Shown: positions 1 to 51,555 of the stretch, piece by piece | Layout of the letters: every line of letters begins with the position of its first letter | Numbering within the stretch: position 1 is the stretch's first letter | NCBI GenBank assembly: GCA_027012135.1 | Contig: JALUZF010000252.1 | Location: forward strand, 1 to 51,555 | Source of the DNA: Gammaproteobacteria bacterium | GTDB lineage: Bacteria > Pseudomonadota > Gammaproteobacteria > GRL18 | DNA: 51,555 nt | Reading direction: 5' to 3' | Position numbers and translations under genes: made by a program | Notes under the pieces: generated by a model | Databases searched by the model: none | What the model was told of the DNA's origin: nothing | What the model saw: only the letters and a program-made list of their open reading frames with translations

Positions 1-384
1 CCCGGCCTGGATAGGTAAACCTCCGGCAGACATAATAATACCGGGAGCACGGCCAATGGGGCCATTAGCTCTGTCTCCAAGTGCTGATGTGGGTGCATTA
101 AAATTAACTGCTGTAAAAGCTTTGCCTTTACTGATAGGCAGGGTGATGGGAGCCGCAATGGTATCACGCAGGGTAACCTGTACAATTCCTTGCCGGTCAA
201 CGACTGTAACACCAATCTGAATGCCTTTTTTGGTACATTCCACAATAGCGGCCTGGGCAATTTTTATGGCTGTGGATAAGGTCAGGTTTCTGGAACTGAC
301 CATTAAATCTTCTTCAGCATAAGCGGACACTGAGAAAATCAGACCGGTAAAAAAGCTGAGAAGCATAGGGGGGATCAATTTCAT
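1..384 (-). CDS. GlcG/HbpS-like heme-binding domain protein (partial, C-terminus cut)
   Basis: The gene starts at an ATG at 384 and is still open at the window edge after 128 codons, so the C-terminus is missing. The first 22 or so residues form a signal peptide (charged start, hydrophobic core, 'SAYAEE' cleavage region), which places the protein in the periplasm. The mature part has the pattern of the GlcG/HbpS (DUF336) family: an N-terminal helix, then 'GVTVVDRQG', 'AFTAVNF' and a 'GGLPI' loop near the cut. Family members bind heme or small organic ligands and often sit beside dehydrogenases or transporters. It lies 33 bp downstream of the TRAP permease genes in the same direction, so it is probably the last gene of that operon. 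Family call is fairly sure; ligand unknown. Confidence 0.75.
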   Translation of the reverse strand, partial: MKLIPPMLLSFFTGLIFSVSAYAEEDLMVSSRNLTLSTAIKIAQAAIVECTKKGIQIGVTVVDRQGIVQVTLRDTIAAPITLPISKGKAFTAVNFNAPTSALGDRANGPIGRAPGIIMSAGGLPIQAG

Positions 385-417
385 TGTTCTGTTCCTGTTG
401 TTTGTTTTATTAGCCAG

Positions 418-1716
418 CTACATATTAACTGTTTCAGGCCCCATTAATAAATTGGGCAGAAAAATGGATACCTGGGGAATATAGGTAATAATCATCAGGA
501 AGCTGAGCAGTAATAACAGCCAGGGATAGGTGGCTTTTATCACTTCAATCATGCTCATTCCGGTGATCCCTGAAGTCACGAATAAATTAAGTCCTACCGG
601 CGGGGTGATCATGCCTATTTCCATATTAACCACCATAATAATCCCCAGATGAATGGGGTCAATTCCCAGCTTGATGGCAATGGGGAATAAAATCGGGGCC
701 ATAATCAGCAGAATACCGGAAGGTTCCATAAAATTACCGGCTATCAGCAACATAATATTCACAATCAGTAAAAATCCCCAGACCGGCAGGCCGATGGAAA
801 CGATCCACTGGGCAATTTCATGGGGTATGCGTTCTGAAGTCAGTACGAAGGCGAACAGCATGGCATTGGCAATAATAAACATCAGCATAACACTGGTTTT
901 GCCTGCATCTACCAGAACTTTTGGGACATGACGCAGTTTAATATCACGATAGGCAAATACCGAGATAAAAAAAGCATAGACGGCTGCGACTGCAGCGGCT
1001 TCGGTAGGCGTGAATATACCGCCGTAGATGCCGCCCATAATAATGACTATCAGAAACAGGCCGCCAGCGGCACTGAATGCAGAACGGCTTAACTGAGCCA
1101 TGCCTTTAAAGGGCACACTGGGAAAATTCTTTTTCCGGGCGACAAAATAAATGGTGATCATCATAAGGATGCCAATAAGCAGACCGGGGATGATACCGCC
1201 AATAAACATTCGTCCTACGGATACATCGGTGGCTGCGGCATAAACCACCATTACAATGGATGGCGGGATCAATATACCCATGGTGCCGGCGGTACTAATA
1301 ACACCAGCCGCAAAGGACTGGGTATATCCTTCGCGAACCATACCGGCAATAACAATAGAACCAATGGCGACTACCGTAGCGGGAGAGGAACCGGACACCG
1401 CTGCAAACATCATGCAGGCCAGTACCGAAGCCATGGCCAGACCGCCGCGCAGCCAGCCGACACTGTCAACGGCAAAGTCCACCAGTCGGCGGGCGGCTCC
1501 ACCGGTGGTTAAAAAGGCAGAAGCCAGAATAAAGAAGGGAATGGCCATAAGGGTGTAATGTTCCATGGAGGTAAAAATTTTACCGGCCAGAGACGCCATG
1601 GAGTCTGTGGAAAAAAACAGAATGGTCAGGGTGCTGGACAGTCCCAGTGCAAAAGCAACGGGAACGCCGATCAGCATAAACAGCAACAGCATAATAAACA
1701 GGGAGGCGGCAACCAT
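418..1716 (-). CDS. dctM: TRAP transporter large permease (DctM)
   Basis: A 432-residue integral membrane protein of the DctM family, the usual length for this subunit. About twelve hydrophobic segments run the whole length, with family landmarks 'GVPVAFALGLSS' near residue 20, 'GSSPATVVAIGS' near 110 and 'FMEPSGILLIMAPI' near 330. In TRAP transporters this subunit carries the Na+-coupled translocation path and works with the small permease DctQ and the periplasmic binding protein DctP. Its start codon overlaps the stop of dctQ by one base (TAATG), indicating translational coupling. The gene is expected to be transcribed from upstream of dctP, past the hairpin at 2311-2366. Confidence 0.95.
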   Translation of the reverse strand: MVAASLFIMLLLFMLIGVPVAFALGLSSTLTILFFSTDSMASLAGKIFTSMEHYTLMAIPFFILASAFLTTGGAARRLVDFAVDSVGWLRGGLAMASVLACMMFAAVSGSSPATVVAIGSIVIAGMVREGYTQSFAAGVISTAGTMGILIPPSIVMVVYAAATDVSVGRMFIGGIIPGLLIGILMMITIYFVARKKNFPSVPFKGMAQLSRSAFSAAGGLFLIVIIMGGIYGGIFTPTEAAAVAAVYAFFISVFAYRDIKLRHVPKVLVDAGKTSVMLMFIIANAMLFAFVLTSERIPHEIAQWIVSIGLPVWGFLLIVNIMLLIAGNFMEPSGILLIMAPILFPIAIKLGIDPIHLGIIMVVNMEIGMITPPVGLNLFVTSGITGMSMIEVIKATYPWLLLLLSFLMIITYIPQVSIFLPNLLMGPETVNM

Positions 1717-2261
1717 TATTTTACCTCCTGTTCCGGTTTGGGTGAGTGATCAATCTCATCCAGTAATTCCCGGGTTTCATTAACAAAGTGCATACTGTCC
1801 ACCTCGCCTTTTATGACCTTCCAGGCCACTTCAATTAAGCGGTAGAAGATCAGGGCAAAGCCAATGGGCAGGATAATTTTAATCTGCCATTCCAGTATCG
1901 GCATATCTTCTGCTTCCAGGCCGATTTTTTTTAGCTTGGCCACATAGTCCCAGCTGCCTTTAAACAGAATACCGCAATAGAGCATGCATAAGCTGATGGA
2001 CAGCAGGGTGATATAACGGCGGACTTTAGCGGCAAATAAATTAACAAAGGCATCAATGCCGATGTGTATGCCTTTTTTAACGCAATAGGCCGCTCCAAAC
2101 ATGACCAGCCAGGCAAACAGGTAAGTGCTTAATTCCAGAGCCCAGACCGCACCGGAGTTAAATACATAGCGGGCCACGACCTGAGAAAAGGTGACGACAG
2201 TCATGGCGGTCAGTAACAGGGCAATAAAACCTTCTTCAATATAATCAATAATTTTGCTCAT
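1716..2261 (-). CDS. dctQ: TRAP transporter small permease (DctQ)
   Basis: A 181-residue membrane protein with four hydrophobic segments (about residues 12-32, 45-65, 85-105 and 128-148), matching the DctQ family in size and topology. The 'SGAVWALELSTYLFAWLVMFGAAY' region, with its conserved Trp and Glu, is characteristic. DctQ packs against DctM in the inner membrane and is needed for TRAP transport. An AGG-containing ribosome site precedes the ATG. The gene sits between dctP and dctM in the same direction. The gap to dctP (about 120 bp) holds a strong hairpin and U tract, so dctQM is probably made at a lower level than dctP. Confidence 0.93.
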   Translation of the reverse strand: MSKIIDYIEEGFIALLLTAMTVVTFSQVVARYVFNSGAVWALELSTYLFAWLVMFGAAYCVKKGIHIGIDAFVNLFAAKVRRYITLLSISLCMLYCGILFKGSWDYVAKLKKIGLEAEDMPILEWQIKIILPIGFALIFYRLIEVAWKVIKGEVDSMHFVNETRELLDEIDHSPKPEQEVK

Positions 2262-2310
2262 ATAAAAACCTGACCTTTAAATCTAAACACGCTGAACAGT
2301 TATAATTGCA

Positions 2311-2366
2311 TAAAAAAATCCCCGCCTAATATCACTATTAGTACACAATAGTGATATTAGGCGGGG
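2311..2366 (-). terminator. Intrinsic terminator/attenuator between dctP and dctQ
   Basis: The arms 2320-2339 and 2347-2366 are perfectly complementary over 20 bp with a 7-base loop. On the minus strand the stem is followed after one A by seven U residues (2318-2312), the layout of a rho-independent terminator. On the plus strand no U tract follows, so it works in one direction only. It falls inside the dctP-dctQM operon, where partial termination or RNA-end protection would give more binding protein than permease. Confidence 0.88.
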
Positions 2367-2382
2367 AAGAGGTCAGTACAGA

Positions 2383-3369
2383 TTAGTTATTGCACTTAAG
2401 TGCGGCATCAATATTTTCCTTGCCGATATCCGCTTCAAATTTTTTCCAGACCGGCTTCATGACTTCTGCCCATTGTTCGAGTTGCTGGTTGGTTAAAGTA
2501 TGGACTTTGGTGCGGCCGGAGGCAATGATAAACTGCTTGTCTTCTTCAGCCGCTTCCAGTGCCCAGCGGGTTTCCTTAGCGGTGACTTCCCTGATAATGG
2601 CACTCAGTTCTTTCTGAATGTCTTCGGGTAAACTGTCCCAGAACTCGGTGCTGGTAACCAGCACATATTCCAGAACGCCATGGTTGGACTCAGTAAAGTC
2701 ACTCTGAACTTCATAAAACTTTTTAGTACGGATATTGGACCAGGTATTTTCCTGACCGTCTATAACACCGGTGGACAGGGCATTATAAACTTCAGAGAAG
2801 GACATTTTCTGAGGATTGGCTTTAACTGCCTTAAACTGAGCTTCCAGAACATCAGAACTCATAATACGGAATTTTTCTCCGGCGGCATCATCAGGTAGCA
2901 GTAATGGTTTATTGGCCGATAACTGCTTCATGCCGTTTAGCCAGTAAGCCAGCCCCTTGATACCCTTATCTTCTGCAGCGCCTAATAAAGCCTGTCCCTG
3001 TGGGCTGTCGGTAAAACACTCAACCGAACTGGCATCTTTAAACAGGAAAGGCAGATCAAAGATTCCCCATTTTTTGGTGTATTTGCCGAACTTGGACAGT
3101 GAGGGGGCAGCCATCTGCACATCACCCAGCAGCAGGGCTTTTAAGACTTCTTTATCATTATAAAGCTGGGAATTAGGAAAAACCTCAACTCTGACTTTAC
3201 CCTTAAGCCGTTGTTCCACCAGTTCCTTAAAATAATTGGCCGCCTTTCCTTTAGGCGTTTTTTCTGTGGTGACATGCGAAAATTTTATCACGATCTCCCT
3301 GGCCATTGCGGTTTGTGAGAAGGTGAGAGTAAGTAAAATTAAAAGCGCGGCCGTTCTAATCAATGACAT
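2383..3369 (-). CDS. dctP: TRAP transporter substrate-binding protein (DctP)
   Basis: A 328-residue periplasmic solute-binding protein. Residues 1-23 form a signal peptide ending 'QTAMA'. The mature protein begins 'REIVIKFSHVTTEKTPKG', the typical DctP opening, and carries 'GEKFRIMSSDV' near residue 170, where the conserved Arg of the family binds the substrate carboxylate, and 'DGQENTWSNI' near residue 210. Sequence style is that of the C4-dicarboxylate-type receptors, but the exact substrate cannot be read from sequence. An AAGGAT ribosome site lies just upstream of the ATG. First gene of the dctPQM operon; two Cys residues (one in 'VECFTD', one in the C-terminal 'LKCNN') could form a disulfide. 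Confidence 0.93.
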   Translation of the reverse strand: MSLIRTAALLILLTLTFSQTAMAREIVIKFSHVTTEKTPKGKAANYFKELVEQRLKGKVRVEVFPNSQLYNDKEVLKALLLGDVQMAAPSLSKFGKYTKKWGIFDLPFLFKDASSVECFTDSPQGQALLGAAEDKGIKGLAYWLNGMKQLSANKPLLLPDDAAGEKFRIMSSDVLEAQFKAVKANPQKMSFSEVYNALSTGVIDGQENTWSNIRTKKFYEVQSDFTESNHGVLEYVLVTSTEFWDSLPEDIQKELSAIIREVTAKETRWALEAAEEDKQFIIASGRTKVHTLTNQQLEQWAEVMKPVWKKFEADIGKENIDAALKCNN

Positions 3370-3443
3370 TATTTATCCTTTTTTTAATGTTAATATTTCT
3401 GATAACTACAGAATATGATTTATAAACTATACGATTTATAAAA

Positions 3444-3755
3444 CTAAAAGTCGGGAAAAGAGGAACGACTTCTATACATGGGACGAGAATCATAACCGTA
3501 TCCGGATGAACGTCCACGGTATTGATCACTCTGGTAAATGGGATCTCTACGTCCGTAGGTATCCATCCATAATGAGTTATTGGCCCGCCGGCGAGCCTGA
3601 TCCAGATCTCTTCGGCTATAACGTCTTTCTGGTGAGGGGTATTTTCTTTCCAGATCATACCAGGCATCGCCAAAGCTTCGTTGTCCGTCAGCTGAAATAT
3701 TGGCCAGGGCAGACAGTGCTATAGCAGTAATTGTGGTCAATAACAGAGTTTTCAT
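3444..3755 (-). CDS. Small secreted Arg/Tyr-rich protein, unknown function
   Basis: A 103-residue protein with a clear signal peptide (residues 1-22, 'LLLTTITAIALSALANISA'). The mature part is strongly basic and aromatic, with many Arg, Tyr, Ser and Asp residues and motifs such as 'RRYSRRDLDQARRRANN' and 'YRGRSSGYGYDSRP', and no Cys. I do not recognise a family. Composition suggests a flexible, surface- or polyanion-binding periplasmic protein. An AGAG-type ribosome site lies about 9 bases before the ATG, which supports this frame over the open frames that overlap it on both strands. It stands alone between dctP and the AsmA-like gene. Confidence 0.6.
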   Translation of the reverse strand: MKTLLLTTITAIALSALANISADGQRSFGDAWYDLERKYPSPERRYSRRDLDQARRRANNSLWMDTYGRRDPIYQSDQYRGRSSGYGYDSRPMYRSRSSFPDF

Positions 3756-3884
3756 AATTGGCTGCTCTTTTGATTAAAATTTTAAATGACAAGTTTTTGA
3801 AACATAATAAATTATTTTCAAGCATAGTAAAAATAAGCCCTGTTGAAAAGTTTTAACCGCTGTTTTTGAGAAGCTTGTTTAATT

Positions 3885-6800
3885 TTACTTCGTCTCAATT
3901 GTCTGCCTGTTTTTCTCATTCTTTAATTCCGGTTTTTTATACTGGTTCAGAAGTTTTGAGTAATCCGGCCGGGTTCCTGTCCAGCGGTACTTAAAATTAC
4001 CTACCAGTCCGGAAAATGGATTGGTTATGCCCCCCACCAGTGTTCCCTCTTTAGCTTTATTGATGATCTCATCAAAATTATCTTCCATATTACTGATGGA
4101 CCCCCAGAATTTAATGGTGGGGCCTTTCCAGAAACCGTATTCATCCTGTTCTTCCTTTAATAGTCCAAGTCCGTAAAAAATAGCGGCACCTTCTCCGGAC
4201 AGGTTTAAATCGGCCTGCATTTTAAGATCCTGATCCATTAGCCGGGTATCAGGTGCAAATGTAATATCTCCATCTGCTATTAAATGCAGCTCTGGGCTAA
4301 GTATTTCAAAAATATCAATATGGGTATTCAGATCCTTCTGGCGAGACATGCTCATACGGATCAGATCATATTCTATGTCCTTGGCAAAGCGTACCACGCG
4401 GTTAATAATACCCAGCCCAAAACCGGATGTGGGCAGTACCGATACCACCTCTCCCACTACAGCCATGGCCTGGCCGCCGGAACGGGCCATGACATTGTCA
4501 GACGGGATTAAATGGTAAACCCCGTTAACACCGCTGATATCAATTTTAAACATCAGTTCATTACGGATCTGGGTTAAATTGCTTAAAGGACCGTAAAACA
4601 GTACATCTACATCAAAAACCCCGTCAGCCCTGGGCACATGATCCGGTTTTAATTCTTTTAGAAAACCACCGACATTAAAATGGCTTAATGCAGTAATAAG
4701 ACGAATATCATAGGGCTGTTTTCTTTTGGGCGTAAATTTAAAATCAGCATTCAGAGTCATGGGACTTTCATGAAAACGGATTGCAAAATCTTTAGCAATT
4801 AAATGTTCCCTGTTGATATCAAGCTGTCCCCTGATATTGTGATAGGACATATAATCGGAATAATACAGTTTCTGTATATCGAGGTGAGCCAGTATATCCA
4901 GTCCGGTAGGCCAGAATGGGGTTTGTGCAGGCGTGTTATCTGGTGCAGCAGGCAGGGATGTTTTTTCCATCTTTTCTGTTGCTGTATTTTCTTTTTCAAG
5001 TTTTGACAGTTCAGAATCCGGGTTAATGGCGGCCAGTAGCTTTAATATATCGTTTAAAAAGATCTCTTTACCATGGACATCAATAGCAAGGGAGGGGGCA
5101 TCTTTTTTTATCTGGATATGATTTTTCAGAGTTAACTCTGTAGTACCTGACTGGCTTTGCATAATCAAAGGAAATTCCAGGAACAGATCGTTAAGATTCT
5201 TAATTTCACCTGTGCCGTCTATTAATACAGATTTAATTAATTGCTGCTTATTATTATCGCCAAGATCATTGATCTGCCATTTATGTTTTAACCGGTGAGT
5301 ATTATCCAGAGAAATATCAGCCGTCAGTGTCCCCCGGGTCAGAGTATTATCAGGCATAATACCCGGCTGACTGAACCATTGTGTCAGTAAAACATTCAGA
5401 TCGGCATTTAAACCGGTAATGGGCATGGTCTTGCCGGAATGGTATTTTAAATCGGCATTTAGAGCCAGAGCCCTGTTTTTCTGTCCTTTAAACTGTAGTG
5501 ACAACTGTTTAATATGGGCCGTGGTTTGTTTGCCGGATTGCACGGCCTGTATATCAAGTAATACATCAAAAGGATTAAGCAGGGCAGTTTTGGGATTTTT
5601 ATAATGAACATTGTGCAGGTGTAAGGGCTGCTGAAATTTAATGGTCTGTTTCCTGTTTTTCTGAACCAGATTAATTCTGGCGCTGGCTGAATCAAAGGTT
5701 ATAGGTAACTGAGGGAACAGGACTTCATAAGGGCTGATATCAAAATTGGTCAGTTTCAGGCTTAAATAGCCGTTTTGTGCAAAATTCTGTTTTGCATCGC
5801 TCAGTGATATTTTAATGGGCTTATGGGTTTTAAGATCCAGACGCCCCTTGCTGAGCGGGTGGAATACCGATAAAAGCAGCTCTGAAATATCCAGCTGATT
5901 ATTATGCAGACCTAGCTGATATTGAGCGTCCAGGATTGAAGGCTTTCTGATGGTTTTATGGGTAAACTGATTAACCAGCCTGAGTTTCATTAACTGATGT
6001 ATATGACCATTAAGACTGCCTTTTAAATAAATACCAGGGTCAGTTTTATCCAGATGAGTGATAACCACAGAACCTTTATTGCTCAGCAGACTGCTGCCGG
6101 ATTGGGTAATGGATAGTTGTGGATAATTAACTGTTAATTTGTCCGGGGTATAATTTACCCTGGCATTAAGGTTAAGAGCCAGTCGGCTGAATAATGCCTG
6201 CTGATCATCTGATAGTGCCAGGTTGGAAAAAGCAAGTTGCTGAATATGCAGATTATATTGATCTCTGGTTTTACTGCCTAAGACAGCGTTTAATCTACTC
6301 AGTTTACCGGAAACTTTATAGGGGGCGGCATATTGTCTGATAACCGGCTCAAGCCATTTAAAATCAAAATGATTAATCTTAAGTGCCATTAAGCTGTCTT
6401 TTGACTGCAGGACAAACTGTTCCGGTTCCTGTTTTAGCTGTATATTCTGCAGGTTGTTAAGCTGTAAAATATCCGGGTGGTTCTTTGCATTTAAAATAAT
6501 ATCAGACTTTTCTATGGTCCATAGTTTATCCCTACCGTTCAGTGCCAGTTGATAGTTAAGATTAAGCTGTCCGGGCAGGCTTTTAACCAGCGGCTGTTCA
6601 GGCTGTGTTATAAGAGCGGTTTCCAGAGCATGTTTAATCAGTGGAATATTTATAATTTCGTTAATATTAATCTTACCCTGGGCATTCAGGTTGAAAGGTG
6701 ACGCTAACAAGTTTGCGGATACAGGTGCCTGCACATTAAATTTAAGGCTGGTTGAAAGCTGTCTGTTTGTTTTTCTGTTTTTATCTTTAGATGCGGATTC

Positions 6801-8372
6801 GGTAGCCGCTGTTCCGACAGAACTGTCTGTTAACTGGTATAAATCCAGATGTTCAAGTACAGCCGACAGGTTCCGATCACTGATCTGAATATTAAAATCT
6901 GTTTCCACAAACTGTTTATCCATAAGCGTCAGTTCTGGTTTAGAAGGGGGAGTGCTTTTTATCAGGGTCAGGTTGTGTAAAGTAAAAGGCCGTCTTGTTT
7001 TAAGCAGCAGTGCCCGCTGTGCAACGGACAGGTTAATATCGGTATCAATATAACCGCTTTGAAAATGGAGATCCGGTATAAAGTCATTAAACCATTCCAG
7101 CGGCAGTTGATTAATAGTTACGGTAAATAAATCACTTTGCTGTTGATCCAGCAGGGCCTGAATATTTCTTAAATTAATGTTCAGGGGCTTGTGGCTTAAT
7201 AATTTAATATATTCCTTTTTCTGGCTCAGGATATTTAGCAGAAAGCTGTCAATCTGCATAAAATCCCCGTCAAGTTTCATGCTCAGATGATTATCAATGG
7301 CCAGTTCATCAGGCAGAGAATGGTTGTTTTCCAGGTAATGCCGAATATTAAGCTGATCCTTTAACTGTACAGATCCATCCAGGGTACGGGTGTTATAACT
7401 AAACTGTGCCGTTAATTCACTTTCAATTTCCGGCAGTTGCAGGGATTTAAACAGAGCAAGAAAACCCTTTTCTGTCAGCAGTTCCAGTGTTCCGGATATA
7501 ACCCCTTCGTTACCGTCATAAATACCATCAAAAAACAGTTCTGAAAGCAGATTGTCGTCCTGTGAATGTCGCAGTTCCAGCATGATTTTTTCCGGATGCA
7601 GGATTTTAGTCAGATAATGATTACCCCGTTTATCAAAAGGGTAGGATGCCCACATTTCAGGCTGGGGTAATTGCTCCATGGCCAGTTCCAGACTGATATC
7701 CTGTAGTGCACCCTCATTGGTTTCCAGTTGCAGTTTAAGGCTGCTGTTCTGCCGATCAATAGGTTTTATAAGGTGTTGATTCAGAAAAATACTGGCATTT
7801 AAAGTGGCTTTCTTTATATCCGGTATATCTTTTAAGTCCGGAGCCATGAGGTGGATATTAAGCGGCTGGCTGAACTGCTCATTGATATTAGCCGCACTGG
7901 CCTGCAGTGATAACTGACCGGTGGCTGAAGATTGATACAGAAGATCGATATCCAGCTTGCCAATATCAATAATATAACCAATATCCAGATAAGGAAACAG
8001 GCCGGGAAATAAAAACGTCCCGCTGTTAGTGGGTTGCCCTGCTATGGACTGATCATCAATAAGGGTGTTGTTAAGAATGAATTTATCAATTTTAATACGT
8101 CCGATCAGCAACTCAAACGGTGAGAATTCAGTATCCAGATGGCCGATATTAACATCAATAGCATCGTATTTAAGATGCAACTGCTTAATTTTAATGGAAA
8201 ACGGTGTGATATGAATATATTCTGCCTGGGTCTCTTTAAGCCAGGGAGTTAACTGGGTCTGAAACAGGTATTTTTGAACAGGTGCCAGAAACAGGCTGGC
8301 TATTAAAATCAGGGGAACTAAAGCAAGGCTGAACAGTAGTAATTTAACAATACGTCTTTTGTTGATTTTCAT
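3885..8372 (-). CDS. Large AsmA-like (bridge-type lipid transfer family) protein
   Basis: A 1495-residue protein with one N-terminal membrane anchor (about residues 8-30) and a very long periplasmic part made of repeating beta-rich stretches. The start ('APVQKYLFQTQLTPWLKE', then 'IHITPFSIKIKQLHLKY' and 'DTEFSPFELLIGRIKIDKFIL') follows the opening of AsmA-clan proteins, and the C-terminal third has the repeated 'FDVDVLFYGPLSNLTQI' and 'LNLSGEGAAIFYG' style of that clan. Relatives such as YhdP and TamB form grooves that carry phospholipids or help outer membrane biogenesis. It is larger than E. coli AsmA (about 620 residues) and nearer YhdP/TamB in size. Monocistronic by layout. Clan membership is likely; the exact subfamily is not determined. 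Confidence 0.75.
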   Translation of the reverse strand: MKINKRRIVKLLLFSLALVPLILIASLFLAPVQKYLFQTQLTPWLKETQAEYIHITPFSIKIKQLHLKYDAIDVNIGHLDTEFSPFELLIGRIKIDKFILNNTLIDDQSIAGQPTNSGTFLFPGLFPYLDIGYIIDIGKLDIDLLYQSSATGQLSLQASAANINEQFSQPLNIHLMAPDLKDIPDIKKATLNASIFLNQHLIKPIDRQNSSLKLQLETNEGALQDISLELAMEQLPQPEMWASYPFDKRGNHYLTKILHPEKIMLELRHSQDDNLLSELFFDGIYDGNEGVISGTLELLTEKGFLALFKSLQLPEIESELTAQFSYNTRTLDGSVQLKDQLNIRHYLENNHSLPDELAIDNHLSMKLDGDFMQIDSFLLNILSQKKEYIKLLSHKPLNINLRNIQALLDQQQSDLFTVTINQLPLEWFNDFIPDLHFQSGYIDTDINLSVAQRALLLKTRRPFTLHNLTLIKSTPPSKPELTLMDKQFVETDFNIQISDRNLSAVLEHLDLYQLTDSSVGTAATESASKDKNRKTNRQLSTSLKFNVQAPVSANLLASPFNLNAQGKININEIINIPLIKHALETALITQPEQPLVKSLPGQLNLNYQLALNGRDKLWTIEKSDIILNAKNHPDILQLNNLQNIQLKQEPEQFVLQSKDSLMALKINHFDFKWLEPVIRQYAAPYKVSGKLSRLNAVLGSKTRDQYNLHIQQLAFSNLALSDDQQALFSRLALNLNARVNYTPDKLTVNYPQLSITQSGSSLLSNKGSVVITHLDKTDPGIYLKGSLNGHIHQLMKLRLVNQFTHKTIRKPSILDAQYQLGLHNNQLDISELLLSVFHPLSKGRLDLKTHKPIKISLSDAKQNFAQNGYLSLKLTNFDISPYEVLFPQLPITFDSASARINLVQKNRKQTIKFQQPLHLHNVHYKNPKTALLNPFDVLLDIQAVQSGKQTTAHIKQLSLQFKGQKNRALALNADLKYHSGKTMPITGLNADLNVLLTQWFSQPGIMPDNTLTRGTLTADISLDNTHRLKHKWQINDLGDNNKQQLIKSVLIDGTGEIKNLNDLFLEFPLIMQSQSGTTELTLKNHIQIKKDAPSLAIDVHGKEIFLNDILKLLAAINPDSELSKLEKENTATEKMEKTSLPAAPDNTPAQTPFWPTGLDILAHLDIQKLYYSDYMSYHNIRGQLDINREHLIAKDFAIRFHESPMTLNADFKFTPKRKQPYDIRLITALSHFNVGGFLKELKPDHVPRADGVFDVDVLFYGPLSNLTQIRNELMFKIDISGVNGVYHLIPSDNVMARSGGQAMAVVGEVVSVLPTSGFGLGIINRVVRFAKDIEYDLIRMSMSRQKDLNTHIDIFEILSPELHLIADGDITFAPDTRLMDQDLKMQADLNLSGEGAAIFYGLGLLKEEQDEYGFWKGPTIKFWGSISNMEDNFDEIINKAKEGTLVGGITNPFSGLVGNFKYRWTGTRPDYSKLLNQYKKPELKNEKNRQTIETK

Positions 8373-8511
8373 ATTTCAACCCGCATCAGAGTGATATAAA
8401 CCTTCAGAATGCAGCAGGTAAGATAAAGTGGCTGTTCCAGGACAGACTTTTAGTCAGCTACAAACTGTGTGTAGTTATTATACGGTAGAATAATTCTGAA
8501 AACAGAGATTT

Positions 8512-10545
8512 TTATTTAAACCGGTTTAATAAGAGTTCACATTCTCCAATATCAAAACTGCTGACTGCAGATGTTAAGCGGGTGGCCATGCTTTTAAACT
8601 CATCTATATGGTCTTTATTACCGTAATACTCCAGCTTGTCAGCAAATGCCTGAATTAGTTCAATATCACCGGCTGTTTTTGCCTGATCCAGTAATTTACC
8701 CAGTTCAGGATAGTTTTCAAGAGATATAGTAGACAGGTCAGGCACCGATTGATCGGTTTTTGGACTGTCCACTGCGGCGGTTTCAGAACTCAGGAAATTC
8801 GACATGGAATGCACCAGGGCATAATATTTAATTGGCTTGTGCAAAAAATCATCGAAAAGAAGGTTTTCCTTATTATCTTTTTTTGAAATCACTGAAGCGG
8901 TTAATGCAATGATGGGCACATCTTTAAACTGCTTTATTTCCCTGGTGGCTTCATAACCGGTCTTATTGGGCATTTTTATATCCATCAGGATCAAATCAAT
9001 ATCATTATGTCTGGCCAGATCAATGGCTTCCTGGCCGTCCTTTGCCTCCAGAATTTTCAATGGGGTATCTTTCAGATATTCTTTGACCAGGTTGCGGTTT
9101 AACTGGATATCATCGGCCACCAGAATAGTGGCGGGTTTGAATTTAATATTAAGTGCTTCATGCCGCTGAGAATTTAAGGCCGTATCATCTGTAATTTCTA
9201 CTTCTCGGAGAGTTACAATAAAAGTAGAGCCTTTATCTCTCTGGCTTTTGACCTTAACATCGCCATTCATTAACTGGCTGAGTCTTTTTATAATGGCCAG
9301 GCCAAGACCGGTACCCCCATATTCCTTATTGCTCTGGTTAGAATGTTGTGAAAAGGCTTCAAATATTTTTTCAGCTTCCTGCTCATCAATACCGATACCG
9401 CTGTCCTCAACTTCCAGTATCAGGTTAGTGGACTGATCCTGTTGCGTTGAGGTAGTGATCCTGATATTAATATAACCTTCGGTAGTAAATTTTATGGCGT
9501 TACTGATCAGGTTAAACAGTATTTGCCGAACCCTGACTTCATCCAGGATTAAAGTTTTTGGAACTGAATCGTCCACGACTACATTTAATTCCAGTGCCTT
9601 GGCTTTAGCCTTATGCTCGAAAACACTTTTGATTTCCTTGGCAATGGCTCTGATGTCTGTGGGATTATATTCAATCTGCAATTTACCCGCTTCTACCTTG
9701 GATAAATCCAGTATGTCGTTAATAATTGTTAACAGGATCCTGGAACTGTCCTGAATGGACTGTACATAGTTTTTATGCACTGGATCGGAGGTTTCTCTGG
9801 CTAGTAAGTCGGTAAAGCCGATAATAGCATTCATGGGGGTTCTGATTTCATGAGACATATTGGCCAGAAATTCAGACTTCATATTATTGGCGGTCTCAGC
9901 TTCTTCCTTGGCCTTTTCAAGCTCCAGTGTTCTAAGATCTACCAGAGATTCCAGATGTCGGTTAATGGATTGCAGGGCATCCTGTGTTCGTTGCAGTTCT
10001 TTATGGGTTGCACTCATCTGCCTGACTATCAGGTTAAGTACAAACCATTGTAAAATAACAAAAGCCGCATGCAGGAATACAATATCCAGACCACAGCCGT
10101 AGTTAAATACGACAATGGGGGTATTGAACAGACTGACATTGTACAGTTGCAGGTAATTAAAAATCAGATGGTGAATAATAACAAAGGCAGAAGCCAGGGA
10201 TATGATTTTATGATCTTTGTAAATAACCAGAAAAGACAAAGCTGCAAAGATATGAAAATGCATTTCTATCCGGCCTTCACTTTGCTGTATCATAATTACA
10301 GAAAAGCTTAACAGCACCAGAGCAACAATATTTCTGTATAACTGGCTACCGGAAAAGGAGCGATAGGTTAATAGGGTAATTAAGTATAATAAACCGCCGC
10401 CGATAAAGCCTAGTAATAAAGCATCAAATAAATAAGCGGTTATGGTTGAAACAATGATCCAGTGATAAAAAATCAGCTTTAGAACAAATTTGTCCGGATT
10501 ACTGTTTTTTGAATAAAATAATAAATCTTTAACTCGTTTCACCAA
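8512..10545 (-). CDS. Membrane hybrid sensor histidine kinase
   Basis: A 677-residue protein. Residues 20-175 hold about six membrane segments with conserved-looking histidines ('EMHFHIF' near 94-100 and 'IIHHLIFN' near 123-130), a type of sensor also found in some chemotaxis receptors. A coiled coil (176-225) leads to the HisKA domain with the phospho-accepting His232 in '[10 protein letters not shown]', then the ATPase domain (N box 'NLISNAIKF', 'DSGIGI', 'GGTGLGLAI'). A receiver domain (about 473-590) has Asp522 in 'LILMDIKMP' and Lys570. The last 60 residues are helical and look like a histidine phosphotransfer domain but lack an obvious His. It overlaps the upstream SCO-like gene by 17 bp, so the two are translationally coupled. 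Confidence 0.93.
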
Positions 10546-11104
10546 TGAGTTCCTTTATATTGTCTTTAATTTTTTCAAGCGGGTAGGGAGCCGTTTTATA
10601 AATATACCGTAACCATTTTTTCTGACCCTTCTTTTCGACCAGATATAAATATGAGGAATGATTATATTCTGCTTTATTGACTAATGATCGTGAGGAAAAC
10701 ACTCTGAATGCCTGAATATACTCCCGGACGGCTGTTTTGTTTAAATACAGCCCCTTAAAGTCTGGGTTAAATGAACGGACATATTTTGAAGGCTGCTGTG
10801 GATCTGCCGGTACTGAAATATCTATAAAAAGTATGCCCACTTGGTCTTTTATTTTCTTATCCAGAGAATTATAAAGCTGGCTCAGTTTCTTCAGTCTGGG
10901 AATGCAGACATCTACACAGGTTGAGTAACCGAAAAATATTAGTTGAATGTTTTTATCGTCATTAAGTATAAGCGGCAGATTCAGCTCCTGTTCTGCTTTT
11001 ACTGCGGCAGTGTGTTCAGATAAAAAGGCAGGTGCTACGACCACCAGGATAGAAATAATAATGATCAGAACAAATAATAAAATGCCGTATATTTGCTTCT
11101 TCAT
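10529..11104 (-). CDS. SCO1/SenC-like copper or thiol-redox protein, membrane anchored
   Basis: A 191-residue protein with one N-terminal membrane segment (about 6-28) and a periplasmic thioredoxin-like fold. It has the SCO family signature CxxxC ('CVDVC', Cys63 and Cys67) and the partner His149 in 'NHSSYLYLV', the three residues that bind copper in SCO1/SenC proteins. Classical members deliver copper to cytochrome c oxidase CuA or act as thiol-disulfide reductases. No oxidase gene is near; instead it lies directly between a HD-GYP response regulator (stop and start adjacent) and a hybrid histidine kinase (17-bp overlap). That suggests a sensory or signal-modifying role, which is inference. 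Confidence 0.82.
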
Positions 11105-12484
11105 TTATCGACTGTAAAGCTTTCTGATCCGGACAATATCGTTTAAATTTTCACATAATAACTCAACCAGCCTGGGTTCAAAGGACTTGCCGGATTCATT
11201 TTTTATGTAGGCCACGGCATCATCAATACTCCAGGCTTCTTTATATATTCTTTTACTGGTGAGAGCATCAAACACATCGGCTATTGAGGTAATTCGGCCA
11301 TAGATATGGATATCTTCACCCTTTAAGCCGTTCGGATAGCCCGAGCCGTCCCATTTTTCATGGTGCTCATGGGCAATCAGCGCTGCGGCTCTTAAAAGCT
11401 CATGTCTGGACTTATTAAAAATTTCCCAGCCGTAGCTGGTGTGTTTTTTCATGACTTCAAATTCATCGACGGTCAGTTTACCGTTTTTCAGCAGTATATT
11501 GTCTGGAATAATGACCTTGCCGATATCATGCATGGGTGAGGCCATTTTAAGCAGTTCTGTATCATGCTCCGAACAGCCGTAGGAACGTGCCAGAATTTCA
11601 GAAAAAAGAGACACCCGGTTAACATGGTCGCCGGTTTCCCTGGATCGCCATTCACCCAGTTCACCCAGGGTGTGCAGTACTTCTTTCTGGGTATCTACAA
11701 TATCTTCTCTGAGCTTTATTTCATTGGTAATGTCGGTTCTTATGCCGATGTATTCAATAATTTCCCCGCTATTATTTAAAATAGGCTTAATAGTGGACTC
11801 AACAAAATAGGCAGAACCGTCTTTGGCCCGGTTTTTAAGCAGGCCGCGCCAGGTTTTTTTAGCCTTGATAGTGTCCCACAGGTTTTTAAATATCTCAGCG
11901 CTGACATCCGGGCTGCGGATGATATTGTGGTTTTTGCCAATCAGTTCTTCCCGGGTATATCTGGATGTTTCGCAGAATTTATCATTAACATAGGTAATGA
12001 CTCCATAGGGATCGGTCTTGGAAACCAGGGAACCTACATCGACCGCTTCTTTATACTGTTCGAGTAAGGTTTTGGTTTCATCAACTTCAGACTGCAGGGC
12101 CTGCCGGATATTAAACAGTTCTACATGCGTTTTTACCCGATGTATCAGCTCCAGTTCATCAAAGGGTTTGGTGATATAATCTTCACCGCCGGATTCAAAG
12201 CCTTTGCGGATACTTTCCTTATTGGCATTGGCGGACAGAAAGATAATCGGGTATTCCCTGGTTTTCTCATCGGACTTAATGAGCCGGGCGGTTTCATAAC
12301 CGTCCAGTTCAGGCATATTGATATCCAGCAGGATGAGTGAATAGGGTCTGAGTTTCAGTTGCTGCAGAGCTTTCCGGCCACTGGTGGCAAAGTAAATATT
12401 GTATAGTTCGGTGCTTTTGATAACATTGGCAGCCAGCTGGATATTTTTAACATTATCATCAACAATTAATATATTTGATTTCAT
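11105..12484 (-). CDS. REC-PAS-HD-GYP response regulator (c-di-GMP phosphodiesterase)
   Basis: A 459-residue protein when started at the ATG at 12484, chosen because a GAGG ribosome site lies 5 bases ahead and the receiver domain begins at once ('NILIVDDN'); an open extension to 12514 lacks such a site. Order: receiver domain (1-120, phospho-acceptor Asp in 'LILLDINMP'), PAS domain (about 135-260, 'GVITYVNDKFCETS', 'AKDGSAYFVESTI'), and a HD-GYP domain (about 270-455) with 'HDIGKVIIPD' and 'HHEKWDGSGYPNGLKG'. The metal-binding HD and GYP motifs are intact, so it should hydrolyse cyclic-di-GMP. It is the first gene of a three-gene operon with the SCO-like protein and the hybrid kinase, its probable partner. 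Confidence 0.93.
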   Translation of the reverse strand: MKSNILIVDDNVKNIQLAANVIKSTELYNIYFATSGRKALQQLKLRPYSLILLDINMPELDGYETARLIKSDEKTREYPIIFLSANANKESIRKGFESGGEDYITKPFDELELIHRVKTHVELFNIRQALQSEVDETKTLLEQYKEAVDVGSLVSKTDPYGVITYVNDKFCETSRYTREELIGKNHNIIRSPDVSAEIFKNLWDTIKAKKTWRGLLKNRAKDGSAYFVESTIKPILNNSGEIIEYIGIRTDITNEIKLREDIVDTQKEVLHTLGELGEWRSRETGDHVNRVSLFSEILARSYGCSEHDTELLKMASPMHDIGKVIIPDNILLKNGKLTVDEFEVMKKHTSYGWEIFNKSRHELLRAAALIAHEHHEKWDGSGYPNGLKGEDIHIYGRITSIADVFDALTSKRIYKEAWSIDDAVAYIKNESGKSFEPRLVELLCENLNDIVRIRKLYSR

Positions 12485-12759
12485 CCCTGCCTCAAGAATG
12501 TGATATCTGTACAAAACTCGTTACGTTTCAATTTAACAGTTCATGAGATAAGTTCCTGATATAAAGAGTAGTCTAAAAATACGATAATAAAAGAAAAAAT
12601 TGATTTTTTACGCCATTTTTTTCAATTCTTTCATTATAAATTAAGGACTTGTTGAAAGTATGAATTGTTGTTTAGAATATCCTTAAATTCTGGTATTTGC
12701 CTGTAAAAACATGATAATATGAGCCGTAATTAATAGAAGTAATAACTCAGGTAACTTTA

Positions 12760-13116
12760 ATGGGAAAAAAAACAACATTTAACCTGGAAGACTGGGGTTT
12801 TCCAGAGGAAAAAACCAGCCAGGACTATAAAACTGATACCGTTCTGGCTGATGATGCTATTGATGAATTCGGGCTGGATGTCAGTCTGGATTCAATGATT
12901 GAAGAAGCAGAGAATACCCCTGGCGGCAAGGCCCAGCTGTTTTTTAACAGGAATTTTGACAACGGTCGGGATCTGTCCCAGGAAGAAGATGCCTTCAAAA
13001 AACAGATTGAAGACCTGTTTGAACTGCTGGAACTGGAAAAAGCTGCCGACAAAAGTGAAGGTATCCGCGTTTACCAGACCGATTCATCACCCTCCCGACC
13101 CTGGCGTTTTCACTGA
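12760..13116 (+). CDS. Acidic cytoplasmic protein of unknown function
   Basis: A 118-residue protein without signal peptide or membrane segment. It is rich in Asp and Glu, begins 'MGKKTTFNLEDWGFPEEK' and has a helical region around residues 65-100 ('FKKQIEDLFELLELEKAADK'). No enzyme motif and no Cys. An AGG ribosome site sits about 9 bases before the ATG, and an extended -10 element (TGATAATAT, 12712-12720) lies upstream. It stands alone, divergent from the HD-GYP operon and just upstream of the 4.5S RNA gene. I do not recognise the family; the size and charge would suit a small adaptor or regulator, but that is a guess. Confidence 0.6.
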   Translation: MGKKTTFNLEDWGFPEEKTSQDYKTDTVLADDAIDEFGLDVSLDSMIEEAENTPGGKAQLFFNRNFDNGRDLSQEEDAFKKQIEDLFELLELEKAADKSEGIRVYQTDSSPSRPWRFH

Positions 13117-13171
13117 TTGTTTTTAATTTAAATTTTTTTGTGAATCAGTGGCATCCGGGCAGGTCATTGGT

Positions 13172-13177
13172 TATAAT
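13172..13177 (+). promoter_or_regulatory. -10 element of the 4.5S RNA promoter
   Basis: A perfect TATAAT lies six bases ahead of the predicted 5' end of the SRP RNA (about 13183). The -35 region around 13149-13154 matches the consensus poorly. A stable RNA needs its own promoter, and this spacing fits. Confidence 0.65.
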
Positions 13178-13182
13178 GCACG

Positions 13183-13286
13183 CTCTCTGCTGGTCCCCTC
13201 GCAATGATAAGCCGTAAACCCAGCCAGATCCGGAAGGAAGCAACTGTAGCGGCCGACTCATGTGCCGGGGTGTGGCTGGCAGAGAC
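13183..13286 (+). ncRNA. ffs: 4.5S signal recognition particle RNA
   Basis: About 104 nt that fold into one long hairpin. The ends pair ('TCTCTGCTGG' with 'CTGGCAGAGA', allowing G-U) and the apex carries the universally conserved SRP domain IV core 'CCGGAAGGAAGCA' with the matching 'TGTGCCGGGGTGT' on the returning strand. It binds Ffh to make the signal recognition particle that targets inner membrane proteins. A TATAAT box sits at the right distance upstream. Position just ahead of dnaX-ybaB-recR is the arrangement seen in many gammaproteobacteria. End positions are good to a few bases. Confidence 0.95.
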
Positions 13287-13340
13287 TTTCTAAAAATCTC
13301 CCCCTAATTTTATTATTCCATCTATTCAGTGTATCGGACC

Positions 13341-13502
13341 GTAAATGGCTGCAGGTACTGTATTTCCGGGGGCGCTCAAGTGTGTCCATGTATCGGTTTA
13401 GAACTTTTCAAAATATGCTTTTGTAAAAAGTTCTTATCCTGGTGATTGTGAAAACATCCATGTTTTCAAAACCCCGTAAACACAGTACCTGCATCCATTT
13501 AC
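13341..13502. repeat. 162-bp palindromic (MITE-like) element between ffs and dnaX
   Basis: The outer arms 13341-13371 and 13472-13502 are inverted copies over 31 bp with only three mismatches. Inside lie two more inverted repeats: 13401-13413 with 13419-13433 (imperfect) and 13449-13457 with 13460-13468 (perfect 9 bp, 2-base loop). No reading frame of note fits inside. Such nested palindromes are typical of miniature inverted-repeat elements or structured intergenic repeats. It accounts for most of the 331-bp gap between the SRP RNA and dnaX. No target-site duplication is obvious at the ends. Confidence 0.75.
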
Positions 13503-13618
13503 TCTATCTCATACTAATTTATGCTGAATAGTTACTTTATTCCTTACTGTTGTCAGTTCTGTATTTAAGATATAATTCTACTAAATAATTATAAGTATCC
13601 GGAAAACTAAAGGGATCT

Positions 13619-15667
13619 ATGGAATACCAGGTTCTGGCGCGTAAATACCGTCCAAAAACATTCACCTCCATGATGGGGCAGGAGCATGTGCTTAAGGCTC
13701 TGGCTAATGCGCTGGAAACAGAACGTCTGCACCATGCTTACCTGTTTACCGGTACCCGCGGTGTGGGAAAAACCACCGTCGCCAGAGTACTGGCCAAGGC
13801 CCTGAACTGTGAACAGGGAATAACGGCAGAACCCTGTGGGAAATGTGCAGCCTGCCAGGAAATTGATCAGGGCCGTTTTGTGGATCTGATTGAAGTGGAT
13901 GCGGCCTCCAGAACTCGTGTTGAGGATACCCGGGAACTGCTGGATAATGTCCAGTATGCTCCGACCCGCGGTCGTTTTAAAATCTACCTGATTGATGAAG
14001 TGCACATGCTGTCCGGGCATAGTTTTAATGCTCTGCTTAAAACTCTGGAAGAACCGCCGCCGCACGTTAAATTCCTGCTGGCAACTACCGATCCACAAAA
14101 ATTACCCGTCACTATCCTGTCACGCTGTCTGCAGTTTAATCTTAAACGCCTGAATATAGAGCAGCTCGAACAGCAGATGCAGACTATTTTGCAGGCAGAA
14201 AAAATTACTTACGAAGAGCCGGTATTAAAACCCCTGGCCATTGCTGCAGATGGTTCCATGCGTGATGCTCTGAGTCTGCTTGATCAGGCTATCGCCTATT
14301 GTAATGGCTCACCAAACCTGGCCGATGTTGAAATCATGCTGGGCAGTGTTCACAAAGACCGGATTTATAATCTGCTGGCGGCACTGGCAAATAATAACGG
14401 GGCGGAACTGATCACTCAAAGCCGTCAACTGACGGAGCAGGGGCTGGATGTTAATACTGTTCTGGCGGAACTGATTTCCATGCTGCAGCGTATTGCACTG
14501 TCACAGACGGTGCCGGACATACTGGATGACAGTTATGGTGATAAGGATTCAATAGAGCAGCTGGCACAGTTTATTGCACCGGAAGATGTGCAGTTATATT
14601 ATCAGATTGCCTTAAATGGCCGTAAAGATCTGCCGTTTTCACCTCAGCCCCAGGGCGGCTTCGAGATGATCCTGTTAAGAATGCTGGCATTCAGACCCGC
14701 AGGCTCAAAAAAAAACTCTGCCGTCCCGCTGAACAGACCCGTAGTTAAAACTAAACCGGTATCCAGCAGTAAACCTGCTGTAGCAAAAAAACAGGCAGCA
14801 AAGGTTCAGGTTCAGACCGATGAACCGTTCAAAAAAACGAGTTCAGCCGATAAAATAGCGGAACCCGCCGGATCCTTAAAACCGGTTATACAGTCTGAAT
14901 CAGGCGTTAATGCTGACAGTAAGTCTCCTTCTGATATCAGTGATTTATCAGATTCGGTTCTCGATATCGGGGAATTGCCTCCGGTAGAAAGCTATGGTGA
15001 ACAGTATTTTTCAGATGAACAGGCGGATGAAAGCATTTTTGAGTCTTCACCTGTTTTTGACATGCCAGAGATGCAGCAGGCTGAAAAACAGGGCATAGAA
15101 GAGCAGACTGCAGGAAATCAGGGTACTGTAGAACCTGATCAGTCTAAAATAAAAGAACCGGCTGCACCACTGCACAGGGAAGCAGTGCAGGAACCAGCAG
15201 AAGTTATACCGGATATGCAGGCGGCAACAGATATTCCCTGTCAGAAACCGGGTGACACTGAGCTGACAGAGTTCTGGTGTGAGCTGATCAAGCGTTCCGG
15301 GATCCAGGGTTTTGAACAGCAACTGGCAAAACATTGTGCCCTGGTAGAAAAAACAGAGCAGGATAAGCAGTTAGTTTTTGAACTGCTATTAGAATCAGTG
15401 CATCAACACCTGCTCAATGATAAAATAAAAAATCGTTTGCAGGAGACTTTTCAGGCAGTATTGGCACAGCCATTGTTGCTTAGGTTCAGGGAATGTCAGT
15501 TAAGTCCGGAAGAAACATTACAGACTCCCAGACGTAAGGAAATTCTTGAGGCTGAAGCCCTGCAGAAAGAAGCAGTAAAATCCATATATGCGGATCAGAA
15601 ATTACAGATGCTGGTGAGGGCGTTTGATGCCACCATCCGTGAAGAATCAATTAAACCTTTAAGCTAA
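13619..15667 (+). CDS. dnaX: DNA polymerase III subunits gamma/tau
   Basis: A 682-residue protein, clamp-loader ATPase and replisome organiser. Domain I has the Walker A 'GTRGVGKT' (residues 45-52), a zinc site (Cys64, 73, 76, 79), Walker B 'LIDEVHML' and the sensor region 'ATTDPQKLPVTILSRC'. Domains II-III run to about residue 360. A long, low-complexity linker rich in Lys, Pro, Ser and Glu (365-540) leads to the tau C-terminal domain that contacts DnaB and the polymerase. At the start of the linker is a run of nine A (14707-14715) in the frame A AAA AAA; slippage there by -1 would stop at 14746-14748 and give a 376-residue gamma form. First gene of dnaX-ybaB-recR. Confidence 0.97.
   Translation: MEYQVLARKYRPKTFTSMMGQEHVLKALANALETERLHHAYLFTGTRGVGKTTVARVLAKALNCEQGITAEPCGKCAACQEIDQGRFVDLIEVDAASRTRVEDTRELLDNVQYAPTRGRFKIYLIDEVHMLSGHSFNALLKTLEEPPPHVKFLLATTDPQKLPVTILSRCLQFNLKRLNIEQLEQQMQTILQAEKITYEEPVLKPLAIAADGSMRDALSLLDQAIAYCNGSPNLADVEIMLGSVHKDRIYNLLAALANNNGAELITQSRQLTEQGLDVNTVLAELISMLQRIALSQTVPDILDDSYGDKDSIEQLAQFIAPEDVQLYYQIALNGRKDLPFSPQPQGGFEMILLRMLAFRPAGSKKNSAVPLNRPVVKTKPVSSSKPAVAKKQAAKVQVQTDEPFKKTSSADKIAEPAGSLKPVIQSESGVNADSKSPSDISDLSDSVLDIGELPPVESYGEQYFSDEQADESIFESSPVFDMPEMQQAEKQGIEEQTAGNQGTVEPDQSKIKEPAAPLHREAVQEPAEVIPDMQAATDIPCQKPGDTELTEFWCELIKRSGIQGFEQQLAKHCALVEKTEQDKQLVFELLLESVHQHLLNDKIKNRLQETFQAVLAQPLLLRFRECQLSPEETLQTPRRKEILEAEALQKEAVKSIYADQKLQMLVRAFDATIREESIKPLS
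14707..14715 (+). promoter_or_regulatory. Candidate dnaX slippage site (A9) for gamma production
   Basis: Nine A residues span the end of Ser363 and the Lys364-Lys365-Asn codons, in the heptamer phase A AAA AAA. A -1 shift, or one extra A in the transcript, leads to TAA at 14746-14748; a +1 shift leads to TGA at 14730-14732. Both end right after domain III, where gamma normally ends. E. coli uses A AAA AAG and Thermus uses an A9 run at the same place in dnaX (family knowledge). The downstream sequence shows only a weak stem. Confidence 0.6.
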
Positions 15668-15699
15668 ATTAATCAGCAAGTAAAACAAGAGGAATAGAT

Positions 15700-16020
15700 A
15701 TGAAAGGTGCTTTAGGCGGCCTGATGAAGCAGGCTCAGAAAATGCAGGAAGATATGCAGAAAGCTCAGGCAGAGATTGCCAATATGGAAGTTACCGGTCA
15801 GGCCGGGGGTGGTATGGTTTCAGTGGTTATGACCGGCCGTCATGATTTACGCAAGGTAAGCATTGATGATTCCGTAATGGATGATAAGGAAATGCTTGAA
15901 GACCTGGTGGCGGCTGCAGTAAATGATGCGGTAAGACAACTGGAAAGCGCCTCAAAGGAAAGAATGTCTGGTATGACCGATGGTCTGAACCTGCCTCCAG
16001 GCATGAAACTGCCTTTCTAG
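15700..16020 (+). CDS. ybaB: YbaB/EbfC nucleoid-associated protein
   Basis: A 106-residue protein of the YbaB/EbfC family, close to the usual length. It has the Met/Gln/Lys-rich N-terminal helix ('[20 protein letters not shown]'), the central '[16 protein letters not shown]' strand pair and the C-terminal '[12 protein letters not shown]' tail that mark the family. Members form dimers that bind DNA with little sequence preference. It sits 32 bp after dnaX and 13 bp before recR in the standard dnaX-ybaB-recR operon. Confidence 0.96.
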
Positions 16021-16033
16021 GTTTGTACTTTTA

Positions 16034-16633
16034 ATGTCCCATTCACCATTAATCAAACAGCTTATTGAAAGTCTGTGTTGTCTGCCCGGAGTGGGTGCAA
16101 AATCTGCCCAGAGAATGGCTTATCATTTGCTGGAGCGGGACAGAAATGGGGCAAGAAAGCTGTCTTATGCCCTGTTACAGGCTGCGGAACAGGTCGGGCA
16201 CTGCTCAAGCTGCCGTATTCTGACTGAAGCCGAGCAATGCGATATTTGCCAGTCTTCTAAACGGGATCGGCAGATCTTATGTGTAGTAGAGTCACCTTCT
16301 GATGTGTATGCTATTGAGCAATCGGGTACTTATAGCGGGACATACTTTGTATTAATGGGACACCTGTCGCCTCTTGACGGTATCGGGCCGCAGGATTTAC
16401 ATCTGGATACTCTGAAACAAAGAGTAATGCAGGAGTCCATTGACGAGGTGATCCTGGCGACTAATGCCACTGTGGAAGGGGAGGCAACGGCACATTATAT
16501 TGTGGAAATGCTCAAATCCCAGGGCGTTAAAATTACCCGGATTGCTCACGGAGTGCCTTTGGGCGGGGAACTGGAATATATTGACGGCTCAACCCTGGGG
16601 CTGGCCTTCAGCGGTCGAAAGGAACTGGATTAG
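16034..16633 (+). CDS. recR: Recombination protein RecR
   Basis: A 199-residue protein of standard length. It has the helix-hairpin-helix '[20 protein letters not shown]' near the start, a four-Cys zinc motif (Cys57, 60, 69, 72) and a Toprim domain ('[16 protein letters not shown]', '[16 protein letters not shown]', '[16 protein letters not shown]'). RecR with RecO loads RecA onto SSB-coated single-stranded gaps. It is the last gene of dnaX-ybaB-recR. Its TAG stop overlaps the TAA stop of the convergent HDOD gene by four bases (TTAG), so the two transcripts overlap at their 3' ends. Confidence 0.97.
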
Positions 16634-18123
16634 GATTTACTTAAAATCCCTAACTGTTTTTCAAAAAGATTCAGAATCTTCTTAACCTCAGCAAAATCCT
16701 TGACATCGATTAATTTATCCGCCCTGTCTTCTGCCCCGGAAAACTTGTCCATATAAAACAGCCCAATGGGTTTCTTATTGGCATGAACGGATCTGGCAAT
16801 AAATTCTTTTACCTTAAGCATATCCTGCATGGGTGTGGTTATAATAGGCAGAAACTTGTCATAATTGGCCTGGTTAATCAATACCGCCTGAGGTTTTTCC
16901 AGTAATTTAGTAAACAGGTTAGTGGGTTTTATGGGCAATAAAGTGTTGATAAATTGAGGGTCTTTTAAACCTCGGATACCACGTACCTGAAGATTTTTTT
17001 TGTCCTTGCTGAGCATCATAAATACCACCCGGGTAAAAATTCTGCTTTCTGCAAGGGCATCAATGGTTGTTCTTATCAGGCCGGGGAAATCATCGGATGC
17101 GGAAATAAGATGAATGCTGGGAATCTTTTCAGGTTTATCCTCGGCTTTGGGTTTAAAGGCCGGTTTCTGTTCTGCTGGAGGAGCTTTTTGAGTGTCTTTT
17201 TTGGGGGCATCAATTTCAATGACCTGGGTATAGGAAACTTCTCCCGGTAACAGAGCCAGATGAGCGGATACATTCTGTACAGGAAAGAATTCTGCCGTTG
17301 AATGTGCCAGTTCCACGGCAGTTTTATGCAGCTCCTGGGCAATGCGGGCTTCACTGAAATGCAATTCCTGGGAACAGAGCCTGATATGTTTATACATGTC
17401 GTCAAAATACCAGCCTTTTTCTGCAATAATGCTGCATTTTTCTGAAAGATACATGCATTTTACCGGTTTTGCGGTATCTTCCAGCTGCTCCATTTCCTGC
17501 CGCTGAAGGAACAGATTAGGAATTTTCCAGTGGTGGGTCAGGGACTCGGCCAGTTCATGATATGTAAAGCCAAAAATTTCCTGCTGGGCCTGTTCATAAG
17601 GCTGTTGTTTTCTGTGCACTAATAATTCAACTTTTTGAGCCTTTATCGGTTCCAGATGCCAGCATAACAATTCTGAAAGTGGAGTGATCAAAGTACTGGT
17701 ATAAACTTCATTTTCATTAGATACATTCAGCATTCGGGCAAAATTCTGAGCCTGAAAGGCCGCATGAACCCCACGGTACTGCAACTGGACAATTTTATTT
17801 GCAATAGCCCTGTCTTTAATGCTGTAAATAGAGGTGATTTTATTAATGAATTTTTCCAGCCTGTCCATTCCCAGAAACATGGCTGCATGTTCCACCTGGT
17901 TAATCTGGTTATCATCATCTCCAGTCATTTCCTGGTTGGCATAAGCCAGCAGGTTGATCATACAGGCTGGATCGTACTGTAATATGGTGTCCAGATAATG
18001 ATAGTTGAAACTGGGTTTTTCCACAGTTTCTTTTAAAACCTGAAGCGTATTGTGCAGCACGGGCAGGGCGGCAATGTCTGATTTTTGTATAAACTGCTTC
18101 AGTTGATTATTTTCAGCGGCCAT
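16630..18123 (-). CDS. HDOD-domain signalling protein with a C-terminal GAF-like region
   Basis: A 497-residue soluble protein. Residues 10-210 fit the HDOD fold ('[18 protein letters not shown]', '[14 protein letters not shown]', '[16 protein letters not shown]'), a metal-free relative of HD phosphohydrolases used in bacterial signalling. A Lys/Pro-rich linker near 300-330 is followed by a 160-residue alpha/beta domain ('[24 protein letters not shown]', '[18 protein letters not shown]') that resembles a GAF-type ligand domain. Such proteins are often linked to c-di-GMP or two-component systems, two of which lie near. Convergent with recR, with a shared stop region. Partner and signal unknown. 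Confidence 0.8.
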
Positions 18124-18220
18124 ATAAGCTCTTGGGGAAATATTTGTTTAGTATGTAATATAGCAAAAGGATTGCTATTTAGTAGTTTATTTTTCAAAAT
18201 ATTAAGATTATTATAAGTTT

Positions 18221-18748
18221 ATGACGCAATTTTATCCTGTTTTATTATTTTTATCCTTGCCTGTAAGCCTGTTATCGGCAGGCAGTCTTTTTGCTGAAGA
18301 GGTACAGAAGATTTATGAGTACCAGAGCAAGGATGGTGTGCCCGTGTTTACAGATAAAGTGAAACCGGATAAACAATTAAAAAGTGTTCAGAAAATAAAA
18401 AAACTTTCTCCGGAAGAGGAAGCACAACGGCAAAAAAAGCTGGAAAAAATAATTGTTAAGGATCAGGAGAAAGACCGGCAGCGAGCCCTGGAACGTAAAC
18501 TGGAAGCTGAACGTGCCATGCGTCTGCAGAATGAAAGAGAACTGGAACTGGAGCGATTAAGAAACTCTTATGTTCCCCAGGATGTTAATGCTAATAACAA
18601 TGGTTATGATGTTTACTGGACAATCCCTGCGTATGGCCGTCCGCCTATCAGACCCCGACCACCGGGCACAAGACCGCCCGGTTCAGGGCCGCCTAATAAC
18701 AGACCGCCTGCAGTCAGGCCACCGGTACAAAGGCCCAGACCACGCTAA
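18221..18748 (+). CDS. Secreted DUF4124-domain protein with coiled coil and Pro/Arg tail
   Basis: A 175-residue protein. Residues 1-25 form a signal peptide ('LLFLSLPVSLLSAGSLFAEE'). The next stretch, 'KIYEYQSKDGVPVFTDKVKP', is the DUF4124 signature common in gammaproteobacterial envelope proteins. Residues 60-115 form a highly charged helix or coiled coil rich in Glu, Lys and Arg. The C-terminal 40 residues are a Pro-Arg-Gly tail made of repeated 'RPP' units, likely extended and possibly wall- or polyanion-binding. It is convergent with the GMC dehydrogenase gene and the two share the bases CTAA at their stops. Function unknown. Confidence 0.75.
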   Translation: MTQFYPVLLFLSLPVSLLSAGSLFAEEVQKIYEYQSKDGVPVFTDKVKPDKQLKSVQKIKKLSPEEEAQRQKKLEKIIVKDQEKDRQRALERKLEAERAMRLQNERELELERLRNSYVPQDVNANNNGYDVYWTIPAYGRPPIRPRPPGTRPPGSGPPNNRPPAVRPPVQRPRPR

Positions 18749-20451
18749 ACCTGTTTTTTTTGTCCTCCCAGACGTTCAAGCAGTTTGTCAGCTACCCTGA
18801 AAGCATTGGCGTAGATAGTCCAGGTATGGGGGACACTGCCGCCGGTAGGCATAAAGCTACCATCTGTTACGTATAAATTTTCAACTTCATGCACCTGACA
18901 ATCAGGATTAAGCACCGATTTTTCAGGGTCGATGCCAAATCGACAGCCGCCGGCCACCAGGTTGGTGGGCGGTACACCTGATGCAAAGGCCAGCACATTG
19001 TCTGCCCCCATTTCACGCATTACGTCAGCCGACTTATTAGCCAGATACCAGCCGACTTTTAAATTCTGCACATGCACATCCACTTTAATTTTTGCCACCG
19101 GCAGGCCCCATTTATCCTTAACCTGGGGATCCAGCGAAACGTGGGAATTGTCAGTAGGCAGCCAGTCACAGAAAGCTTCCACTTTAAGATAACGGCCGCC
19201 GGTAAAATGCGCCTTTAAGCGATCTTTTAAAGGTTTGCCCCAGAGGATCTGGCCATTATTGCGGGTCTGACGGCTGGCTCTGGCCACCGGGTTCGGGTGC
19301 AGGTGTACAAAATCAATGGTACCACCTTTCTGAGGCGCATCGCTTTTGAACATATCTTTATCTGTTATTTCATACCAGTCCTGAATAGAGCGATTAACAA
19401 AGGTGCCGAATTCCTTAAGCTCAGTGACCTGCTGTTCTGAAAACTTGTCATAGGTCAGCCGTCCGGAACCGGCTCCGCCGCCGGCAAAAATCAGGTTTTT
19501 ACCCACCTGACCGGTATTATTGCCCAGACCGTCAGGGTGTTTTGAGCCGGTAGAATTAAGCAGTAATCGACTGGTTTCTATGGCCTGAGCGGCCACCACA
19601 TAAAGCCTGGCATCTACCGCGTGTTTTTTATCCTCTTTATCAATATATTCGACTGCACAGACTTTGCCTTGTGCATCACTGTGAATATGGGTCACCATGG
19701 CATGAGGACGCAGATCAACATTCCCGGTAGCCATGGCTGAATCAATAAGAGCCGCACGGGAGCTGCCCTTGGCTCCGGTGGCACAGCCGTAACTACCGCA
19801 GTAACCGCTGTAAACACAGGCTTTGCGGTTAAGTGCCGGCTGAGAAAGAATGGCTCTGGGCATGGGCATGGAGTGAATCCCAAGGCGTTCGCAGGCCCGG
19901 TCAATATGTTCAGCCAGTGGGTGTTCAGCGGTCGGTGGAAAGGGAAAATCCTTACTGCTGCGCGGTTCCTGAAAAGGGTGTTCAATCACACGGCCGGATA
20001 CACCTACGACTTTCTCTACCTTGTCATAATAAGGTTCCATATCGTTATAGGAGATGGGCCAGTCAACAATATTGGCTCTTTCAATCGGACCGTAACTGGA
20101 CAGCAGGTGAAAATCATTGGGTTTAAGACGGTGAAAAAAACCGCTCATAAAATTACTGGAACCGCCCACTACATTACCGTTCCAGAAATTCCAGCTGGAC
20201 TGATAGGTGGGAAAGCTGCGCCAGCTGCCGTCATCATTTTCCAGTTCCACTACATGCTGCTGCTCGCGCAGATCCGGAGTATAACCGCCTCGCAAAGAGG
20301 TTTTTAATTCATCCTTAAAATAGTCCTGTTCAGTGTACCAGGGGCCTTTTTCAAGTACTAATACCTTATAGCCTGCGTGAGCCAGAGTATAAATAACGGG
20401 CCCGGCACCGGCACCGCTGCCCACGACACAAATATCAAAATCATAAGACAT
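18745..20451 (-). CDS. GMC-family FAD-dependent dehydrogenase (large subunit)
   Basis: A 568-residue flavoprotein of the glucose-methanol-choline family, gluconate/alcohol dehydrogenase branch. The FAD-binding motif is at the N-terminus ('DICVVGSGAGAGPVIYTL'), with 'GNVVGGSSNFMSG' near residue 95, 'VVAAQAIETSRLLLNS' near 285 and the C-terminal 'NLYVTDGSFMPTGG' plus 'SVPHTWTIYANAFRVAD'. The gene for a Tat-exported small subunit lies 15 bp upstream, so the pair probably works in the periplasm, with the catalytic subunit carried across by its partner. A cytochrome c subunit usual in such complexes is absent nearby. In the 'NLVAGGCRFG' segment many relatives have a His ahead of the glycines; none is seen here. 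Substrate unknown. Confidence 0.88.
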   Translation of the reverse strand: MSYDFDICVVGSGAGAGPVIYTLAHAGYKVLVLEKGPWYTEQDYFKDELKTSLRGGYTPDLREQQHVVELENDDGSWRSFPTYQSSWNFWNGNVVGGSSNFMSGFFHRLKPNDFHLLSSYGPIERANIVDWPISYNDMEPYYDKVEKVVGVSGRVIEHPFQEPRSSKDFPFPPTAEHPLAEHIDRACERLGIHSMPMPRAILSQPALNRKACVYSGYCGSYGCATGAKGSSRAALIDSAMATGNVDLRPHAMVTHIHSDAQGKVCAVEYIDKEDKKHAVDARLYVVAAQAIETSRLLLNSTGSKHPDGLGNNTGQVGKNLIFAGGGAGSGRLTYDKFSEQQVTELKEFGTFVNRSIQDWYEITDKDMFKSDAPQKGGTIDFVHLHPNPVARASRQTRNNGQILWGKPLKDRLKAHFTGGRYLKVEAFCDWLPTDNSHVSLDPQVKDKWGLPVAKIKVDVHVQNLKVGWYLANKSADVMREMGADNVLAFASGVPPTNLVAGGCRFGIDPEKSVLNPDCQVHEVENLYVTDGSFMPTGGSVPHTWTIYANAFRVADKLLERLGGQKKQV

Positions 20452-20466
20452 TAAGTGAATAAGCTC

Positions 20467-21012
20467 CTATAAAAGCCAGTAACGTTTGTTGGCAGGAGGG
20501 CGGGGCTCTCCGGCACGGTGTTCCAGCCACTGCCAGCCGATACCATCGGGATTACCGCCGTAAACGGGATCGGTCAGCAGAGATTCCAGGACATAATTGA
20601 GGATGGTGATCAGCCAGCGCCGGCCTTCAGGACGGGTTTCAAATTCCCTTAATAATTTTTCTCTTTCATCAATGGATAACTGAGTAAAAGGAATACTGTG
20701 ATTTTTTTCAGCAAACTGCTGCAGCTGGCGGCTGCCGGAGTGAATAAACTTTACATCCTCAGGATCGGTTGCAGGATTGGCAAGATAATTATGCAGATAA
20801 CGCAGCGCCTGGATTTCTACGGCACCGGGAGCCTGAGCTTCGGATGGAAACAGATGATTCTGTACAGCGGCAATAATGCGCCAGTCCTGCGGGGTAAATT
20901 CCCTGACAGCCGGTGTTGGTATGTCTGAGCATATTGCCGAATTAACAATTCCAGAAAAGGACAGTGAACTTAGCCCGGTGCCCGATGTCAGTAGAAAATC
21001 CCGTCTTTTCAT
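20467..21012 (-). CDS. Gluconate 2-dehydrogenase subunit 3-like protein, Tat signal
   Basis: A 181-residue protein with a twin-arginine signal ('MKRRDFLLTSGTGLSSLSF'). The mature part matches the gluconate dehydrogenase subunit 3 family: 'FTPQDWRIIAAVQNHLFPSE', 'GAVEIQALRYLHNYLA' and a C-terminal 'YGGNPDGIGWQWL' segment. In known complexes this small subunit carries the Tat signal and ferries the folded GMC subunit, which has none, across the membrane. It lies between a periplasmic thioredoxin gene (54 bp upstream) and the GMC gene (15 bp downstream), all in the same direction, forming a likely three-gene operon. Confidence 0.88.
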   Translation of the reverse strand: MKRRDFLLTSGTGLSSLSFSGIVNSAICSDIPTPAVREFTPQDWRIIAAVQNHLFPSEAQAPGAVEIQALRYLHNYLANPATDPEDVKFIHSGSRQLQQFAEKNHSIPFTQLSIDEREKLLREFETRPEGRRWLITILNYVLESLLTDPVYGGNPDGIGWQWLEHRAGEPRPPANKRYWLL

Positions 21013-21066
21013 TTTAAATTATTTTAACCCATATTTATTGCTGTAGAAGTTATTGCTGTAATATTA

Positions 21067-21507
21067 TTATTCAAGAATATCTGCAGCATCCTGCAGATTG
21101 CCTAACAAATGCCACTGCATTTGCTGAGGGGAAATATAGCCCAGCCTTTTAGTCAATTCGTCCCGATCGGGAGACAGGATAATAGTACCCGGCACACCGA
21201 ATTTCCCATAGAGCATGTTAACATCTTCCGAATCGTCAATGTCTGCATAAATAGCAATATAATTATCCTGGATTATTTTAATCACTTCAGGATCTTTATA
21301 CGTTACGGCTTTCATTTTGGCACAAAACTGACACCATTCTGCACCAATATCCAGAAGTACCAGTTTATTTTCCTTTTCTGCGGCTTCAAAAGCTTCGTTA
21401 GACCAGGTGTACCAGTTTATGCCATTTTCAGTTGTGGAATCTGTCGCGTTAGCGAATGGTATAAGAATTAGTTGAAATAATAATAAACCAATTATAATTT
21501 TTCTCAT
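21067..21507 (-). CDS. Periplasmic thioredoxin-like protein
   Basis: A 146-residue protein with a signal peptide (about 1-21, ending 'FANATD'). The active site is 'EWCQFC' (Cys59 and Cys62) followed by 'KDPEVIKIIQDNYIAIYADID' and the cis-Pro loop 'FGVPGTIIL', all features of the thioredoxin fold of the DUF255/thioredoxin_7 type. Such proteins reduce disulfides or thiol intermediates outside the cytoplasm; SoxW and DsbD-like domains are relatives. As the first gene of the run leading to the Tat small subunit and GMC dehydrogenase, it may help that complex mature, though it could equally be independent. Confidence 0.82.
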   Translation of the reverse strand: MRKIIIGLLLFQLILIPFANATDSTTENGINWYTWSNEAFEAAEKENKLVLLDIGAEWCQFCAKMKAVTYKDPEVIKIIQDNYIAIYADIDDSEDVNMLYGKFGVPGTIILSPDRDELTKRLGYISPQQMQWHLLGNLQDAADILE

Positions 21508-21683
21508 TGTTTTCCTGTCAGTGTTATTTTTTACTCAGACAAATTGTTTATGATTTAATTCAATAAGACCAGACTTTATAATATATTCTTTCAAATATAA
21601 ACCTGATAAACCTGGCAGGAATTAGTTGATATTGTGTGAGCAAATTACTAAAGTATTCAGCATTATAACAGGGAGAACATTAT

Positions 21684-22538
21684 ATGGAGTTTGTAACCTT
21701 AAAAAGAGGAGACAGAGGCGAAGAGGTTGCAGCGCTTCAGTCACGTTTAAATAAAGTTGGTGCCATGCTTGCGGTTGATGGTGATTTTGGACGAGGTACC
21801 TTACGAGCGGTCAGATATGCTCAGGATATGGCAGATATACCAGTAACTGGTATTGCCGAACCGGTTTTATGGGAGTGGCTGGGAATTCAGCCGGAGCCTT
21901 TTGAGCTGCTGGATACTGAAGGTGTGGCTTTTATAGCTAAAGAAGAGACCGGTGGTCTTGGCTATTATGAAATGATTACCCGCTGGCCGCATTTCCCTGG
22001 GTATGCCAGCGGTATTACCATTGGCGTTGGTTATGATTTGCGCTTTAATACTGAAGATGACTTCAGACAGAGCTGGGGTAATTACCTTCCTGAAGAGTTT
22101 GTACAGGAGCTGGTTAAGGATATTGGTAAAAAAGGGACTAAAAGCCGGGTCAGAGAGCTGAAACAGATGGGGATTCAGGTAGCTTTTAAATGGGCCTGGC
22201 CGGTATTAACCCAGCAAACACTGCCCCAGTATTATGAAACCACTCATTCAGTGTATAACACACTGGAACAACTCCCGGGCTTATGTCGATGCGCTCTTGT
22301 CAGCCTGGTCTTTAATCGCGGAGCCAGCCTGTCTGGTTCCAGCCGAAGAGAAATGCGGGCAATACAGAAACTGCTTCAGTCCGCCGATGGTTTACCAAAA
22401 GCACAGGCTATAACGATTCTTGATGAAGTAGAGGTGCAGTTTCTGTCTATGAAACGTCTCTGGACAGCCAGCTCTGGTCTTATCAAAAGAAGGCAGTCTG
22501 AAGCTAATCTCTGGCGTAAAGGACTGGCATCCTGGTAG
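21684..22538 (+). CDS. Peptidoglycan-binding GH24-like muramidase
   Basis: A 284-residue protein in two parts. Residues 3-70 are a peptidoglycan-binding domain ('LKRGDRGEEVAALQSRLNKVG', 'VDGDFGRGTLRAVRYAQ'). Residues 78-284 resemble T4-type lysozymes (GH24/pesticin): 'EGVAFIAKEETGG' with the likely catalytic Glu, 'GITIGVGYDL' in place of the TIGYGH loop, 'ALVSLVFNRG', and the terminal 'GLIKRRQSEANLW'. No signal peptide is present, so it needs lysis, a holin or a secretion system to reach the wall. No phage gene lies nearby. A GGGAG ribosome site is 8 bases before the ATG. It could be a domesticated endolysin or a secreted effector. Confidence 0.8.
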   Translation: MEFVTLKRGDRGEEVAALQSRLNKVGAMLAVDGDFGRGTLRAVRYAQDMADIPVTGIAEPVLWEWLGIQPEPFELLDTEGVAFIAKEETGGLGYYEMITRWPHFPGYASGITIGVGYDLRFNTEDDFRQSWGNYLPEEFVQELVKDIGKKGTKSRVRELKQMGIQVAFKWAWPVLTQQTLPQYYETTHSVYNTLEQLPGLCRCALVSLVFNRGASLSGSSRREMRAIQKLLQSADGLPKAQAITILDEVEVQFLSMKRLWTASSGLIKRRQSEANLWRKGLASW

Positions 22539-22546
22539 GGACTTTA

Positions 22547-23599
22547 TTACCCAAGGGAGTCCATAATTCGGTGGTAACTTTCATAGCGCTGCCTGGAAAT
22601 TTTACCTTCTTCAAGTGCCTGCAGAATACTGCATCCCGGTTCATTAATATGTTTACAGTCTCTAAAACGGCAGGATTGGGCATATTCTTCCAGTTCTCTG
22701 AAACCGTGAATAACATCATTTTTATCAATATCCCATAAACCAAATTCACGGACGCCGGGAGAGTCAATAACAATGGCATTTTGAACCAGTGGATTGTCCA
22801 GGTGGTATAGTCTGGAGACACTGGTGGTATGGGTGCCTTTATGGGTGGCATCGGAGACTTCACCTTCTTTAATGCGGGCCTCGGGCAGCAGGGCATTAAT
22901 TAATGATGATTTACCTACGCCTGACTGGCCGACAAATACGGAGGATTTATTGTTTAACTGCTGGTATAAACTGTCCAGTCCATTACGGGCTTTGGCGCTG
23001 GTATAAATGATCGGGTAGCCAATATTATGATAGATCTGTATTCGCTGACTTAACTGTTCCTGTTGTTCATCCGTTAAAATATCAATTTTATTGAGTACCA
23101 GCACGGCACTAATATCTGACAGTTCTGCGGCAACCAGGTAGCGGTCAATAAGACCTTCATTAAGTTCGGGGATGGGTGAGGTAACAATTAGAATTTGATC
23201 AATATTGGCCGCCACCGGTTTCATCTGGCCGGTAAAATCAGGGCGGGCCAGGACATTTTTTCGTGGTTCGAGAGCGGTTACTATACCCTGGATCTGTTCG
23301 CCTGGGGGCAGGTCTTTTATTTTCTGCCAGACCACATTATCCCCACAGACTATTGATTCAATATTCTGCCGCAGGGCACAGCGGATAATTTCACCGGAAG
23401 TGTAGTTCTCATTATCCCGCTTTTCAACATCTAGAGTGGCACCAAAATGGCTGATCACCAGGCCGTGATAGTGAGTATCATCAAGATGGTCCAGAGAATC
23501 AGACAATTTACTGAGTTTTTTTCTGGCTCTGTCCAAACGTTCCTGCTGGATTTTCTGTATCCGCCATTGCTGGCGACGGTTCAGTTTACGTTTGGCCAT
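22547..23599 (-). CDS. rsgA: Ribosome small subunit-dependent GTPase RsgA
   Basis: A 350-residue circularly permuted GTPase. The Lys/Arg-rich N-terminus ('MAKRKLNRRQQWRIQKIQQE') binds rRNA, an OB fold follows, then the G motifs appear in permuted order: 'VLNKIDIL' (G4), 'SAKA' (G5), 'GQSGVGKSSL' (G1) and 'DSPGVREF' (G3). A C-terminal zinc motif is seen in 'CRFRDCKHINEPGC'. It checks late assembly of the 30S decoding centre. It follows the cytochrome c gene by 8 bp and is divergent in layout from orn, a pairing known from gammaproteobacteria. Confidence 0.97.
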   Translation of the reverse strand: MAKRKLNRRQQWRIQKIQQERLDRARKKLSKLSDSLDHLDDTHYHGLVISHFGATLDVEKRDNENYTSGEIIRCALRQNIESIVCGDNVVWQKIKDLPPGEQIQGIVTALEPRKNVLARPDFTGQMKPVAANIDQILIVTSPIPELNEGLIDRYLVAAELSDISAVLVLNKIDILTDEQQEQLSQRIQIYHNIGYPIIYTSAKARNGLDSLYQQLNNKSSVFVGQSGVGKSSLINALLPEARIKEGEVSDATHKGTHTTSVSRLYHLDNPLVQNAIVIDSPGVREFGLWDIDKNDVIHGFRELEEYAQSCRFRDCKHINEPGCSILQALEEGKISRQRYESYHRIMDSLG

Positions 23600-23607
23600 T
23601 TAAGCGT

Positions 23608-23913
23608 TTATTTTATTTTATAGAAATTTTTATTCAGGTATTCCACTACATCTTCAATCTGGTCTTCCGGCCAGGGTACACCGACGGTAGTTTTACAGCG
23701 GGTTACCTGCTTTCTGAGACCTTCTATGGTATTGACTCTGCGATCTTCCCGGGTATAAATGACGTTAGGATTGCCCCCCATTAAAGATGCATGGCAGGAC
23801 AGGCAGTTGGCATCATGGAGATCCTTGCCGTGAGCTGGATTAGCGGCCTGGGAAGTTTGTGTCAGTACCAGCAGTATGGAGGTAGTAAGTAGTATTTTTG
23901 TTGTTTTTTTCAT
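23608..23913 (-). CDS. Small periplasmic cytochrome c
   Basis: A 101-residue protein when started at the ATG at 23913, which has an AGAGGAAG ribosome site 5 bases ahead; an open extension to 23931 does not. Residues 1-23 form a signal peptide ('ILLTTSILLVLTQTSQA'). A single heme-binding motif 'CLSCH' follows soon after. The C-terminal helix 'QIEDVVEYLNKNFYKI' and 'TRCKTTVGVPWPEDQ' fit a class I-type electron carrier. A second Cys in 'VTRCKTT' is unusual. It is encoded between the Ste24-type protease and rsgA, all on the same strand. Partners unknown; a role in sulfur or general electron flow is possible. Confidence 0.88.
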   Translation of the reverse strand: MKKTTKILLTTSILLVLTQTSQAANPAHGKDLHDANCLSCHASLMGGNPNVIYTREDRRVNTIEGLRKQVTRCKTTVGVPWPEDQIEDVVEYLNKNFYKIK

Positions 23914-23953
23914 TGTTCTTCCTCTGAGCAATATTTTTTATATCTATTAAGTG

Positions 23954-25201
23954 TTAAGTTTGAACGGCCTGGTTTAAATGGGCAATTCTTACCGGTGCGG
24001 GCGGATGGGAATCATACCAGGCTGAATGCACGGGATCCGGTGTCAGGGTGTTGGCATTATCTTTGTAAAGCTTAACCAGAGCCTCGGTCAGTTTGACGGC
24101 ATCGGCCTGCTGGGCGGCAAAATCGTCGGCTTCAAACTCGTGTTTACGGCTTATCATAGCGCTAACCGGCGCAAGAAAAAAGGTAAAAACAGGGGAACTT
24201 AAGCTAAACAGTACCAGAGCGGCATAAATAGACGGGGTACTCATGCCCAGGTCATTATAAAACCAGGTTTGCTGCATAAGCCAGCCCAGCACGGCAAAAC
24301 CGATTAAGGTCATAATGGTCATGGTGATCAGACGCTTTAGAATATGTTTGCGCTTAAAATGCCCCAGTTCATGTGCCAGTACGGCTTCCACTTCTTCTTC
24401 ATCCAGAGAGTTGAGCAGATTATCAAAAAATACAATCTGTTTATTATTGCCCAGGCCGGTAAAATAGGCGTTGCCGTGACTGGAACGGCGTGAGCCGTCC
24501 ATTACCTTGATGCCCTTGCTGATAAAGCCGCAGCGGGTCATCAGGCGTTCTATGCGCTGTTTAAGCGACTCATCATCCAGTTCGGTAAATTTATTGAATA
24601 TCGGCGCAATAAAAGCCGGGTAGGCCCACATCATCAGAAAGCCAAAGCCCATCCAGACAGCCCAGGCATACAGCCACCAGTAAGACCCGGCAGAATCCAT
24701 TAACCACAAAATAACCATAATTAAAGGAACGCCAATGAGCAGGCCTAAAATGGTCTGTTTAAGCATATCGCTGAGCCAGGTTTTAAAGGTAGTTCGGTTA
24801 AAACCGAATTTTTCTTCCAGGACAAAGGTGCTGTACAGGCTTAAGGGTAAATCCAGAATAGAGGAGATAAACGTAATCAGCAGTATAAACAGTACACCGG
24901 TATAAATGGGAGACAGTTCATAGGAACGGATATATTGATCCACCCACTCAAGTCCGCCCCCAAGGGTCCAGACCAGCAGCAGTACGGTACTGAATAATAA
25001 ATTGATATTACCCAGTTTTTCTTTGGCAATGGTGTAGTCAGCGGCTTTCTGGTGATCGGCCAGGCTGATTTTTTCAGCAAAGGCTTCAGGGACCCTGTCC
25101 CTGTGTTGTTTAACATATTTAATCTGCCTGAGTGAGAGCCAGAAATGGGTCAGGGCTGACAGAAAAACCATTATGAGAAAAAGTGTTGTAAATAAGGGCA
25201 T
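23954..25201 (-). CDS. Ste24-type M48 membrane metallopeptidase
   Basis: A 415-residue multi-pass membrane protein of the CAAX-protease-1/Ste24 class of M48. The zinc motif is 'HELGHFKRKH' near residue 280, with the third ligand in 'HEFEADDFAAQ' near 355. About six or seven membrane segments surround it and the N-terminal 'HFWLSLRQIKYVKQHRDRVPEAF' is typical of the family. Bacterial members are thought to degrade damaged or unassembled membrane proteins, much like HtpX. It lies upstream of the cytochrome c and rsgA genes in the same direction and divergent from orn, 92 bp away. Confidence 0.93.
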   Translation of the reverse strand: MPLFTTLFLIMVFLSALTHFWLSLRQIKYVKQHRDRVPEAFAEKISLADHQKAADYTIAKEKLGNINLLFSTVLLLVWTLGGGLEWVDQYIRSYELSPIYTGVLFILLITFISSILDLPLSLYSTFVLEEKFGFNRTTFKTWLSDMLKQTILGLLIGVPLIMVILWLMDSAGSYWWLYAWAVWMGFGFLMMWAYPAFIAPIFNKFTELDDESLKQRIERLMTRCGFISKGIKVMDGSRRSSHGNAYFTGLGNNKQIVFFDNLLNSLDEEEVEAVLAHELGHFKRKHILKRLITMTIMTLIGFAVLGWLMQQTWFYNDLGMSTPSIYAALVLFSLSSPVFTFFLAPVSAMISRKHEFEADDFAAQQADAVKLTEALVKLYKDNANTLTPDPVHSAWYDSHPPAPVRIAHLNQAVQT

Positions 25202-25293
25202 AAACGCTCGATATAATAATAAAATGAAAACTATCTAATTTTTGTTGTTTTGACTATATTATACCTCATTCGTTTAATTTCAAGAGAGAATAC

Positions 25294-25836
25294 ATGACAC
25301 AGGATCAACGTAACCTTATCTGGGTCGATCTGGAAATGACCGGCCTGGAGCCGGACACCGACAAAATTATAGAAATCGCCACCATTGTCACAGATGCTGA
25401 ACTGAATATTCTGGCGGAAGGGCCGGTGCTGGCTATTCATCAAAGTGAAGCGGTGCTCGATGCCATGGATGAGTGGAATACCAGGCATCATGGAGAATCC
25501 GGGCTGATACAGAGGGTTAAGGACAGTACGATAGATGAAACAGAAGCCAGTCGTCAGACCATTGAGTTTTTAAAATACTATGTGGGCAAGGGTGTTTCGC
25601 CTATGTGCGGTAATAGTATCTGTCAGGACAGACGTTTTATGGTGCGAGGTATGCCTGAACTGGAAACTTATTTCCATTACCGTAATCTGGATGTCAGTAC
25701 GCTCAAAGAGCTGGCGCGGCGCTGGTATCCCAACGTATTAGATGGTCTGGACAAGAAGGGGGCTCATCAGGCACTGGATGATATTCGTGAATCTATTGAG
25801 GAATTAAAATACTATCGGGCGCAAATGCTCAAATAG
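25294..25836 (+). CDS. orn: Oligoribonuclease
   Basis: A 180-residue DEDDh exonuclease of normal length. The motifs are '[20 protein letters not shown]' (Asp and Glu), '[10 protein letters not shown]' (Asp) and '[11 protein letters not shown]' (His and Asp). Orn removes the last 2-5 nt RNA fragments and, in many gammaproteobacteria, hydrolyses pGpG made when c-di-GMP is broken down, which ties it to the HD-GYP and EAL proteins in this window. AGAGAGA serves as ribosome site. Divergent from the Ste24-type gene. Confidence 0.97.
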
Positions 25837-25877
25837 CAGTCTGAGCCTGCACAGGTGTTAACATCTTTACCCCGAGC

Positions 25878-25894
25878 GCGGGCATTTTGCCCGC
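25878..25894. repeat. Short GCAT-centred palindrome, copy 1
   Basis: GCGGGCA and TGCCCGC form a perfect 7-bp stem around a TTT loop, in the 75-bp gap between the converging orn and Rossmann-protein genes. Preceded by 'CCCCGAGC'. A similar, weaker copy lies at 30216-30234. No U tract follows on either strand, so it is better seen as a short palindromic repeat than as a standard terminator. Confidence 0.55.
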
Positions 25895-25911
25895 AAAATA
25901 CTTATACTATC

Positions 25912-26727
25912 CTATGAAGCCTGCAGTGTTGCTGCAATTCGTTCCAGTTCTTTAACTTCCAACTGGTTTGCTTTGGCATATTCCAGAGCGCGGGACAGGC
26001 GGGCAGGGGCTGAACGGCCCATGCATTTATGGGCCAGGTCGCCGTTTATGGATTCAACCATAGCTTCTATCAGGCGTTCCCTGTCGGCATCATCTAAGCT
26101 CTGGCCGGTCAGATGGCTCTGAATGGTCAGGACATCATCAATTACTTTTAAAGCCAGATCACGGTTTTCATTCCATAGATCATTGACATCACTGCCCGGC
26201 GGCATGTTCAGGCCGGCAATATTAGTGGTCAGGATATACAGATTTTTACGCACCAGTTCAAACAGCATTTCCTGATCGTCTTTTACGATCCAGGCAGGAA
26301 TATCCAGAGTGGCCAGGGCGTCTTTTATAATTTCAGCTTTAGGGCCGATAATCGGAGAAGGCACCAGTACTTTAAAATCCTGACCTTTTTTCTTTTCAAA
26401 CCAGACAGAAATTACCGTTGGATTTTTAATCTGATGAGCCTGCCAGTCTCGGGGCAGTAATTCATTCTGCAGCAGACACAGGCGGTCTTTCCAGTGTTCG
26501 GGTATTTGTTCCAGAACTGGAGATAAATTACTTTCTCCAACGGCAACCAGTACCATTTCAGGGTCTTTGAGGTGCTCAGACATGCTCTGAATACTGATTT
26601 CCCGGGTAACCGGGTACAGTGGATAACCGGCTCGAAGGAGGGCGCGGGTAAATACCCCGGACATTTCACCAATACCAATAACTACAACAGGGGGGTTAAT
26701 AGAACTGTGTATTGCCTGTTCGGACAT
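25912..26727 (-). CDS. Rossmann-fold NAD(P)-binding protein, dehydrogenase-like, unknown substrate
   Basis: A 271-residue soluble protein. The N-terminus has a dinucleotide-binding motif in altered form ('VVVIGIGEMSGVFTRALLRAG', then 'LYPVTR' where NADP-binding Arg residues often lie). A helical C-terminal half (from about 150) resembles ketopantoate reductase or 6-phosphogluconate dehydrogenase-type domains ('VRKNLYILTTNIAGL', 'RERLIEAMVESINGDLAHKCMG'). The second glycine of the usual GxGxxG is replaced (GIGEMS), so cofactor binding may be atypical. It stands alone, convergent with orn. I recognise the fold but not the reaction. Confidence 0.65.
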   Translation of the reverse strand: MSEQAIHSSINPPVVVIGIGEMSGVFTRALLRAGYPLYPVTREISIQSMSEHLKDPEMVLVAVGESNLSPVLEQIPEHWKDRLCLLQNELLPRDWQAHQIKNPTVISVWFEKKKGQDFKVLVPSPIIGPKAEIIKDALATLDIPAWIVKDDQEMLFELVRKNLYILTTNIAGLNMPPGSDVNDLWNENRDLALKVIDDVLTIQSHLTGQSLDDADRERLIEAMVESINGDLAHKCMGRSAPARLSRALEYAKANQLEVKELERIAATLQAS

Positions 26728-26818
26728 AAATTATTTAACCTGCACATGATAGAGTTGAAAGAATAACAGCAGATAAAATATACCAGAATTCAGGCGTTTT
26801 TAACATTATATCTCAGCT

Positions 26819-27739
26819 TTATTCATCGGTTTTATTTATTAAATGCTGAACTATTTTTTCCGCCAGCTCTACCGGCACAAACTTGGTTAATACATCATTG
26901 GCACCGCAGGAAACGGCATTTTCCATATTGATATTGCCGTTTAGGGAGGTATGCATCAGTACATGAAGGTTTTTGAATTTAGGCAGTTTTCTAAGTTCTT
27001 TGACAAAGGTATAACCATCCATTTCAGGCATTTCAATATCAGAAATAATCATACTGATGGGTTCCATGGTATGAGGATCACCGTTCTGATAATCTTTGAG
27101 AATTTGCAGAGCCACTTTACCATCAGGTGCTGAAATATGCTGCAGACCGAGACGATCAAGTGCGGCAATGGTCTGTTTCATGGCCATGCTGGAATCATCC
27201 ACAATCATAACCAGTTTGCCGAATACCGCTTCAAGTTCCTGGTTAGGAATATCTAAATCGTCTGTATGAGTGGTTTCCAGACCCAGAACTTCTGCCAGTA
27301 CTTTTTCAATATCCAGTAGTTGCACCAGTTCATCATCAATCAGGGTGACACCGGTAGTATAACTGCCAATACCAGTACCCTTGGCAGGCGGAGAAATATT
27401 TTTCCAGTCACAGAGAATAATTTTATCAACACCGCTGATCCATAAACCCTGGTGGGAGCGGTTAATTTCTGTTGTAATCACAGAGCCCTGCTTAATTTGT
27501 TCTTCACTCAGGGTACGATGTGTGGCTCCAACTGCTTTAGCCAGGTCGATGATAGGCAGGGTTTCATTCCTTAGTTCCGCGACGCCCAGAATTTTGGGGT
27601 TGGATGAGGGTAATTGATGCAGTGGCGGGCAGGGAATGACTTCCTTGATTTTTAAGACATTAATGCCAAATCGACGTCGGCCTCCAAGATAAAAGAGAAG
27701 CAGTTCCAGTCGATTGGTAGAGTTGGAAGTCGTGGTCAT
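26819..27739 (-). CDS. cheV: CheV-type chemotaxis coupling protein (CheW-REC)
   Basis: A 306-residue protein with a CheW domain (about 10-155: 'LELLLFYLGGRRRFGINVLKI', 'KILGVAELRNETLPIIDLAKA') and a receiver domain (about 175-300) with 'MIVDDSSMA', phospho-acceptor Asp in 'MIISDIEMPEMDGY' and the 'HTS' switch. CheV links chemoreceptors to the kinase CheA and may damp signalling when phosphorylated. No other chemotaxis gene lies in the window, which is common for cheV. An intact receiver suggests active regulation. Confidence 0.93.
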   Translation of the reverse strand: MTTTSNSTNRLELLLFYLGGRRRFGINVLKIKEVIPCPPLHQLPSSNPKILGVAELRNETLPIIDLAKAVGATHRTLSEEQIKQGSVITTEINRSHQGLWISGVDKIILCDWKNISPPAKGTGIGSYTTGVTLIDDELVQLLDIEKVLAEVLGLETTHTDDLDIPNQELEAVFGKLVMIVDDSSMAMKQTIAALDRLGLQHISAPDGKVALQILKDYQNGDPHTMEPISMIISDIEMPEMDGYTFVKELRKLPKFKNLHVLMHTSLNGNINMENAVSCGANDVLTKFVPVELAEKIVQHLINKTDE

Positions 27740-27769
27740 TATTACGGGCCCTGAAAATACGAGTTAAAC

Positions 27770-27806
27770 TTATTCCTCACCATGAGCCTCTTCCGGAAGG
27801 AGAGGG
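27770..27806 (-). repeat. REP-like repeat, copy 1 (degenerate)
   Basis: Read on the minus strand, this 37-bp stretch runs from 'CCCTCTCCTTCCGG' to 'GGTGAGGAATAA' and matches the better-formed copy at 39926-39964 with a few substitutions and two deletions. It has a small hairpin at its CCGG centre. It lies in the 144-bp gap between slyX and the CheV gene. Confidence 0.6.
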
Positions 27807-27883
27807 CATTTAGGGATGAGTATTTATGTAGAGTATAGCGACTAACTGGAAAAAAACTGTAATTTTTATAAGGCAAAGGTATT

Positions 27884-28132
27884 TTAATAATGAGGTGGTG
27901 GGGTTTCTTCGGATTCCTTAGCTGTGGCTTCCTGTAGATTAGACAACTGGGTCTTTAAGTGGCTTAGGTGGCGTTCAAAATCATCAATTTGCTGTTGTTG
28001 ATTAAAAATAACCTGGTTAAGCTGTTCAATGGTATCTTCCTGAAGCGCACTGCGAATTTCCAGTTCCATAATCCTGTCTTCAAGGTTGCGACTGTTTTGT
28101 GAGGAGGCTGTTTCAATATCAGACATGGGCAA
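27884..28132 (-). CDS. slyX: SlyX family protein
   Basis: An 82-residue helical protein matching the SlyX family in length and pattern: 'LEDRIMELEIRSALQEDTIEQLN' then 'QQQQIDDFERHLSHLKTQL' and the Pro-rich 'EETPPPHY' end, a usual tail. The whole middle is a coiled coil. Function is unknown in spite of wide occurrence. It stands alone, divergent from the BaiN-type flavoprotein gene. Confidence 0.93.
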   Translation of the reverse strand: MPMSDIETASSQNSRNLEDRIMELEIRSALQEDTIEQLNQVIFNQQQQIDDFERHLSHLKTQLSNLQEATAKESEETPPPHY

Positions 28133-28226
28133 TCATTTTTGTTACACTAATTCAGGTTTAACTGGTTTGCTTAGGTTTAATAGACCATCGGATTTACGCT
28201 GAATTGTACAGTCTTTTATCATTAAT

Positions 28227-29423
28227 ATGAATAGCTATGATGTTGTTATTATCGGTGCCAGTGCCTCAGGCTTAATGTGTGCTGTAGAGGCTGCTAAACG
28301 CGGCAGAAGGGTGGCTGTTCTGGACCATGCTGTTAAAGCGGCCAGAAAAATCCGTATCTCCGGCGGAGGCAAGTGTAATTTCAGCAATTATTATGTCAGT
28401 GCGGATAACTACCTGTCACAGAATCCTCATTTCTGTAAATCAGCCCTGTCCCGTTACCAGTATTTTGATTTTCTGGCATTGATGGCAGAATATGATATCC
28501 CCTGGCATGAAAGAGAACATGGGCAGTTATTCTGTGATCGCAGTGCTATGGACATTGTGGACATGCTGCTGGCAGAATGCCATCGTTACCATGCAGATAT
28601 TATTCTGGACTGCCATATTAAAAACATTGCCCGGATTTCAGGGGATGAGACCTTCTTACTGCATACCAGCCAGAAGAGTTTTACTGCTGAATCACTGGTC
28701 ATTGCTACAGGCGGTTTATCGGTTCCTAAAATGGGTGCCACTGATTTCGGGCTGAAAATAGCCCGGCAGTTTGAACTGAATCTGATCCCGACCCGACCGG
28801 GTCTGGTACCGTTTACACATAATAAGACTCAGCTAAAAACCCTGCAGTGTTTATCAGGGATTGCTGTTGAAGCTGTTGTTTCACTTGATAGTGAGGAGGG
28901 GACCAAACGCTTCAGGGAAAATCTTCTGTTTACTCATAAAGGTTTGAGTGGCCCGGTTATTTTGCAGATTTCTTCATATTGGCACAAAGAACAGAGTGTT
29001 GAGATTAATTTACTGCCGGATCTGGATTTAAGCCGCTGGTTAACTCAGCAGCAGAAACAACACCCGGATACCCGGCTAAAAACACTTCTGTGCCGACTAT
29101 TATCCCGCAGGCTGGTGGAAGTATTTACTCAGAATCTGCCTGTTGAAAAACCAGTAAAACAATATGATTTTAGTGAAATAGAGTCTGTTTTTAAATTATT
29201 TTCGAGCTGGGAATATACTCCTTCTGGTACGGAAGGCTACCGGGTTGCAGAAGTGACCGTCGGTGGTGTTGATACCGGGGAGCTGTCTTCCAAAACCATG
29301 CAGGCAAGGAAAGTAAAAGGTTTGTATTTTATTGGTGAGGTGGTGGATGTCACAGGCCACCTGGGCGGGTTTAATTTCCAGTGGGCCTGGGCATCCGGGT
29401 TTTGTGCCGGTCAGTATGTTTAG
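28227..29423 (+). CDS. HI0933/BaiN/YhiN family flavoprotein
   Basis: A 398-residue FAD-dependent protein. Near the N-terminus is the dinucleotide-binding 'VVIIGASASGLMCAVEAAKRG', followed by the family hallmark 'RISGGGKCNFSN' (residues 44-55). Further family features are 'GLSGPVILQISSYW' near 230, 'VAEVTVGGVDTGELSS' near 345 and the C-terminal 'GLYFIGEVVDVTGHLGGFNFQWAWASG'-type FAD-contacting region. Members are NAD(P)/FAD oxidoreductases of unclear substrate; one, BaiN, acts on bile acid intermediates in clostridia. Stands alone between slyX and the nitroreductase gene. Confidence 0.92.
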   Translation: MNSYDVVIIGASASGLMCAVEAAKRGRRVAVLDHAVKAARKIRISGGGKCNFSNYYVSADNYLSQNPHFCKSALSRYQYFDFLALMAEYDIPWHEREHGQLFCDRSAMDIVDMLLAECHRYHADIILDCHIKNIARISGDETFLLHTSQKSFTAESLVIATGGLSVPKMGATDFGLKIARQFELNLIPTRPGLVPFTHNKTQLKTLQCLSGIAVEAVVSLDSEEGTKRFRENLLFTHKGLSGPVILQISSYWHKEQSVEINLLPDLDLSRWLTQQQKQHPDTRLKTLLCRLLSRRLVEVFTQNLPVEKPVKQYDFSEIESVFKLFSSWEYTPSGTEGYRVAEVTVGGVDTGELSSKTMQARKVKGLYFIGEVVDVTGHLGGFNFQWAWASGFCAGQYV

Positions 29424-29446
29424 CTTAATAAACGGATGGAAACTAC

Positions 29447-30106
29447 CTAATACCAGCTGACAATATCTTCCAGAGGCTGACGGGTTTTTTCTTTCTGGGG
29501 ATCTTTACGATAACCAAAGGCCACCATATAAGCAGCCTGAAAGACTGAAATATCAATATTAAATTCCTCGGCCAGCAGTTTATTCAGCTCATCGGCCACA
29601 AAGCCTTCCACCGGACAACTGTCAATTTTAATATAAGCGGCGGCATTCATCATATTAGCCAGAGCAATATAGGTTTGCTTGCAGGCCCAGTCAAACATTG
29701 CCCGCTCGCTTTCCAGCAGGTGAAAGTCTTTTTCCTGAAAAGCCTGGTAATAACTGCGCCGTTTAGTGCGGGCATCTTCTGGCAGGTGATGAATATCTGC
29801 CATCATGTGTTCAATATAATCGCTGTCATAGCGGGTGGTTTTACCGGTACGGGCCAGAGCCACGACAAAATGACTGGCAGTCGGCAGGGTGCCCTGGGCA
29901 CCCCAGGCATGTTCCCTGAGCTTTTCTCTAAGTCCCATATCCTGAACCACCAGAAAGTGCCAGGGCTCATAACCAAAAGAACTGGGAGACAGTCTGGCGG
30001 CCTCCAGAATATAACGAAAGTTCTCATCAGAGATTTTTTTAGTTTCGTCAAAAACCTTGCAGGCATGACGAAAGTTCATCATTTCCAGAAATTGATCTTT
30101 ATTCAT
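29447..30106 (-). CDS. NfsB-like NAD(P)H nitroreductase
   Basis: A 219-residue FMN enzyme of the nitroreductase family. The N-terminal 'FRHACKVFDETKKISDENF' and 'LEAARLSPSSFGYEPWHFLVVQD' bind FMN phosphate and the cofactor edge in the family, and the C-terminal 'FGYRKDPQKEKTRQPLEDIVSW' closes the FMN site. Such enzymes reduce nitroaromatics, quinones or flavins with NAD(P)H; the physiological substrate is not clear. Stands alone, convergent with the BaiN-type gene. Confidence 0.9.
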   Translation of the reverse strand: MNKDQFLEMMNFRHACKVFDETKKISDENFRYILEAARLSPSSFGYEPWHFLVVQDMGLREKLREHAWGAQGTLPTASHFVVALARTGKTTRYDSDYIEHMMADIHHLPEDARTKRRSYYQAFQEKDFHLLESERAMFDWACKQTYIALANMMNAAAYIKIDSCPVEGFVADELNKLLAEEFNIDISVFQAAYMVAFGYRKDPQKEKTRQPLEDIVSWY

Positions 30107-30215
30107 CGTTACTTAATTGTTAGTCACTTATTTAAAATTAGAGGTCAGGGTAATCAGGTACTGTTTACGGTATTTTGCAATAATTTTAAGCTAAAGAAAA
30201 GTACTGCCGAGGGAG

Positions 30216-30234
30216 CGTGAGCATCCTGCCCACG
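30216..30234. repeat. Short GCAT-centred palindrome, copy 2
   Basis: CGTGAGCA and TGCCCACG form a stem with one mismatch around a TCC loop, preceded by 'CGAGGGAG'. It shares the layout GAGCG-N-G-N-GCAT-NN-TGCCC with the copy at 25878-25894. It lies between the nitroreductase and Sel1-type genes. Confidence 0.45.
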
Positions 30235-30269
30235 TATGTTTCAGGATAATTATAATGAGTGCTGTAAAT

Positions 30270-30761
30270 TTAGTTCATGGCAAATGTGCGTCTATGCTGA
30301 TTGATTGTGGACTTTACAAGATCAACATAATCTCTGGACAGGATCAGTTCATCTTTGGAAAGCTTCTGTTCAACCTTGTCTTTCTCTATACTGGCTCCCA
30401 GACTGCCGTTATCAATGGCCAGGGTCAGATAGACATGACTTAACAGGTAGTTCTCGTTGTTTTCATGATACAGTCCTAAGGCAATCTGTGAATCCAGATC
30501 ATTGGCCAGAACCGCCTGCTGATAGTAATTAACCGCTATTTCAGGATCGGCTTTTACCCCCAGACCTTTCTCATACATCTGACCAAGAATAAAGCTGGCA
30601 CGGGCACTGGCTTGCCGGGCTTCAGATTTGCACTGTTGCAGAGCAGAGCTGTAATTCTGAGCATTAAATAATTTGCTGCACTCTGAGGCATAGCTGAAAC
30701 TGCTGGCGAAAATTAAAGCCCCCATTGAAATAATTGTAATAAGGTATTTTTTAAAGTTCAT
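30270..30761 (-). CDS. Secreted Sel1-repeat protein
   Basis: A 163-residue protein with a signal peptide (1-25, ending 'SSFSYA'). The mature part has one clear Sel1-type repeat ('ASFILGQMYEKGLGVKADPEIAVNYYQQAV') and a second, weaker one starting 'DSQIALGLYHENNENYLLSHVY', giving paired helices like those in TPR proteins. Two Cys residues near the start of the mature protein ('SECSKLF' and 'LQQCKSE') could form a disulfide. Such domains mediate protein contacts in the envelope. Stands alone. Confidence 0.8.
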   Translation of the reverse strand: MNFKKYLITIISMGALIFASSFSYASECSKLFNAQNYSSALQQCKSEARQASARASFILGQMYEKGLGVKADPEIAVNYYQQAVLANDLDSQIALGLYHENNENYLLSHVYLTLAIDNGSLGASIEKDKVEQKLSKDELILSRDYVDLVKSTINQHRRTFAMN

Positions 30762-31076
30762 TTTTATACACTCCTTATCCTCATTGAACTAATTAAATGC
30801 AGGTATAGTTATAAGAGAATAATTTTTTATTATAATTTTAGCGGGCTAATTCTGAGTATCCTTTCTATAGCCACATTTATTATGAGTTAATTATTAACCG
30901 ATTAAGGTCAGTAATTATATAGGTATATACCCCAATTTATACTACAAAAAACATTAACTTAGCTTATTCTAATATGCTCACTACAGATTGCTGCAATACT
31001 GCTTCTTCCTTACCTGTTAAAAGCCTTAATCTGTTCTATACTATTCTTTAACACCCATTATCAGGAAATTTATACT
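30762..31076. other. AT-rich intergenic region between divergent small secreted-protein genes
   Basis: This 315-bp stretch separates two divergent genes and holds no reading frame of note. A TATACT (31037-31042) could be the -10 of the rightward gene, with a poor -35 match at 31014-31019. A small imperfect palindrome 'AGGTATATACCCC' lies at about 30920. I see no repeat element or RNA gene in it. Confidence 0.5.
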
Positions 31077-31502
31077 GTGGAAAAAATTATTTTAGTTGTT
31101 GTTTTTGTTATTGCTGGATTTAGCGGAACTTCTGTCTTTGCCAGCGATCAGCAGTTCAGGCAGATGGAGGAGAAAAAAATCTTTGATAAAATTCGCACTA
31201 AAATGATTGTTGGCTGTTATACACAGGGGAAAAAACTACAGTCACAGGTGAACAGTCTGGCACAACTGGAAACATTGTTTCCACAGCGGGTCCGTGCCTG
31301 CAGCTGTTTTCAGTCAGCCCTGTCACGAGTTTCCAATCGAACGATTTATGAAGACAGTAAACATTCCTACCAGCTTTATGTGCACAAAAAAGATGCTTTA
31401 AAGTTAAATGATAAAGCACGTTTAAAAGAAGTCGAAGCTCAGATCAGAGCTTTTGAACCTTTTATGTCAAAAATTTTAAAGCAGTGTGGCTTAAATCAAT
31501 AA
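31077..31502 (+). CDS. Small secreted protein with four cysteines, unknown function
   Basis: A 141-residue protein starting at GTG (31077) with an AGGA ribosome site about 10 bases ahead. Residues 1-22 form a signal peptide ('ILVVVFVIAGFSGTSVFA'). The mature part is helical and basic, with Cys residues in 'IVGCYTQ', 'VRACSCFQ' and near the end 'LKQCGLNQ', which suggests two disulfides in the periplasm. No family recognised. Next gene on the strand is a 62-residue reading frame 135 bp further on. Confidence 0.65.
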   Translation: MEKIILVVVFVIAGFSGTSVFASDQQFRQMEEKKIFDKIRTKMIVGCYTQGKKLQSQVNSLAQLETLFPQRVRACSCFQSALSRVSNRTIYEDSKHSYQLYVHKKDALKLNDKARLKEVEAQIRAFEPFMSKILKQCGLNQ

Positions 31503-31637
31503 TATCCGCCTGATTTAAAAAATGGCGCAAATTGTCAAAATGATGGCGTGTAAAGGCAAGTAAAATACCTTTTTCTAGTTTAAGCTGTTTCTATAACTGT
31601 AATGTAACAGTACATTAACCAGATAATAGAGACAGGA

Positions 31638-31826
31638 ATGATGACGCAGGATAAAGACATTGGTGAGCTGGATCACTGCTTGCACTTTATAAAAGAATGG
31701 CAGTTAAGACACGGTAAAGACTCAGTTCCGGACGGATTAATGGATCGACTGGAAACACTCCTGGACAAATGTCTGCAGGACTATTGCCAGAAAAAATATC
31801 AACAGCATGACGGCAAAGCCTTATAG
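31638..31826 (+). CDS. Small cytoplasmic protein, unknown function
   Basis: A 62-residue helical protein without signal peptide. Two ATGs lie in tandem (31638, 31641); an AGACAGGA sequence just ahead serves either. It has three Cys residues ('LDHCLHF', 'LDKCLQDYCQKK') and is charged. No family recognised. Such a short frame could be spurious, but the ribosome site and the balanced composition favour a gene. It is followed at once by the hairpin at 31843-31912. Confidence 0.45.
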   Translation: MMTQDKDIGELDHCLHFIKEWQLRHGKDSVPDGLMDRLETLLDKCLQDYCQKKYQQHDGKAL

Positions 31827-31842
31827 TAAAAAGCAGAAAGCC

Positions 31843-31912
31843 CTGGCCAGGTGCTTTTCTGAGAGCCACACAATGGGGGGGAATTGTGTGCTACAAAAAA
31901 ACACCTGGCCAG
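31843..31912. repeat. 70-bp nested hairpin between converging genes
   Basis: The outer arms 31843-31853 and 31902-31912 are perfectly complementary over 11 bp; inner arms 31867-31874 and 31883-31890 pair over 8 bp around a loop with a run of seven G. T-rich and A-rich stretches between the arms can pair in part. It lies between the 62-residue gene and the converging DUF2892 gene. No clean U tract follows the outer stem on either strand. It may stop both transcripts or be a small palindromic element. Confidence 0.65.
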
Positions 31913-31956
31913 AGCCTCCTGAGTTTTATCTAAGTAACGACAGATTTCAACGCTAT

Positions 31957-32145
31957 TTATTTTTTAGATGTATTTATACCCAGTAAAGGATACATAGGGC
32001 AGAAATTAAACAGACCTGTTAATAATGGTACTATGCCAATCCAGCCCCAGGGGTTAAGTACATCAGGCAGTACAAACACACCTGCAATTAAGACAATACC
32101 CACAATAATGCGTAAGATTTTATCGATGCCACCAACGTTTTTCAT
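31957..32145 (-). CDS. DUF2892 (YgaP-type) inner membrane protein
   Basis: A 62-residue protein with two membrane segments. It matches DUF2892 along its length: 'NVGGIDKILRIIVGIVLIAG', 'NPWGWIGIVPLLTGLFNFCPMYPLLGI'. The conserved Cys in 'FNFCPMYPL' is a family trait; in YgaP this membrane part is joined to a rhodanese domain, and free-standing copies often go with sulfur or thiol metabolism. A TATAAT -10 (32183-32178) with a poor -35 and a 23-bp palindrome at 32206-32228 lie upstream. The Crp/Fnr-type regulator gene is next upstream on the same strand. Confidence 0.88.
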   Translation of the reverse strand: MKNVGGIDKILRIIVGIVLIAGVFVLPDVLNPWGWIGIVPLLTGLFNFCPMYPLLGINTSKK

Positions 32146-32177
32146 TATAAGCTCCAGTAGTTTACCTTTTTAATGTG

Positions 32178-32228
32178 ATTATATTGTTGCAGATAATGCT
32201 GAAGCTTTAAGTGACATTGTCACTTAAA
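32178..32228 (-). promoter_or_regulatory. Palindromic operator and -10 element ahead of the DUF2892 gene
   Basis: Bases 32206-32215 and 32219-32228 form a perfect 10-bp inverted repeat with a 3-base spacer (core GTGAC-ATT-GTCAC). On the minus strand a TATAAT lies at 32183-32178, and the -35 position (32206-32201, AGCTTC) is poor and abuts the palindrome. The centre falls about 46 bases ahead of the likely start site, close to where Crp/Fnr activators bind. A Crp/Fnr gene lies 40 bp upstream. No U tract follows, so it is not a terminator. Confidence 0.55.
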
Positions 32229-32268
32229 AATGGAATAGAGTGAAACTTTATTCCAGGAGAGGGGGAGG

Positions 32269-32934
32269 TTAATGTGCCAGCAGGTTAGCCAGGGCGTCAT
32301 GATTGGTAATTTCAATTTTACCCCGGTTTAGTAATACCCAGCCTTTATTTTCAAATTCTTTCAGCTGACGGCTGATCACTTCACGGGCAGAACCCAGTTC
32401 TGTGGCCAGAGCCTGGTGAGTAGTGCGTATGGGCGTATTAACGGAACCATTTTCCAGCAGGTACTTGGCCAGGCGTATGTCCAGCTTGGCAAAGCTGATT
32501 TCTTCTACCAGAGTAATTAATTTAATCAGGCGATCACCATAGGAGTGAAACACCTGCTTACGGAAGGCTTTGGATTCTCCCATATACTGTTCAAAAACGG
32601 GTTTAGGGATGGCCAGTGCCACGACATCAGTTTCGGTGACGCCTTCAGCAGGATAATCTTCAGAAGAAATTAGACAGGATGTGGTTAATACACAGGAGCC
32701 ACCGCTGCTAATATGGTAAAGCACAATTTCCCGACCGTTTTCAGCACGGGTAAAAACTTTAACGGAACCGGCAATGACCAGCAGATAGTTTAAACACTGA
32801 TCGCCCTGGTGAAAAATGGTGGTGCCTTCAGGGATGGTAATTTGCTGAGAGTGTTTAAGTATATTGATGCCATCTTTGCTGACCGCTTCGTTTAATTTCG
32901 GGAAGAGCTGCAAAATTGTATTGGTGAGTTCCAT
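32269..32934 (-). CDS. Crp/Fnr family transcriptional regulator
   Basis: A 221-residue regulator. Residues 1-135 form a cyclic-nucleotide-type sensor domain ('IPEGTTIFHQGDQCLNYLLVIAGSVKVF'-type strand pattern), a long dimer helix follows, and a winged helix-turn-helix lies at about 165-205 ('THQALATELGSAREVISRQL'). The N-terminal four-Cys iron-sulfur motif of Fnr is absent; single Cys residues occur in 'GDQCLNY', 'GSCVL' and 'TSCLIS', so it does not sense oxygen the way Fnr does. It precedes the DUF2892 gene and probably controls it through the palindrome at 32206-32228 (inference). Signal unknown. Confidence 0.9.
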   Translation of the reverse strand: MELTNTILQLFPKLNEAVSKDGINILKHSQQITIPEGTTIFHQGDQCLNYLLVIAGSVKVFTRAENGREIVLYHISSGGSCVLTTSCLISSEDYPAEGVTETDVVALAIPKPVFEQYMGESKAFRKQVFHSYGDRLIKLITLVEEISFAKLDIRLAKYLLENGSVNTPIRTTHQALATELGSAREVISRQLKEFENKGWVLLNRGKIEITNHDALANLLAH

Positions 32935-32986
32935 GAATGTTTGTTTATCTCGTTAGTAGTAATTGGTGGCGTTCCGTCTGTGCCTG

Positions 32987-34009
32987 TTATCGAGGCATAT
33001 TTTCGCCCTGATATCCAGAAAGCTCTTTTATCTTTGCATCCATGCCTCTGCGACCCTGAAGGCCACCGGAGTGAATGATCAGGATCCGGCTGTGCGGCGG
33101 AAAATAGTTATTATTAATGAGCTCTACAATACCATACATCATTTTCCCTGTGTATATGGGATCCAGTGGTATTGAATGTTTTTGTTCAAATTCAATTATA
33201 AATCGGGCCAGCTCAGGTGTCATTTTACCAAACCCGCCAAAATGATAATTATAAACCAGCTCCCAGTTATTTTGAGTCTGAACTGTCTGTACTGAGAGTG
33301 GAGGAAGTTTCAGCAGCTTATTGATTTCCTGCTCCAGAAATTGAGCCCCTTTTAAAGCCGGGAAGCCCACAACCTTTGTATGGGAATGTTTTTTGTTCAG
33401 TCCATGAATAATCCCGGCTATAGTACCGCCGGTACCGCAGGCCACACAGACATAGTCGGTATTATTCGGAATCAGTTCGGTTATTTCAGCCGCGCCTTTG
33501 ATGGCCAGGGTATTAGTACCGCCCTCTGGTATTACATAGACAGATTCCTGTTTACTCAGAAAGTGTTCTGTCTGCAGTCTCTCCAGTAAATGTCTGATAA
33601 ACTCAGGCTCATGTTTTCTGCGGTAATCTTTGCGGTTTATATAATACAGCTGCATGCCCAGCGTTTTAAGATCGGCAAGGGTTGGATTGAAAGGATAATG
33701 TTCTTCACCACGGATAATGCCAATGGTTTTAAAGTGGTGTTTTTTCCCTGCCCCGGCCAGGGCATGCAGATGGTTGGAGTAGGGGCCGCCGAAACTCAGC
33801 AGGGTGGTGTAGCCCTGCTGCTGTGCATCCTGAAGGCTGTATTTTAATTTATACCACTTATTTCCGGAAATTAATGGATCAGTTTTATCGGTTCTTAATA
33901 TGGATACACAAAGCGCAGGGCTGTTATCACTTGTGTTGATCTGTGTATTTTCAAACAAGCGGGTATCAAGTGACTGTAGTGGAATATCGGTAATAGGGTC
34001 TGACAGCAT
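32987..34009 (-). CDS. D-cysteine desulfhydrase/ACC deaminase family PLP enzyme
   Basis: A 340-residue pyridoxal-phosphate enzyme of the tryptophan synthase beta fold. The PLP lysine is expected at Lys51 in 'SGNKWYKLKYSL', followed by 'LSFGGPYSNHLHALA' and the Gly-rich phosphate loop 'CVACGTGGTIAGII' near residue 190. The group includes D-cysteine desulfhydrase and 1-aminocyclopropane-1-carboxylate deaminase; sequence alone does not settle which. Release of sulfide from D-cysteine would suit a sulfur-oxidising host. Divergent from hda, 61 bp apart. Confidence 0.85.
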   Translation of the reverse strand: MLSDPITDIPLQSLDTRLFENTQINTSDNSPALCVSILRTDKTDPLISGNKWYKLKYSLQDAQQQGYTTLLSFGGPYSNHLHALAGAGKKHHFKTIGIIRGEEHYPFNPTLADLKTLGMQLYYINRKDYRRKHEPEFIRHLLERLQTEHFLSKQESVYVIPEGGTNTLAIKGAAEITELIPNNTDYVCVACGTGGTIAGIIHGLNKKHSHTKVVGFPALKGAQFLEQEINKLLKLPPLSVQTVQTQNNWELVYNYHFGGFGKMTPELARFIIEFEQKHSIPLDPIYTGKMMYGIVELINNNYFPPHSRILIIHSGGLQGRRGMDAKIKELSGYQGENMPR

Positions 34010-34070
34010 AATTGCGATATAATACCTGCCTTAATAAATAATATCACCCAGGAGTTTATACAACCGGCTT

Positions 34071-34748
34071 ATGAATACCCAACTGCCCCTGTCCTTTCAG
34101 ACTCCTGAATATGCTGTTTTTGAGAGTTTTATAGCCGCTGACAATCAACAGTTACTGTTCTCGCTGCAGGATGACTCCGAGCGGCTTATTTATCTGTGGG
34201 GTGAATCCGGCTCCGGTAAAAGCCACCTGTTACAGGCCACAACGCAGTATTACCTGGCACAGAACCAGACGGCTTTTTATATCCCCCTGGCGGATAACCA
34301 GGAATTATCACCACAAATGCTGGACGGACTGGAAGCTATGGATCTGCTGTGTCTTGATGAGCTGGATGCCATCTGTGGAAATGTTCAGTGGGAAGAAGCC
34401 CTGTTTCATTTATTTAACCGTATGCGTGATAGTGACAGTAGACTGGTTCTGGCCGCTTCAAACAGTGCTGTTAATTTGGGTATTAAGCTGCCGGACTTAC
34501 GCTCCCGTTTAAGCTGGGGGCTGACTTACCAGCTTAAGTCTCTGGATGATAAGGGTAAAGCCGCAGCCATGAAGCAGCGGGCGTCTCAGCGGGGCTTAAG
34601 CATGAATGAAGAAGTAATAGCTTATATTCTAAAACACAGCAGCCGCAGTATGCACCAGTTAATGACCCTGCTGGATAAACTGGATTATGCCAGTCTTGCA
34701 GAACAGCGTAAGCTGACCATACCTTTTATTAAAAGTTACCTGTCTTAA
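34071..34748 (+). CDS. hda: DnaA regulatory inactivator Hda
   Basis: A 225-residue AAA+ protein similar to DnaA domain III. It has the clamp-binding start 'MNTQLPLSFQTPEYAVFESF', Walker A 'GESGSGKSHLLQA', Walker B 'LLCLDELDAI' and sensor 2 region 'RGLSMNEEVIAYILKHSSRSM'. It lacks the DNA-binding domain IV of DnaA. With the sliding clamp, Hda promotes ATP hydrolysis by DnaA and prevents re-initiation. The nearest AGGAG lies 16 bases before the ATG, far for a ribosome site. The DUF2069 and wrbA genes converge on it. Confidence 0.95.
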   Translation: MNTQLPLSFQTPEYAVFESFIAADNQQLLFSLQDDSERLIYLWGESGSGKSHLLQATTQYYLAQNQTAFYIPLADNQELSPQMLDGLEAMDLLCLDELDAICGNVQWEEALFHLFNRMRDSDSRLVLAASNSAVNLGIKLPDLRSRLSWGLTYQLKSLDDKGKAAAMKQRASQRGLSMNEEVIAYILKHSSRSMHQLMTLLDKLDYASLAEQRKLTIPFIKSYLS

Positions 34749-34774
34749 CCTCTCCATCTTTCAGACGCCTCACT

Positions 34775-35158
34775 CTATTCTTTTAGCTGCCGCTTTTTCT
34801 CTTGTTTAAAGACCCTTGCATACAGTACACAGCCCAGATACATCATTATCGAGGCCAGCGTTTCCAGAAGACCGGCATACCAGACATCAGGATGGGCGCT
34901 GATCTCGGTAATACCATGGGCAAAATAGGCAAGGGACAGAAAACTGGCCCACTGGAAGGTATAGGTTTTACTATTGAGCAGACCCCGCATGGGAAACAGC
35001 AGGGGTGTGCAAATGACCAGTAATACCAGTGCCGTAGGAAAGTGAGCCGAGGGAATAAGCCAGATAATATTCAGCATTAAAATCAAAAACAGTGAAAAAT
35101 AGCCTGTTAATGCAATATTCTGGTATAAAATCAGTTTTTTCTGTTTTTCAGAATTCAT
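34775..35158 (-). CDS. DUF2069 membrane protein
   Basis: A 127-residue protein with four hydrophobic segments (about 12-34, 40-58, 68-86 and 92-112). The 'SKTYTFQWASFLSLAYFAHGITE' motif and overall size fit DUF2069, a gammaproteobacterial membrane family of unknown function often linked to wrbA. It lies 12 bp downstream of wrbA in the same direction and converges on hda. Confidence 0.88.
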   Translation of the reverse strand: MNSEKQKKLILYQNIALTGYFSLFLILMLNIIWLIPSAHFPTALVLLVICTPLLFPMRGLLNSKTYTFQWASFLSLAYFAHGITEISAHPDVWYAGLLETLASIMMYLGCVLYARVFKQEKKRQLKE

Positions 35159-35170
35159 TTCAGACCTTTT

Positions 35171-36125
<955 letters not shown>

Positions 36126-36467
36126 ATGAAATTTAAAAACTATGCTAAGTTTCTGGGGGTGGTTACTTTAGCACTGGGTCTTACAGTAGGTTGCTCTAAT
36201 ACATCAACTGATACAGCCAGTGATTCATCACAGGAAGCAGCACAGCTTATTGCAGAAGCTAAATCTGCTCTTAATACCGCTATTGAAGGTAATTATGCCT
36301 GGAGAGATACCGGCAAAATTATAAAACAGGCAGAAACAGCTCTGGCTGCTGGTGATGTTGATAAGGCACGTGCTCTGGCAGACAAAGCACTGGACCAGTC
36401 TGAAATGGCCAAAAAGCAAAGTATTGAACAGGACAAGGCAGTTAAAGAACGTTTTAGCAAATCCTGA
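36126..36467 (+). CDS. soxK: SoxK-like (SoxXA-binding) lipoprotein
   Basis: A 113-residue lipoprotein with lipobox 'LTVGCS' (Cys23). The mature region is helical and alanine-rich, with 'NYAWRDTGKIIKQAETALAAG' and 'ALADKALDQSEMAKKQ', which agree with the SoxXA-binding protein family (SoxK/SAXB). In sulfur oxidisers this small protein binds the SoxXA cytochrome and increases its activity in joining thiosulfate to SoxY. The other sox genes are not in this window. An intrinsic terminator follows at 36539-36565, so it is probably transcribed alone. A general alanine-rich helical lipoprotein is the alternative. Confidence 0.65.
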   Translation: MKFKNYAKFLGVVTLALGLTVGCSNTSTDTASDSSQEAAQLIAEAKSALNTAIEGNYAWRDTGKIIKQAETALAAGDVDKARALADKALDQSEMAKKQSIEQDKAVKERFSKS

Positions 36468-36538
36468 TGCAATCCTGTAAATTTGTTAAAAAGCGTTTAA
36501 GGCCTGTTGCTGTTTAACAGGTTAAAGCGTTAAGTAAT

Positions 36539-36565
36539 AAAAAGGGGGCATTTGCTCCCTTTTTT
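36539..36565 (+). terminator. Intrinsic terminator after soxK-like gene
   Basis: An AAAGGGGGC stem pairs with GCTCCCTTT (one G-U) around a four-base loop and runs into six T residues (36560-36565). It lies 70 bp after the soxK-like stop codon and only 17 bp before the open yihY remnant. The A-rich left side would allow some termination in the other direction too. Confidence 0.85.
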
Positions 36566-36582
36566 GATCATAAACTTATATT

Positions 36583-37491
36583 GTGATCGGTTCCAGCTAT
36601 CATCCAAAAAAATCAGTGTTTATCTCTAAATTAAGAGCAAGTCTGTTCCCCCTTTATACTATGAGCTATTTTAAGCGCCTGTTTCAATTTTACTGGGCGA
36701 CCCTGACTCTTGGACCCTTGCTTATTGGTATCAGCTTAATGATAACTTCTTACATAACATCACTGCCACTGCTGACTAATGCCGCTGATCTGGTTGGGTT
36801 GCAGGCTGAAACCCTGGCAATGATTCCGGTACTGCTGACCCTGCTGGCTTTTACCCTGATTTACCTGATTATTCCCAATACCCGGGTTAACTTCTATCAT
36901 GCGCTGGTTGGAGGTGTAACCGCAACACTGCTATTTGAACTGTCAAAAAAAGGTTTTGCGTTTTATATCTCTAACAATCACACTTACAGCAGTTTATACG
37001 GGGCACTTTCAACCTTACCCATATTCCTGATCTGGATTTATATTTCCTGGCTGGTGACGCTGCTCGGTGCAATGACTACCCGCTGTATGGCATTGTTTGA
37101 TTTTTCACTCTCTGAACAGCACCTGGCGCACCATAGTTTTATCTCAGTGTTCCATATTCTTCGTTTGCTATACCTGGCCTCTCAACAGGGCAGAACAGTC
37201 AGTGATCGGCAGTTATATGCCGAGGCAGTGCTGCACTTTGAGGCTAACCTGGATGCCACTCTTAATGAGCTGGAAAGCAGGAACTGGATTCATCGAACTG
37301 AAGACAATAACTGGGCATTGAGTCGGGATCTGGATAATATTACCTTATGGGATCTGTATTCAAACTTACCTTATTCACTGCCAAAACAGGTTACAGATGA
37401 ACCTTTATCAAGTATTATTAGTCAAACCAATAAAGCCCTGGCTCAGGAATTAAACCGGCCGGTAAAAACAGTATTTTCCCTGTATGATTAG
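36583..37491 (+). pseudogene. yihY: N-terminally truncated YihY/BrkB family membrane protein
   Basis: An open frame of 302 codons (GTG at 36583, or ATG at 36661) that matches YihY only from the point 'RLFQFYWATLTLGPLLIGISL', about residue 135 of E. coli YihY. The 'KKGFAFYISNN', 'YGALSTLPIFLIWIYISW' and the helical C-terminal extension common to proteobacterial members are well kept. The first 125 or so residues, including two membrane segments and the 'LSY' signature, are missing and are not found upstream, where the soxK-like gene and its terminator lie. No ribosome site precedes either start. Probably a remnant of a rearrangement; a shortened functional protein cannot be excluded because the frame is intact. 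Confidence 0.6.
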
Positions 37492-37523
37492 GGACAATTA
37501 TTTAGGTCAAACCGAGGATCTTA

Positions 37524-38015
37524 ATGCTAAAACGTTTTTTTATTAATACTTTTGTGAATACTTTGTTTCTGAGTATGGTGTTTTTCAGCCTGTCCGCTAA
37601 TGCGGTTAATTTTAACTTCACTGATCTGGAAGGCCAGAAACACAGCCTGTCAGACTATAAGGGAAAATGGGTGCTGGTGAATTTCTGGGCCACCTGGTGT
37701 CCGCCATGCCGACATGAAATTCCGGATCTGTCCGATTATCATCTGGAACATGATGATGCTGTCGTTATCGGGGTTAACTATGAACCGGGCTTAACAGACG
37801 AAAAGCTGAAAAAATTTATTGATGTTTACCTGGTTTCCTATCCTGTTAGCCGTGTTAATCAGGAAATTATTGATGCCCTTGGCGAACCCAGGGGATTGCC
37901 GACATCTATTTTAATCAGTCCGGAAGGGGATATTGCTAAACGCATTACCGGGATGGTTGATGAAAAACGCATTAATAAAATTATTACCCAATACACACAG
38001 GCTCAATCAAAATAA
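37524..38015 (+). CDS. TlpA/ResA-type periplasmic thioredoxin
   Basis: A 163-residue protein with a signal peptide (about 1-27) and the redox motif 'WCPPC' (Cys59 and Cys62) in 'LVNFWATWCPPCRHEIP', preceded by 'FTDLEGQKHSLSDYKGKW', the AhpC/TSA-like start of TlpA proteins. The cis-Pro loop is 'RGLPTSILISPEG'. Such proteins reduce or hand on disulfides in the periplasm, for example in cytochrome c maturation or Sox reactivation. A GAGG ribosome site precedes the ATG. A second thioredoxin gene follows after 31 bp. Confidence 0.9.
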   Translation: MLKRFFINTFVNTLFLSMVFFSLSANAVNFNFTDLEGQKHSLSDYKGKWVLVNFWATWCPPCRHEIPDLSDYHLEHDDAVVIGVNYEPGLTDEKLKKFIDVYLVSYPVSRVNQEIIDALGEPRGLPTSILISPEGDIAKRITGMVDEKRINKIITQYTQAQSK

Positions 38016-38046
38016 CCAGATAATAATAACGATTAAGGCTATTACT

Positions 38047-38589
38047 ATGTATCAGATAAGCTCATATAAACCCGTATTATTTATTTTTGTATTGATGCTG
38101 TTCAGCATTAATATCTATGCTGCTAAAACTCTGCCTCCTGAAGAATACTTTTTTGATTCCACCTTTGGCGATTTTTCCGAGGAACTGGCTACTGCCAGAG
38201 AACAGGGTAAAAAAGGCATTTTTATCTTTTTTGAAATGGATGAATGTCCATTTTGTCACTGGATGAAAAAAAATGTCCTTAACCAGCCGGATGTTCAGGC
38301 ATATTATAAAAAGAATTTTTTAAACTTTGCAGTGGATATAGAAGGTGATATAGAAATTACTAATTTTCAGGGTAAAACCACAACCCAGAAAGACTTTGCC
38401 TTTAAGGAGAATCGGGTAAGAGCCACACCCGTTATTGCCTTTTTTGATCTGACCGGCAAGCGAATTATGCGTTACACCGGAAGAACCCGCGGTAAAGAGG
38501 AATTTCTGCTGCTGGGCCAGTTTGTCTCTGAAGGGGCTTATAAAACCACTAAATTTTCACGTTATAAACGAAATCATAAAATTAAATAA
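38047..38589 (+). CDS. SoxW-like periplasmic thioredoxin
   Basis: A 180-residue protein from the ATG at 38047, which has an AAGG ribosome site and starts a good signal peptide (1-25, 'VLFIFVLMLFSINIYA'); an open extension to 37933 overlaps the previous gene and lacks a signal. The active site is 'DECPFCHWMKK' (Cys67 and Cys70) followed by 'VLNQPDVQAYYKKNF' and the cis-Pro loop 'VRATPVIAFFD', the pattern of SoxW-type thioredoxins. It lies between the TlpA-like gene and a TolC-type gene (3-bp gap). A role in keeping Sox proteins reduced is plausible. Confidence 0.85.
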   Translation: MYQISSYKPVLFIFVLMLFSINIYAAKTLPPEEYFFDSTFGDFSEELATAREQGKKGIFIFFEMDECPFCHWMKKNVLNQPDVQAYYKKNFLNFAVDIEGDIEITNFQGKTTTQKDFAFKENRVRATPVIAFFDLTGKRIMRYTGRTRGKEEFLLLGQFVSEGAYKTTKFSRYKRNHKIK

Positions 38590-38592
38590 ACC

Positions 38593-39909
38593 ATGTTAAA
38601 AATATCATCCGGGGGGGGATATTTTTTTTTGAGCTGCTTCCTGTTTCTGGTATCCGCTAGTGTATCCAGTCTGAATGCACAGACTATACCAGAACCGGTT
38701 ACTCTGGAATTTGCCCTGTCCAGAGCATCCCAGTCTGATTCACCGGAAATGATGAGTTTTTCAGCACAACAGCAGATAGCTCTGGCCGAACAGGATATCG
38801 CCCATGCCAATGAGGGGGTCTATGTTTATATTAATGGCCGGCTTCGTTATGTTGAACCTTCTAAAATAGTACCGGCTTCAAAAACCAATGACAGTAAGTT
38901 AAGCCTGGATATTTCCAGACGCCTGTATGACTTTGGCCAGACCCGTTCTCTGATTGATGCCAGTAAAGCTAACCTGGCATCGGTTAATGCCCTGTATAGT
39001 GATTATCTGTCAAAACGAATAGTCGCAATTATGCAGGCCTATTTTAATGTGTTACTGGCGGATATTATTTACAGTCGTTCCATGGAAGCCATGTCCATTG
39101 TTTATGTTAGGCTGGATAAACTGCGTTCAGAGTTTGAACTGAAAAAAATTTCTGATATTGAACTGTTAAAAGCTGAAAATGAGTATCGTGAGATCCGCCG
39201 GGAACAGATGCAGGCTCAAAGTGATCAAAGGCTGACCCGGCTGCGCCTGTCCCACCTGATCTCACCGGGGTATCTTCCTGAACAACTGGAGGCTCCGGAT
39301 CTGGAGCAGCTGCACCTGTTATCAGTAAAGCGGGAACTGCCGGATGTTGAAGTATTATATCAACAGGCATTGGATCAGAATCCCCGTTTAGTGGCACTGG
39401 AATATAAGCTTAAATCAGCCCGCCTGAAGATTGAGGGTTATCAGGCGGAAAAATATCCGGTTATTGAAGCCAAACTGCAGGCCGCTGATTATGCCAGAGA
39501 ACTGGGTACTTCCGACAAATATCGGGCAGGTATTGAAGTCAGTGTACCTCTTTACCAGGCCGGTCAGGAAAATGCCAGAATCAGACGCTCCACTGGTGAA
39601 CTGGTTCAGCTGGAGTCAGAGCGCCTGCTGACCCGCCAGGAAATTGAGCAGCAGATTCTGGAATTGTGGTTAAAAATCAGTGAGCTGAAGCGCCAGTTTG
39701 ACGACCCGGATTTAACTATAGATTATCGGGATCTGTATCTTGACCGAAGCCGGGCTCTATATGAACTGGAAGTCACCAGTGATCTGGGCGATGCCATGGT
39801 TAAGCTCAGTGATGCTCAGTTGTTTAAAGCCCAGACAGTCTTTGAACTGGCCATAAACTGGGCCAAGCTGGATGCCCTGGTCGGTAATCCAATGAATTAC
39901 TATAAATAA
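38593..39909 (+). CDS. TolC-family outer membrane protein
   Basis: A 438-residue protein with a signal peptide (about 1-29) and the long, paired-helix pattern of TolC/OEP proteins, including 'SRRLYDFGQTRSLIDASKANL' near 110 and 'DYARELGTSDKYRAGIEVSVPLYQAGQ' near 300, where the second half repeats the first. Such trimers form exit ducts for efflux or type I secretion. The signal peptide codons hold G8 (38611-38618) and T9 (38622-38630) runs, which could switch the gene on and off by slippage. A short adaptor gene follows, but no inner membrane pump is encoded. No clear ribosome site; translation may be coupled to the thioredoxin gene 3 bp upstream. Confidence 0.88.
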   Translation: MLKISSGGGYFFLSCFLFLVSASVSSLNAQTIPEPVTLEFALSRASQSDSPEMMSFSAQQQIALAEQDIAHANEGVYVYINGRLRYVEPSKIVPASKTNDSKLSLDISRRLYDFGQTRSLIDASKANLASVNALYSDYLSKRIVAIMQAYFNVLLADIIYSRSMEAMSIVYVRLDKLRSEFELKKISDIELLKAENEYREIRREQMQAQSDQRLTRLRLSHLISPGYLPEQLEAPDLEQLHLLSVKRELPDVEVLYQQALDQNPRLVALEYKLKSARLKIEGYQAEKYPVIEAKLQAADYARELGTSDKYRAGIEVSVPLYQAGQENARIRRSTGELVQLESERLLTRQEIEQQILELWLKISELKRQFDDPDLTIDYRDLYLDRSRALYELEVTSDLGDAMVKLSDAQLFKAQTVFELAINWAKLDALVGNPMNYYK

Positions 39910-39925
39910 TCTCCACCCATTTATT

Positions 39926-39964
39926 CCCTCTCCCTCCGGGAGAGGGCCAGGGTGAGGGGAATAA
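39926..39964 (+). repeat. REP-like repeat, copy 2
   Basis: A 39-bp palindromic repeat with CCCTCTCCC and GGGAGAGGG around TCC, followed by 'CCAGGGTGAGGGGAATAA'. The same family occurs in degenerate form at 27770-27806 on the other strand. From memory, motifs of this type are scattered through many proteobacterial genomes. It lies between the TolC-type and adaptor genes and could act as a weak terminator or mRNA-stabilising hairpin. Confidence 0.7.
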
Positions 39965-39974
39965 TGGAGTATTT

Positions 39975-40508
39975 ATGAACATTTATCACATTAAATTTAT
40001 CTTACTGATATTACTTACTCTGTTCACAGGCATCGCTTATTCAGAAACTCAGACTAACCTGTTCCCCATATCATCAGCCATATCTTCAGGTGTTATAAAA
40101 ACAATCCATGTAACAGAAGGACAAACCGTCAAAAAAGGTGACTTAATGTTTGAATTTGATGATCGCCTGATTAACAGCAATCTTGAAGAAGCACAGGCCA
40201 ATGTGCGCATGGCCAGCCTGAAAGCCAGTGAAGCTAAAAAAGAGGTTGAGCGTTCTATAGAGCTGTACGAACGTACCCTCCTGTCAGACTACGATTTACA
40301 GCAGTCCAGAGTCAAATACCGTGAAGCACAGGCTGAACTGGCCCAGGCTAAAAACAAGCTGGTACATGTTCAATGGGACAGGGATTACAGCAAGGTCTAT
40401 GCACCTTTTAATGCCCGGGTTAAGACATTAAAATGCTATTCCGGCTGTTATGTTAATAATAATTTTTCCACTCAAACCATCCTGATTTTAGAAAAAAAAG
40501 TAAAATGA
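39975..40508 (+). CDS. Short HlyD-type periplasmic adaptor protein
   Basis: A 177-residue protein with a signal peptide (about 1-22). It has the split biotinyl-lipoyl half-motifs typical of membrane fusion proteins ('SGVIKTIHVTEGQTVKKGDLMFEFDD' and 'DYSKVYAPFNARVKTL') joined by a coiled-coil hairpin (residues 58-130). The membrane-proximal and beta-barrel domains of full-length adaptors (350-400 residues) are absent. Two Cys ('KCYSGCYV') may form a disulfide. GGAG lies 5 bases before the ATG. It probably docks with the TolC-type protein encoded 65 bp upstream; the inner membrane partner is not in the window. Confidence 0.82.
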   Translation: MNIYHIKFILLILLTLFTGIAYSETQTNLFPISSAISSGVIKTIHVTEGQTVKKGDLMFEFDDRLINSNLEEAQANVRMASLKASEAKKEVERSIELYERTLLSDYDLQQSRVKYREAQAELAQAKNKLVHVQWDRDYSKVYAPFNARVKTLKCYSGCYVNNNFSTQTILILEKKVK

Positions 40509-40625
40509 TGTTATTTTATAAAAGGCATCGCTTTTAAGTCCGCAATTCCCTAAACCGATGAATGTTTATACCGGTTATTAATAATATTTTACGAAGAACC
40601 ATTTAAATAGATAAGGTGGTGAAAA

Positions 40626-41333
40626 ATGAAAAAACGATTGATTGGTGCAGTAATAAGCAGCACTGTGTTTATGTCAGCTGCCCAGGCTGCGTTCTGGGAT
40701 GATGGTGACACTAATACTAACTGGGACGGCAGAGCTTATAATAATATGTATAACGATGCTTATGGCAATGTATATAGCCGTGGCTGGAGTGACGGCAGTA
40801 TGGACAGCGATATGGATGGTGATGTAGAAATTACCATTAAAACCCGTTTTCGTGGCCGTGGCCAGGGTAATGCCCGCAGTTCCGCTTATGGAAATGCCTA
40901 TGGCAATAGTTTAAATAACTTGGATAATAATTATCGGACCTACGGTAGTAATTATTATGATAACCGTGGTTATTATGCACCCTATGGTGGTTATGCTCCT
41001 CCTGCTCCCAACAGGGATCAGCAGATAAAGGCTGCCCAGCGTCAGGCTGCAAAAATGAAAGCAGCGGAAGTGCAGGCTGCCAGAGTAAAAGCGGCACAGA
41101 TGAAGGCGGCGGAAATGAAAGCTGCAGAAGTGCAGGCTGCCAGAGTAAAGGCCGCCCAGATGAAAGCAGCGGAAATGAAAGCGGCTGAGGTTCAGGCAGC
41201 CCGGGTTAAAGCGGCTCAGATGAAAGCGGCGGAAATGAAAGCCGCAGAAGTTCAGGCGGCTCGCGCACAGGCAGCGGAAAAAAATGCCCAGACCGGCACA
41301 CAGGCAATTGAGGCTGCACAAAAGCCTCAGTAA
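40626..41333 (+). CDS. Sulfur-globule-like secreted protein with pentapeptide-repeat tail
   Basis: A 235-residue protein with a strong AAGGTGG ribosome site and a signal peptide (1-21, ending 'AAQA'). Residues 22-127 are rich in Gly, Asn, Tyr, Asp and Arg ('NTNWDGRAYNNMYNDAYGN', 'DGSMDSDMDGDVEI', 'FRGRGQGNARSSAYGNAYGN', 'YYAPYGGYAPP'), the composition and order seen in sulfur globule proteins that coat periplasmic sulfur deposits. Residues 135-215 are made of about 16 five-residue units of type KAAEM, KAAQM, KAAEV, QAARV, arranged as 60-bp repeats at 41058, 41118 and 41178 plus a partial copy, predicted to be one long alpha helix. The tail is not a known part of sulfur globule proteins. Confidence 0.65.
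   Translation: MKKRLIGAVISSTVFMSAAQAAFWDDGDTNTNWDGRAYNNMYNDAYGNVYSRGWSDGSMDSDMDGDVEITIKTRFRGRGQGNARSSAYGNAYGNSLNNLDNNYRTYGSNYYDNRGYYAPYGGYAPPAPNRDQQIKAAQRQAAKMKAAEVQAARVKAAQMKAAEMKAAEVQAARVKAAQMKAAEMKAAEVQAARVKAAQMKAAEMKAAEVQAARAQAAEKNAQTGTQAIEAAQKPQ
41058..41276 (+). repeat. 60-bp tandem repeats inside the sulfur-globule-like gene
   Basis: Three full 60-bp units (41058-41117, 41118-41177, 41178-41237) and a partial fourth encode the same 20 residues, itself four KAA-type pentads. The units differ mainly at third codon positions, so protein sequence has been conserved while DNA has drifted, a sign of selection on the tail. Confidence 0.9.
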
Positions 41334-41356
41334 TATTTACCTGTAATCGTTCAGAC

Positions 41357-43258
41357 TCAATCCGGCTCTGCCCCTGTTTTTTTGTCTGGAACGGGGACAG
41401 GAGCCGGTTTCTGCTTAAAATACATAGCTTCAAAATCACTGAGACTCACCGGTTCTGAATAAAAATTTCCCTGTAGAATATCGCATTTATGTTCCTTCAG
41501 AAAATCGATTTGTTCTGAAGTTTCAACACCTTCTGCTACAATTTTCAGATCAAAAGTTTTGGCCAGACTCAGAATGCTCGATATCATGGCCTGATTCTGG
41601 CTGTTTTCATGGAGGTCGCTGACAAATGAACGGTCAATCTTGAGTTCTTTAATGGGTAACTGGGTAATATAACTTAAAGATGAATAGCCGGTTCCAAAAT
41701 CATCCATGGAAAAGTTAATTCCAAACTCTTTAAGTTCGTGCATAATATTCACCAGTTTTTTTATATCATCGGCTTCAATGGTTTCAGTTAGTTCAAATAC
41801 AATTTTTGAACACATGGGTTTCTGCAGGTGTATCTGACAGATGCGTTTAACATCATTAATAAAATCGTGATGCAGGATCTGCCGCATACTGATATTAATT
41901 GAAAACTGTTCCAGCTGAATACCGCTGGTCTCCCAATTGTGCAGAGTTTTCAGGGATTCTTCCAGAATATAGGAACCCAGTTCAATAATAATCCCGGTTT
42001 GTTCTGCAATGGGTATAAATTCTTCGGGTGAAACTATGCCCAGTTCTTTATTATTCCAGCGTACCAGTACCTCACAACCGATAATGATATTATCGCTATT
42101 AAGCTGTGGTTGGAAATTAAGCTGAATTTCATTATTTTCCAGGGCAAAATGCAGCAGACGTTCTATTTCCAGATGTTTTTCAATTTTTTGGGAAAAGGCT
42201 TCATTAAATAAGATTACCCCGTCTCTGCCGGATGCTTTTACCTCGTTCATGGCAATGTCGGCTTCTTTGATAAAATCACTTGCTCTGGATTTATTACCAG
42301 TCAATATATTAACACCGATACTGGCACTGATATAAAGATGATGGGTAGAAATAATATAGTTACTTTTTATTTTTTCAAGTAGTTGTTGAGAAAAAATCAG
42401 AGCTTCATGATGGCAATCTTCCTGATTATTAAAATATGGTCCAGTAATAATAAACTCGTCTCCACCCAGACGAGCCAGAGTGTGATCTTTGCTTAGCAAA
42501 TCAGTCATACGTCGGGTAACTTCAATTAGTAACTTATCCCCAATGTCATGTCCAAGCGAGTCATTAATGGTTTTAAAATGATCCAGATCTATTAACAAAA
42601 GATATGAAAAATTATTATTTCTGTTTAAAGTGTTAAGTGTTTGCTGAAGATGATCAATAAAATAGTTTCGGTTATACAGGATGGTTAATTGATCATGTGA
42701 GGCCTGAAACCAGGTTTTCTGTAATAATTTATTACTGCTCTTGGCGGCATACAGCAGAACGCCCATAAAGACATATGCAAAAATACATAATACATATCCA
42801 TACCATTGCTGTATGCCTGCAAAGTAAATGGTCAGAGGCACCATTAAGATAATAATAATCGGGGTGTAGAGTTTTTTATCAGGATAAAGAAGAGCGGAAG
42901 CAACGACCGATGCCCCTAACTGGGTAAAAATTGCAATATAATGCATTTTACTGTTAGTTTCGCCGGCATAGAGTATAAAAACCAGAGTCCATAGGGAAAA
43001 GCTGATATAAAAGAACCACTGGAGTTGTTTGTACCAGTTATCCAGTTCTGACGGAGTCATGGCATCATACTGGAATGAAGAATAGAGCCGGTAACCCCAG
43101 AAGCAAACCAGAGCAATCAGGCTGTACCAGATAACAGCAGGCAGGATAATATCATTGAGCCAGCCGAGAACAATGTAGCCCAGACCCGGTAATAATGACA
43201 GGCCCAGCATTAAAAGGATTTGCTTTTGTAAAAAGAAATAGCAGGTCTTATTGGTCAT
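41357..43258 (-). CDS. Membrane GGDEF-EAL protein (c-di-GMP turnover)
   Basis: A 633-residue protein. About five or six membrane segments occupy residues 10-180. The GGDEF domain (about 185-350) has 'LLIDLDHFKTINDSLGH' and an intact 'ARLGGDEF' (265-269). The EAL domain (about 365-615) has 'CEVLVRW' (Glu396), 'SMDDFGTGYSSLSYI' and 'IVAEGVETSEQ', the metal-binding and catalytic residues of active phosphodiesterases. Both activities look possible; the balance cannot be told. It is convergent with the sulfur-globule-like gene (23-bp gap). Together with the HD-GYP protein it gives this window two c-di-GMP enzymes. Confidence 0.93.
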   Translation of the reverse strand: MTNKTCYFFLQKQILLMLGLSLLPGLGYIVLGWLNDIILPAVIWYSLIALVCFWGYRLYSSFQYDAMTPSELDNWYKQLQWFFYISFSLWTLVFILYAGETNSKMHYIAIFTQLGASVVASALLYPDKKLYTPIIIILMVPLTIYFAGIQQWYGYVLCIFAYVFMGVLLYAAKSSNKLLQKTWFQASHDQLTILYNRNYFIDHLQQTLNTLNRNNNFSYLLLIDLDHFKTINDSLGHDIGDKLLIEVTRRMTDLLSKDHTLARLGGDEFIITGPYFNNQEDCHHEALIFSQQLLEKIKSNYIISTHHLYISASIGVNILTGNKSRASDFIKEADIAMNEVKASGRDGVILFNEAFSQKIEKHLEIERLLHFALENNEIQLNFQPQLNSDNIIIGCEVLVRWNNKELGIVSPEEFIPIAEQTGIIIELGSYILEESLKTLHNWETSGIQLEQFSINISMRQILHHDFINDVKRICQIHLQKPMCSKIVFELTETIEADDIKKLVNIMHELKEFGINFSMDDFGTGYSSLSYITQLPIKELKIDRSFVSDLHENSQNQAMISSILSLAKTFDLKIVAEGVETSEQIDFLKEHKCDILQGNFYSEPVSLSDFEAMYFKQKPAPVPVPDKKTGAEPD

Positions 43259-43371
43259 TATTATTTACTGGGTAATTCTTATTATCAGTTAGCCATCCTT
43301 TTGTACATTAAGCTTAGTTTAAAAAGGTTTATAATCAAGGTAGTAAGCAGTGAATACATACCCAGGAGCAA

Positions 43372-44511
43372 TCAGTGCTTATAAACCTGCATAATAGTTT
43401 CCAGCTCTTTTACAATCTTGTCCTGGTCAATTTGTGGAATGCCTTTTAATTCTTGGTATTCTCTGCCTTCGCGGTGCCCGGTGATCAGTTCATAGACATA
43501 ATTACAGCCTTTCTGGGCAATCGCCTCAATCGTTTCATCGTACTGAAAAGGATCAACATCATCTGTACTGGTGCCAAACCAGAAATCCATACCTTTTTCC
43601 AGGAATTCCTTATAGGGGAGATAATGCGAACCATCACAGGAAAAGTTCAGGCTGATCATACCGTTAATAATATTAATAGAACCAGCACGCAGGTAGATGG
43701 TTTCATCAGCAAAGCGAAGCTGTTTAAAGTACTCAAATATCTTCATAATATCCTCTTCAGGAACTGTAGCCAGTTCAGAATAAGGACGCCGGGGATAGGC
43801 CAGACAGATATCGGGATCATTGAGCTCATTCATGCTCAGAAGTCGATAATTGTATGGGTCGTCAATTAGCCAGATAGTGACGCGGCTGCTGGAAAAATGG
43901 AATTTTCCGTGGAACACACCATGCTCACAAATTAATACCTTCATTAAGGCAAAGACATTATCAATATGGGTGTCCATTTCGCTCTGCAGACGCTGCTGGG
44001 CAAACAGGCCACTGCGAATAGCCGGATCGCCCTTGATCTGCTGCCATTTATAATTTTCTTTATAGAGTTTTTTGGTACCCGGCAGTTCGCGTAAATCAAA
44101 ATCCACCCCAAGATAGCCGATAATGTCATTATCAGTATTTTTAATCACATGAATAGCCGTTACCGAGGGGCGTTTATTATGTTTGCTGATATAGGCTTCG
44201 GAGAGGGAAAAATCTGTATGTTTAAAATCAGCCTGCATATAGGGACGCAGGGAACGATCCCGGTTCAGACTGCTGGCATCAAAACCCTGCCTTAATAAAG
44301 TACTGGTGATCTGAATACCCCGGGCATCCATCACGTATAAATACTTGCTGTACTTAAAATCAGGAAAGGCAGCTCTTAAACGTACCTCCAGTTTTTGCCT
44401 GTCGGGCATATCATCAGCCAGTTTTCTGGCCAGTTCTGCCAGTGGTTTTTTAAGCAGATCCACCAGGTTTTTACGTTGTTCTGCAATGGTTTTCTGTAAT
44501 ACGGTTCTCAT
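43372..44511 (-). CDS. PDC/Cache-type sensor protein without an output domain
   Basis: A 379-residue protein from the ATG at 44511, with AAGG just ahead; the ATG at 44541 has no ribosome site. The first 150 residues look like a PDC/Cache ligand domain: 'LVDLLKKPLAELARKLADDMP', 'FPDFKYSKYLYVMDARGIQITS', 'RDRSLRPYMQ', 'FSLSEAYISKHNKRPSVTAIHVIKN' and 'IIGYLGVDFDLREL', the last being a Cache hallmark. No signal peptide, membrane segment, kinase, GGDEF or methyl-accepting region is seen. The rest (about 175-379) has no recognised domain. Divergent from hemC. Ligand and role unknown. Confidence 0.65.
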   Translation of the reverse strand: MRTVLQKTIAEQRKNLVDLLKKPLAELARKLADDMPDRQKLEVRLRAAFPDFKYSKYLYVMDARGIQITSTLLRQGFDASSLNRDRSLRPYMQADFKHTDFSLSEAYISKHNKRPSVTAIHVIKNTDNDIIGYLGVDFDLRELPGTKKLYKENYKWQQIKGDPAIRSGLFAQQRLQSEMDTHIDNVFALMKVLICEHGVFHGKFHFSSSRVTIWLIDDPYNYRLLSMNELNDPDICLAYPRRPYSELATVPEEDIMKIFEYFKQLRFADETIYLRAGSINIINGMISLNFSCDGSHYLPYKEFLEKGMDFWFGTSTDDVDPFQYDETIEAIAQKGCNYVYELITGHREGREYQELKGIPQIDQDKIVKELETIMQVYKH

Positions 44512-44627
44512 AGGCCTTATTGTATCTTTTTTAATTGGCAATGAGAATGTCTTAAAAATCTGTTAAAATTTCATCTTATTTTTTTCAGGGCTTTTACAAA
44601 GCCGTTATTAACCAGAATAAATCGATT

Positions 44628-45563
44628 ATGACTAAAAAAATTATTAAAATCGCTACCCGTAAAAGCCCCCTGGCCCTGTGGCAGGCCTATTTTGTCCGGG
44701 ATCAATTATTAAAGCATCATAATGATCTGCAGGTGGAACTGGTTAAAATGGTTTCTAAAGGCGATAAGATTCTGGATGTGCCTCTGGCCAAGGTCGGCGG
44801 TAAAGGACTGTTTGTAAAAGAGCTGGAAGCCGGTCTGCTGGCCGGTGATGCCGATATAGCCGTACATTCCATGAAAGATGTTCCGGTGGAATTTCCTGAA
44901 GGACTACACCTGGCGGTGATCTGTGAACGTGAAGATCCGCGCGATGCCTTTGTATCAAACAACTTTGAACAACTGGATGATTTACCACAGGGTGCGGTTG
45001 TGGGTACCTCCAGTCTGCGCCGTCAGAGTCAGTTATTAAAATACCGGCCTGATCTGCAGATAAAATTCCTGCGCGGCAATGTTAATACCCGTCTGCAGAA
45101 ACTGGATAACGGTGAGTATGATGCGATTATTCTGGCTGCCGCCGGTTTAATCCGTCTGGAAATGAAAGAACGTATCCGCAGTTTTCTGACCACTGAGCAA
45201 AGCCTGCCCGCCATGGGACAGGGTGCGGTTGGAATAGAATGCCGTGTTGATGATGAACTTACCCATAAACTGATTGCGCCGCTGGCTCATGAAGAAACCA
45301 CCATCAGACTGACCGCAGAACGTGCTCTGAATAAACGTCTGGAAGGCGGCTGTCAGGTGCCAATTGGCGGTTTTGCAGAACTGGATGGTGATCAGCTCTC
45401 CATGCGCGCCTTTGTGTGCTCACCCGATGGTAAAAACCTGGTGGAAGGCTCTGTTTCCGGCCCGGCAGAAAATGCCGAACAAATGGGCATAGAACTGGCC
45501 GATGACTTATTATCCCAGGGAGCCAGAGAAATTCTGGCCGAAGTGTATAAAAATGGTGTGTAG
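44628..45563 (+). CDS. hemC: Hydroxymethylbilane synthase (porphobilinogen deaminase)
   Basis: A 311-residue enzyme of standard length. It opens '[18 protein letters not shown]', has '[21 protein letters not shown]' and '[11 protein letters not shown]' for substrate binding, and the dipyrromethane cofactor Cys in '[10 protein letters not shown]' near residue 243. It joins four porphobilinogen units to the linear tetrapyrrole, an early step for heme and siroheme. The hemD gene that usually follows is absent; the convergent btuF gene ends 13 bp downstream. Tetrapyrrole synthesis beside B12 uptake may be coincidental. Confidence 0.97.
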
Positions 45564-45576
45564 AAAATAAAACTGC

Positions 45577-46461
45577 TTAATTTTGTTTCTGAATTAACTT
45601 ACACACTTCCTCAATTCCTAATAAAATCCTTGGTGTATGTCTGACCAGATGATCCGGATTAGCGGCGTATAAGCGTTTGTTTTTTACGGCGCTGAGAAAC
45701 GGCCATTGCTGCCAGCGTTTTAGCCATTGTCTGGATGAGTCTGCCATGCCGGTGGCAATAATAACCTGTGGATCTTTTGCCAGAATGGCCTCAATGGAAG
45801 GGGTGCTGGTTAAGGTTCTGGACTGGGCAAAAACATTGCTTCCACCGCAAAATTCAATGACTTTTGAGATCAGATGCTGTCCGTTTACACTCATTAATGG
45901 GTTATTCCAGATTTGAATAAAAGTGCGGACTGTGGGCCGACTCTGGTTGCTCTGATATTGCCTTTTTAATTCATCAAATTTTTGCTCGAACTGCCGGGCA
46001 CTGGTTTCTGCTTTTTTATCGCTGCCCATTAACGGGCCCAATTTGCGCAGGGTCTCAGGGATGGAAGAAAAATTTTCAGGTTCGGTGATATAGACCTTCA
46101 GGCCCAGAGACTTCAGCTGCCGGATCTGATGTTCCGGATTGCCACTTTGCCAGGCGATAACCAGATCAGGCTGCAGGGCCAGAATTTGTTCTATATCCAG
46201 TGCATCATAACTGCCGATGCGGGGAATCTTTTTCGCTTGTTGCGGATAGTCGCTATAGCTCACTGCTCCGATTAATTTATCGCCGCCGCCGGCAGCAAAG
46301 ACCAGTTCAGTAATTCCCGGAGACAGGCTGATTATCCGTTGTGCCGGTTGTTCCAGACTGATAGTTTGCCAGGTATCATCCTTAATGCTGATTTGAGAAA
46401 ATACTGGTAAGCTAATGAATGTAAATATATAAAGTAAAGTTGTTTGAGTGGCTTTTAACAT
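45577..46461 (-). CDS. btuF: Cobalamin ABC transporter substrate-binding protein
   Basis: A 294-residue periplasmic binding protein with a signal peptide (about 1-22). It has the type III pattern: 'QRIISLSPGITELVFAAGGGDKLIGAV' at the start, 'LALQPDLVIAWQSGNPEHQI', and 'GGSNVFAQSRTLTSTPSIEAIL' in the C-lobe with the 'LAKDPQVIIATG' strand. Position as the last gene of btuB-btuC-btuD-btuF behind a cobalamin riboswitch supports vitamin B12 as ligand; alone, sequence could fit other corrinoid or siderophore receptors. It follows btuD by 10 bp. Confidence 0.9.
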   Translation of the reverse strand: MLKATQTTLLYIFTFISLPVFSQISIKDDTWQTISLEQPAQRIISLSPGITELVFAAGGGDKLIGAVSYSDYPQQAKKIPRIGSYDALDIEQILALQPDLVIAWQSGNPEHQIRQLKSLGLKVYITEPENFSSIPETLRKLGPLMGSDKKAETSARQFEQKFDELKRQYQSNQSRPTVRTFIQIWNNPLMSVNGQHLISKVIEFCGGSNVFAQSRTLTSTPSIEAILAKDPQVIIATGMADSSRQWLKRWQQWPFLSAVKNKRLYAANPDHLVRHTPRILLGIEEVCKLIQKQN

Positions 46462-46471
46462 ATTTCAGGTT

Positions 46472-47263
46472 TCAGGGAGTTGCTATAAAAAGAGTGTGTT
46501 GCTGGTCTGATATTTTTTTTACTTTACATTGATAGAGGCGGCTTAAATTTTCGGTAGTCAGAACCTCATGGGTTTTACCGAAAGTACACTGGCCATTATC
46601 CAGTAATAAAATATGATCACAATAACGCCAGGCCAGATTGGGATCGTGGATGACCATAATACCGCAATGGGTTTTATGCTCTGCTGCAGTGAAGCGGGAT
46701 TGTAATAAGGACAGAATATCCAGCTGGGCTTTAATATCCAGATGATTAACGGGTTCATCCAGCAGGTAATAATCAGGATTCTGGGTCAGCAGGGTGGCCA
46801 GGTTCAGGCGTCTTTTTTCACCCCCGGACAGGGTGCTGATAAAGCGTTCGGATAAGTGCTCAAGGCCAAGCTGTTTAAGTGCCTGATGGGCAATATCTCT
46901 GTCCCGGCTGTTTTCCCACTGTAATGGGTCAACAAAGGGATGGCGTCCGATTAGAGCGGCTTCCATGACCGTACAGGGAAAATTGTATTCATACTCCTGC
47001 AGCATCAGCCCCATTTTTCGGGCTCGTTCAACCGGTTTATAGCTGGATAATGACTGATTATTGAGAATGATTTGTCCCTGATCGGCCTGCCTCAGTCCAG
47101 TCAGGCACTGCAGCAATGTACTTTTGCCCACACCGTTAATGCCCATAACCCCCCAGAATTCGCCGGGTTTAAAGGTCATGTTTAATTGCCGGCAGACGGG
47201 TTTACCGCCAATACTGAGACTGAGTGAGTCAAGCATCAGAGTATTTGCTGAATCGGAAGCCAT
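46472..47263 (-). CDS. btuD: Cobalamin ABC transporter ATP-binding protein
   Basis: A 263-residue ABC ATPase. It has Walker A 'GINGVGKSTLL', signature 'LSGGEKRRLNLA', Walker B 'YYLLDEPVNHLD' and the switch His in 'MVIHDPNLAWRYC'. It powers the BtuC permease for uptake of B12 across the inner membrane. Its start overlaps the stop of btuC by one base (TAATG), so the two subunits are translationally coupled. Confidence 0.93.
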   Translation of the reverse strand: MASDSANTLMLDSLSLSIGGKPVCRQLNMTFKPGEFWGVMGINGVGKSTLLQCLTGLRQADQGQIILNNQSLSSYKPVERARKMGLMLQEYEYNFPCTVMEAALIGRHPFVDPLQWENSRDRDIAHQALKQLGLEHLSERFISTLSGGEKRRLNLATLLTQNPDYYLLDEPVNHLDIKAQLDILSLLQSRFTAAEHKTHCGIMVIHDPNLAWRYCDHILLLDNGQCTFGKTHEVLTTENLSRLYQCKVKKISDQQHTLFIATP

Positions 47264-48237
47264 TATTGGCTCCTTCTAAGCAGGTAGAGAAACAGGGGTA
47301 CACCAATTAAAGCAGTTAAAACCCCCACGGGCAGCTGCTGTGGAGCCAGTACGGTTCGCGCCAGGGTGTCGGCAATGACCAGTAATGAGCCTCCGGTCAG
47401 GACACTGGCCGGGATCAGCAGACGGTGATCCGTGCCGCTGAGCAGACGTACCAGATGAGGTATAACCAGACCGACAAAGCCGATGCTGCCCGCCAGTGAA
47501 ATTGCACCGGCAGTCAGCAGAGAGGATAAAAAGAAAATTATATTACGCAGTTTTCGGGTGTCGACACCCAGACTGCCGGCCTGCAGATCACCCCAGAGCA
47601 GAATATTCAGCTGCCGACTGATCAGCAAAGAGCCTGCCAGACCAAGCAGTAAGATAATAAAAGCGGGCAGAACAGGACGGTTATAGCTTAAATCCCCCAT
47701 TAGCCAGAACAGCATCCCATGTATTCTTTCCGCCGGTGCAATCACCAGTACAAAACTGATCAGAGCACCCCATCCGGAAGCCAGAATAATACCCGTCAGC
47801 AATAACCGGGAAATGGTCCAGCTGCCCCTGGCGTGTGCAAAACTAAATACCAGTACAATGGAAATTAAAGCCCCCAGAAAGGCACTGCCGGTTAACCAGG
47901 TACTGCTCAACCCGGCCAGCATGGACAATAAGGCCGCCAGAGCCGCACCGCCGGACACCCCCAGTACATAGGGATCGGCCAACGGATTTCTGAGTAATAC
48001 CTGCATTAATACTCCGGCCAGAGATAATAAGCCACCGGCAGTAAAGGCGGCCAAGGCTCTGGGCAGGCGCAAATCAAAAATCAGGCTGTAGTGAAAAGGG
48101 GAAAGGGGACTGCCGGTCAGTGAAAACAGTTCCTGAACAGGAACAGACACTGAACCGGTCAGCAGCGCAAAAATAAAACTGATAAGGGAAAGTAAGACCA
48201 GAGCCAGCAGAAAAAATACAGGATGTTTTTTTAACAT
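47263..48237 (-). CDS. btuC: Cobalamin ABC transporter permease
   Basis: A 324-residue FecCD/BtuC-type permease with about ten membrane segments. Family landmarks are 'LRLPRALAAFTAGGLLSLAGVLMQVLLRNPLA'-type start (residues 57-88), 'PYVLGVSGGAAL' and 'IGFVGLVIPHLVRLLSGTDHR' near residue 245, which couples to BtuD. It forms the B12 channel. It follows btuB by 42 bp in the riboswitch-controlled unit. Confidence 0.94.
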   Translation of the reverse strand: MLKKHPVFFLLALVLLSLISFIFALLTGSVSVPVQELFSLTGSPLSPFHYSLIFDLRLPRALAAFTAGGLLSLAGVLMQVLLRNPLADPYVLGVSGGAALAALLSMLAGLSSTWLTGSAFLGALISIVLVFSFAHARGSWTISRLLLTGIILASGWGALISFVLVIAPAERIHGMLFWLMGDLSYNRPVLPAFIILLLGLAGSLLISRQLNILLWGDLQAGSLGVDTRKLRNIIFFLSSLLTAGAISLAGSIGFVGLVIPHLVRLLSGTDHRLLIPASVLTGGSLLVIADTLARTVLAPQQLPVGVLTALIGVPLFLYLLRRSQ

Positions 48238-48279
48238 AACATCTCATTGTGTATTAATTCTGCTGTTCCGGCCATGGTA

Positions 48280-50160
48280 TTACATTTTGTAATGGATGGA
48301 TGCAAAGGCAAAACGTTCCTGGGCTTTGTAAGGTAGTTTATTACCATAAGTCTGCTGTGTTGTGGCATACTCTTTATCAAAAAGATTATCCACTTTAGCC
48401 TTAATAGTCCAGTTTTTTGTCAACTCCCATGAGCCGCGAATATTCATAATACCGTAACCTGCAAGCGTATTAGTATTATTTGCATCAAGATAGCGTTTGG
48501 ATGCTGCAATAACCGATGCACCATAAGTAAAGTTTTTATAATGATTGTCTATATCCAGCCGGAAAGTATCTCTACTGCGATTAGTCAGATAGTTTCCGGT
48601 ATCATCATTTTCTGGATTGGTATGTGAATAACTGGATTGAATCTTCCAGCCAAACAACTCTGTTCCCAAAGTCAGTTCAAGTCCATTTATTTTGGCTTTA
48701 TTGATATTATCAGCTCTGAATGTGGAAAAATTAGTAGCAATAAGGTTTCTAATGCTGGTGGTATAAAAATTAGCTGACCAGCTGACAGAATTAAATTGAC
48801 CATTCAAGCCAAAATCAAAACTTTCAGAAGTTTCAGGGTTTAAATCTGCTGTACCATAAAACGGGTAGTATAACTGATTAAAAGTAGGAGCTCTGTAAGC
48901 CCGGCCATAAGAAGTTGTAACGCGAACATGTTTATCAAGGTTAAAGCCAATACCAATGTTACCTGTATTATGGCTGCCAAATTGCTCATTATCATCATAA
49001 CGCCAGGCCGCTTTAAGCTCAAAAATATCTCCATAATACTGGTACTGTGTAAACGTGCCTTTTGTCCAGCGGCTATCTTCAGCATAGTCTGTGGTGCTGT
49101 CAACTGATTCATCAAGATAATCAAAACCAATAGTTAAAATATCTTTATCTCTAATTATAAAATCATTTTTCCAGGAGACATTGTCTTTGGTGGTATCAAA
49201 CTGAGTTTTTTTCAGCGAAGTACCAAAAAAAGGTAACTGATAGTTATCACTTTCATCTTTACTTTGACCAATTAATAGCTGAGAAGACCAGATGTCATTT
49301 ATTTTCAGGTCAGCAACAATAGAGGCAACCTGTTGTTTAAACTCTGTGCGGGTTCTGGTCGTGGCCAGGGTCAGACCATTAGTGTAATCATACTGGTTTT
49401 CACCATCAGCCATGAGGTAACTGCCGCTTAAAGTAAACTGTTCGTTAAATTTATGATATCCATTGATAGAAACAGACGTATTATCAAAGCCGTCATCATC
49501 ATTATCTGCATTGGCAGGATCAGGATTTCCCAGAAAATCATAACCACTAGAGTCAATATATCCGATGCCAAGGTTTATATTTGAAGTTTCATTGCCGTAA
49601 CCAAAGCCTATATTGCTTTCAGTGGTACTGTCAGTACCATATCCGGTGTTGGCATAAAATGATTGCCCCCTGATATCCTTACGGGTAAAAATCTGGATTA
49701 TACCTCCTATGGCACTGCTGCCATATAAACTGGACTGTGGCCCGCGCACCACTTCAATACGTTCTATCTGAGAAACAGGAATATATTGAAATGGTGTAGT
49801 ACCTAGGGTAGCTGAACCATAAGGTACGCCGTCAACCAGTACCAGGACCTGGTCACTATTGGTACCACGCATATAAATACTGGTATTACTGCCTAAACCG
49901 CCATTGGTTGAAATATCAACTCCCGGTGTGGATTTTAAAACATCCACAACAGACTGGGCCTGCAGGCGATCAATATCCTTGCGGGTAATAATAGTAACCG
50001 GTGCAATGGTTTCATCTACCGTATTAGCGGTTCGGTTGGCCGTAACAATAATTTCAGGAATTTCTTCTGCATGAGCCTGGATTAATAATAATGGAGTTAA
50101 AAACAGGCTAAGCGCCGAAAGGGTCTGGATGGCAGGTGTTCCGGGTATTTTGTACAACAT
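48280..50160 (-). CDS. btuB: TonB-dependent vitamin B12 receptor
   Basis: A 626-residue outer membrane receptor from the ATG at 50160, chosen because AAGGA lies 7 bases ahead; an in-frame GTG at 50178 would overlap that site. After a signal peptide (about 1-31, ending 'QAHAE') comes the TonB box region 'EIPEIIVTANR', the plug ('VVDVLKSTPGVDISTNGGLG', 'VLVLVDGVPYGSA', 'IERIEVVRGPQSSLYGSSAIGG') and a 22-strand barrel ending in a C-terminal 'FASIHYKM'. Asp-rich 'NADNDDDGFDN' in an outer loop may bind calcium as in BtuB. First gene of the B12 uptake operon, under the cobalamin riboswitch. Confidence 0.93.
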   Translation of the reverse strand: MLYKIPGTPAIQTLSALSLFLTPLLLIQAHAEEIPEIIVTANRTANTVDETIAPVTIITRKDIDRLQAQSVVDVLKSTPGVDISTNGGLGSNTSIYMRGTNSDQVLVLVDGVPYGSATLGTTPFQYIPVSQIERIEVVRGPQSSLYGSSAIGGIIQIFTRKDIRGQSFYANTGYGTDSTTESNIGFGYGNETSNINLGIGYIDSSGYDFLGNPDPANADNDDDGFDNTSVSINGYHKFNEQFTLSGSYLMADGENQYDYTNGLTLATTRTRTEFKQQVASIVADLKINDIWSSQLLIGQSKDESDNYQLPFFGTSLKKTQFDTTKDNVSWKNDFIIRDKDILTIGFDYLDESVDSTTDYAEDSRWTKGTFTQYQYYGDIFELKAAWRYDDNEQFGSHNTGNIGIGFNLDKHVRVTTSYGRAYRAPTFNQLYYPFYGTADLNPETSESFDFGLNGQFNSVSWSANFYTTSIRNLIATNFSTFRADNINKAKINGLELTLGTELFGWKIQSSYSHTNPENDDTGNYLTNRSRDTFRLDIDNHYKNFTYGASVIAASKRYLDANNTNTLAGYGIMNIRGSWELTKNWTIKAKVDNLFDKEYATTQQTYGNKLPYKAQERFAFASIHYKM

Positions 50161-50292
50161 GATCTGATCCTTGTTCACACGCCCCGTGTGAGTAAATAAT
50201 TAAAAAAATTCAGTGGGGGCGTAACAGGGTTCAGGGGAAGATGTGCAATAAACAACCTGACCCGGCTCGCCCTCCGCAAGCATAACAGGTGA

Positions 50293-50491
50293 TTTTTATG
50301 GTCGGTCTCCGGGCTTATGCAGTGCCTTAATGCTTAAAAAGAATAAAGCATTAAGCAGTCAAAAGCGCCTTCCCATATCATAAAGATACAGTGGCGATTA
50401 CTTTCGTACTTGCAATTACCGTTGCGGGGGCAGCGCTGGATTTACACCAGCTTCCCAGTCATACGCTAATGAATTTGGGTTACCATAAAAA
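50293..50491 (-). promoter_or_regulatory. Cobalamin riboswitch ahead of btuB
   Basis: Read on the minus strand, the segment has all landmarks of the adenosylcobalamin aptamer: 'GGGAAGCTGGTGTAAATCC', 'GCTGCCCCCGCAACGGTAA', 'GGGAAGGCG' and the B12 box 'AAGCCCGGAGACC'. The P1 stem closes with a perfect 10-bp pairing of 50482-50491 and 50293-50302. Between aptamer and btuB lie a small hairpin 'CACACGGGGCGTGTG' just ahead of the ribosome site and a U7 tract (50208-50202), either of which could be the expression switch. B12 binding should lower btuB-btuC-btuD-btuF expression. Confidence 0.96.
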
Positions 50492-50500
50492 TGTGTCGGT

Positions 50501-50529
50501 ATTCTATTAGTCTGTGCTTATAGTGTCAA
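50501..50529 (-). promoter_or_regulatory. Sigma-70 promoter of the B12 uptake operon
   Basis: On the minus strand TTGACA (50529-50524) is followed after exactly 17 bases by TAGAAT (50506-50501). The predicted start near 50494 lies a few bases ahead of the riboswitch P1 stem, so transcript and aptamer ends agree well. Confidence 0.8.
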
Positions 50530-50560
50530 ATCAGCCAGGAAATTATGAATAATATTCATA

Positions 50561-50974
50561 TTACTTAAAAAAAAGTAAAGCGGCGACTTTGCGGTATTCT
50601 GAGGTAAGAATATTAAAAGTCCTGCAGGCGGCACCATTGTCCATAAAGTCTATGGCCAGGCCATTCTGTTTAATGGTTTTTAATAAATCTATATCCGGGA
50701 AACGGGTGGTTGAGCCGGTGCCGATTAAAAAAATATCGGCATCAAACTGCTGCAGGGTTTCAATACACTGGTGATTAAAACGTTCAAACTGCTGTGGAAA
50801 GTGTTCCTGTGATAATTGATCCTTAAATACCAGGCAGGTGCTGTCAATGGTAACAAAGTCATCTTCTGTTGAATCACTGGTATGAATATTCCGGTTGGGC
50901 TTAATCAGGCGGGCGGAATCCTTATCATAGGAATGAAAAGAATAAGCATCGGCAATGGTTTCAATCTGTAGCAT
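50561..50974 (-). CDS. Mth938-like domain protein (DUF498 family)
   Basis: A 137-residue soluble protein of the Mth938/NDUFAF3 fold. The family pattern is seen in 'YSFHSYDKDSARLI', 'FDADIFLIGTGSTTRFP', 'GLAIDFMDNGAACRTFNIL' and the final 'RKVAALLFF'. The eukaryotic relative helps assemble respiratory complex I; the bacterial role is unclear. It lies upstream of the btuB promoter on the same strand. Family call is firm, function open. Confidence 0.9.
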   Translation of the reverse strand: MLQIETIADAYSFHSYDKDSARLIKPNRNIHTSDSTEDDFVTIDSTCLVFKDQLSQEHFPQQFERFNHQCIETLQQFDADIFLIGTGSTTRFPDIDLLKTIKQNGLAIDFMDNGAACRTFNILTSEYRKVAALLFFK

Positions 50975-51123
50975 AATTTTATCACTTTAAAACATTTGGA
51001 CGGATAGTATTTTGAGCAAATTATACTCCAAAGTCATCTGTTTTAACGGGATTTATCAGAAACAGCCTGAAATATGCAGGGTGGAAGCATACTTTTAATG
51101 ATTCTCATTTAGACGCAAATACC

Positions 51124-51262
51124 GTATCCATTGGTCGCACCCCTTGCTGAAGACGTCGTGAATCCATCCATGGAGGCTTTTCGGCAGCAGGGGCAATAAA
51201 TTGCTTCTGCATTTATTGTCCCTGCTGCCGAAACTTCATCAAGAAGCACGGCCAATGGATAC
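51124..51262. repeat. 139-bp palindromic (MITE-like) element
   Basis: The outer arms 51124-51137 and 51249-51262 are inverted copies with one mismatch over 14 bp. Inner arms at about 51179-51200 and 51212-51233 pair over 22 bp with one mismatch around an 11-base loop. Weak pairing continues between the two stems, with extra sequence on the left side ('GAATCCATCCATGGAGGC'). It lies in the 471-bp gap between the Mth938-like and AlaC-type genes. The rest of that gap holds a promoter for the rightward gene and no reading frame I would trust. Confidence 0.75.
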
Positions 51263-51349
51263 TTAGAGGTTATAAATTTTAAATTGTGCATATTTTAACC
51301 AAAGTATGATCCGGTCCTGTTGAAATATGCAAAAAAGCTTATTTATTGA

Positions 51350-51378
51350 TTGACAGGGGAGAGCTGGATTAGTATTTT
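51350..51378 (+). promoter_or_regulatory. Promoter of the AlaC-type aminotransferase gene
   Basis: TTGACA (51350-51355) is followed after 17 bases by TATTTT (51373-51378). This would give a leader of about 60 nt ahead of the TTG start at 51446. Confidence 0.6.
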
Positions 51379-51445
51379 TACAGGTTTTAATTTAAGCTTA
51401 CTATAAACTAATACAACAATTTACATTTTTTCCGAGGCCAGTTTT

Positions 51446-51555
51446 TTGAACGACGATTTTCAGCGAATAAAACGTTTACCCCCCTATGTTTTTAATATTG
51501 TCAATGAACTAAAAGCTAAAGCACGGGCTCGGGGCGAAGACATTATTGATTTTGG
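51446..51555 (+). CDS. alaC: AlaC-type aminotransferase (partial, N-terminus only)
   Basis: The frame opens with TTG at 51446, eight bases after a GAGG ribosome site, and is cut by the window edge after 36 codons. The visible part has '[19 protein letters not shown]' and '[10 protein letters not shown]', the highly conserved opening of the PLP-dependent alanine/glutamate aminotransferases of the AlaC group, which also starts the gene ahead of hom in many proteobacteria. No ATG fits better. The PLP lysine and remaining domains lie outside the window. Confidence 0.82.

Follow-up and report, generated by a model that had tools for sequence, protein, structure and literature searches.

What anchors, separates and spaces sulfur globules that are coated with protein? 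To our knowledge, there is no known answer to this question. The window, by which we mean the whole analysed stretch of 51,555 nucleotides, contains a gene of the sulfur globule protein (SGP) type whose product ends in a long repetitive tail, and this locus raises the question of what such a tail could do on a globule. The open reading frame lies exactly where the first-pass annotation had placed it. The gene and its parts are as follows.

40550..40555, + strand: CTAAAC element, possible -10 region, 76 bp upstream of the ATG
40613..40619, + strand: likely ribosome-binding site AAGGTGG, 6 nt before the ATG (from the sequence)
40626..41333, + strand: pentad-tail sulfur-globule-type protein gene, 235 aa (from the open reading frame and orthologs L008-L018)
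40626..40688, + strand: Sec signal peptide MKKRLIGAVISSTVFMSAAQA followed by AF, residues 1-21 (read by eye; helix 5-20 in the AlphaFold2 model)
40689..41027, + strand: SGP-like core, residues 22-134 (alignments A1 and A2; AlphaFold2)
40794..40871, + strand: most conserved core motif GSMDSDMDGDVEITIKTRFRGRGQGN (invariant columns in alignments A1-A3)
41028..41282, + strand: 17 pentads [KQ]AAxx, residues 135-219 (predicted continuous α-helix with flanks, 130-231)
41058..41117, + strand: 20-aa repeat unit 1 KAAEVQAARVKAAQMKAAEM
41118..41177, + strand: 20-aa repeat unit 2
41178..41237, + strand: 20-aa repeat unit 3
41238..41267, + strand: half unit 4, KAAEVQAARA

Repeat anatomy of the tail

Tandem Repeats Finder reports a period of 60 with 3.4 copies and 84% match at 41053-41257. 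At the protein level, there are 17 in-register pentads (residues 135-219), each with AA as its second and third residues; the pentads and the 60-bp units described earlier thus stand, and their number, given as about 16, is corrected. Three consecutive 20-aa units (residues 145-204) are residue-perfect and are followed by half of a fourth, and the final 16 residues of the protein are non-repetitive. Summed over the three pairwise comparisons, units 1-3 show 29 nucleotide differences and no amino-acid change. Twenty-seven of these differences are at third positions, two are at first positions (synonymous Arg codons) and none is at a second position. When the same number of changes was placed randomly, 5-8 residues changed per pair, and zero was never reached in 2000 trials. 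The earlier remark that third positions have drifted while the residues are kept is therefore correct, well beyond chance. Unit 1 of the window shows no difference from unit 1 of the ortholog L008, and the two third units differ at two positions, as against seven differences between units 1 and 2 inside the window. The units thus correspond between these closest orthologs, indicating that the array is older than at least the window/L008 split and has been kept by selection on the protein, not generated by recent duplication. The repeat anatomy is under purifying selection.

Kinship of the core and sulfur storage

The core (residues 22-134) is rich in Gly, Asn, Tyr, Asp and Arg, and the protein has the traits of the SGP family, namely a Sec signal (read by eye) and a Gly/Tyr/Asn-rich low-complexity mature chain. 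Against the Pfam SGP model (PF17228), the window protein scores 10.9 bits, below the cut-off of 26.7, and the core alone gave no SGP hit in Pfam, so its SGP membership rests on homology to paralogs. Four paralogs in the same genome share 46-58% identity with it overall and as much as 60% within the core, and three of the four exceed the Pfam cut-off. Eight composition-preserving shuffles of two paralogs gave no SGP match while their native cores do match, indicating that the paralog match is not a composition artefact. A profile of the window subfamily and the Pfam SGP model recover several genes in common in other families of our class sample (229 gammaproteobacterial genomes, 33 with and 196 without Pfam-SGP genes). 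The core is thus homologous to the SGP-type cores of these paralogs by computation, and we regard the window protein as related to the SGPs by descent, if divergent, although it does not reach the threshold of the model itself. The SGP composition that had been noted for the N-terminal half turns out to go with a relationship to SGPs, seen through the paralogs and the genome content.

In the most conserved motif of the core, the acidic run DxDxDG is followed by a strand of alternating hydrophobic residues and by a basic RGxGRG segment. Both the acidic run and the strand are present in 75 of 80 loci and in none of the shuffles. VEITI and FNMNF are examples of this strand in the SGP core (window 40794-40871, L002-L087). 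The motif is electrostatically self-complementary and is therefore a possible assembly element.

We investigated the gene content of the order, which comprises 24 genomes. SGP-type genes are found in all 24, with 1-9 matches each, and dsrA and soxB are found in 20 and 21 of them, respectively, while soxC is found in none. Several members of the order have two full-length dsrA genes per genome (G003, G004, G006, G007, G010 and G012). The genome of the window also contains dsrA, with copies at G000:C125:4371-5582 and G000:C137:19755-20966. The presence of rDsr and SoxB genes together with the lack of SoxC suggests that the organism probably stores sulfur. In the class sample, dsrA is found in 29 of the 33 SGP-bearing genomes and in 48 of the 196 others (Fisher p=3.9e-12). 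Homologs in organisms that never store sulfur, which had been named as evidence against a globule protein, are thus mostly not seen, with four SGP-bearing genomes (G090, G156, G208 and G244) as exceptions having no dsrA. A literature search for proteomics or microscopy of this clade found none, and the related records that we met are MAGs.

The helical tail, its distribution and its relatives

In an AlphaFold2 model built on 26 aligned sequences, residues 1-127 have pLDDT values below 50, so that the core is predicted to be disordered, while residues 130-231 form a single helix (102 residues, about 15 nm) with pLDDT 95-98 over most of its length. The mean helix propensity (0.21 kcal for the tail versus 0.64 kcal for the core) agrees with this helix, although AlphaFold tends to render Ala/Lys-rich repeats and lone helices as over-confident helices. 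The charge is positive in the tail (+5 to +15) and negative in the core (-1 to -5) in all 12 orthologs including that of the window, and the long charged helix proposed in the first pass is supported in both respects. The hydrophobic periodicity of the tail peaks at 144 degrees, and at 95-105 degrees it has no more power than shuffles; the fraction of shuffles with an equal or higher 100-degree moment is 0.99 for the window, 1.00 for L010 and 0.72 for L016. Since a period of five mismatches the 3.6 residues per turn, Met/Val and charged residues are evenly distributed round the helix (the resultant of the polar residues is 0.07). The tail is Ala-rich and has i,i+3 but no i,i+4 salt pairs, and the heptad or hendecad periodicity near 100 degrees that marks coiled coils is absent from it. 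Having no amphipathic face and no heptads and being cationic, the tail resembles neither a globule-surface-binding helix nor a coiled coil.

We retrieved 11 pentad-tail orthologs (L008-L018), and in the order, about 13 of the 24 genomes reach a full-level score. The gene is missing from some near-complete members (for example, G003 and G004), indicating that it is dispensable. Across the 12 orthologs, the tails range from 41 to 101 residues and from 6 to 18 pentads, so the repeat number, which was expected to vary, does vary between species. They consist of a conserved ancestral block with separate expansions, in which the unit is 20 aa in the window clade and 25 aa in L010 and L011, and many tail-pentad columns are invariant over the 12 species. 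With the tail alone as query, only SGP genes of the pentad-tail family were matched in the 229 gammaproteobacterial genomes. The isotropic cationic tail is thus a distinct version, seen only in this order within the sample. A core tree is compatible with either one or several origins of this tail (four label changes on the best tree). In the same tree, L003 groups with L005, L035 and L057, which are cores of the same genus with different tails, as if the cores within a genus had been exchanged or converted between paralogs, the tails staying distinct.

The genes neighbouring the orthologs differ in nearly every genome. On the other hand, an exact CTAAAC is found upstream of nine of the 12 orthologs and CTATAC upstream of a tenth, where 6.7% is expected by shuffling. 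In several orthologs, this element is 17 bp from a TTGTTA/TTTACA-like box, and the window itself has a weak -35 partner. The kept element and the differing neighbours suggest that the pentad-tail gene is most likely its own transcription unit. No regulatory RNA near the gene was matched in Rfam.

Among known proteins, the SgpA, SgpB and SgpC proteins of Allochromatium vinosum (PF17228) resemble the window protein in being Sec-exported, in having a Gly/Tyr/Asn-rich low-complexity core and in belonging to rDsr-type sulfur oxidisers, and paralogs in the window genome pass their Pfam model. They are small proteins of 11-13 kDa (PMC10386293), whereas the window protein is extended by a helical pentad tail some 100 residues long and itself scores below the Pfam cut-off. 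SgpD (Alvin_2515) is an exported protein with predicted long helices and is the most abundant globule protein of A. vinosum; it co-localises with the globules but is not essential for making or degrading them, and its gene adjoins an exporter gene (PMC10386293). A mild phenotype for the pentad-tail protein would thus be unsurprising. Compared by description, SgpD has a helix of about 46 residues on the N-terminal side and P-x2-P repeats, and KAA pentads are not reported for it.

Closer in architecture are L003 and its relatives and, in other families, L104, L105 and L114, which combine an SGP-like core with a C-terminal charged helix. The helix of L003 is predicted at residues 150-191 with block-mean pLDDT values of 77-89 over most of it. 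These tails differ from the pentad tail in being amphipathic (98-100 degrees), less uniform and rich in i,i+4 K/E pairs, and that of L106 is intermediate. Helical tails are thus a recurrent SGP architecture. What the first-pass annotation took for a fusion without known precedent is a conserved order-specific subfamily, common to many genomes of the order, among SGP-type proteins with helical tails.

Among known periplasmic proteins, the closest analogue of the tail is domain II of TolA, an Ala/Lys-rich helical rod with tandem repeats in Escherichia coli (PMC3477136, PMC12204202), in which the repeat number varies from 8 to 16 between strains and affects stress tolerance (PMC3477136). Unlike TolA, the window protein has a cleavable-type signal, no membrane anchor and no domain III. 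The likeness is an analogy and not homology. The TolA of this genome is a separate gene (C289:19168-20079) with different repeats, and we rejected a derivation of the tail from it.

Several groups of SGP paralogs have recurrent neighbours. Amphipathic-tail SGP genes (L058, L061, L062, L079, L084 and G000:C289) are found downstream of a CpoB-like gene with a TolA-binding trimerisation domain; that of the window genome shares a contig with tolA, at a distance of 5 kb, and the L003 type lies near tol-pal genes. Another group lies between RND-type permease and ParA/MinD-like ATPase genes (L004, L028, L033, L037, L038, L046, L047, L059, L065, L072 and L077). A third directly follows genes that we named TusA-like and ThiI-like (sulfur-relay type) from their sequences by eye (L005, L020, L023, L025, L035, L056, L057, L063, L064, L068, L080, L081 and L087).

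Possible roles of the tail

The reading to which we give an even chance is that the protein is a divergent, exported SGP paralog with its core in the globule coat and its stiff tail serving as a spacer, brush or electrostatic tether. The Sec signal would export the protein to the periplasm, where the low-complexity core would become part of the globule's protein coat. At the C-terminus, 40-100 residues would form one stiff, solvent-exposed, lysine-rich α-helix, and since it has no greasy face, this rod would project from the coat, either spanning the gap from globule to envelope or keeping globules from fusing with one another. That related species retain the rod at differing lengths also suggests that it protrudes from the globule. 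Gaining or losing pentad repeats would tune the length of the rod (6-15 nm). Against this reading, a solitary helix might bundle with others where the coat is crowded, even though it has no heptads.

Alternatively, the tail could be a self-association or surface-binding helix that strengthens the coat by coiled-coil packing or by lying on sulfur or membrane. The other helical SGP tails probably work in this way, given the periodicity of those in other families and in the same-genome sister subfamily L003, and a coiled coil has been proposed for SgpD of Allochromatium (PMC10386293). For the pentad tail itself we regard it as unlikely, as neither a 100-degree moment nor heptads nor i,i+4 salt pairs are found in this Ala-rich, net positive helix. 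The cationic tail could also act as a polycation that binds the acidic SGP cores (DxDxDG), polysulfide or other anions, or peptidoglycan/LPS, and so glues the coat or concentrates substrate. The opposite charges of tail and core in every ortholog fit this idea, as does the fact that, in all paralogs, conservation of the core is highest in the acidic run. It nevertheless seems doubtful to a high degree, for charge alone is weak evidence and paralogs having no pentad tail presumably assemble too; it also overlaps with the spacer model.

That the tail folds as a β-helix of the pentapeptide-repeat kind is very improbable. The A-[EQR]-[MVI]-[KQR]-A pattern fits the A(D/N)LXX register of right-handed pentapeptide-repeat β-helices, in which 20 residues make one coil, and there are matches to pentapeptide-repeat structures (best 1.3e-10), to Pfam Decapeptide (1.1e-13 for the tail alone) and to NCBIfam Alr5209 (3e-6). 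However, these matches reflect an Ala-rich sequence with period five. The hallmark positions have no D/N (i-1), no L/F (i) and no Gly, helix-favouring residues occur throughout, the 25-aa units of L010 and L011 are not whole coils, and AlphaFold gives the continuous high-confidence helix. We thus rejected both the pentapeptide-repeat β-helix and a kinship with the decapeptides of DotG/IcmE as matches of period five and composition only; a literature search on DotG pentapeptide repeats found nothing. We also see scarcely any likelihood that the gene and those beside it act together in export. In the window, it is immediately preceded, in the same orientation, by genes for a TolC-type outer membrane channel and a truncated RND-type adaptor, and A. 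vinosum sgpD and one paralog group adjoin RND-type exporters. The adaptor at 39975-40508 has 177 aa and adjoins the TolC-type gene, with no permease nearby. However, the orthologs have different neighbours, among them porin, FMN-binding and PepSY genes (L008 and L009), scpA-scpB (L013) and RelA/SpoT (L014), and the CTAAAC element is kept despite these changes. An operon with the TolC and adaptor genes was rejected and is largely refuted by the absence of synteny in the 11 orthologs, and the adjacency in the window is most likely incidental.

Returning to the spacer or tether reading, a further and tentative possibility, which we hold to be less probable than not, is that the repeat number is under selection and sets the globule-envelope or globule-globule distance, and that the type of helical tail divides the jobs of the paralogs. 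If so, the positioning of globules in the periplasm would be physically encoded by tandem repeats, and amphipathic and isotropic cationic tails would give coat paralogs separate jobs on one globule. SGP-type proteins form a modular family with a common core and exchangeable tails, a modularity that standard annotation overlooks, as the window protein receives no Pfam SGP call. With its conserved rod of variable length, this coat-type protein offers a concrete candidate for what anchors, separates or spaces sulfur globules.
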